A stretch of DNA of 40,141 nt from an uncultured Candidatus Saccharibacteria bacterium (lineage in GTDB: Bacteria > Patescibacteriota > Saccharimonadia > Saccharimonadales > Saccharimonadaceae), in NCBI GenBank assembly GCA_946186455.1, contig CAMHNK010000004.1, positions 1 through 40,141 of the forward strand. The letters run 5' to 3'. Of the stretch, positions 1-40,141 are shown piece by piece (position 1 is the first letter of the stretch; each line of letters starts with the position of its first letter). The translations under genes were made by a program, and so were the position numbers. The notes beneath the pieces are model-generated. The model was not told the DNA's origin and ran no database searches. It saw only the letters and a list, made by a program, of their open reading frames with translations.

Positions 1-381
1 ACCGGTGACCTCGGTTACCAAAGTGACGACGGCCTCATTTACTTCGCCCAGCGCCTAAAACGTATGATCATCTCATCTGGTTACAACATCTACCCAACCC
101 ACCTCGAGTCTATCATTAACTCGCACGAAGGTGTGCTTACCTCTACGGTGATTGGTATTGATCACCCATACAAAGGTCAGGTGCCAAAAGCCTTCATTGT
201 CTTAAAAGAAGGCTACAAACCAGGGAAGAAGATTGAGAAAGAAATCCGCGAATTGCTCGAAAGAAATGTTCCAATCTACGCCCTTCCAGCCGCCTACGAA
301 TTCCGCGACAAACTTCCAACTACTCTAGTTGGTAAAGTCGCCTTCAAAAAACTTGAAGCCGAAGAAAAAGCCAAGAAATAA
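1..381 (+). CDS. AMP-dependent acyl-CoA synthetase/ligase, C-terminal part (5' truncated by window)
   Basis: Frame is open from base 1: TGDLGYQSDDGLIYFAQRLKRMIISSGYNIYPTHLESIINSHEGV..., typical hinge and C-terminal domain of ANL-family enzymes. Confidence 0.85.
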   Translation, partial: TGDLGYQSDDGLIYFAQRLKRMIISSGYNIYPTHLESIINSHEGVLTSTVIGIDHPYKGQVPKAFIVLKEGYKPGKKIEKEIRELLERNVPIYALPAAYEFRDKLPTTLVGKVAFKKLEAEEKAKK

Positions 382-412
382 AAATAGCCCCCGCTTAAGG
401 GGGTTATTTTTT
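382..412. terminator. Rho-independent terminator, possibly bidirectional
   Basis: CCCCC-gcttaa-GGGGG followed by TTATTTTTT between convergent genes. Confidence 0.7.
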
Positions 413-1333
413 ATAATTTAATTTCACGCGCATTCTAAATTTCAATGGTTTTTGCTTCAAAAAGCGGTTTTTTCGCCATTTCGGGAAGTATTTCTTCATC
501 ATTTCGCGAGAACGCTGGAATCCCGGCTTACCCTCAGGGAATTTATCAAAATCCTTCGCCGAATCAATTAATAGATTCCAAATAAAGAACCATTCGAGTT
601 CATCGTGATAGGTTTTCTCGGCCCCAGCTTTTACAAATCTCTGATACAGCCCTTCAAGTGCTGGGAAAATATCAAAGGCGTGCGGGTCCCAACTCGTCTT
701 ATGGAGCACCGAATCTTCGTTCTGATAATAGAAGTAAATTGGCTCATCCACAGCCGCATACTTGTCTGTGTAGAGAATTAAAGCTGACATCATCTCCATA
801 TCTTCTTGAATGATACCTTCTTTAAACTTAAATCCACATTGAATCCACCACGCTCTTCTCGAAAATGCCTGCACCGGTCCGAGTCCATAGCGCACAAATC
901 TACTCTTATAATTATCTTCATCCGGCCTCACTGCCGAGAGATAATCCGTGTGGCCATCTTGATAAATTCGCTTCATGCCAAGCATCGTAAGATCGGCTTT
1001 TTTCTGTTCTGCCGCTGTTAAAAGTTTCGAAACAGAGTCTTTCGTCACCTCGTCATCGGCATCCACAAACCAAATATACTTGCCTCTCGCCTCTGTTACA
1101 CCGAAATTTCTAACTGTTCCGGCCCCTGGATTTAGGCACTGCATCGCTCGAATCACACCAGGGTATTTCTTGCGATATTTCTGAATTAATCCGACGGATT
1201 TATCGGTTGAATTATTATCAATTAAAAGAATTTCACTATGAATCCCGCTCACTGCTTTGAGCACTGAATTAACGCACCTTTCTAAGTGTTTTTCGGCATT
1301 ATAGACTGGAATAATGATTGAGACCTGAATCAT
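404..1333 (-). CDS. Family 2 (GT-A) glycosyltransferase
   Basis: MIQVSIIIPVYNAEKHLERCVNSVL..., DADD motif; start taken at internal Met of the 404..1351 ORF. Confidence 0.85.
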   Translation of the reverse strand: MIQVSIIIPVYNAEKHLERCVNSVLKAVSGIHSEILLIDNNSTDKSVGLIQKYRKKYPGVIRAMQCLNPGAGTVRNFGVTEARGKYIWFVDADDEVTKDSVSKLLTAAEQKKADLTMLGMKRIYQDGHTDYLSAVRPDEDNYKSRFVRYGLGPVQAFSRRAWWIQCGFKFKEGIIQEDMEMMSALILYTDKYAAVDEPIYFYYQNEDSVLHKTSWDPHAFDIFPALEGLYQRFVKAGAEKTYHDELEWFFIWNLLIDSAKDFDKFPEGKPGFQRSREMMKKYFPKWRKNRFLKQKPLKFRMRVKLNYKK

Positions 1334-1401
1334 GACTTCATTATAGCACATATGAAAAACAGGGAAGAAAACGCTCTAAACTTGACATAAAGCGCTTATG
1401 C

Positions 1402-1430
1402 TTGCAAAATATAAGAATAATTGCTATAAT
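1402..1430 (+). promoter_or_regulatory. Sigma-70-like promoter of secreted protein gene
   Basis: TTGCAA - 17 bp - TATAAT. Confidence 0.6.
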
Positions 1431-1494
1431 TAGTCACGATCAGAGGTTAGAGATTGATCAACTAGCAAATTAATAATTAGGAGGTTTTTTAAAG

Positions 1495-2532
1495 ATGAAA
1501 AAGATTCTCAACCTTGTCCTCGCGATTTCTCTGATCCTCACCCTCGCAATGTTCACCGCGCCGCCCGCTTTTGCGGACGGTGGAGACGTAGCAGCCGCTG
1601 AGACGACCGCCTTCGTGGTGGAGAAACACCCCACGGACGAGACAATCCCCGCTGGTGGGAAAGCCATCTTTATGGCTTACCCGAAAGGTACGCAGGTTTA
1701 TTCTGTGTACTGGACCTTTGAAACCGATGACGGCGACACTGTCGAGGCCGAAAACGCCCCGAATTATTTCAGTGGACTCATCGTCGAGTTTCCCGACAAG
1801 CAAAGAATCCGCCTGAAGAACGTACCCGAGACCATGAGTGGTCTCAAAGTCCGCGCCCACTTCGCCAAGATGAACGGTGAAACGATCGTTTCCGATCCCG
1901 CCTTCCTCTTTGTCGAACCGGGCGAAAACAATCCGGCACCTTGCACTACGGCCCAAGCGCCCGTGTCTACGGCTAGCCAGATCGTCATCACGAAGCATCC
2001 TCTCGATGAGGTTCTTCTGAGAGATGGACAGTCTTCGACTTATTTCACATCGTATGCCACCGGTTACTCCTGGATTTCCTGGGAATTCAAAATCGGTGAC
2101 AACGGCGGGCCTTTCTCCGCAGAGAAAGCCATTTCCGACTACGGCCTGTGCCTTGAAGGCATCAACAGTGAGAAAATCACTATCCGGAATATCACCTGGG
2201 GAATTAACGGGTGGTATGTGAGAGCCGTCTTCCACGACGACTGCGGTAATGTGAAATACTCCAACTGGGCCTTTATGAGGCTGGTCGAATGTACTCCGTG
2301 CAATCCGTGCCCGCCGAAGCCCTGCAGGCCTTGCGAACCGGTTTGCCCGCCCCCGTGCTGGATTCCGGATCCGTATTGCGGAACTCCGATTGCACCCTGC
2401 ACACCCTGCAACCCCTGCGAGCCGGCAGTCATCATCGTTGGTGGCTGCTATCCACCGGTTGAAACCACCGTTACTCACAGTGAATCCTACACTGTAACTG
2501 ACACTGTCAGTACTACATACTACGGCTGGTAA
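1495..2532 (+). CDS. Secreted protein: signal peptide, two ~95-aa Ig-like/beta repeat domains, Cys/Pro-rich region and Thr/Ser-rich tail
   Basis: MKKILNLVLAISLILTLAMFTAPPAFA signal peptide; RBS AGGAGG; repeats starting EKHPTDE / TKHPLDE; CTPCNPCPPKPCRPCEPVCPPPC. Confidence 0.85.
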   Translation: MKKILNLVLAISLILTLAMFTAPPAFADGGDVAAAETTAFVVEKHPTDETIPAGGKAIFMAYPKGTQVYSVYWTFETDDGDTVEAENAPNYFSGLIVEFPDKQRIRLKNVPETMSGLKVRAHFAKMNGETIVSDPAFLFVEPGENNPAPCTTAQAPVSTASQIVITKHPLDEVLLRDGQSSTYFTSYATGYSWISWEFKIGDNGGPFSAEKAISDYGLCLEGINSEKITIRNITWGINGWYVRAVFHDDCGNVKYSNWAFMRLVECTPCNPCPPKPCRPCEPVCPPPCWIPDPYCGTPIAPCTPCNPCEPAVIIVGGCYPPVETTVTHSESYTVTDTVSTTYYGW

Positions 2533-2572
2533 ACATAATCTCTAACCTCCTAAACCTAGCACCTTCCCCAGC

Positions 2573-2600
2573 AAAAAAGGCCCCTCCGGGGGCCCTTTTT
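2573..2600 (+). terminator. Rho-independent terminator
   Basis: GGCCCC-tccg-GGGGCC followed by CTTTTT. Confidence 0.7.
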
Positions 2601-2611
2601 AATGCTTTGAA

Positions 2612-4225
2612 TTATTTACCTTTAAAAATGTCTTTAAAGATTTTATTCGTGATGTTTCTACCGATGGCGCTGCCAGCGGAACCAAGCACATTACCGAGGA
2701 AACGATCAGCGGATGATTTTTGTTTCGCCTTGGCTTTTTCAGCAGCGATCCGCTCCTTTTCGGCCTGTTTAGCCCGCTCGTTGGCAAGTTTCTCGGCGGC
2801 TTTTTCCGCGGCAATTCTTTCTTTTTCAGCCAGTTTCGCCTGTTCCTGAGCGGCTTTTTCCGCGGCTTTATCAGCAGCAATGCGTTGCTTCTCAGCAGCT
2901 TCTTCCTCTAATCTCGCCTGTTCTTCAGCGGCCTTCGTCTCGGCTTTTTGCTGGATAATCTCGGCAGCCGATTCTGGATTCTGTTCCTCATCGTATTTAC
3001 CGCAAAGTGGGCTCATATTGATAACTTTATTGCGCGTAATATCGTCAATCGCACCCATTTTACTTTGTGGCGGGAGAATCGTCGCGCGCTCCACTATGGA
3101 AGGTGCGCCCTTCTCGTCCTGGAAGGAAATCAAAGCTTCGCCCGTGCCGAGCTCAAGAATTGCTTTTTCGGTATCAAACTTCTCATTTACTCTAAATGAT
3201 TGGGCAGCAGCATGCACGGCTTTTTGCTCTGATGGTGTATAAGCACGGAGTGAATGTTGAACGCGGTTACCAAGTTGCGCCAAAACTTCATCTGGCACAT
3301 CGGTTGGACTCTGTGAAATGAAGTAGAGACCAATACCACGTGAGCGAATCAGTTTCACAATCTGCGTAATCCTCTTTAGTCTATAAGCCGGCATATCGTG
3401 GAAGAGTAGATGTGCCTCATCAAAGAAGAAGACGAGTTTCGGCTTATCAAGGTCGCCCACCTCTGGAGAAGTGCTAAAGAGCGTGCTAAGTAACCAGAGT
3501 AGGAACGCCGCATACATATCTGGGCTTTCAAACAAAGTCACAGCGTGGAGAATATTAATTACGCCTCTACCATCGCTATCAACGGAGAAGAAATCGTTTA
3601 CACTTAGCGCTGGCTGGCCAAAGAAATGGTCAGCACCCTGATTTTCAAGCGTGAGGAGCGACCTCTGAATTACACCAATACTTTGAGTCGTGATATTGCC
3701 ATATCTAGTGGAATACTTATCACGGTTTTCACTCACATATTGGAGCACGGCACGGAGGTCCTTTAGATCAATCAAAGCGAGATTCTCATCTTTAGCAATC
3801 GCAAAAGCAATCGCCAGGTTGCCTTCCTGCGCCTCCGACAAACCAAGCATAATTGAAAGCACTTCTGGACCGACGGATTCTACGGTAGCACGTACTGGAT
3901 GGCCACTTTGGCCATATAAATCCCAGAATCTCACCGGATATTGCTTCGCTTCAAAACCCTTTAAGTCAAGCTTCTTCAGGCGTTTTTCGATATTTTCGTT
4001 GATTTCGCCGACACAGGCCGTGCCAGCAAGATCACCCTTTACATCCGCGAGAAACACCGGTACGCCAGCGTCCGAGAAGCTCTCCGCCATCACCTTGAGA
4101 GTGATTGTCTTACCCGAACCGCTCGCACCCGTAATAATGCCGTGGCGGTTCGCCATTTGTGGCAAAATTGCTAGCTCCTTGCCATCATCGGTTTTGCCAA
4201 TTAAAAGCCGTTTATCAATATACAT
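2612..4225 (-). CDS. HerA-like ATPase, DUF853 (YjgR-type), with Ala/Lys/Glu-rich coiled-coil near C-terminus
   Basis: GIITGASGSGKTITLKVMAESF Walker A; FFFDEAHLLF Walker B; repeated AAEKAA..QAEKERIAAEKA. Confidence 0.85.
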   Translation of the reverse strand: MYIDKRLLIGKTDDGKELAILPQMANRHGIITGASGSGKTITLKVMAESFSDAGVPVFLADVKGDLAGTACVGEINENIEKRLKKLDLKGFEAKQYPVRFWDLYGQSGHPVRATVESVGPEVLSIMLGLSEAQEGNLAIAFAIAKDENLALIDLKDLRAVLQYVSENRDKYSTRYGNITTQSIGVIQRSLLTLENQGADHFFGQPALSVNDFFSVDSDGRGVINILHAVTLFESPDMYAAFLLWLLSTLFSTSPEVGDLDKPKLVFFFDEAHLLFHDMPAYRLKRITQIVKLIRSRGIGLYFISQSPTDVPDEVLAQLGNRVQHSLRAYTPSEQKAVHAAAQSFRVNEKFDTEKAILELGTGEALISFQDEKGAPSIVERATILPPQSKMGAIDDITRNKVINMSPLCGKYDEEQNPESAAEIIQQKAETKAAEEQARLEEEAAEKQRIAADKAAEKAAQEQAKLAEKERIAAEKAAEKLANERAKQAEKERIAAEKAKAKQKSSADRFLGNVLGSAGSAIGRNITNKIFKDIFKGK

Positions 4226-4277
4226 ATAAACTCCTATTTTAAGCCTATTTTAGCACGATTAATGTTAATATTAAAAT

Positions 4278-4526
4278 ATGAAAAGAGACGTATTTATTCA
4301 TGGGGTTTACAAGCATTTTAAAGGGGATTTATACCTCGTCGAAGACATTATTTATGATAGTGAGACTAAAGAGCCAATGGTGGCTTACCGCGCCCTCTAT
4401 GGCGACGGTCGCCTCTGGTGCCGCCCGATTAAAATGTTCCTAAGTGAAGTCGATCACGAAAAGTATCCGAACGTGAAGCAACAATACCGCTTCGAACTGC
4501 AAAACATTGAAAGCAAGAATAAATAA
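4278..4526 (+). CDS. DUF1653 family protein
   Basis: GVYKHFKGDLYLVEDIIYDSETKEPMVAYRALYGDGRLWCRPIKMFLSEVDHEKYP matches DUF1653 pattern. Confidence 0.8.
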   Translation: MKRDVFIHGVYKHFKGDLYLVEDIIYDSETKEPMVAYRALYGDGRLWCRPIKMFLSEVDHEKYPNVKQQYRFELQNIESKNK

Positions 4527-4554
4527 AAAAATACCCGAGCCTAAGCTCGGGTAT
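4524..4554 (-). terminator. Rho-independent terminator of the L,D-transpeptidase gene, possibly bidirectional
   Basis: ATACCCGAGC-ctaa-GCTCGGGTAT perfect 10-bp stem with T-tract on minus strand. Confidence 0.75.
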
Positions 4555-4568
4555 TAAGGTGCTGGGGA

Positions 4569-5840
4569 TTAGGGAATGACAAGCACAGGAGTGCCAATCT
4601 GGGAATTGTGGTACACCAGCTCGGCGAACCAAGCCGGCGTATTTACGCATCCATGTGAGCCGTTGCCCTGGTAGATGGTTCCGCCATACTCGCTTCTCCA
4701 GTGGTCGGCATCGTGAATCGCGATACCGCCGTTAAAGAACGAAGCGTAGGTCGTGTACCAAGCGGGATTGTCCTGCATGTTGAAGTCTTCGCGGAAGCAC
4801 CACATCTGGTAAAGGCCAATCGGCGTCGGTGATGTATAAGCATCACCAGTCACGCAATCGGTGTCGCCCATCAGTGTGCCATCCACGTAGAAATAAGCAT
4901 GCTGTTCTGTCTTATCGACAATCGCGCCGGTGCCGTACATGTTGACGAAGTGGTCCCAGATGTCCCAACGATTATCAGATACGTAATTCTTGGAAATGTA
5001 ACCACTACCATCGGCCAGATGATACCAGCCGCCAGTCTCACCATCCACGGTAACAACCTGTCCGGCTTCTACTGACGTGTTCCAATCACCACCCGGCCAA
5101 AACCGGATTAGTACACCGGAACCGATGACGTAAAGCTGTCTTGCCTCAAAGTAAGTGATATTATCATCAGATGAAGGCGGATCGGGCTGCACGGGCGGTG
5201 CGGGCGGGATGTAGGGTTCGGGCTCTTCGATGAGCTGGATTCTTGCCCAGTTCGTGTAAAATTTTTCACCCATGGTGAAATTGTAGAAAATTGCACGAAC
5301 CTGCCATCCGTTGATTGCCCAAGAAGCATTCCAAATGGTTAGTGTTTCACTATTGTAACCGTCGATAATCTGTCCATGATATTTGACAGCATCTTCGGCC
5401 GAGAAGACCTCACCATTTGCGTCCATAAACTCCCAGGACATTTGCTCGTAGTTTTCAGCACGAGCGATGAAAAGCACTTTTTCTTGTCCTTCCGTCACGG
5501 AAAGCTCGTCATACGGGTCTTTCGTGATTTTGATGCCAGGAATTGGCGTCGGTGCGGGGGTCGGTGCCACGGTTGGCACAGGGGTCGGAGTCGGCGTAGG
5601 CGTCGGCTCTGGCGTGGGTGTCGGAGTCGGTGTCGGCTCCGGAGTAGGCTCAGGCGTCGGTGCTACAGTTGGAACTGTGGTCGGCGTCGGAGTCGCTGTT
5701 GGCCTAGTTCTGTTTTCTTCGGTGGACGGCTTCTCGGCCGGATCTGTGGATGTCGCCTTCGTAAAGGGAAGCGAGCAACCAGAGGTAAAAATCACCGAAA
5801 GAATCAGAAAAATGACAAACAATCTGCGAATAGTCTTCAT
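4569..5840 (-). CDS. Lipoprotein L,D-transpeptidase with TP/EP-repeat linker, Ig-like domain, SH3-like region and YkuD catalytic domain
   Basis: Lipobox [19 protein letters not shown] linker; GSHGCVN catalytic motif. Confidence 0.88.
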
Positions 5841-5879
5841 TTTTACTAACCTCCCTAATTTTTAAGGTACGATACTATA

Positions 5880-5908
5880 ATTATAGCACAAAATGCCGAA
5901 AAAATCAA
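5880..5908 (-). promoter_or_regulatory. Sigma-70-like promoter for L,D-transpeptidase gene
   Basis: Minus strand TTGATT - 17 bp - TATAAT. Confidence 0.6.
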
Positions 5909-5971
5909 GACATAACCAGTTATTCACCACCGGTGATTCGTGTATAGTCGGCATACCGATAGAGTGATACC

Positions 5972-6000
5972 TTGATTAATATTAGAATTTATGTTATTAT
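5972..6000 (+). promoter_or_regulatory. Sigma-70-like promoter for the 6038 ORF
   Basis: TTGATT - 17 bp - TATTAT. Confidence 0.5.
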
Positions 6001-6037
6001 ATTGATACCTTTTGCACATTAATAGGAGGTGTTTTAA

Positions 6038-6406
6038 ATGGGTGAGTATGGCGCGTTCTATGGCACCATCGGATTTCAATTGGAACAGTTGGCCGAGGGC
6101 TTAAAAGCCCACAGCTACGCAATGGTTCCGGAGTCATTCTATCGCGGCTGGAAGCGTCTCAGTAGCTTCAAAGAAGAGAAAGACGGTTCGTATTACGGCA
6201 CGGATTATAGTGAACATCAGATAACCACCGCCAAATTCGAAGATGATGGCCACACCTGGCTAGTTACTACAGCAATCTGTGCGCACCCCAGTGATCCCAA
6301 AGAATTCTGCTGGCGGTACATCGTCAAAATCACCAAAAATGGCGAGGTTGTCTCTCGCCCCAGAACTAGGTTCGAAGATTATCTTCAGTACATCGCTCGC
6401 CTCTAA
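6038..6406 (+). CDS. Hypothetical protein
   Basis: 122-aa ORF with RBS TAGGAGG, upstream promoter and downstream terminator. Confidence 0.75.
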   Translation: MGEYGAFYGTIGFQLEQLAEGLKAHSYAMVPESFYRGWKRLSSFKEEKDGSYYGTDYSEHQITTAKFEDDGHTWLVTTAICAHPSDPKEFCWRYIVKITKNGEVVSRPRTRFEDYLQYIARL

Positions 6407-6410
6407 CATT

Positions 6411-6439
6411 AAATCCCCCAAATTCTCGGGGGATTTTTC
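6411..6439 (+). terminator. Rho-independent terminator
   Basis: AAATCCCCC ... GGGGGATTT then TT. Confidence 0.7.
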
Positions 6440-6443
6440 TACG

Positions 6444-6473
6444 CTAAAAAAATGGCTCCCCCGGCCAGACTCG
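6444..6473 (-). repeat. Copy 1 of a 30-bp exact direct repeat: duplicated 3' end of tRNA-Asn plus its poly-T
   Basis: CTAAAAAAATGGCTCCCCCGGCCAGACTCG identical at 6506..6535. Confidence 0.85.
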
Positions 6474-6514
6474 TTCGCGAAGCGCGAGTCTCCGTATGTT
6501 TTTTCCTAAAAAAA

Positions 6515-6589
6515 TGGCTCCCCCGGCCAGACTCGAACTGGCAACCTCGAAGTTAACAGCTTCTTGCTCCACCATTGAGCTACAGGGGA
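6515..6589 (-). tRNA. tRNA-Asn(GTT), CCA encoded
   Basis: Reverse complement TCCCCTGTAGCTCAATGGTGGAGCAAGAAGCTGTTAACTTCGAGGTTGCCAGTTCGAGTCTGGCCGGGGGAGCCA; anticodon loop CTGTTAA. Confidence 0.93.
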
Positions 6590-6703
6590 ATATCCATACG
6601 TCAAAATGTGCGTATGTCTATTATAGCATATTTTTTATTTTTGTGGTAAAATTATAAGAGTTATTTTTGTTTTGACGTCTAAAATCATGAGAAAGGAGAG
6701 CAA

Positions 6704-8470
6704 ATGGAAGAAAAAACAATTCAGATTGCCGGTTCTATTACCGTTGATGAGCTTGCCAATGCGCTCGGACTTTCTGTTACCCAATTAATCGGCGAACTCT
6801 TCAAAAACGGCATTGTTGCCACCATCAATCAGCGTCTTGATTTTGAAACTGCATCAATTATTATTGATGAATTAGGTCTAAAAAACGTTAAACTCGAGAA
6901 GAAAAACACCGCGACTAAGACTTCCGACTTTCATCGCGAACTCTCTGATAAGGCAGTTTCTAGACCACCAGTTGTCGCTGTAATGGGTCACGTCGACCAT
7001 GGTAAAACCACTCTTCTCGATACTTTGCTCCATAAGAAAACCGTTGACGACGAAGCCGGTGGTATCACCCAGCACATCTCCGCTTACCAATTAAAGCACG
7101 ATGATCGTTGGATTACCTTCCTCGATACCCCTGGTCACGAAGCCTTTGCTGCTATTCGCCAGCACGGCGCGATGCTTACCGATATCGTGGTGATTGTGGT
7201 CGCCGCCGATGACGGCGTGAAGCCTCAAACCGTCGAAGCAATTAACTTTGCCAAGTCTGCGAATGCCAAAATCATCGTCGCAATTAACAAAATCGACCGC
7301 GAAGGTGCTGATATCCCACGCACCATGGCGGATCTCAGCCAACATGGCCTCCAACCAGAGGAATGGGGCGGTGATATTACGATGGTGCCGATTTCCGCGA
7401 AGCAGGGCACTAACCTCGAACAACTGCTTGATATGATTCTTTTAACCGCCGATATTGAAGAATTAAAAGCTGATGTCGACATTCCGGCCGAAGGTCTCGT
7501 CATTGAATCCCACATGGAAACCGGTCGTGGCTCCGTTGTGAACCTTCTTGTTACCGGTGGGGAATTAAAGACTGGCGATTTTATCGTGGCCGGCTCTGCC
7601 TTTGGTAAAGTCCGCACTATGCTGGATTTCAAGGGTAAACCAAAGGGTAAGGCTACTCCATCTACCCCTGTCACAATTACTGGTTTTAAAGAGCTCCCGA
7701 ACTTCGGTGACCGCTTCGTCGAAGTCTCTGACGAAAAGACCGCTCGCAAGATGGCATTATTAAATGCCCAAGCCCTCGCAAACGAGACTGCTTCCGCAAA
7801 CGTCACCTCATCCGATCTCCTTCGTATGATGAACGTCGCTGACAATTCCAAAGTCTTTAATGTTATTATCAAAGGCGATGTGCTTGGCTCCGTCACCTCT
7901 GTCGTCGACTCACTTAAAATGATTGATACGCACGGCGAAATCACTCTAAACATCGTTTCGACCGGTGTTGGTGACATCAACGAAAACGATGTCTACATGG
8001 CTGCCGGTGGCAATACTGTGGTTTATGGCTTCAATGTCTCTGTTCCGATTAACATTTCCAAGATGGCTGCGCGCGACAATGTTCCGGTTCGTACCTATCG
8101 TGTAATTTACGAACTTCTTGACGACGCTAAGCATGAAATGGAAAACCTCCTCGACGCTGAAATTATTGAAGAAGACAAGGGCGAAATGAAGGTCCTTGGC
8201 GTCTTTCGTACCGAAAAGACCTCAATCATCGCCGGCGGGGAAGTATTAAAAGGCGATGTAAAGCCAGCCTATCTTGCCCGTGTTGTCCGCGACAAGACCT
8301 ATCTTGGTGAAGTTGAAGTCACCTCTGTTCAAAAAGAGAAAATTGATGTGAAAGAGCTCACTGCCGGCGAAACCGGTGGCCTCGCCCTTAAAACCGAGAA
8401 CAAACTCCAACTCCAAATTGGCGATCGTCTCAAATTCTTCACTCGCGAGATGAAGAAAAAGACGCTCTAG
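6704..8470 (+). CDS. infB: Translation initiation factor IF-2 (compact)
   Basis: [44 protein letters not shown] motifs; short IF2-N region. Confidence 0.97.
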
Positions 8471-8582
8471 CTTATCTCATTCATGACAATGACCATGCTT
8501 CTTTTGCATGACGCAAATAAAAATAAAAAAATAATATGCTATAATCAAAGCATAAACGTAATTTTTGGAGCAAAAACTTTCC

Positions 8583-9668
8583 ATGGACAATGTCTTGGCG
8601 AAAATCACCGCTGTCAAAGAGAAGATTATCTTTGGTGGGATTATCATCTTTACTCTCTACATTTTAATCGGCATTTTTACCTGCGCCATCGAGGTCACTA
8701 ATAATACTTCAGCTAGTAGTGCGCTTGTGGCATTCGGAAAGTTCCTTCCAACCATCTTAATGATGGGGATTTGTTTCCTCTGTTTCATTGATAATCTTAA
8801 CAAAATCAGCAATAAAAATACGCTTTGCCGTATTTTTGCAATCATTTCGATGGTTGTTATTCCATTTTTCCTAATCCTTTATTGCCTCGGCTCCTGGGAA
8901 CTGGTTAAATTCACTGAATGCGCCAAAGAAACCAATCTCTATGGGTATTCTTATTGTACGCACGAAGCTTTTAACGCCTTCGGTAAAATCACTACTATCA
9001 CCGGTTCTCTCGCTTCGCTTGGTACCATTGGCGCTCTGACGATGTCCATTAAATCTCACAACCGCAAGGTCATCGATATTTCTAAAATCATTGCCGCTTC
9101 CGCCCTTACCATCGCCATCATTCATTCACTCTATCTCACCCTGAAGAATGTTCAATTCCTTTATCTTTATGTCACTAGCACCGAAAAGGCCGATAGCATT
9201 GCTCTCTTTGCAATCTATTTCTGCCTTATCGCATGGTTCAGCCTAGTTATCTTCGCCTTTTACCTCTCAAAATTTGATAACGGTGTCGCTCCGACTCCAA
9301 TTAAGCCCCTTAATGCTAAAGTCGTTTCTGCCTCTGCTCCAGCCGTCCTTACCATCGAAGAAGTGAAGGATAAAAAGCCGGAAACTATCTATCCAGAGCC
9401 AACCAACACCCCAATTCACCATGTTGACGGCGTCAATCTTAATGCTCCAGCACCGGAAGAAAAACCGGAGGAAACCCCGGCGCCTAAACCAGAAAAACCA
9501 GAGACAATCATGCCAGAAGAGCATCACGACGACGCTCCGCTCCACGCCAGCCCTGGTGAACCACTCTTTGAGGAGCATCCAACCATCGGCCCTGCCACTT
9601 CTGGCACCTCGCACGATGTATTTGATTCTCTGGATAGTCAAGAAAATGAAAATAAGGAGGTACTCTAA
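8583..9668 (+). CDS. Multi-pass membrane protein with Pro/Glu-rich C-terminal tail
   Basis: Several hydrophobic segments followed by PAPEEKPEETPAPKPEKPETIMPEE; start MDNVLAKITAV chosen after GGAG. Confidence 0.75.
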   Translation: MDNVLAKITAVKEKIIFGGIIIFTLYILIGIFTCAIEVTNNTSASSALVAFGKFLPTILMMGICFLCFIDNLNKISNKNTLCRIFAIISMVVIPFFLILYCLGSWELVKFTECAKETNLYGYSYCTHEAFNAFGKITTITGSLASLGTIGALTMSIKSHNRKVIDISKIIAASALTIAIIHSLYLTLKNVQFLYLYVTSTEKADSIALFAIYFCLIAWFSLVIFAFYLSKFDNGVAPTPIKPLNAKVVSASAPAVLTIEEVKDKKPETIYPEPTNTPIHHVDGVNLNAPAPEEKPEETPAPKPEKPETIMPEEHHDDAPLHASPGEPLFEEHPTIGPATSGTSHDVFDSLDSQENENKEVL

Positions 9669-9962
9669 ATGCAATTTGACGAAGAATTTCTAAAAGAAAT
9701 GGGTCTTTCCGCCATGCCGGAAGCCGAAAAACAACGTTTTCTTGATTATGTTCAAGAGGAACTTGAAGTCCGTATCGGCCAGCGCATCTCAAAAGGCCTC
9801 CCAGATACACTGTTAAACGAATTTGATCTCATAACTGATCCAAAAGAAGCCGCTGAGTGGCTCCAAAAGCACCGCCCAGATTATCGCGAGATCGTCACCC
9901 GCACCATTGCTGAGATGAAAGAAGAAATCCGCTCTAATCGCGCTAAACTCGTGATTGCTTAA
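9669..9962 (+). CDS. DUF5663-like small protein
   Basis: MQFDEEFLKEMGLSAMPEAEKQRFLDYVQEELEVRIGQRISKGL. Confidence 0.7.
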   Translation: MQFDEEFLKEMGLSAMPEAEKQRFLDYVQEELEVRIGQRISKGLPDTLLNEFDLITDPKEAAEWLQKHRPDYREIVTRTIAEMKEEIRSNRAKLVIA

Positions 9963-10735
9963 TTCTTTGCGTAGCCATTCAGGAAACTTTTCGCATCCAT
10001 TGGCTTTTTGCTCTCTGGTTGCAGCCTGTCAATCGAGAGGGCACCGTCCTTGCACGGTAGCTCAATCAGCGCTGTCTCACCCTGTTTTAGTATATGTGCC
10101 TCTAAAATGATGCAATTTAAGCCGTAAAACGTATATTTGGTTTTTGGAAAGCCCTGAAAGGCCACAATTTTTCGATAAATCGCTTCCGCCGTCTCTGCCA
10201 GTGGATTAATCTTAGACATCGATTTGTCTAATTTTTCCGTGAAAGTCGCCCCTGATTCATCCTGCGCCTCTGGCGTCGGCAAATTCGTCAAATGTTCCAC
10301 AATCCACTTCGCCCCTGTTTCTGCGAGCGCCTTATAAATTTCGACCTTTTTCATTGGCAGTCCAGAAATCGTCGTCTGATAATACACCGGACCAGCATCC
10401 ATCGCTTTGACGAGTTTCATTACAGACACTGAAAAATCGTTATCACCATTAAGAATTGCGCTTTCAATTGGCGAAGCACCCCTGTATTTTGGAAGTAAAG
10501 AAGGATGGATGTTGAGAATCCCCTCCGGCTCAAATAATTCGAGCACATCCTCTTTAATCATCACGCCATAAGACGCTAGCACCCCGTGAAGTTCCGGATG
10601 CGAAGCCTTCAACTTCTTCACAGCCTCTAAATCGCCACGCTCTTTCGCATGAAACACCACTTCGAAGTGCTTTTTGAGCACTTCCAAAGCGTTATCTGCG
10701 AGCGGTCCATTACCAAAAAAGATAATTTTTTCCAT
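9959..10735 (-). CDS. fmt: Methionyl-tRNA formyltransferase
   Basis: LNIHPSLLPKYRGASPIESAILNGD and MDAGPVYYQTT motifs. Confidence 0.92.
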   Translation of the reverse strand: MEKIIFFGNGPLADNALEVLKKHFEVVFHAKERGDLEAVKKLKASHPELHGVLASYGVMIKEDVLELFEPEGILNIHPSLLPKYRGASPIESAILNGDNDFSVSVMKLVKAMDAGPVYYQTTISGLPMKKVEIYKALAETGAKWIVEHLTNLPTPEAQDESGATFTEKLDKSMSKINPLAETAEAIYRKIVAFQGFPKTKYTFYGLNCIILEAHILKQGETALIELPCKDGALSIDRLQPESKKPMDAKSFLNGYAKN

Positions 10736-10750
10736 AATCTCTCCGTTTGA

Positions 10751-11323
10751 TTAATCGTCGGGAAAAAGCTCTTTATTACCTTTGATTTCTTTATCGTAAT
10801 CTACCGGTTCCAAATCGCCCTTGTCATTCATCCGGTAGAAAGCGTCTTTTTCGTTCTTAATATGATCAATAAAGAGGATACCATCTAGGTGGTCCACCTC
10901 GTGGAGAAGTGTCCTTGCAAGTTCATCGGTTGCCTTAATGCGTACCTCTGTGCCGTCCTCTAATTTCGCCTTCACGCGAACCTTCGTCGCTCTTGGCACC
11001 ATGCCGTAAACTGATGGCACCGACAAACAACCCTCGTAATCTTTAACGGTTTTACCTTCGGTCTTCAAGATTACCGGGTCAATCAAAGCCGTAAAAGTGG
11101 CCTTTTTCTTATCTTCCATATCGTCGCGAATAATGATAATTCGCTTATTAATACCCATCTGTGGGGCCGCCATCGCCGCCGAGAGCTCGTAAGGATGCTC
11201 TTTTTCCCAATCCAGCGACAATTTCCGCATTTTTTCGATGATATCAAGAATTCCCGGCGTAATCTGGCCGACTTTCTCTGACTTCTCTCTTAAACGCGGG
11301 TCAGGCGTTGTAATAATTTCCAT
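10751..11323 (-). CDS. def: Peptide deformylase
   Basis: AAPQMGINKRIIII, EGCLSVPSVYG, LLHEVDHLDGILFID motifs. Confidence 0.95.
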   Translation of the reverse strand: MEIITTPDPRLREKSEKVGQITPGILDIIEKMRKLSLDWEKEHPYELSAAMAAPQMGINKRIIIIRDDMEDKKKATFTALIDPVILKTEGKTVKDYEGCLSVPSVYGMVPRATKVRVKAKLEDGTEVRIKATDELARTLLHEVDHLDGILFIDHIKNEKDAFYRMNDKGDLEPVDYDKEIKGNKELFPDD

Positions 11324-11346
11324 AGGCATATTATACCACATAATCG

Positions 11347-11422
11347 CTATAATTGAACCCTCTCGGGACTATAAGCTTGGCCAAACGGCCTTGAGTGTGT
11401 CCCGAGAAGGGTTTAATTATAG
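11347..11422. repeat. ~76-bp palindromic element between priA and def
   Basis: CTATAATTGAACCCTCTCGGGAC inverted as GTCCCGAGAAGGGTTTAATTATAG; inner GGCC-aaac-GGCC. Confidence 0.7.
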
Positions 11423-13414
11423 CAGACTCGGTGGATCAAGTGTCACGCGGAAATTCTTATCTAACTTTTTTGCGACTTCTACGAGCGCCCCACGTGAACT
11501 CGAGCGGATCATCAACTGCCATGTAAAACCCCTGTTCGTGCGTTCATGAAACGCCGGCATCGGCGGGGAAACCAGTAGTCTCTTGTCGGAGGATAGCTCG
11601 GCGTATAAATCTCGCACTTTTCTTAGTACAATCGCCTCGGTTTTTAACGTAATATCGAGCCTCATCACGTGCTTAAACGGCGGGAAACCAGAAACCGCCC
11701 GTTTCTTCAGTAAATACTTCGAAAATCCCTCATAATCCTCATTCACAGCGAACGAAAGCACCGGATGCTCCGGCCGAAACGTCTGGATAAACACCTCTGC
11801 CTTATCAATATGACCGCGCCCAACTCGGCCAATCACCTGGGTCAGTAGCTGAAACACTCTCTCTTCCGCTGAGTAATCCGGCAAATTGAGGCCCGCATCG
11901 GCCTGTACCACCCCGACAGTGGCCAGTTTTGGGAGATCTAGCCCTTTTGCTAGCGTCTGTGTGCCGACCAAAATATCCACGGACCCGTTTTTTACTTCTG
12001 TATAAACCGCCTCGAGTCCCTCACCCTTCTTATTATCGGCATCAAATCGCCGAATCTTTGCCCCCCTAAACAGCCTACCAAGCTCCGTCTCTAATAGTTT
12101 TGTTCCGAACCCCTTATGAATCAGCCCCGGCGCCTTACATTTCGGGCAGCAAACTGGCACTTTTTCATGGTAGCCACAAGTATGGCACTTAAGCTCAAAA
12201 CTATCGGCATGGAGCGTTAATGGTAGGAAACAGTTCGGGCACACCAACTCTTCGCCACAATTCTCACAAATTGTAAGGGGCGACGACCCCCGTCTATTAT
12301 GAAAAATCAGCGTCTGCCGGCCATTTGCGAGATTATCGGAAATCGCGGCAAGCAGCGCATCCGAAAAATACCGGTTTTTGCTAAAACTCTCTCTGTTTTT
12401 AAAATCAATAATCTTTATCTCCGGCTTCACTGCCGTATCTTTCGCCTTTTCCGCGAGCTTCACCAGGGTATTCTTCTTATCCGCCAGGTAATAATCTTCC
12501 ACCGTTGGCGTCGCCGACCCCAGAATGCAGTCGCATTTTAACACCGTCGCCATGTAGCTCGCCACCCGGATTGCCGAGTATTTCGGCGAATTCTCCTGAT
12601 AATAGGTCGATTCATGCGCCTCGTCGATAATAATCAGCCCCAGATTATGAAGCGGCGCAAATAGGGCGCTCCTCGGCCCTATCACAATCCTCGGCCCCTC
12701 TCCAAGTAGCAGGGCATCAAAGATCTTCTGCCTCTCTACCTCTGTTTGTTTGGAATGAATCATTGTAATCCTATCACCAAACACCTCCTGAAACACCCGC
12801 ACGAGTTGCCCCGTTAAAGCGATTTCCGGCACCAACAGCACGACGGACTGTTGCCGTTCTAGCGCATTTAGAGCCATTTCTAGGTAGATATTCGTTTTAC
12901 CACTACCAGTGACGCCAAAAAGCAGTTTCGTGGCTCCTAGGGCCTTCTGAAGGCCTTCTAGGGCCATTTTTTGCGCGGGGTTAAGCTGTATAAACGGCAA
13001 TTTGACCGCTTCAACGCCTCTACCCCTGTTAGCACCACCCTGTTCGGTTTTTGCTCTAATCTGTTCGGTTTGTTCGGTTTTTGCTGTTTTCACCCCTGTA
13101 TTTCGGCGTTTTTTCAGCACACCCACCGGCAGCATCATCCCCATTGCACCAGATAAAGGCGCCTGGTAGTATTCACTCAGCCACACGGCCGTTTTAATTA
13201 GGTGGCTTGGCAGCGGTTTTGAATACAAAATTCGTGTAATCGATTTCGTCGGAAAATTCGGTTGAGCAACTTTTTTTACAACAATACCCGGCACTTTCAT
13301 ACGTCCGAGCGGCACTTCCACGATCGCACCAACGGGTAGGGAATCACTAAAATTATAGGTTAAAGCCGTTTCCAGCCTCCCCGTACCCCTCCCTGGTATC
13401 ACCTCGTAAAACAT
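11417..13414 (-). CDS. priA: Primosomal protein N' (PriA helicase)
   Basis: LLFGVTGSGKTNIYLEM, IIIDEAHESTY, C-rich zinc-binding region CENCGEELVCPNC...CHTCGYHEKVPVCCPKC. Confidence 0.96.
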   Translation of the reverse strand: MFYEVIPGRGTGRLETALTYNFSDSLPVGAIVEVPLGRMKVPGIVVKKVAQPNFPTKSITRILYSKPLPSHLIKTAVWLSEYYQAPLSGAMGMMLPVGVLKKRRNTGVKTAKTEQTEQIRAKTEQGGANRGRGVEAVKLPFIQLNPAQKMALEGLQKALGATKLLFGVTGSGKTNIYLEMALNALERQQSVVLLVPEIALTGQLVRVFQEVFGDRITMIHSKQTEVERQKIFDALLLGEGPRIVIGPRSALFAPLHNLGLIIIDEAHESTYYQENSPKYSAIRVASYMATVLKCDCILGSATPTVEDYYLADKKNTLVKLAEKAKDTAVKPEIKIIDFKNRESFSKNRYFSDALLAAISDNLANGRQTLIFHNRRGSSPLTICENCGEELVCPNCFLPLTLHADSFELKCHTCGYHEKVPVCCPKCKAPGLIHKGFGTKLLETELGRLFRGAKIRRFDADNKKGEGLEAVYTEVKNGSVDILVGTQTLAKGLDLPKLATVGVVQADAGLNLPDYSAEERVFQLLTQVIGRVGRGHIDKAEVFIQTFRPEHPVLSFAVNEDYEGFSKYLLKKRAVSGFPPFKHVMRLDITLKTEAIVLRKVRDLYAELSSDKRLLVSPPMPAFHERTNRGFTWQLMIRSSSRGALVEVAKKLDKNFRVTLDPPSLL

Positions 13415-13502
13415 ACCCCTATTATATAACAGAAAAATTCATGATTGTTGTTGTAATTTTTACAGCCCGTGTGCTATAATAGGGAAGATTAAGCGAGGTA
13501 AC

Positions 13503-13793
13503 ATGTTAGACATATTTATCACATCTAGAGTCAGACGCAAAATTGTGGTTGTTTTTGCTAAATACCCAGATTTCAAAGCCCACGTTAGGGGCCTAGCGAA
13601 GCTTTTAAAGGAAGATCCGGGCAATATACAGAGAGAACTCGAGCGGATGGCCGAGGGTAAATTTCTAATTGTGACCAAAAAAGGCAAGACGAAAATCTAC
13701 CAAACGAACAAACAATTCCCAATTTTAAAGGAACTTCAAAGCATCGTCATTAAAAGCCAAAAGGGCAGCAAACCGTCCAAAACCATCGGCTAA
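13503..13793 (+). CDS. Small winged-helix/HTH transcriptional regulator-like protein
   Basis: ARGLAKLLKEDPGNIQRELERMAEGKFLIVTKKGKTKIYQTNKQFPILKELQSIV, ArsR-like wHTH pattern; TATAAT promoter upstream. Confidence 0.7.
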   Translation: MLDIFITSRVRRKIVVVFAKYPDFKAHVRGLAKLLKEDPGNIQRELERMAEGKFLIVTKKGKTKIYQTNKQFPILKELQSIVIKSQKGSKPSKTIG

Positions 13794-13805
13794 CAGGGGC
13801 GCCAA

Positions 13806-15419
13806 ATGAACAAATTATTTACTCAGCTGGTGGAAACTCGGCATTTAGACGAATCTTTTTTACATCCGAAGTATGAAGACCTCGCCGACCCGTTTTTGAT
13901 GCCAGACATAGAAAAAGCCATCGACCGCATCAAAAAAGCCATTGAAACAGGGGAGAAAGTCCTGATTTATGGCGATTATGATGTCGATGGCGTCACTGCT
14001 TCGACCGTCATGGAGACTGCTTTAACCCTCGCCGGCATCAAAAATCCGGATATTATGCTCCCGGATCGCTTCGTTGATGGCTATGGCATGAGCCCGCGCC
14101 TCATCGACCGCGCCAAATCTACCGGTGTTACACTAGTGATCACCGTGGACTGCGGCTCTCGCAATCACGCGATTATTGAGGAATTAAACACTTTAAATAT
14201 CGATACTATCGTCACCGATCACCACGAATGTGAAGCCACGCTCCCAGAGGCGGTCGCCGTGATTAACCCAAAACGCCAAGATTACACTGGCCCGTCGAAA
14301 CTCCGCGACCTCGCCGGTGTAGGTGTCGCTTTTAAGGTCGCCCAGGCGCTCGTAAAAGCCGGTTTAATCGAAAACGGCAGGGAAAAATGGCTTCTTGATC
14401 TCGTGCTTCTAGGCACAATTTGCGATTCAATGCCTCTCACCGGCGAGAACCGCATTCTCTCTTATTACGGCATCAAGGTTCTCGAAAAAACCAGCCGCAA
14501 AGGTCTCCGCGAACTGATGCGGACCGCCGGCGTCAAATCTATTAATTCCGAATCGATTGGCTTCCAAATTGGCCCGCGTTTAAATGCTGCCGGCCGTCTC
14601 GACACTGCCGAACTAGCCTTAAACCTTCTTCGCACTACCTCTGCTACGGAGGCTGCCACACTCGCAAGTCAGCTTGAAGAATTAAATAAAACTAGGCGCA
14701 CCGAGCAGCGCTCCGCCACCGAAGAAATCTTGAAGCGTGGCGACAAAGATGATCCCGTGATTATCGAAACCGGTAACTGGCACGAAGGTATCCTCGGTAT
14801 TGTCGCCGGCCGTTTGGTCGAAACCAAACACAAACCTGCTTTTGTTCTCTCTGAAACCGAAACCGGTGTTTTTAAGGGGTCTGGACGCAGTTTTGGCGAT
14901 TTTAACCTCGCCGAAGCCCTCGATTATGCCAAGGATTCCATCGTGAACGGTGGTGGCCACGCGGCCGCGGCTGGTGTGCGTGTTCGCTCCGAAGATCTCT
15001 ACGCCTTCCGCGAGAAAATTAACGAATACTACCGTAGTCTGCACCTTCAAAACCAAGAAAAATACTTAAAGCTCACCGCCGATCTCGATACTGATAATAT
15101 CGGTGATTTTGACCTGAACTTCCTCGCCGAATTAAAGGAACTTGAGCCGTTTGGACCAGGGAATGAAGAGCCAATCTTCCAGCTTAACCGTCCTGAAATC
15201 CTTTTAGTTCGCCCGATGGGCGATAAAGAGCAGCATCTCCGTATTGATGTCAGGGGTAAAGACGGCAAAATCATCAAACTCGTCGCTTTTTTTGCCCCCG
15301 AACGCTGGTTCGCTCTCTCTGAAGAAGATGAGTGTAATTTTCTCTTTAAGCCCATCGAAAACGAGTGGCGTAGCGTCCGCTCCGTCGAAGGTCGCCTCCT
15401 CGATGTCCTCTGGGCCTAA
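13806..15419 (+). CDS. recJ: Single-stranded-DNA-specific exonuclease RecJ
   Basis: IYGDYDVDGVTAST DHH motif, TDHHE, NGGGHAAAAGV DHHA1 motif. Confidence 0.95.
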   Translation: MNKLFTQLVETRHLDESFLHPKYEDLADPFLMPDIEKAIDRIKKAIETGEKVLIYGDYDVDGVTASTVMETALTLAGIKNPDIMLPDRFVDGYGMSPRLIDRAKSTGVTLVITVDCGSRNHAIIEELNTLNIDTIVTDHHECEATLPEAVAVINPKRQDYTGPSKLRDLAGVGVAFKVAQALVKAGLIENGREKWLLDLVLLGTICDSMPLTGENRILSYYGIKVLEKTSRKGLRELMRTAGVKSINSESIGFQIGPRLNAAGRLDTAELALNLLRTTSATEAATLASQLEELNKTRRTEQRSATEEILKRGDKDDPVIIETGNWHEGILGIVAGRLVETKHKPAFVLSETETGVFKGSGRSFGDFNLAEALDYAKDSIVNGGGHAAAAGVRVRSEDLYAFREKINEYYRSLHLQNQEKYLKLTADLDTDNIGDFDLNFLAELKELEPFGPGNEEPIFQLNRPEILLVRPMGDKEQHLRIDVRGKDGKIIKLVAFFAPERWFALSEEDECNFLFKPIENEWRSVRSVEGRLLDVLWA

Positions 15420-15457
15420 CTCTTTACATTTCTTATGTTTTGTGGTATAATTGAATT

Positions 15458-15991
15458 ATGAAGAAAGTCATATTGAAGTGTAAACTTCAGAGCCGTGATA
15501 CTTTTGAAGACAAATTGTCCGATATCGGTCTTGATTTTTCTGCCATGTATTGGCAACATGATCGCGTCTATGTGCCACGCGGCTACCAGAGGGGAATGAA
15601 TTACCCTCGCATCATTATGCGCACCGAAATGGATGCCGTGAACGCTCCAGCTAAATACAGCATGATTTTGCGCCGTCACATCGAAGATTCCGGCGTCGAT
15701 ATTACCGAAGTTACCCCAATTATTGACTATACTACGATGGTAAACGTCATCCTTCAACTTGGCTTCCGTCAAGCCGGCGAAGTTTCTCGTCGTCGCCAAC
15801 ACCTAATTATGGGCGAAGGCACCAAAATCTTCCTCGATGAAATCGACGGCCGTCCAGGCGAATATTTCGCTAAAATCGAATCCGACCTCGGCGAAAACGA
15901 GTCTGTCGCTGAAGCCAGAAATGATCTTCGTAAGACTTTCGAAACTCTCGGCGAATACAACATCGTCGAGCTTCCTTACTTTGAAATGTAA
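15458..15991 (+). CDS. CYTH-domain (class IV adenylate cyclase/CyaB-like) protein
   Basis: KCKLQSRDTFEDKLSDIG..., LQLGFRQAGEVSRRRQHL, LDEIDGRPGEYFAKIE pattern. Confidence 0.6.
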   Translation: MKKVILKCKLQSRDTFEDKLSDIGLDFSAMYWQHDRVYVPRGYQRGMNYPRIIMRTEMDAVNAPAKYSMILRRHIEDSGVDITEVTPIIDYTTMVNVILQLGFRQAGEVSRRRQHLIMGEGTKIFLDEIDGRPGEYFAKIESDLGENESVAEARNDLRKTFETLGEYNIVELPYFEM

Positions 15992-16981
15992 TTAACCTCT
16001 AGGTGGTTCGCCATCTGGCTCGCCGAGTAGTTTCTTAGACTTAATCTCATAGCGGCGGCCATTCACTGGCGACACATAATAATCTTCGTTGAGTAAATTC
16101 ACAAACATCGTGAGATCTTTATCATCCATGATGATAATTGATCCGTCATCGTCCGTCATCAGCTCAAGTTGCATCTCATCAGCGTAATCGAGGAGCTTAT
16201 CTTGTGGCATTTCTTCGGCGATATCCATTGCCTGAAGCTTTTTTAGTACCGGTTTCTTATCTTGAAGGAGACCATCGAGGGTTAAACCTTCCGCAAATGA
16301 CAACTTATATTTATCCGTTAGTTCTTTAGCTTTAGCCTCGGCAATCACTTGAGATTTATAATCGTATTGGAATAAATTCTCAAACTTAGCCTGGTTAAAT
16401 ACAATAATATTACCATCGACGATTGCGACTTGATTATCATCCGGCATTTTAAGAGCGATTTCAGCCGAAAACGGCTCGAAGCTTTCACCATTAATCTCCC
16501 AAGAAGAGGTACCTTTAAGGGCGGATGAAGCGGAAATAATCTTCGCAATATAGAAAGTTTTCATTCCAGATTCACCTGGATAAGTGAATTTAGCGATAAT
16601 CCCTTTAACTTTCTTAAAGTCATATTCATTTTCGGAGAAATAATCAATGTCTTTGTATTCGTTCTCAATTAAGTGCACCAAAGTCTCAGCGCGGCCCACC
16701 TTGGAAAGGGAAGTACGATAAATCACCTTCTCTTCACCATCGGCCTTCTCGTATTCGCGGCACTCGAGCCCCTTATCGGCCTCTTCAATGATGTAATGGA
16801 TCGCCTCTTGCATGAACATCGATTTCACCGCACCGGTGAGTTTGTCCGAGTATTTAATCTTATATGGCGTGTAATTCTTATTAAACAAAAACAGCTCTGC
16901 TGAAACGTTGTTTTTTACCTCATCAATCTCGTTCGCCCAGAGAAAGACGTCAAACGGTTCGTTTTCCATGATTATCTCCAC
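15992..16981 (-). CDS. DUF4868 / Kiwa KwaB-like protein
   Basis: C-terminal MDDKDLTMFVNLLNEDYYVSPVNGRRYEIKSKKLL, middle VDGNIIVFNQAKFENLFQYDYKSQ. Confidence 0.6.
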   Translation of the reverse strand: MEIIMENEPFDVFLWANEIDEVKNNVSAELFLFNKNYTPYKIKYSDKLTGAVKSMFMQEAIHYIIEEADKGLECREYEKADGEEKVIYRTSLSKVGRAETLVHLIENEYKDIDYFSENEYDFKKVKGIIAKFTYPGESGMKTFYIAKIISASSALKGTSSWEINGESFEPFSAEIALKMPDDNQVAIVDGNIIVFNQAKFENLFQYDYKSQVIAEAKAKELTDKYKLSFAEGLTLDGLLQDKKPVLKKLQAMDIAEEMPQDKLLDYADEMQLELMTDDDGSIIIMDDKDLTMFVNLLNEDYYVSPVNGRRYEIKSKKLLGEPDGEPPRG

Positions 16982-17132
16982 TTATTTGAAGTCATTATAG
17001 CACAAATCCCGAATTTACCAAATTTCCTCTGTTTGTTCGGTTTTTACACCACAAAATTAAAACAAATGCAATAACACGTGTTCGGTTTTTTAACAGGGGA
17101 GTTGTCCACAACTTGTGCAAAACTATAGGATC

Positions 17133-17190
17133 AAAAAAATCTAAAAAAAGTCTAAAAAAGCTCTTGCTTTTTATTAGAAAGTAGTATAAA
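17133..17190 (+). promoter_or_regulatory. Phased A-tracts plus putative promoter upstream of dcw cluster
   Basis: A-tracts at 17133-17139, 17143-17149, 17154-17159 then TTGCTT ... TATAAA. Confidence 0.5.
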
Positions 17191-17246
17191 CTAGAGTCAA
17201 GTGGAAATCATACATAAACACCACAAACAAACAGCACATTAAAAAA

Positions 17247-17515
17247 GTTTGAGATCGGCCAACTAGGAGCTTTAGCACGCATTAATTTGTAGCGAGATGC
17301 GTCAAAACAATCGTGTGCACCTTCCTCAAAAACACACCTCCCAATAAAACTCTATAGACCAATAGGTCAATCTAATTAACACAATAAGTCTCTCAACGGC
17401 TGCGATTATATGATTAGCTTCGCGCTGGTACAATCGTGGTAGATTCATTGTGAAAATCAAACAAAAATCATAACAGAAACAAAAATGCTAAGTTTCTAGT
17501 TGATCGGTCTCAAAC
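17247..17515 (+). ncRNA. Candidate structured leader RNA (or TIR-bounded element) upstream of rsmH
   Basis: GTTTGAGATCGGCCAACTAG (17247-17266) pairs with CTAGTTGATCGGTCTCAAAC (17496-17515): 20 positions, one mismatch, two G-U pairs. Confidence 0.55.
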
Positions 17516-17531
17516 AATGTATAATATTGGT

Positions 17532-18404
17532 ATGGAGAACCAACATATCCCTGTACTAATGTCTGAAGTGTTAGCAAACCTTAACCCCAGACCAGGCGAA
17601 AAATATTTAGATCTAACCGCTGGCCTCGGTGGGCACGCTAAGTCAATTTTGGATGTAACACTGAATTATAAAGAATCGGTTTTGGTTGACCGCGATGAAT
17701 TTGCAATAGCTCATCTAAAGCAAAAATTCAAAGAGGGAATCGAGATCATAAACACAGACTTTTATGGCGCAGTGCTACAGTTAATTGAGTGTGGAAAAAC
17801 TTTTGACATTATACTCGCTGATTTTGGTGTCTCATCGCCGCAACTAGACAATGGGGAACGTGGCTTTTCTTTTAAGAACGACGGACCACTAGATATGCGG
17901 ATGGATCGGCGCCAGGCCTTGACAGCAGATGAAATTGTCAATCACTGGAGCGAAAAAAACCTTGCGGAAATCTTTGCGAAATATGGAGAAGAGAAACCCG
18001 GTCACGCAAGGCTCTTAGCACGGGAAATAGTACATGAGCGCCCGATCAAATCAACCGCAGAACTTGCCAGTATCATAGCCAGTAAGTCCAGACACTCTTC
18101 CATCCACCCAGCTACGAAAATCTTCCAAGCCATTCGGATAGTAGTAAACGACGAACTGACAGAGATTGAAAAAACTCTGCCTCTTCTACCGAAACTACTA
18201 AATAAAGATGGTAGGGTCGGCATCATCACCTTCCATAGCCTCGAAGATCGCCTTGTCAAAGACTTTTTTAGGGAGGCCTCAAGCCACGGTGAAGAATCTG
18301 AACTTCGTCTAGTTAATAAAAAACCAATTGAAGCGGCAAAACCGGAGTTAGTTATCAACCCGCGTTCTAGAAGCGCCAAATTGCGAGTAGCAGCGCGGAA
18401 TTGA
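17532..18404 (+). CDS. rsmH: 16S rRNA (cytosine(1402)-N(4))-methyltransferase
   Basis: HIPVLMSEVLANLNPRPGEKYLDLTAGLGGHAKSIL; DFGVSSPQLD; RGFSF. Confidence 0.96.
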   Translation: MENQHIPVLMSEVLANLNPRPGEKYLDLTAGLGGHAKSILDVTLNYKESVLVDRDEFAIAHLKQKFKEGIEIINTDFYGAVLQLIECGKTFDIILADFGVSSPQLDNGERGFSFKNDGPLDMRMDRRQALTADEIVNHWSEKNLAEIFAKYGEEKPGHARLLAREIVHERPIKSTAELASIIASKSRHSSIHPATKIFQAIRIVVNDELTEIEKTLPLLPKLLNKDGRVGIITFHSLEDRLVKDFFREASSHGEESELRLVNKKPIEAAKPELVINPRSRSAKLRVAARN

Positions 18405-18442
18405 TAAAACAAAAAATAAAAACAAAATAAAAGGAGGCAATT

Positions 18443-18508
18443 ATGCCAAAGCAAATTTTAATTGCGAACAAATCTCGCAAACAAATCATCAAAGTCAACT
18501 TCCGCTAG
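18443..18508 (+). CDS. Candidate 21-aa leader peptide MPKQILIANKSRKQIIKVNFR
   Basis: Strong SD AAAAGGAGG 5-6 nt before ATG; immediately precedes structured region. Confidence 0.4.
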   Translation: MPKQILIANKSRKQIIKVNFR

Positions 18509-18516
18509 TCTTTCCG

Positions 18517-18674
18517 CTGGGCGGGGAAACACAAACCCGCCCAGATTCTAAAGACCAGTGACATGGGCCTTCGGGTCCGCCAAAACTTAGAGTTTTTCAC
18601 GAGAGTGTGAAGTGTATGACCTTCCCGGGCAAGCTTTTATGGGTCACTTATAGCTCTGCTCATAAAAGCCCCGG
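18517..18674 (+). ncRNA. Candidate structured RNA between rsmH and ftsL-like gene
   Basis: Hairpins CTGGGCGGG/CCCGCCCAG, GGGCC-TTCG-GGTCC, TTCAC/GTGAA, CCGGG-caa-GCTTTTATG.../CATAAAAGC-CCCGG. Confidence 0.55.
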
Positions 18675-18750
18675 ACTAAGAATACAAAAACCCTAAAAAC
18701 AAATACAAAAACAAAAGATATTATTAAACAAGCGAGGATAAAAACAAAAA

Positions 18751-19095
18751 ATGATCAGTCAAACATACGTGTCGAGGAGAGAGGCGAGTGCTGGATTTGT
18801 CCGAAATCGCAACATTGTCCGTCACACCAAAAGAAATCTCGGTTCCATTTCACAGACTATTATTGTTGCCATGCTTACGCTTGTATTCGGACTAATTTAT
18901 GTAGCCGAGGGGACCAAAGCTACCAGTCTTGATTATCAAATCTCTGACGTTGAATCTGAAATTTCTGAAATGACCGCCCGTCGTGACGATCTCGCTGTAG
19001 AAAAAGCGCGCCTCACCTCTGTCGTCGCAGCCAAAAATAGCACTGTTGCTGCCGCCATGGAAGACGCCGTGGTGACGGGTTATGTCGCGGATTAA
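18751..19095 (+). CDS. FtsL-like cell division protein (short N-terminus, one TM, coiled coil)
   Basis: Position between rsmH and ftsI; TM segment then heptad-like YQISDVESEISEMTARRDDLAVEKARL. Confidence 0.65.
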   Translation: MISQTYVSRREASAGFVRNRNIVRHTKRNLGSISQTIIVAMLTLVFGLIYVAEGTKATSLDYQISDVESEISEMTARRDDLAVEKARLTSVVAAKNSTVAAAMEDAVVTGYVAD

Positions 19096-20812
19096 TTTAT
19101 TAAAGAAAATTGTTTTTGTCGCATTAGCGATTATTGCTGTGCGGCTATTTTTTATCCAAATCATCGAGCACGACATGTGGGTGGCAAAGGCCAACGACCA
19201 ACACACTTTAGTTGAAACCATCACGCCAAAGCGTGGCGAAATTTACATGATGGATCATAACGAGCCAGTCGCCGTCGTCTTAAATCAAACCGTTTATTCA
19301 GTGATTATTGACCCAGCTGTCACCGAAAAAGACAAGATTAAAGCTGCGCTCGAAACTCACGCCAAGAATTATATTACGGCGAATCTCGACGAAATCTACG
19401 AAATTGAAGGACTGAGATATTATATAGTGGCAAAAAACGTGCCATACACAAACGCCGTTGAAATTGCCGAAGAGGGCATTAGCTCCGTCTGGCTCAAAGA
19501 GGGCAACGCCCGCGTCTATCCAGAAGGCGAAATGGCCTCCACGACGCTTGGCTTCGTCAATGCCGATGGCCTTGGCCAATATGGTGTCGAAGGGTCACTT
19601 AACACACTTTTGACCGGCAAAGAGGGAACATTGAAGACTATCGCAGACGTCAACAAAGTCGCTCTCTCGATCGGTAAAGATAACGTCAAAATCCCAGCCG
19701 AAGATGGTAAAGACGTCGTGTTAAGCATTGATCGAAACTTTGAAAAAGGCGTTGAAGAGCATGGCATGAACGCCGTAAACGGCACTCAAGCCGACCATGC
19801 CGCCATCCTGGTGATGAACCCAAACACTGGCGAAGTCGTCGCTATGGCGACACTGCCAAACTATAACCCAGCAAACTATGGTATGGTAAAAGACGCCTCC
19901 GCCTACATCAACCAAACCACCGAAGTCCCATACGAACCGGCCTCTATCTGCAAGACCTTCACTTATTCCGCTGCCATTAACGAAGGTAAAATGACTCCAG
20001 ACACTACTTATAATAATAAACACTACGAAATCGTCGATGGCTGGAAGATTTGGAACGCTGAAACCCGTTCTAAGCTTTACGGCACGATTTCGATGCGTGA
20101 TGCGCTTTATTGGTCGCTTAACACTGGCTCCATCCACGCTCTGAAACTCCTCGGCGACAACCCAGAATCCATTACTCAGGCGGGTAGGGAAAAGCTTTAC
20201 GACTACTATCATAATAAATTCCGCCTTGGCCAAGCTACTGGTATCGAGCTTATCGAAGCTGAAGGCTATATCGAAGATCCAAACGAAGGCTGGGGTCGCG
20301 ATTCGACCTACGCCAACATGACTTTCGGCCAGAACCTCGGTATCACCATGATTCAGACCGCCACGGCTTTCTCCGCCGTTGTGAATGGTGGCTACTGGCG
20401 CACTCCGACCGTCGTCAAAGGTACGCTTGAAAATGGCACTATTAAGCCACTAAACAACGAAAAAGTCTCTGAGCAAATCCTCTCCGCTGAAACCAGCGCC
20501 ACTATGCGTGAACTCTTAATGAATAACCGTAGTTGGAAGGTCCGTAATGGTACCGATCGCGCCGGTTATTCTATCGGTGGTAAAACTGGTACCGCCCAGG
20601 TAATCGTCGACGGCTCTTATGATAATGAAATGAATAACCTCATTGGCTCCTATATGGGCTTCGTTGGTACTGCTGGCGAACTTCCACAATATGTCGTCAT
20701 GGTCAAGATGTGGGGCGAGGGCAAAGCCATCGGCTCCGGTGACGCCATGAATCTCTTTGATAATTTATCCCGTTACATTATTGATTACTATAAAATCAAA
20801 CCGAAAGCGTAG
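19082..20812 (+). CDS. ftsI: Penicillin-binding protein 2 / FtsI transpeptidase
   Basis: EPASICKTFTYSAAI (SxxK), SLN, GGKTGTAQ (KTG) motifs. Confidence 0.93.
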   Translation: MSRINLLKKIVFVALAIIAVRLFFIQIIEHDMWVAKANDQHTLVETITPKRGEIYMMDHNEPVAVVLNQTVYSVIIDPAVTEKDKIKAALETHAKNYITANLDEIYEIEGLRYYIVAKNVPYTNAVEIAEEGISSVWLKEGNARVYPEGEMASTTLGFVNADGLGQYGVEGSLNTLLTGKEGTLKTIADVNKVALSIGKDNVKIPAEDGKDVVLSIDRNFEKGVEEHGMNAVNGTQADHAAILVMNPNTGEVVAMATLPNYNPANYGMVKDASAYINQTTEVPYEPASICKTFTYSAAINEGKMTPDTTYNNKHYEIVDGWKIWNAETRSKLYGTISMRDALYWSLNTGSIHALKLLGDNPESITQAGREKLYDYYHNKFRLGQATGIELIEAEGYIEDPNEGWGRDSTYANMTFGQNLGITMIQTATAFSAVVNGGYWRTPTVVKGTLENGTIKPLNNEKVSEQILSAETSATMRELLMNNRSWKVRNGTDRAGYSIGGKTGTAQVIVDGSYDNEMNNLIGSYMGFVGTAGELPQYVVMVKMWGEGKAIGSGDAMNLFDNLSRYIIDYYKIKPKA

Positions 20813-20824
20813 TATAATATATAT

Positions 20825-21847
20825 ATGAGTATTAATGACGAAATGTTTTATGGGCTATTACTCGCGCTGACAGCTTTTCTTTTGTCCATGCTCTTAACGC
20901 CTGTTTATACCTACGTTGCTTATAAATATAAATTCTGGAAAAAGCAGAAAAAGACCACCGTGGACGGGGAAGCACTCCCGGTCATGACCAAACTTCACGC
21001 CCACAAATTCAAACACACCTTCCCGACTATGGCCGGCCTAATTGGTGTGGTTGTCGTTACGCTCGTCACTTGGATTTTTAACCTCGATCGTGGTCAAACT
21101 TGGCTACCACTCGTCGGGTTCCTCGGCGGTTCTTTCGTCGGTGTCATCGATGATTCTATCAACATCTTCGGCTCTGGTCGTGGTGCGGCCGGTCTCCGTG
21201 GGCCAGTGAAATTCTTCTTAATTACGGTTGTTGGTCTTATCCTTGGTTGGTTCTTCGCCTTCAAACTCGGCTGGACCAGCATTAATGTCCCATTCCTCGG
21301 TGACTGGGAGCTTGGCGCCTTCGCCATGATGCTCATCTTCGCCTTTGCCGTCGTCGCAACCTCAAACGCTGTTAATATCACCGATGGTCTTGACGGCCTT
21401 TCCGGTGGCCTCGCCATGTTAGCTTACGGTGCCTTTGGTGTAATTGCGATGTTCCAGGGTAAAATGCTATTATTTGGCTTTTGTATGACTGTCGTTGGCT
21501 GGCTTCTTTCTTACATTTGGTTCAACGTGCCACCAGCTCGTTTTATGATGGGTGATACCGGCTCCTTCGCACTTGGCGCCGGCCTCGGCATTGTTTCAAT
21601 GATGACCAATTCATTCTTACTCCTTCCAATTATCGGCCTCATGTTCGTGATTGAAACCGGCTCCAGCCTAATCCAACTCATCAGTAAGAGGTTCTTCCAT
21701 AAAAAAATCTTTATCTCCGCCCCGCTTCATCATCATCTCGAAGCTAAAGGTTGGGGTGAAGCGAAGATTGTGATGCGTTTCTGGATTATTGCCGGCGTCT
21801 GTGCATTTGTAGGCATCTTTCTCGCTGCCGTCGGAGGCGCCATCTAG
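20825..21847 (+). CDS. mraY: Phospho-N-acetylmuramoyl-pentapeptide-transferase
   Basis: PTMAGL, GVIDDSINIF, NAVNITDGLDGLSGGL, GDTGSFALG, APLHHHLEAKGW. Confidence 0.97.
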   Translation: MSINDEMFYGLLLALTAFLLSMLLTPVYTYVAYKYKFWKKQKKTTVDGEALPVMTKLHAHKFKHTFPTMAGLIGVVVVTLVTWIFNLDRGQTWLPLVGFLGGSFVGVIDDSINIFGSGRGAAGLRGPVKFFLITVVGLILGWFFAFKLGWTSINVPFLGDWELGAFAMMLIFAFAVVATSNAVNITDGLDGLSGGLAMLAYGAFGVIAMFQGKMLLFGFCMTVVGWLLSYIWFNVPPARFMMGDTGSFALGAGLGIVSMMTNSFLLLPIIGLMFVIETGSSLIQLISKRFFHKKIFISAPLHHHLEAKGWGEAKIVMRFWIIAGVCAFVGIFLAAVGGAI

Positions 21848-23073
21848 TGAACCGTAAACATAAATCCGATCTCGGGATTTTGTTTGCTACACTTGGACTT
21901 ATGATTCTGGGTTTAATCGTGATTTATGCGATTGGCCCGATGCGTGCGAACGTCTTAAATTCAACTTACGGCACAAACTATGGTGCTAATGACTTCTTTT
22001 TCGGTCAACTCCGCTCTGTCGCACTTTCACTTGCGGCTTTTTTCTTAGCCTTTAAAGTTATCCCTTACGATTTAGTCAAAAAATGTGCCAAACCGGCTAT
22101 TATTATCGCGCTATTTTTATCTGTTTTACTCTGGATTTTAGCCCAGTCCGGTTCCTCACTTGCAAAATGCGAACTCGGTGAATGCCGTTGGTACAATCTT
22201 GGTCCGGTCAGCTTCCAGCCAGCCGAATTCTTGAAACTTGCCATGGCGATTTACCTCGCAGATTTTCTAGACCGTAAAAAAGAAGAGGGAAGCATCGGTA
22301 AATTCAAAGAATTCTGGGTGCCACTCATCATTGTTTGTGGCCTCGCCCTCGGCCTTGTCGTCGTTGCTCAAGGCGATCTCGGCACTGGTGTTGCTCTAAT
22401 GGCAATTATTTTAGGCGCGCTTCTTGTCTCCGGTGTTTCGGCGAAACAATACATCATTATGCTTGCAATTATTATCGCCGTCGCCGTTGGCGCTGTGGCG
22501 ACTTCTAGTCACCGTATGCAACGTATTAACGCTTGGATCGATACGATTTCAGGGGCCGAGGTTTCCGATTCAACCTACCACATCGAAAACGCCATGCTCG
22601 CCATCGGTACCGGTGGGTTCTTTGGTGTCGGCATCGGTAATTCCGTCCAAGCCACCGGCTATCTCCCAGAATCCATCAACGACTCCGTCTTCGCCATCAT
22701 GGGTGAAACCTTTGGTTTCGTCGGGCTATTCGTGATTATCGCCGTCTTTGGTGCCATGTTAATCCGTATGTTAAAGGTCGCCGAGCATACGCCCGGACGC
22801 AATGAACGGTATTACATTGTCGCCGTTTTCGCTTGGACACTTGCTCAAGTGGCGGTCAATATTATGGCGATGACCGGTCTCGTTCCGGTCACTGGTATCA
22901 CCTTACCACTCCTGTCGTATGGCGGTACAAGCATGATCTTTATCTCGTTCGCAATCGGCCTCGTTTTACAACTTTCATGCTATACTAGTAGAGAGGTAAT
23001 CAAAAATGAAGATATTAGTAGTCGGCGGGGGGTCGGGCGGACACATTACTCCAGCCGTCGCCGTCGTTCGTGA
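21847..23073 (+). CDS. ftsW: FtsW/RodA/SpoVE family lipid II polymerase (GTG start)
   Basis: FQPAEFLKLAMAIYLA, QGDLGTGVALM, GLVPVTGITLPLLSYGGTSMI. Confidence 0.95.
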   Translation: MNRKHKSDLGILFATLGLMILGLIVIYAIGPMRANVLNSTYGTNYGANDFFFGQLRSVALSLAAFFLAFKVIPYDLVKKCAKPAIIIALFLSVLLWILAQSGSSLAKCELGECRWYNLGPVSFQPAEFLKLAMAIYLADFLDRKKEEGSIGKFKEFWVPLIIVCGLALGLVVVAQGDLGTGVALMAIILGALLVSGVSAKQYIIMLAIIIAVAVGAVATSSHRMQRINAWIDTISGAEVSDSTYHIENAMLAIGTGGFFGVGIGNSVQATGYLPESINDSVFAIMGETFGFVGLFVIIAVFGAMLIRMLKVAEHTPGRNERYYIVAVFAWTLAQVAVNIMAMTGLVPVTGITLPLLSYGGTSMIFISFAIGLVLQLSCYTSREVIKNEDISSRRGVGRTHYSSRRRRS

Positions 23074-24244
23074 GATTCTAGAGCAAAAACCGCGTACCAA
23101 AATTGAATTTTGGACTGATTTTAAATACTATAAAAATGTCACCAAACTCACTACCGAACTCGGCGTTTCTTGGGCGGACGCCCACGAAAAGAAGAAGGGA
23201 AGCTTCATTCGTGTTCGTCGTCTCCCAGCTGGTAAATTCCACCGCTATTCCGGTTGGTCCTTCAAAGATTATTTTGTCCACATCGACATCACGATTAAAG
23301 ATCTCATTTTTGGTAATATCTTCGGCTTCTTCGGCTTTATCACCGGCCTTATCACTTGTTTCTTCCGCCTAGTTCGTAAAGCCACTCGTCCGAATGTGAT
23401 TTTCTTAAAAGGTGGTTATGTCGGCCTACCGGTTGGTTTAATGGCGAGACTATTCAAAATCCCATACGTAATTCACGAATCCGACGCCGTCGCCGGTCTC
23501 GCAAACCGCATTCTTATGAAAAAAGCTTCGAAAGTCGCCTTTGGTATTCCACCATCCGACGAAGTTTTAGAAGCCCATCAGAGTTACGTTTGGACCGGCA
23601 TTCCGGTTGGTCCAGAATTTAAATCTGTCAGTGGCACAAAGGCGATGTCGCTTAAAAAAGCCTTCTCCTTTAACGAAGATAAGCCACTCGTCGTGATTAC
23701 TGGCGGTTCACAGGGTTCCGAAAACTTAAACGAAGCCACTCGTGTCATCCTTCCGGAACTCCTCAAGATTACTTCCGTTGGCCTCGTCGCCGGTCGTAAG
23801 CACTACGAAGATATGGTCGACTTAAAGCGCTATGAAAACTGGGAGAACGCCTCCCTTGAATCGAACTTCCGCATGTGGGAATTCAATACCACGATGAACG
23901 AGTTAATGGGCGCCGCCGATGTAGTCGTTTCTCGCGCCGGTGCTACCACGATTGCTGAGCTTGCCGCGCTTAAAAAAGCCGTCATTCTCGTCCCGTTTGA
24001 GCGTTTACCAGGCAGCCACCAAGTTCGCAACGCTGAACGCCTCAAAGCTTCTGGCGCCGTTGCCGTTCTTAACGATTCCGAAATGATGGAAGATCCAAAT
24101 AAACTCTTAGAAATCATTCGTCATTTAATTAAATCTCCGCGTGAGCGTGCCGACATGGCCGATGCTCTCCATAAAGAAGCCCGTGCCGATGCCGCCTCCC
24201 GTCTTGCTGAAATAATTCTTGGGGTGGCTTCTAGTGAAACATAA
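23006..24244 (+). CDS. murG: UDP-GlcNAc:MurNAc-pentapeptide-PP-undecaprenol GlcNAc transferase
   Basis: MKILVVGGGSGGHITPAVAV, ITGGSQGSENLNE, VSRAGATTIAELAALKKAVILVPFE. Confidence 0.96.
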   Translation: MKILVVGGGSGGHITPAVAVVREILEQKPRTKIEFWTDFKYYKNVTKLTTELGVSWADAHEKKKGSFIRVRRLPAGKFHRYSGWSFKDYFVHIDITIKDLIFGNIFGFFGFITGLITCFFRLVRKATRPNVIFLKGGYVGLPVGLMARLFKIPYVIHESDAVAGLANRILMKKASKVAFGIPPSDEVLEAHQSYVWTGIPVGPEFKSVSGTKAMSLKKAFSFNEDKPLVVITGGSQGSENLNEATRVILPELLKITSVGLVAGRKHYEDMVDLKRYENWENASLESNFRMWEFNTTMNELMGAADVVVSRAGATTIAELAALKKAVILVPFERLPGSHQVRNAERLKASGAVAVLNDSEMMEDPNKLLEIIRHLIKSPRERADMADALHKEARADAASRLAEIILGVASSET

Positions 24245-24797
24245 TTCTTCAATCCAATCCGGCCGCACAATTGCCGAGCGCAGGGAAAAACTCGAAACTG
24301 CCTCGGAACGCGCCGAAACGCACAAGAAAAACCGCACCAAACAGATTCTCCGGGTTACTTTTACCGTGGTCGGCTTTGTGGCAGCCGCTCTTGGCCTCGT
24401 ACGCCTCGCGATTCTATTTTTTACGCCTGATGGCGCCAATCCCGAGCCTGACACTATCACTGTCGTGCCTCAGCCGACTATTGAAGTAGTTGATGAAGCC
24501 ACCGGCAACAGCTCCGGTCTCACCTCTCGTATGAAAGAATACATCGGTCAAGCCGAGATCGATTTCCGTGACCTCAGTTATAACCCTTCAAAAGCCGTTA
24601 TTCCTCAGGGGTCCGTAAGAGAAGTAGATTTCTATCTCGAAGGTTACAAAGGATATATTAAAATGACAATCGACCGGGGCACCGCCGTCTCTGTTGAAGA
24701 CGCCGATCGCATGCTTCACTATCTTAAAACCATCGGTCAGATAGAGAATTATACCTATATTGATGTCCGGATAGAGGGCAAAGCCTACTGGAAATAG
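24234..24797 (+). CDS. FtsQ/DivIB-like membrane-anchored division protein (positional call)
   Basis: Single TM after basic N-terminus, located directly after murG; GTG start chosen. Confidence 0.5.
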   Translation: MKHNSSIQSGRTIAERREKLETASERAETHKKNRTKQILRVTFTVVGFVAAALGLVRLAILFFTPDGANPEPDTITVVPQPTIEVVDEATGNSSGLTSRMKEYIGQAEIDFRDLSYNPSKAVIPQGSVREVDFYLEGYKGYIKMTIDRGTAVSVEDADRMLHYLKTIGQIENYTYIDVRIEGKAYWK

Positions 24798-25024
24798 GGA
24801 ACTGTTCGGTTTTTGTTCGGCTAGTGTTCTCTGCTCTTTTGTTCGGTTTTTGTTCGGTTAGGGGGTTTCATTATGATGCTATGAGGGCGGGGAATATGGA
24901 AAATAACAGGGAAAAATGAAAAAAAGGGAAATATAACAAGGGAAAAGTCAAATTGTGGAAAACTCGGGCCAAAAATCGCCAACAACAGGGGTGGCGGTCA
25001 AAAACGGCCCAAAATGCACGAACT

Positions 25025-25227
25025 GACGGCCCATGGATGATCCAAATTGGCTGGTATTTATATTTAGCTCGCTTAGAATTTCGCCTGATTTAAATTTCAA
25101 ATTTTAGGCGGCTCTGCGCCGGTATTTCAGTACCGTGCTCGAGCCGTAAAATTTGTCATTTAAATGGGAAATTCTAAATGCTCGATAAATACAAATACCA
25201 GCCACGTGGAATCATACATACGCCGTA
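25025..25227. repeat. ~200-bp imperfect palindrome / foldback element
   Basis: GGCTGGTATTTATATTTAGCTCGCTTAGAATTTC...CGGTA-tttcag-TACCG...GAAATTCTAAATGCTCGATAAATACAAATACCAGCC. Confidence 0.8.
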
Positions 25228-25258
25228 ATTCCCGCCCGGCCCCGCATATTTACCCTAT

Positions 25259-25284
25259 AAAAGACGTATAGACAATCGTCTTTT
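25259..25284. repeat. Perfect 8-bp hairpin
   Basis: AAAAGACG-tatagacaat-CGTCTTTT. Confidence 0.5.
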
Positions 25285-25367
25285 GCCGATATCTGTAATG
25301 TCTTAAAATCTGTATTGTGCGACATTTGACGTATGTGGATTTGGACATATGTTGATGCGTCTAAAAT

Positions 25368-25397
25368 CCGGCCCGTTTTTTCGTCGGGCCGGCTAAT
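25368..25397. terminator. Terminator-like hairpin between convergent genes
   Basis: CCGGCCCG-ttttttcgt-CGGGCCGG; downstream TTTTT on + and ATTTT on -. Confidence 0.55.
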
Positions 25398-25417
25398 TTT
25401 TAATTTTGTTTAGTTTC

Positions 25418-28400
25418 CTAGTGTTTGATTGCCAAAAATCCGTCCGACGAATTGTCTTTTTCTGCATAATGGTCTGGACGGTTGACTGGTCGGTCGAGTG
25501 GCGCCTGATTATGGGATGGATAGATCTCTACCACTGATTTCTCCTGGTAGACGACCTCTGGTTTAACAGGGGTGGTAACAGGGGTGGGAACTGTAGGTGC
25601 TGCTGGGGTAGTATTAACAGGGGTGGTAACAGGGGTAGGGGATTGCATAACAGGGGAAGCATCGAGGGCCTTTTTACCGGCCTTTCTACGGGATTTTCGG
25701 TCCTTTCCCTTCCCTTTACTCGGTTCTGGGGCTTTCGGGGCCTCTACGGGCCGTTTTTCAGCTTCAGGAGCCTTTTTCTGCTTCGGCTCTTCCTTCGGTT
25801 TTACAGTTTCCTGCTTTTTTTCGACCTTCTGCTGTACTATCTTAGCTAGATCTTTTAAGCCCAGTCTTTCTTTACCTTCAGCGGCGTTCGGGCTGAGGTT
25901 TTGGCGACGGAAATCTTCTTGTGGCGTAGCCGGTTTCTTTAAGTTCGGTTTTTGTTCGGGTTTAAGCACAATGGTGTTGGTCGGCATGGATGGGGCATCG
26001 GTGACCATTTGGCGGGAAACCGGAGCAAACACCGGCGCTTCATTCTGACGGCCGGAATCTGATAATTCCCTCTTATACTTCTCAGATTGCTCAATCGTTT
26101 CACGGATTTCTTCCTCCACATCATAGCGTGGACGGGCATAAGTAGCTCTAGAATGTTCGACAATCTCGTTGAAATTATCCTTTGGTGTATCTGGAATCTG
26201 AAGTGTAGTAGCAGAGAAAGCCGGCACCTTTTCGCCATTAATAATCATCGAAATGACGAAGTTACGGTTGTTAAGTTGTAAGAGGTCAGAAGCCTCGAAA
26301 ATCGGCTCAAATTGCTTCGACAGAATCGGTGCATCATCGGCAGAAACGCGGAATGAAATGGTAGTACCGACGTTACCAAATACGGCATCGCGAACCGACT
26401 CGGTCATCTGGGCGACGTATTGGTTCGCTACGGTGAGGTTAAGGCCGTATTTACGGGCCTCCGAGAGAATCACGGCAAACGAATCGGTGGCAAAGTTTTG
26501 GAACTCATCTACATATAGGTAGAATGGACGACGATCCTTGACATCCGGAATATCCGAGCGGCTCATGGCAGCGAGCTGGACTTTAGTGACGAGGAAGGCA
26601 CCGAGAATACCGGCATTATCTTCACCGATGAGACCCTTTGAAAGGTTTACGACGAGAATTTTACCTTCATCCATAATCTTACGGATATCAAACGATGACT
26701 TTGGCTGACCGATGATATTACGAATGATTGGGTTTGCCGTGAAGGCACCGACCTTGTTTAGGACTGGCGCAATCGACTCGTTAACCTGCTTTTCGTTCCA
26801 TTGGCCAAACTCGTGCTTCCAGAACTGGAGAACGGTCACATCGTGACAGTATTCCAAAGTTTCTTTACGGAAATCCTTGTCTGTTAACATCCTCGAGATG
26901 TCAAGGAGCGTAGTTTCTGGGCGATCGAGCAACGCGAGCAACGTATAGCGAAGAATATGCTCAAGCCTTGGACCCCAAGAATCGCCAAACATGCGCTTCA
27001 AAACGCCAATTACTTCGGAACAAATATTTGGTTTCTTGGCTGGATCGGAAATCTCGAGTGGGTTAAAGGCGACCGGGAAAGCGGTATCGGCCGGATTGAA
27101 GTAAACAACGTCTTTTATGCGTGATTCTGGCACGAATTTCAGGTTGTCAATCGCAAAATCACCATGCGGATCGATAATACAATAGCCCTGGTTATAGAAG
27201 AGGTCCGAGAGCGCCATGAGCTCAAGCAGGCCAGACTTACCGGCACCAGTTTGGCCAATAATATAAACGTGGCGTGAACGGTCACGACGAATTAGGCCAA
27301 ACTGATGATTGATACCACGGAAGTTAGTGAGGCCAAAGGCGGAAATATTCTCGTCGTTCTCCATCTCACCAGTGAGAACCGGGAGTTTAGCTGGTGGTTC
27401 CGCGGTCTTTGAGCTGGCCCACACGATATTTGGCGTCTCGACGGAAGTATGCGGCAAATGATAAACCGAAGCGAGCTCTGAGATATTTAGAATAAAGCCC
27501 GTGTCCGCAAATGAACGCATCTTATAAGCAGCGAGTTCATCCCTACTGAAAGTACCACCGACCTGCTTAAAGCCGTTCAAGTTCGTGGAATTAAACTGCT
27601 TAAATGTACCGACAAGCGCCTGCATATTGAGTTTTGCATCAATGTCGCTCTGGCCAAGATATACCAAGCGAATCTTTACTTCGTAGCCTAATTTCGTAGC
27701 CTTCTCTTCTGCCTTACTAATCTGGGTTTTGGCGCGATCCGAGAGTTCAACTTTTACATCCGAACCGGTACCACCGGCAGGTGGACGGAATAATGCCCCG
27801 AGAATTTCGACCACATAAGTCCAGTCGAAATTAAAACCAAACGCAGTCTTCTTCCCAGCTTTTACGCCCTTGACCCATTTGTCGGTCGTGGATTTATGCC
27901 AATCATCCGGAATCGGGCGGGCGAGAATTTGAATCCACATTTCTTCGGTCTTCTCCGGGCTAAGTTTGGCGAGCGTACCCGTAATACCCGCGAGCGGATC
28001 AACTTCAAACGATTCGAAGGTTTTAATTGGCAGTGCCGAGTTGTCTACTAAAGTTAATTCGGATGTATAACTAACTGGATACTTCGTTCTCGCATCCACA
28101 TAGTCTTCATTCATTTTATAAATTTGGACGGTTGGGTACTGCGAATAAATCTGCCCTTCGACGAAACTTTGCAATACTTTTGGCACCCAGACGTAAAAAC
28201 GAATCTGCCCTGCCGTTGAGACAATTTCAAATGACAAATGTTCCTGCACGCCACCGGAGTTCTTAAGTTCCTGTTTATCACGGAGAATACCATGTAGAGA
28301 TGCAAATAACTGCTCCGCCGCGAGCTCTTTCTTGTCGTTCGTGCGTGGGATTTCGAGCATGAGAAGCACGGAATCGACATTGAGAACCTTCAGAGTATTT

Positions 28401-28495
28401 AATTTTTTATAATTTCGATAAGTAAAATAAGCCAGAATCGCAACCGCGGGAATCCAAAACATCGGCGTTAAAATAAAGTGTATGACTTGATCCAT
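25418..28495 (-). CDS. Membrane-anchored VirD4/HerA-like (DUF87/TraM-type) ATPase with low-complexity C-terminal tail
   Basis: VYIIGQTGAGKSGLLELMALSDL Walker A; FYLYVDEFQNFATDSFAVILSEARKYGLNLTVANQY; Pro/Thr/Val tail PTPVTTPVNTTPAAPTVPTPVTTPV. Confidence 0.82.
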   Translation of the reverse strand: MDQVIHFILTPMFWIPAVAILAYFTYRNYKKLNTLKVLNVDSVLLMLEIPRTNDKKELAAEQLFASLHGILRDKQELKNSGGVQEHLSFEIVSTAGQIRFYVWVPKVLQSFVEGQIYSQYPTVQIYKMNEDYVDARTKYPVSYTSELTLVDNSALPIKTFESFEVDPLAGITGTLAKLSPEKTEEMWIQILARPIPDDWHKSTTDKWVKGVKAGKKTAFGFNFDWTYVVEILGALFRPPAGGTGSDVKVELSDRAKTQISKAEEKATKLGYEVKIRLVYLGQSDIDAKLNMQALVGTFKQFNSTNLNGFKQVGGTFSRDELAAYKMRSFADTGFILNISELASVYHLPHTSVETPNIVWASSKTAEPPAKLPVLTGEMENDENISAFGLTNFRGINHQFGLIRRDRSRHVYIIGQTGAGKSGLLELMALSDLFYNQGYCIIDPHGDFAIDNLKFVPESRIKDVVYFNPADTAFPVAFNPLEISDPAKKPNICSEVIGVLKRMFGDSWGPRLEHILRYTLLALLDRPETTLLDISRMLTDKDFRKETLEYCHDVTVLQFWKHEFGQWNEKQVNESIAPVLNKVGAFTANPIIRNIIGQPKSSFDIRKIMDEGKILVVNLSKGLIGEDNAGILGAFLVTKVQLAAMSRSDIPDVKDRRPFYLYVDEFQNFATDSFAVILSEARKYGLNLTVANQYVAQMTESVRDAVFGNVGTTISFRVSADDAPILSKQFEPIFEASDLLQLNNRNFVISMIINGEKVPAFSATTLQIPDTPKDNFNEIVEHSRATYARPRYDVEEEIRETIEQSEKYKRELSDSGRQNEAPVFAPVSRQMVTDAPSMPTNTIVLKPEQKPNLKKPATPQEDFRRQNLSPNAAEGKERLGLKDLAKIVQQKVEKKQETVKPKEEPKQKKAPEAEKRPVEAPKAPEPSKGKGKDRKSRRKAGKKALDASPVMQSPTPVTTPVNTTPAAPTVPTPVTTPVKPEVVYQEKSVVEIYPSHNQAPLDRPVNRPDHYAEKDNSSDGFLAIKH

Positions 28496-28514
28496 ATGCT
28501 TATTTTAGCATATA

Positions 28515-29543
28515 TTACGCTAAAGTATAAGAGTTCTTATCAACTTTCTTAAACAATTTTTTGTTCTGAAGGTTTAAGAGAATCGTAGTTTCTTTGACTT
28601 TGCGAACGCGAAGCACCTGCTTCACGATCTCTTCACGGGTGAGTGAATCTTCGGCCTTCTCGAGAATTGAAGTAATAATTTCGGAAATCGTTCCCTTCTT
28701 GTAACCCCAAGAAGACAGTGCATAAATACCACGGCCAATCAATACGAAGCGAGAATCTTTAATCAGTTCGTTATGGATGGCTTGGACAGTCACGTTTTTA
28801 CGCTTGAAATTTGAATCAGCAATTTCTTTAGCAATCTCGGAGAAGTGCATTGGCTCCTTCTTGGCTTCGAGAATCACGAAAATCTTATCGCGGATGTTTT
28901 TCGGGTTTACAGTTGGCCATTTGGCAAGTCCCCAGAGTCCATTTAGCGTTGCTAACAGCTTAGAAATTGACGCAATCGCTTTAATATGGTCAGGATGCTC
29001 ATAATCTAGTTTATTGTCAAGTTCATCTAGTGTCATCGGCGCTTTATTCTCGCGAATCACCTTCACAATCTCGTCAGCCTTGTTTCTAATGGTCTTTTCA
29101 TCACCATATTCAGCGATGCCAACAGCGGCATAGTACTTATCGTTCTCTTCTACAACAGAGAGTGCCTTTGAGAAAGTCGCAATAAAATAAATACCAGTCT
29201 TCTCCGATGCGGTCGCTGGACGACCATAAACTTTGTCAGCTAAATCAGATAGTCTAGCGACACGACCGGTTTCAGTAAGATTTCTAATTAAGATCTTTTC
29301 AGCAGCTTGGAGTTCAGGGATTTGGTTGTCTTCTGCGGAAATTTGAAGACGGATTAAAATGGCTTTTTCGAGTTGGCGAACACGCTCACGTGTAATTGAT
29401 AACATTTCGCCGATTTGTTCAAGTGTTTCTTTGTTTCCGTTTAAGCCGAAGCGGCGGGAAATAATTTCCCTTTCCCGTTTTTGCTCAATGATTTTTAGGC
29501 TTCCGGAGATTGCTTTTTTGAGGATTTCCGCATTTTGGTCCAT
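28515..29543 (-). CDS. Sigma-70 region 4-like HTH protein fused to HARE-HTH domain(s)
   Basis: RFGLNGNKETLEQIGEMLSITRERVRQLEKAILIRL (sigma region 4); MHFSEIAKEIADSNFKRKNVTVQAIHNELIKDSRFVLIGRGIYALSSWGY (HARE-HTH). Confidence 0.8.
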   Translation of the reverse strand: MDQNAEILKKAISGSLKIIEQKREREIISRRFGLNGNKETLEQIGEMLSITRERVRQLEKAILIRLQISAEDNQIPELQAAEKILIRNLTETGRVARLSDLADKVYGRPATASEKTGIYFIATFSKALSVVEENDKYYAAVGIAEYGDEKTIRNKADEIVKVIRENKAPMTLDELDNKLDYEHPDHIKAIASISKLLATLNGLWGLAKWPTVNPKNIRDKIFVILEAKKEPMHFSEIAKEIADSNFKRKNVTVQAIHNELIKDSRFVLIGRGIYALSSWGYKKGTISEIITSILEKAEDSLTREEIVKQVLRVRKVKETTILLNLQNKKLFKKVDKNSYTLA

Positions 29544-29717
29544 CAGTATTTCCTTTATTCCATCCCTGTTAAATGTGTTAATAATGCTTATAATACCATA
29601 GTTTTATATAGTTGTCAACTACGGATTTTTTATTTGCTTATAATATTGTATCACATTTTTTACATTTGTGAAAAAAAATTCTAGAAGCATAACAATTATG
29701 CTAAAAATATGGTAAAA

Positions 29718-32030
29718 CTAAGACTTTTTCGTCGACTTTTTAGTAGTCTTTTTCGCGGTCGTTTTCTTGGCCGTTCTGCCACCACGGACGCCCCGGCGGG
29801 TCGCCTTTGGCTTATTCTTTAAGAGCTCTTCGGCTTCCGCGCGAGTGAGTTTCTTTGGATCCATCCCACTCGGTACTTTGACATTATTGCGTCTACCTGG
29901 CCCCTTTACATAAGGTCCATACGCACCATTGATAATCATAATATCGTCCCAATCGGCGATAATGGAATCGACTTTCGCCTGGTAAAGCGGTAAAACTTCT
30001 TCAAACGTTACGGTATAAGGGTCGTGTTCTTTCATCGGAATATTATATTTACCACCCTTAAGATACGGACCAAACGGACCGTTTGCCGCAATCAGCTCAT
30101 TGCCGTCCGGTGCTTTACCGAGTACGCGTGGGAGCGTCGGGAGGGCGAGTTGTTTAATCGCCTGCTCAAGCGTTACGGTCTTAACCGATTTTCGTCTCGG
30201 GAGCGGTGCAAAGCGTGGCTTCTCGCCAGCTTCCTTCTCGTTGTCACCGAGTTGGATAAATCCACCATTCTTGCCGACTTTGGCATAAATCGGCTTGCCG
30301 GTTTCCGGATCGTGCCCCAGTAATTTTGCGTTATTATAGCGTTCTACGCCCTGTGCAACTAGTACGGTATCACGGAACGGACCGTAGAAATCCCGGAGCA
30401 TCTTCACGCGCTCCAATTTGGCTTCCGCGACAAGGTCAAGATCCTTTTCGATATTTGCTGTAAACTTATAATCCACGATATTCTTGAAATTATCGACGAG
30501 GAAACTTGCTACGAGTTCGCCAATCGGTGTCGGAATCAATTTGCCTTTGTTAGCGCCATATTTCTCGGTCACAGTCTCGCGGGAAATCTTCCCATTTTCA
30601 GCGCGAAGCTCAATAATATTACGGTTTGACCCTTCACTTTCGCCCTTTACCACATAGCCGCGCACCTGAATGGCCGTCATAATCGTTGCGTAAGTCGACG
30701 GGCGACCAATGCCGAGTTCTTCGAGTTTCTTGACGAGTGAACCTTCTGTGTACCTCGCCGGCGCTTTTGAATAGTTCTGGCGCGCGTAGAGGCCTAAATT
30801 AGCCACTTTGTCGCCACGAACGAGTTTCGGTAGCTCCAAGTCGCGAGACTTGCCATAAACGCGTAAAAAGCCGTCAAACACGACTACTTCGCCCTTCGCG
30901 ACGAATGGTTCGTTTTTGCCTTCGAGTTTAATCGTCGTTTTCGCCACTTTGGCATTTGCCATTTGGGTAGCAAGTGTTCTTGCCCAGATTAACTGATATA
31001 ATTTCTTCTCGTAATCATTCTTACCAGCCGATGTTCTCGTAATACTGGTTGGACGGATGGCTTCGTGCGCTTCCTGCGCGGATGCATCTTTCGTCTTAAA
31101 TGCACGGACTTTCAGATAATTCTTTCCAAAAGTGCCCTCGATATATTTTGCCATTTCGGCCACGGCTTGGCGCGACAAATTCAGCGAATCGGTTCTATGA
31201 TAAGTGATTAAACCGGCCTGGTATAACCCTTGCGCCGCGTTCATGGTCGTGCGGGACGAAAATCCGAGCTTAGCGTTTGCTTCAATCTGAAGTGCTGCAG
31301 TCGTAAATGGTACCGGACCGGCTTTCACGCCCTCTTCTTCATCCATTTCGGTCACTGTAAATTCCGCATCCTTCAGTTTTTCGAGCAAAGCGGTCGCCTC
31401 TTCTTCCGTATCTGGTGTTTTGCCGTCATAAGTCGCTTCAAATTCGGCATTCTTCTTGAATTTGCCGGTCACTTTGTAATTAAATTTCGATTCAAACTTC
31501 TCAATTTCTTTTTCGCGCTCGACAATCAGCCTGAGAGCTGGGCTCTGGACGCGTCCAGCGGAAATTGCGCCTGGTACCTTCTTACGGACCATATCAGAAA
31601 GATCGTAACCTACCAGCATATCAAGCGTCTGACGCGCTTGCTGCGACGCCACCATGTCCATATCAACAGTGCGTGGATTCTTAATCGCCTCTTCAAGTGC
31701 CGACTTCGTAATTTCATGGAAAGTAATTCTCGCCGTGTTCTTCGGAAGGCCTAGCACCTCTAAGAGATGCCAAGAAATCGACTCTCCTTCACGGTCTTCA
31801 TCGGTTGCGAGCCAGATTTTATCGGCGGCTTTCACTTCTTTTTTTAGTTCCGAAATAATGTTTTTGTGTTCCGGATCAATCTCATAAGTCACTTCAAGAG
31901 TCGATTTGTCAACCTTAGTATCCTTACGAATGTGCCCTACACTAGCTAACACCTTAAAATCACCACCGAGATACTTCTCGATAGTGTGGGCTTTGGCCGG
32001 GCTCTCTACGATCACTAAATTTTTAGACAT
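29718..32030 (-). CDS. topA: DNA topoisomerase I
   Basis: KNLVIVESPAKAHTIEKYLG; ATDEDREGESISWHL; RTDSLNLS; Lys-rich C-terminus. Confidence 0.97.
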   Translation of the reverse strand: MSKNLVIVESPAKAHTIEKYLGGDFKVLASVGHIRKDTKVDKSTLEVTYEIDPEHKNIISELKKEVKAADKIWLATDEDREGESISWHLLEVLGLPKNTARITFHEITKSALEEAIKNPRTVDMDMVASQQARQTLDMLVGYDLSDMVRKKVPGAISAGRVQSPALRLIVEREKEIEKFESKFNYKVTGKFKKNAEFEATYDGKTPDTEEEATALLEKLKDAEFTVTEMDEEEGVKAGPVPFTTAALQIEANAKLGFSSRTTMNAAQGLYQAGLITYHRTDSLNLSRQAVAEMAKYIEGTFGKNYLKVRAFKTKDASAQEAHEAIRPTSITRTSAGKNDYEKKLYQLIWARTLATQMANAKVAKTTIKLEGKNEPFVAKGEVVVFDGFLRVYGKSRDLELPKLVRGDKVANLGLYARQNYSKAPARYTEGSLVKKLEELGIGRPSTYATIMTAIQVRGYVVKGESEGSNRNIIELRAENGKISRETVTEKYGANKGKLIPTPIGELVASFLVDNFKNIVDYKFTANIEKDLDLVAEAKLERVKMLRDFYGPFRDTVLVAQGVERYNNAKLLGHDPETGKPIYAKVGKNGGFIQLGDNEKEAGEKPRFAPLPRRKSVKTVTLEQAIKQLALPTLPRVLGKAPDGNELIAANGPFGPYLKGGKYNIPMKEHDPYTVTFEEVLPLYQAKVDSIIADWDDIMIINGAYGPYVKGPGRRNNVKVPSGMDPKKLTRAEAEELLKNKPKATRRGVRGGRTAKKTTAKKTTKKSTKKS

Positions 32031-32087
32031 ATAATAATATCATATCATACGCCGTCAACCATAAGTGATTTATGTTAAAATAAAACT

Positions 32088-32882
32088 ATGGCGAAATTAG
32101 ACCCGTCGAAAATCTATTTTACTCCGTCAAAAATAACCAAAGAAGAGCGGAGTATCGCTGCTAAAAAATACCGTACTGCCAGTAAACTCAAGAATAAACG
32201 CACCGTAGCGATTATTATCTGTTGCGTTCTTGCCGTTGCCGCAATCCCAACGATTACGATTCTATATCATAAATACCGTTTCGACACCACTTTTGAAGCG
32301 CTCGGCTTACCAGACTACAGTGATAGATTAACTTCCTCCATTAACCAAGATCCCATTCAAATTGATGTCAGTGGCAAAGAATATGGCTCTCTTAATGGCA
32401 TCAAAGCCACGCTAAAATACCTCGCTTATTACGATATCACTGGGGTCGTGACTAGTGTGCACGACTATTTTGGCTTCGGTTTCTTCGATACCTATGTCCC
32501 GCGCGATGTCTGTCTCGCCTGGGGTGACTTACAAAATAGCCTGAGTGACCCCGATATTTCCTATCGCCAGTACGACCGCAAGTGCTATCTTTCCTTCCAG
32601 AACTTCGAGGTCGATGATATCAGTAAATATTATTATGGCGCCTTCCGCAATAAGTATTCCGATTTTAATATGTCCAATAATCACCTAATCCCAGCCACGA
32701 AAGAGGTCCGTAACCAGATTCTCGGTCTCCGCCGGGGCGAAACCGTTCGCCTCGTCGGTTATCTTGTCAGTATGTATTCGGATCGCCCAGGCGAACCCGT
32801 CTATACTTCCAGTCTTCGCCGTGACGACGGTGGCAATGGCGCCTGTGAAATCATGTTTGTCACCAAGGTCGAAAAGTATTAG
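32088..32882 (+). CDS. Hypothetical single-TM exported protein
   Basis: Basic N-terminus then TM TVAIIICCVLAVAAIPTITILYH. Confidence 0.7.
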   Translation: MAKLDPSKIYFTPSKITKEERSIAAKKYRTASKLKNKRTVAIIICCVLAVAAIPTITILYHKYRFDTTFEALGLPDYSDRLTSSINQDPIQIDVSGKEYGSLNGIKATLKYLAYYDITGVVTSVHDYFGFGFFDTYVPRDVCLAWGDLQNSLSDPDISYRQYDRKCYLSFQNFEVDDISKYYYGAFRNKYSDFNMSNNHLIPATKEVRNQILGLRRGETVRLVGYLVSMYSDRPGEPVYTSSLRRDDGGNGACEIMFVTKVEKY

Positions 32883-32894
32883 TCTTGATATCAA

Positions 32895-33242
32895 TTAATG
32901 CCAAGTCGCAAACAGAATGATAATACTAGCAAAACATAAAGCTAAGGTTGCGCTCAGCAAAGCAAAAGAGATAGCCAGAATAGTTGCCACGACTTTATCG
33001 CCTTTTTCTCGTTTTTTAAGGCCGATCATCCCAGACACTAGAGCAATCACCGCAGCACTAAAAGAACCAAAAAGGCCAAAAATCAGGCCCCAGGCATACC
33101 CTTCCCCACAGCTAGTTCCCTCACAGTTCTTAGTGATAAAAATTGGGGCAAACCAACTAATGGTCCAAATAAAAGAAGCAATAGAAATGAAGAAACTTAA
33201 ACAAGACAGAACCGTGGATTTGCTACGTCCGTGTTTTTCCAT
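32895..33242 (-). CDS. Small membrane protein (DUF4190-like organisation)
   Basis: 115 aa, about three hydrophobic segments. Confidence 0.6.
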   Translation of the reverse strand: MEKHGRSKSTVLSCLSFFISIASFIWTISWFAPIFITKNCEGTSCGEGYAWGLIFGLFGSFSAAVIALVSGMIGLKKREKGDKVVATILAISFALLSATLALCFASIIILFATWH

Positions 33243-33280
33243 ATTTCAATTATAGCATAAAAGCATTCTTTTTAGCGATC

Positions 33281-33450
33281 AAAAAAGCCTCAGGTAAGGG
33301 TGGGCATCACCTGAGGCTATTTTGGCCCTCTAACGCTTCTCTATGATACCGGGAGAACCCCGGAAGCGTAACCCACCTCACACAAATTGGGGCCCGCCGG
33401 TTAGAGGGATTGCTATGCCTTCGAAGACTCCCTTTCAAAGTGGAGGTAAT
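33281..33450 (-). ncRNA. Candidate stand-alone ncRNA of unknown family with intrinsic terminator
   Basis: Minus strand: CCCTCTAAC...GTTAGAGGG closing stem, inner ACGCTT/AAGCGT and CCGGG/CCCGG, then GCCTCAGGT...ACCTGAGGCTTTTTT. Confidence 0.6.
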
Positions 33451-33618
33451 ACTTATAAAACTTTAAACCATTAAGAAATCTAAAGCTCGAAAGGGTTTCA
33501 AAAGCACGCAATTTCTGCTACACTATAGGAAGTATAGCTGAAATTATAACTTATTTAGGTGCGGTGTAGGACATTTTTGTGCCCTAACTGTCTATGATTA
33601 TATCACACAGGAGATAAT

Positions 33619-34512
33619 ATGTCAACACTTTTTTCACACTTTTTTGAAAAAATCAACCAAATTACGCCCCTAGAAGCAAAATATACAGAGGTGTTGGGTA
33701 CTATTGCGGTTATGCCTAAAATGTTGTATTATTATGGCAAAATCCCGCAAAAACGTACGAAAACGGTCGCCATTGTGGGCTCCAGACACAATACCAGATA
33801 CGGTGAAGAGGTCGCTTATCAGCTAGGGTACACGCTCGCAAAGCACGGCGTCATCGTGATCTCTGGCCTAGCCTACGGCATTGATTCGATTGGCCACCAA
33901 GCCGCGCTGGATGCCGATGGTACTACAATCGCGGTGCTCGGCACGCCAATTAACGAAATCTACCCCAGAAATCACCGGAAACTCGCTACGGAGATTATCG
34001 AGACTGGTGGTGCCATTATTAGCGAATACGCCCCTGGCACCAAAGTCTACCCAAAAACGAGTTTTCTTGAGCGAAATCGTATCATTTCTGGGCTCTCCGA
34101 TATCGTGGTAGTAGTGGAAGCAGCTGAAAGGTCCGGTTCCCTCAATACCGCGACGCATGCTCTTGAGCAAGGTAAAGAGGTATTTGCCGTCCCAGGCAAC
34201 ATTACGAATCCTTATTCACAGGGGTGCAATAAACTGATTCGCCAGGGTGCTTTTCCATATACTGAGCCGGATGACATTTTGAGAGAACTCTTCCCAGAAG
34301 AATTCCTTGCTCGTAAAAAGAAATGCCACCTAAAAGGCGATACTGATGTCGAAACTTTAATCCTGAATTCCCTGGCCGGTGGTCTTCGCTCTGGTGAAGA
34401 AATTATGACGAGCACCAAGCTTCCGCCGGAGGTATTTAACCAATCTGTGACGTTACTCGAAATCAAAGGTCGCATCCGCGCCCTCGGGGCGAATGCCTGG
34501 GCTCTTAATTAG
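33619..34512 (+). CDS. dprA: DNA-processing protein DprA
   Basis: VAIVGSRHNTRYGEEVAYQLG, VISGLAYGIDSIGHQAAL, VVEAAERSGSLNTATHALEQGKEVFAVPGNITNPYSQGCNKLI. Confidence 0.95.
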   Translation: MSTLFSHFFEKINQITPLEAKYTEVLGTIAVMPKMLYYYGKIPQKRTKTVAIVGSRHNTRYGEEVAYQLGYTLAKHGVIVISGLAYGIDSIGHQAALDADGTTIAVLGTPINEIYPRNHRKLATEIIETGGAIISEYAPGTKVYPKTSFLERNRIISGLSDIVVVVEAAERSGSLNTATHALEQGKEVFAVPGNITNPYSQGCNKLIRQGAFPYTEPDDILRELFPEEFLARKKKCHLKGDTDVETLILNSLAGGLRSGEEIMTSTKLPPEVFNQSVTLLEIKGRIRALGANAWALN

Positions 34513-35027
34513 ATCTTTTCGGCTACTTCTCTTAAAATCTCCGGTAATTTTTCTTTTTCTTCCGGAGTGAATTTCGAAAGCACAAAATCAACATCGCCAA
34601 TTTTATTGCGGAGCTCGTCATTCCCTGTACCGATACGAAGTCTTGGGAATTCATCGGTGCCGAGCTGCGCAATAATCGATTTTAACCCGTTATTTCCCCC
34701 AGCCGAGCCGTTCGCGCGGTAGCGGATCTTGCCAAATTCCAGATTGAAATCATCACAAATCACCAGAATATCGGATAATGCTAAATTATGATAGCGCATA
34801 AATTCGCGTACAGATTTACCGCTCTCGTTGTAATAATCTTGCGGTTTTAAGAATATATATTTCTCACCATCGATCGTTTCTTCACCGTAAATTGCCCCGA
34901 ATTTCGGCTTTTCGGCCCACTTGAAGCCATTTAGTTTAAAATAAAAATCCAGCGCCAAAAAACCCGAATTATGACGTGTAAAATTATACTGATTGCCCGG
35001 ATTGCCGAGGCCAACAACTAGTTTCAT
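34509..35027 (-). CDS. pth: Peptidyl-tRNA hydrolase
   Basis: MKLVVGLGNPGNQYNFTRHNSGF; FLKPQDYYNESGKSV; GSAGGNNGLKSI. Confidence 0.96.
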   Translation of the reverse strand: MKLVVGLGNPGNQYNFTRHNSGFLALDFYFKLNGFKWAEKPKFGAIYGEETIDGEKYIFLKPQDYYNESGKSVREFMRYHNLALSDILVICDDFNLEFGKIRYRANGSAGGNNGLKSIIAQLGTDEFPRLRIGTGNDELRNKIGDVDFVLSKFTPEEKEKLPEILREVAEKI

Positions 35028-35044
35028 ATCTATATTATACCATG

Positions 35045-35069
35045 AAAAAGGCCCTACATACGTAGGGCC
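35045..35069 (-). terminator. Rho-independent terminator of phoH-like gene
   Basis: GGCCCTAC-atac-GTAGGGCC, T-tract on minus strand. Confidence 0.75.
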
Positions 35070-35095
35070 CGAGGGTGAGGGGGTATTTGCCAAGT

Positions 35096-36739
35096 TTATT
35101 CGACAGGCGCTTTCGCCTTCTGGCGTTCGGCAATCTCTCGAATAAGCGGGTGACGAATGACTTCTTCTTCAACAAAACAGGTTTGTGCGACCCTGGTACT
35201 GCCGAGGAGAAGCCTCTGCGCATAGACTAGACCATTATTAGTCTGATCAAGGTAGGGTGCGTGGATTTGTTCCACGTCGCCAGTGATAATGATTTTGCCT
35301 TCGGCACCGAGACGCTTAATCAGAGTATCCATCTGAGTGGCGTTCTGGTCCTGGGCTTCATCATAGATTGCCAGCTCGTACGCGAAATCGCGTCCTCTAG
35401 CCGACTCGACCGGGATATTGGAAAACCAGTTGTCCCAAATCAAATCAACCTGCTCTTTGAGCCGGACCTTAATCGAACGTTTATCTGGAGCGTCATCATC
35501 TGCATCATCCGAACAGTTGCCGTTTTTACCGTTTTTACCATTCTTGCATGCAGCACGCGCAGCTTTGCCAGTACCATATTTACGCAGATTCTCGAGCTCT
35601 TTCCTGAATTTCTGATTATCGCTCAGGAGGAAATTCCGAAGCGCATTCTTAATTGGCTGGACGTCGGGGTCCATCTTATCGTTCAGGTCTCCAGGGAGAG
35701 CGCCGATATTGCTTCGGCCTTCGCACGGTACCACGGTGACACCGATGTACTGTCCGTCTTTGCAGGCCATATATCCGTAGATTGTCGGCATATAAGTCTT
35801 ACCGGAGCCAGCCGGCCCAGTACAGACTACTGCTGAAAATTGCGGGTTATTGAGACATTCTGCATAGATTGCTTGTCCGGGATTTGTAAGTCCAATCGGG
35901 AAATCATTGGCATATTTCAAAGGAACTATGCCGTCCTCGTCGAAGTCGTAACGACCCACGAAAGTGAAATAAGGATCCTCTTTTGGATAAAACCCGGGCG
36001 GATAATCATTCTCGTCTTCGAGCCTCATTACGAGGAACTCGTTTGCGACAAGCTTCGGCGTATCAGCCGGCATATGCTCTTCAAAGAATTCGCGCGACAT
36101 AAATCTGGCACTTAAGAATTCCATGAAAACATCTTTCGGCACGACGATATCACGCCGTCCAGTGTAAGCTTCCGGATACTTGTAGCCATAACGGCTAGTT
36201 TGTATCCCTCGTTCTCTGGCTCTGATGGCCAGGCCATTGTCGTTCGTAAGGAGCACTACGTTGTTAAACATAGTTTCTCTTACGGTTTGCTTATCTGCAG
36301 TTCCGTCCACTTCAAGACCAAGGTCAATCATCGCAGCTGCAATGGAAGTCAGGATAATTTGTCCGTCCATGTCGTTTTCAGCGGGACTAAACGGAAGACA
36401 TCTCCGAAAATCCTTGTGCACGGGCAGAATGTAGATTTCCTGCTTGTCATTGTTCAGCGTGGTTGCGACAGACATCCCGTAACTGCAGTCCATTGGGTGG
36501 ATCTCCGTTTCCGAGAGAGCTCTGAGCCGCCGAAGGGCTACGCGCGCGGCTTTTCCGCGGTCGGTCTTCTCCTTCTTAAAGCTCGAAAGCTCTCGCACAA
36601 CTACGGAAGGGATCACAATGCGCGCTTCAGAGAGGTCGATTGTCGGTTCGGCCGGCTGACGCCCGCCATTTCCGGGGATGATATCAACATAGTCCACGAG
36701 GATGTTGGTATCCAGAACATAGATGGGTCTTTCCGCCAT
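35096..36739 (-). CDS. PhoH-like protein: PIN domain plus PhoH ATPase
   Basis: YVLDTNILVDYVD PIN N-terminus; VVCTGPAGSGKTYMPTIYGYMA; ITGDVEQIHAPYLDQTNNGL. Confidence 0.88.
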   Translation of the reverse strand: MAERPIYVLDTNILVDYVDIIPGNGGRQPAEPTIDLSEARIVIPSVVVRELSSFKKEKTDRGKAARVALRRLRALSETEIHPMDCSYGMSVATTLNNDKQEIYILPVHKDFRRCLPFSPAENDMDGQIILTSIAAAMIDLGLEVDGTADKQTVRETMFNNVVLLTNDNGLAIRARERGIQTSRYGYKYPEAYTGRRDIVVPKDVFMEFLSARFMSREFFEEHMPADTPKLVANEFLVMRLEDENDYPPGFYPKEDPYFTFVGRYDFDEDGIVPLKYANDFPIGLTNPGQAIYAECLNNPQFSAVVCTGPAGSGKTYMPTIYGYMACKDGQYIGVTVVPCEGRSNIGALPGDLNDKMDPDVQPIKNALRNFLLSDNQKFRKELENLRKYGTGKAARAACKNGKNGKNGNCSDDADDDAPDKRSIKVRLKEQVDLIWDNWFSNIPVESARGRDFAYELAIYDEAQDQNATQMDTLIKRLGAEGKIIITGDVEQIHAPYLDQTNNGLVYAQRLLLGSTRVAQTCFVEEEVIRHPLIREIAERQKAKAPVE

Positions 36740-36857
36740 AAAACAATACCTCCTTTTTAAGGTACGAAAAGACGAAATAGGAAATTTTGCTTTCTCGGAT
36801 GAGAAAAACCTATTTCGTTTAAAATACCCCCACTTCTTACTATTTTATCACTTTTCT

Positions 36858-38207
36858 CTATTTTTCGCCATCACTTTTGTCGTTTCGAAACGAAAACATG
36901 ATCGGCGTCCCAATAAATGGGTACTTTTCGCGAATCTTGCGCTCCAAAAAGCGCTTCCAAGACCAGTGTAAGAGTCCGAGGTCGTGGCCGTGCACCACAA
37001 ACCAAGGTGGGCAAGTATCGGTTTGCACGATGTATTTTGGCTTCGGACGGGTGTTTTTGAGCCCGGCTGGCGCGTGCTCGAGAATGGCTTCATTCAAGAT
37101 TTTATTGAGGTCAGAAGTCTTGATTTCAGCCTTGCGATTTTCGGAGACCTGGAGAGCGAGCTCAAAGAGCCTAGTAACATTTTCGCCCGTTTCGGAACTA
37201 GTTAAAACTACCGGCGCATAAGGAAGGAAGTTAAAGTCTTTTTCCAGTCCGTCGATTAAGAAATCGGCGGCGGTACGGTTTTTGATGTTCTCATCGCCGA
37301 AATAATTGGTTGGGGTGGCATTTTCGAGTAGATCAGACTTCGTTACGACGATAATAATTCCCTTACCGGCCTCAATAATCTGGCCAGCGAGTGATTGATC
37401 GAGTTTCGAATGAGCTTCAGTCGCATCAACGAGCAGAGCACAAACATCCGCCTCTTCAATTGCAGCGAGCGTGCGAATAGCAGAAAACTTTTCGATTCCT
37501 ACCTCGCGTTTGCCTGGTTTTCTTAGGCCGGCTGTATCAAGGATTTCAATTTCTTTACCTTTATATTTTACGTTTACGCGATTAACATCGCGCGTTGTGC
37601 CCTGTTTTGAGCTCACAATTGCCTGTTGCTTCTTGCCGAGCGCATTAAACAGACTAGATTTTCCTACATTTGGGCGCCCAATGAGGGCGAGTTTAATCTT
37701 ATCGCCCGCCTCTTCGTGGATTCTTTCGCTTGGGAGCACCGAGAGAAGTTTATTAATTCCCTCTCCGGTCGTCGCGGAAACGTAAAAGATGTTTTCCGGA
37801 GCAATGCCTAGCGCCCTAAATTCGTTAATTTCAAGCGACTCACCGAGATCGCACTTATTCAGTACCAGATAGACGGTTTTCTTGGAACGGAGTGCATCCT
37901 TCGCAATACGCGCATCTCTATGGTCGAAGTATTTGGTCGAATCAAGCGTTACAAGAATTACATCCGCGGTATCGATTGCGTCATTAATTTGCTCCTGAAT
38001 CGAAGCCTCAAAATCATCGGATGGATCCTTAAGACCAGCCGTGTCAATCAAAATAAAGCGGTTATCGATATTTGCCATCACGTTATCACGCGTGGTGCCC
38101 TCTTCACGGGCCACAATGGCGATATTTTTATGCGCCATGCGGTTCAAAATACTCGATTTACCGGCGTTAGTTTGACCAATTAATGCTACAATCGGTAAGT
38201 TTTTCAT
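36858..38207 (-). CDS. der: Ribosome biogenesis GTPase Der (EngA)
   Basis: Two G domains: VALIGQTNAGKSSILNRM and LALIGRPNVGKSSLFNALGKK; start set at MKNLPIVALIG. Confidence 0.95.
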   Translation of the reverse strand: MKNLPIVALIGQTNAGKSSILNRMAHKNIAIVAREEGTTRDNVMANIDNRFILIDTAGLKDPSDDFEASIQEQINDAIDTADVILVTLDSTKYFDHRDARIAKDALRSKKTVYLVLNKCDLGESLEINEFRALGIAPENIFYVSATTGEGINKLLSVLPSERIHEEAGDKIKLALIGRPNVGKSSLFNALGKKQQAIVSSKQGTTRDVNRVNVKYKGKEIEILDTAGLRKPGKREVGIEKFSAIRTLAAIEEADVCALLVDATEAHSKLDQSLAGQIIEAGKGIIIVVTKSDLLENATPTNYFGDENIKNRTAADFLIDGLEKDFNFLPYAPVVLTSSETGENVTRLFELALQVSENRKAEIKTSDLNKILNEAILEHAPAGLKNTRPKPKYIVQTDTCPPWFVVHGHDLGLLHWSWKRFLERKIREKYPFIGTPIMFSFRNDKSDGEK

Positions 38208-38224
38208 AAACATTATTATACTAT

Positions 38225-38250
38225 AAAAAACCGCCTTTTGCAAGGCGGTA
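38225..38250 (-). terminator. Rho-independent terminator of the zinc-ribbon gene
   Basis: ACCGCCTT-ttgc-AAGGCGGT with TTTTTT on minus strand. Confidence 0.7.
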
Positions 38251-38254
38251 TGAC

Positions 38255-38533
38255 CTAGAGAATGTATCTTGAATGCTGTTTTGCTGTGCGTTCGTGATGT
38301 TTCCAAAAATCACATTCATCGTTCCACTTATTAATAGTGTAGGCCAGGATGTCATCTTCGGAATCACCACCGTTAAAGACTTTTTCGCGGCCACAAGTGT
38401 CGCACTGGATCTTGGCGTAAAATGTGCCGTTCTTTTCCCACGACCAGACTGTGATGTCTTTGCCGTTGCAACTGCAACAGTTGGCAATCCTAGGTGTAAA
38501 AAGTAAACTGCGAAGCCTCTCGAGCACGCTCAT
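38255..38533 (-). CDS. Small zinc-ribbon protein resembling Lar (restriction alleviation) family
   Basis: CCSCNGKDITVW...IQCDTCGREKVF...DILAYTINKWNDEC. Confidence 0.5.
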   Translation of the reverse strand: MSVLERLRSLLFTPRIANCCSCNGKDITVWSWEKNGTFYAKIQCDTCGREKVFNGGDSEDDILAYTINKWNDECDFWKHHERTAKQHSRYIL

Positions 38534-38679
38534 ATCCCTTCCCTCCTAATAAAAGAATATAGCTTCATCTATTATTATAGCACAAGTTTAATGAAATGTC
38601 AATGTCTATTCATTGAAAACGGTTATTGTATTATTCTAATTAATAATATACAATATAAGTATAAATTGAGGTCTAAACA

Positions 38680-38976
38680 ATGAAAAAAACTATCGCAGGA
38701 TTAGCTATTAGTACCACTATAGTGACACTTTGTTCATCCGCTGCTTTTGCAACAAAGGTTTATATTAACGACCTACAAAAAGTATGTGCATGGCAATACC
38801 CAGGAACTACTGCTATACTATCTGGGACATCTGTGTACAATTGGAAATGCAAAACGTCCAGCAATCAGTTTCTAGACTTAAATATTTACGGATATTGCCA
38901 GTATAAATACGGTTCAACAGCAAATACTAGCTTTGACGATTATGCTCTGCCATATAGTTGGTACTGCTATTATTAA
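38680..38976 (+). CDS. Small secreted Cys/Tyr-rich protein with internal duplication
   Basis: Signal peptide MKKTIAGLAISTTIVTLCSSAAFA; two C...Y..W.C units. Confidence 0.8.
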   Translation: MKKTIAGLAISTTIVTLCSSAAFATKVYINDLQKVCAWQYPGTTAILSGTSVYNWKCKTSSNQFLDLNIYGYCQYKYGSTANTSFDDYALPYSWYCYY

Positions 38977-38980
38977 AATT

Positions 38981-39643
38981 ATGATCGAAATAAATAATGT
39001 TTCAAAAAGATTTGGCGCAAAAACTATCCTTGAAGATGTGTCGTTGATAATTGGTGATGGAGAAAAAATCTCCATTACTGGTCAAACTGGCTGTGGTAAG
39101 AGTACTCTGCTCAACATCATTTCTGGCCTTGATTCTCCAGACTCTGGTACAGTAAAAATCGACAATGAATACATATCTAATCTAACCCAAAACCAACGCG
39201 CTAAGATTCGTGCCGACAAAATCGGTTTCGTTTTTCAGTCGTTTTATTTGCAACGGCATTTAACCGTACTTGAGAACGTCAAAATACCTAGTTTCGTTAA
39301 TAAAAAGTGTTCAGAGATAGAATATGATAAACGTGCCCGACTTCTATTGGAGTTGGTAGGACTTAGGGATAGGATTGATTCTATGCCATATATTCTTTCC
39401 GGTGGAGAAATGCAACGTGTTGCCATCGCGCGCGCACTCGTAAATCTTCCAAAATACATTTTTGCAGACGAGCCAACTGGTAACCTAGATCGAAACGCTG
39501 CACAAGTAGTAATAAACTTGCTATCAGAACTGCAGTCCCGTTTCGGATGTACATTGATTATGGTCACGCATGATCCGGCTATTGCTGGACAAATGAGTAG
39601 GCATATCTCAATGGCTGAGGGGAGGCTAACGGATGAGAATTAA
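38981..39643 (+). CDS. ABC transporter ATP-binding protein (LolD/MacB-type)
   Basis: SITGQTGCGKSTLLNIISGLDSPDSG, YILSGGEMQRVAIARALVNLPKYIFADEPTGNLD. Confidence 0.93.
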   Translation: MIEINNVSKRFGAKTILEDVSLIIGDGEKISITGQTGCGKSTLLNIISGLDSPDSGTVKIDNEYISNLTQNQRAKIRADKIGFVFQSFYLQRHLTVLENVKIPSFVNKKCSEIEYDKRARLLLELVGLRDRIDSMPYILSGGEMQRVAIARALVNLPKYIFADEPTGNLDRNAAQVVINLLSELQSRFGCTLIMVTHDPAIAGQMSRHISMAEGRLTDEN

Positions 39644-40141
39644 ACATGCATTTATTCTAGCCAAGACGAAATTTCGTATTCGTAGAGTGCGCTTGTTCAT
39701 TGGCATTATCACCTCAGGGTTGCTATTTGGTTTGACGGCGGCCCTCATTTCAATGATGTTTAATCTAAAAAACGGGATAAAGCCATATTTGGATTATGGT
39801 ATCAATAATAAATATCTTGTAGAGGCACGAAATATGCAGTTTTCGATCATGTCGAATAATGATCTACTTATGAAACGCGCATTGGAAATTTACGAACAAA
39901 ACAAAAAGAATGGCCTATACTCTGACGAAGAAATCATTTTTGAATATCCAATAGAAAAATATACGGATGGCACATCTGATATTAAAATGGGCACTAAAGC
40001 ATCAACGGCAGCTATTATTGAGGCCGCAATGACCCAGAACAATTATAACCTAGAGGACGCCGAAAAACTATCAGAACAAGCTGGCGCCAAAGATTTAAAC
40101 CATTATAGTGCGACCTTACACCCTAGTAACGGCGGCGCTCT
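39633..40141 (+). CDS. ABC transporter permease-like protein, N-terminal part (truncated by window end)
   Basis: ATG at 39633 overlapping ATPase stop: MRIKHAFILAKTKFRIRRVRLFIGIITSGLLFGLTAALISMMF... open to window end. Confidence 0.8.
   Translation, partial: MRIKHAFILAKTKFRIRRVRLFIGIITSGLLFGLTAALISMMFNLKNGIKPYLDYGINNKYLVEARNMQFSIMSNNDLLMKRALEIYEQNKKNGLYSDEEIIFEYPIEKYTDGTSDIKMGTKASTAAIIEAAMTQNNYNLEDAEKLSEQAGAKDLNHYSATLHPSNGGA

Follow-up and report, generated by a model that had tools for sequence, protein, structure and literature searches.

What stands between the cell-division genes of this Saccharibacterial contig and the sequence upstream of them? The original prediction described a large leader of rsmH, closed by a long helix, whose folding could gate translation, and offered a small MITE as the alternative. 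Comparison of the window (the whole 40,141-nt stretch of DNA analysed) with related genomes indicates that the element is a structured RNA of the class Saccharimonadia, found directly upstream of rsmH in nearly every member searched. The comparative anatomy of the element (Table 1) is solid; what can be said of its function from sequence is not on the same footing.

Table 1 Features of the element and its surroundings in the window
Feature	Position	Strand	Basis or remark
Three phased A-tracts (UP-element-like)	17133-17159	+	Sequence; A-rich block conserved in congeners
RNA promoter, TTGCTT (17164-17169), 17 bp, TAAACT (17187-17192)	17164-17192	+	Same layout in congeners; start predicted at about 17199
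Genus-level 5' hairpin AGTGG/CCAC	17200-17224	+	AGCG/CGCT instead in relatives; judged by eye
boxA-like motif GCACATTAAAA	17234-17244	+	Directly 5' of the closing helix; degenerate in window and genus
P1, 5' arm	17247-17272	+	20/22 order-wide pairs changed on both sides
P2 hairpin	17278-17301	+	Loop AGCGA (17291-17295) forms pseudoknot; comparative alignments
Pseudoknot, 3' side ATCGT	17310-17314	+	Partner is loop 17292-17295; 4/4 order-wide pairs double-sided
C-rich unpaired core ACACACCTCCCAATAAAACTCTA	17332-17354	+	ACCTCC inside, as in the anti-Shine-Dalgarno end of 16S rRNA
3' domain	17380-17452	+	Two helices and conserved loop
3'-domain helix CACAAT/ATTGTG	17380-17385/17447-17452	+	91% of cells paired; 4/6 pairs double-sided
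3'-domain loop AAGTCTCTCAACGG	17386-17399	+	Conserved
3'-domain helix GCTGCGATT/AATCGTGGT	17399-17407/17432-17440	+	99% of cells paired; 6/9 pairs double-sided
A-rich, G-poor unpaired linker (AAACAAAAATC...AGAAACAAA)	17453-17488	+	Conserved in class
P1, 3' arm	17490-17515	+	Pairing and order-wide covariation
TATAAT, probable -10 of leaderless rsmH promoter	17520-17525	+	-10-like hexamer also in the genus and sister genus
rsmH (mraW), first gene of the dcw cluster	17532-18404	+	Pfam Methyltransf_5, E 9e-93

Fold and conserved parts

A recount of the closing helix P1 confirms the 20-bp near-perfect helix originally described, with its one non-pairing position and two G-U pairs: 17247-17266 and 17496-17515 form 17 Watson-Crick pairs, two G-U pairs and one mismatch, with the predicted span of about 229 nt (229 by our count) inside. 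P1 extends to 25 of 26 paired positions once two more G-U pairs are counted. The 281-nt fold has a predicted energy of –76.7 kcal/mol, compared to –47.7 ± 4.6 kcal/mol in shuffled sequences (z = –6.26; 0/200). The relatives, aligned upstream of rsmH as had been proposed, display strong double-sided changes, and this covariation together with the fold score supports the claim of selection on RNA structure. P1 has the character of a leader-trailer helix, a long covarying helix that closes the transcript, with 20 of its 22 order-wide pairs double-sided; two positions (alignment columns 16/391 and 20/387) are mostly mismatched. In one divergent locus (L243) P1 is redrawn and almost perfect.

Across the order (51 sequences; P1, P2, the pseudoknot and a fourth helix) 87.3% of cells are paired and 27 of 35 pairs have changed on both sides. 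The covariation score of 0.385 compares with 0.198 ± 0.007 for shuffled partners and at most 0.139 for slid ones, and it is to be read with the scored pairs having been picked after the alignment was viewed, which biases the scoring in their favour within the bounds set by the sliding control, and with a shared kinship of the sequences that sliding does not remove. The fourth helix is visible in some sequences only and has no double-sided changes. Within the genus (29 loci), 19 of 40 predicted pairs are double-sided.

The pseudoknot occurs as CAAG:CTTG, CCAG:CTGG, AGAG:CTCT, AGGG:CCCT and other variants, so that all four pairs covary. The core is near-invariant and G-poor, bears CACCTCC and counts 17 C and one G in 38 nt. 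Its ACACCTCCC is invariant in 29 congeners and 51 order-wide sequences, the 38-mer CACCTCCCAAAACTCCACCTCACACATAAGTCTCTCAA is identical across many families, and other orders of the class retain ACTCCACCTCAC. The helix was rightly observed, but the earlier description says too little: it lacks the boxA-like motif, the pseudoknot, the TATAAT at 17520-17525 and the near-invariant C-rich core. As to the inner hairpins it listed, CGCAT..ATGCG is conserved with covariation, while GACC-aata-GGTC is a variable hairpin that is not conserved.

Distribution in the class Saccharimonadia

The host genome of ~0.7 Mb carries a single copy of the element, and the stretch aligns upstream of rsmH in genomes of the same genus, of which the closest (G021) has an rsmH 88% identical. 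With a model built on the 3' domain (R1), all 42 genomes of the genus give one match each. Other genera of the family give weaker matches, again single, and in all of the 20 loci examined from other genera the element lies directly before rsmH. We also scanned one genome per species (85,462 species) with the two core motifs only, blind to rsmH. Among the matches listed, 78 of 80 loci are Saccharibacteria records, or unnamed or Patescibacteria bins with the same layout. The two others, in a Flavobacterium (L119) and a Marinimicrobia genome (L139), have neither arms nor rsmH and are chance matches. In all 73 testable loci among the matches listed, rsmH follows 107-410 nt 3' of the motif on the same strand; five others run off the contig. 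Synteny with rsmH in relatives, which the original prediction expected of a leader, holds in these 73 loci, and the check on copy number proposed at the time returns a single, syntenic copy instead of many.

The exact core pattern is present in 228 of 394 class genomes, with 0 for the reversed control. In 26 genomes picked because they lack the exact pattern or belong to other orders, arms and core are readable before rsmH in nearly all. Even in two strongly divergent loci (L261 and L243) the arms and parts of the core are still visible. A further model (R2) matches 34 of 36 class genomes; one of the two misses is recovered by R1, and the other is a genome in which no rsmH was found. Outside the class, about 348 genomes from the remainder of the phylum gave R2 no convincing match; the four weak ones were inspected, lie nowhere near rsmH and are attributable to chance. 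Three assemblies (G362, G433 and G203) contain two core-pattern matches each, probably from mixed or duplicated contigs.

Promoter and boxA-like motif

The A-tracts that precede the RNA promoter recur about every 10 bp, in agreement with the 10-10.5 bp given before. The promoter proposed there, TTGCTT/TATAAA, finds support in the congeners, with TTGNNN and TANNNT separated by 17/18 bp at the same place in 25 of 30 (one of the remaining five is truncated), though the –10 element is better read as TAAACT. A start of the RNA at about 17197-17200 is a fair guess. In three loci (L238, L022 and L030) extra segments of ~80-100 nt are inserted between the RNA promoter region and the closing helix.

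A boxA pattern lies within 75 nt of the arm in 69 of 93 loci; it turns up in 1.4% of windows placed at random in these loci and in 0.9% of shuffled sequences. This motif is shared with the 16S rRNA leaders of the class. In one genome (G232) it reads GTCCTTTAACAATT at the element and GTCCTTTGACAATT at the 16S leader, and a leader-trailer helix is present in that 16S unit as well. The element bears a boxA sequence near its 5' end as rRNA leaders do, more weakly in this genus. In E. coli, boxA recruits NusB and S10, and the resulting tethering is thought to aid formation of the leader-trailer helix (PMC10250234). Two of the 16S genes inspected (L206 and L207) have their own boxA, a leader-trailer helix and a terminator-like hairpin shortly after; the 23S gene does not directly follow the 16S gene in the stretch seen, and boxA itself can pair with the trailer.

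The rsmH start and mraZ

According to the relatives, the ATG at 17532 is the true start of rsmH, and the open reading frame from 17517 is a longer mechanical call; the right arm of P1 indeed stops 16 nt before the start, as first stated. A TATAAT-like hexamer is found 6-9 nt before the rsmH ATG in 22/22 loci of the genus and 20/20 loci of the sister genus (42/42), with TATAAT six nucleotides 5' of the ATG in the window's genus (22/22). This placement predicts a leaderless rsmH mRNA that does not contain the element. A –10-like hexamer precedes rsmH in 15 of 22 other family-type loci and in 3 of 24 environmental loci, which have an A-rich leader there instead. In the deeper lineages that lack the TATAAT, the element is, to judge by this arrangement, a true read-through leader or an intergenic RNA. 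The word "leader" in the original prediction is thus apt for those lineages. Within the class, the 3' arm can be as close as 16 nt to the rsmH start or more than 200 nt away, with insertions between the two in other genera. Terminator-like hairpins follow the element in only three of about 93 loci (L082, L083 and L116), so read-through into rsmH is to be expected in most loci. Large palindromic insertions, MITE-like in look, separate the element from the rsmH start in L100 and L116. In five loci (L113 (L018), L099, L114, L026 and L027) inverted repeats of changing sequence span the rsmH TATAAT and end at the ATG; they might hide the start codon in read-through transcripts.

MraZ (PF02381) is encoded about half a kilobase 5' of the element in 17/17 genomes outside both genera. 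It is found in 0/18 genomes of this genus, which bears out the absence of mraZ noted earlier, and in 0/5 of the sister genus (0/23). From the distribution of MraZ and TATAAT across lineages we infer that the ancestral order was probably mraZ-RNA-rsmH in one transcript. Later, rsmH probably gained its own start and mraZ was lost in this genus and its sister, with the RNA kept, here behind its own promoter.

Possible function of the RNA

The reading that we favour, tentatively and with slightly less than even confidence, is that of a class-wide RNA of ~300 nt that is boxA-led, processed and noncoding, and carried in the dcw operon. RNA polymerase carrying boxA-bound NusB-S10 would transcribe the untranslated element without Rho termination, and, in the manner proposed for pre-16S rRNA, it would keep hold of the 5' arm until the 3' arm has been made. 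P1 would then close, and processing of P1 of the RNase III type would part the RNA from the downstream rsmH mRNA; in a few lineages a terminator could do so instead. Once freed, the RNA would base-pair or bind protein through its C-rich core (ACCUCC), and translation is the most plausible setting for this. This function in trans is the weakest step of the proposal. Several observations argue for a noncoding RNA: its structure, one copy per genome, the synteny with rsmH, the boxA shared with 16S leaders, the terminator-like hairpins in three loci and the precedent of boxA and leader-trailer helix in E. coli pre-16S rRNA. The RNA was moreover kept, with its own promoter, after mraZ was lost and rsmH had gained its own –10, and this retention in full argues for a role of the RNA itself. 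Against it stand the unbroken synteny, which argues for a role in cis (the element is never found away from rsmH, a position that a free trans-acting gene would not need), the read-through expected where terminators are lacking, and a boxA that is degenerate in the genus and whose pattern about a quarter of loci lack in the 75 nt next to the arm.

The core resembles an anti-Shine-Dalgarno sequence (ACCTCC, present also in GGATTACCTCC at the 16S 3' end), a likeness that is no more than suggestive. A search of 16S rRNA found no conserved target for the core, and a guide RNA for rRNA was rejected because shuffled cores match 16S equally well. Within the window, the reverse complement of the invariant 12-mer, used as a target search, does not occur above chance and octamers resembling Shine-Dalgarno sequences are not enriched; AGGAGGT precedes several of the open reading frames there, yet not above chance overall. 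It is rather unlikely, in our estimate, that the full chain of suppositions holds: a Saccharibacteria-wide housekeeping RNA, made by the rRNA-style route of boxA and closing helix in a cell-division operon, whose near-invariant core acts in trans on ribosomes or on the initiation of translation and so ties division-gene output to translation.

The RNA could instead act in cis, as a leader of the dcw operon in which boxA and the folded RNA protect the polymerase from Rho at the core, which is G-poor, C-rich and rut-like. Transcription of rsmH and the division genes would then follow the state of Nus factors and S10 or a ligand bound at the pseudoknot domain. We regard this as a serious possibility, though a doubtful one. 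Strict synteny and strand with rsmH in every lineage agree with it, as do the boxA, the composition of the core (17 C and one G in 38 nt) and the environmental loci, 21/24 of which have an rsmH without its own –10, behind the element with an A-rich leader. However, in all 42 loci of the genus and its sister a TATAAT belonging to rsmH lies between the element and the gene, and the element is still fully conserved, terminator-like hairpins part the two in three loci, and exact conservation of the core exceeds what Rho needs. For a ligand-binding riboswitch or a ribozyme, in which conserved loops and pseudoknot would form a binding or catalytic pocket, one can cite the pseudoknot, the invariant unpaired segments and the position before a biosynthetic operon. 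We consider it improbable: unlike most riboswitches, the element occurs once per genome and before no gene but rsmH, rather than before several regulated genes of one pathway, and it has no consistent expression platform, a terminator-like hairpin being present in 3 of about 93 loci.

That the hairpin gates translation of rsmH by hiding its start, as first suggested, has in its favour the arm ending 16 nt before the ATG in the window, but the ATG lies outside the helix, arm and start can be 16 nt or more than 200 nt apart depending on the lineage, a difference of hundreds of bases, and rsmH, with its own TATAAT-like hexamer in 42/42 loci of the genus and its sister, appears leaderless in the window. 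The suggestion is largely refuted and we hold it to be very improbable. A MITE with 20-bp terminal inverted repeats would explain the inverted arms about 270 bp apart. It is rejected with near certainty, since there is one copy per genome in a fixed place, always upstream of rsmH across the class, with covarying arms and no dispersed copies with target duplications.

Relation to known RNAs

In Rfam 15 no family scores above its gathering threshold for the element; the whole window gives one tRNA only, and 11 diverse loci give weak chance matches. The covariance model of the mraW RNA motif (RF01746) matches neither the window stretch, searched to E = 10, nor any of 11 element loci, searched to E = 5. 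RNase P RNA (RF00010) was rejected, as it lies on another contig of the same genome and elsewhere in four relatives, and 6S RNA (RF00013) has no match in five genomes of the genus; it is, like the element, a long helical bacterial noncoding RNA, but the element has no large promoter-like bubble. Processive antitermination RNAs such as rrn boxA, phage HK022 put and EAR/LoaP are also structured RNAs or boxA sequences heading long operons; the element has no sequence relation to them and its antitermination is only predicted. S. aureus RNAIII and C-rich sRNAs have a long-range closing helix and unpaired C-rich, anti-Shine-Dalgarno-like loops, which the element shares by analogy only; in contrast to them it is embedded in the dcw operon, has a boxA and has no known targets. 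The closest likeness in plan is to the pre-16S rRNA leader, in E. coli (PMC10250234) and in Saccharibacterial 16S units, where a boxA-type motif is followed by a long helix of leader and trailer arms, whereas the element belongs to the dcw operon, has no homology to rRNA and holds about 230 nt, none of them rRNA, within its helix. The mraW RNA motif of Actinomycetales, listed in PMC2864571, is likewise a conserved RNA named for mraW/rsmH, but it belongs to other taxa, and the boxA, pseudoknot and core of the element are not reported for it in the text consulted. The open literature searched contains no prior description of the element. It may be described as an operon-head structured RNA with rRNA-type biogenesis signals, and a categorically new role is possible.

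Saccharibacteria are widespread, ultrasmall and parasitic on other bacteria, and oral members have been cultured; to our knowledge no lineage-wide regulatory or housekeeping RNA is known for them. The RNA is probably important to these organisms, being kept in nearly all class members searched and sharing its boxA signal with their rRNA leaders. Its near-universal presence in the genomes checked, its covarying pairs, which number in the dozens, and a 38-mer shared unchanged by many families imply strong constraint in reduced genomes. With an rRNA-type boxA and closing helix outside rRNA, it can be tested directly if other RNAs too are made by that machinery. A covariance model of the element would mark the RNA in many genomes in which its sequence at present passes for unannotated intergenic DNA.

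Flanking sequences

Upstream of the RNA promoter, at 17102-17123 and 17032-17090 of the window, are a DnaA-box-like inverted pair, TTGTCCACAACTTGTGCAAAAC (genus form GTTTTCCACA..TGTGGAAAAC), and a repeated TTCGGT, which are possible regulator sites. A replication origin, considered on account of the upstream DnaA-box-like TTGTCCACA, was rejected, as GC skew shows no switch within the window. The minus strand at 15992-16981 encodes a KwaB-like (DUF4868) protein with no recognisable KwaA partner among its neighbours; in the majority of the genus the gene keeps its place beside the RNA and rsmH, and is therefore perhaps not a mobile defence gene.
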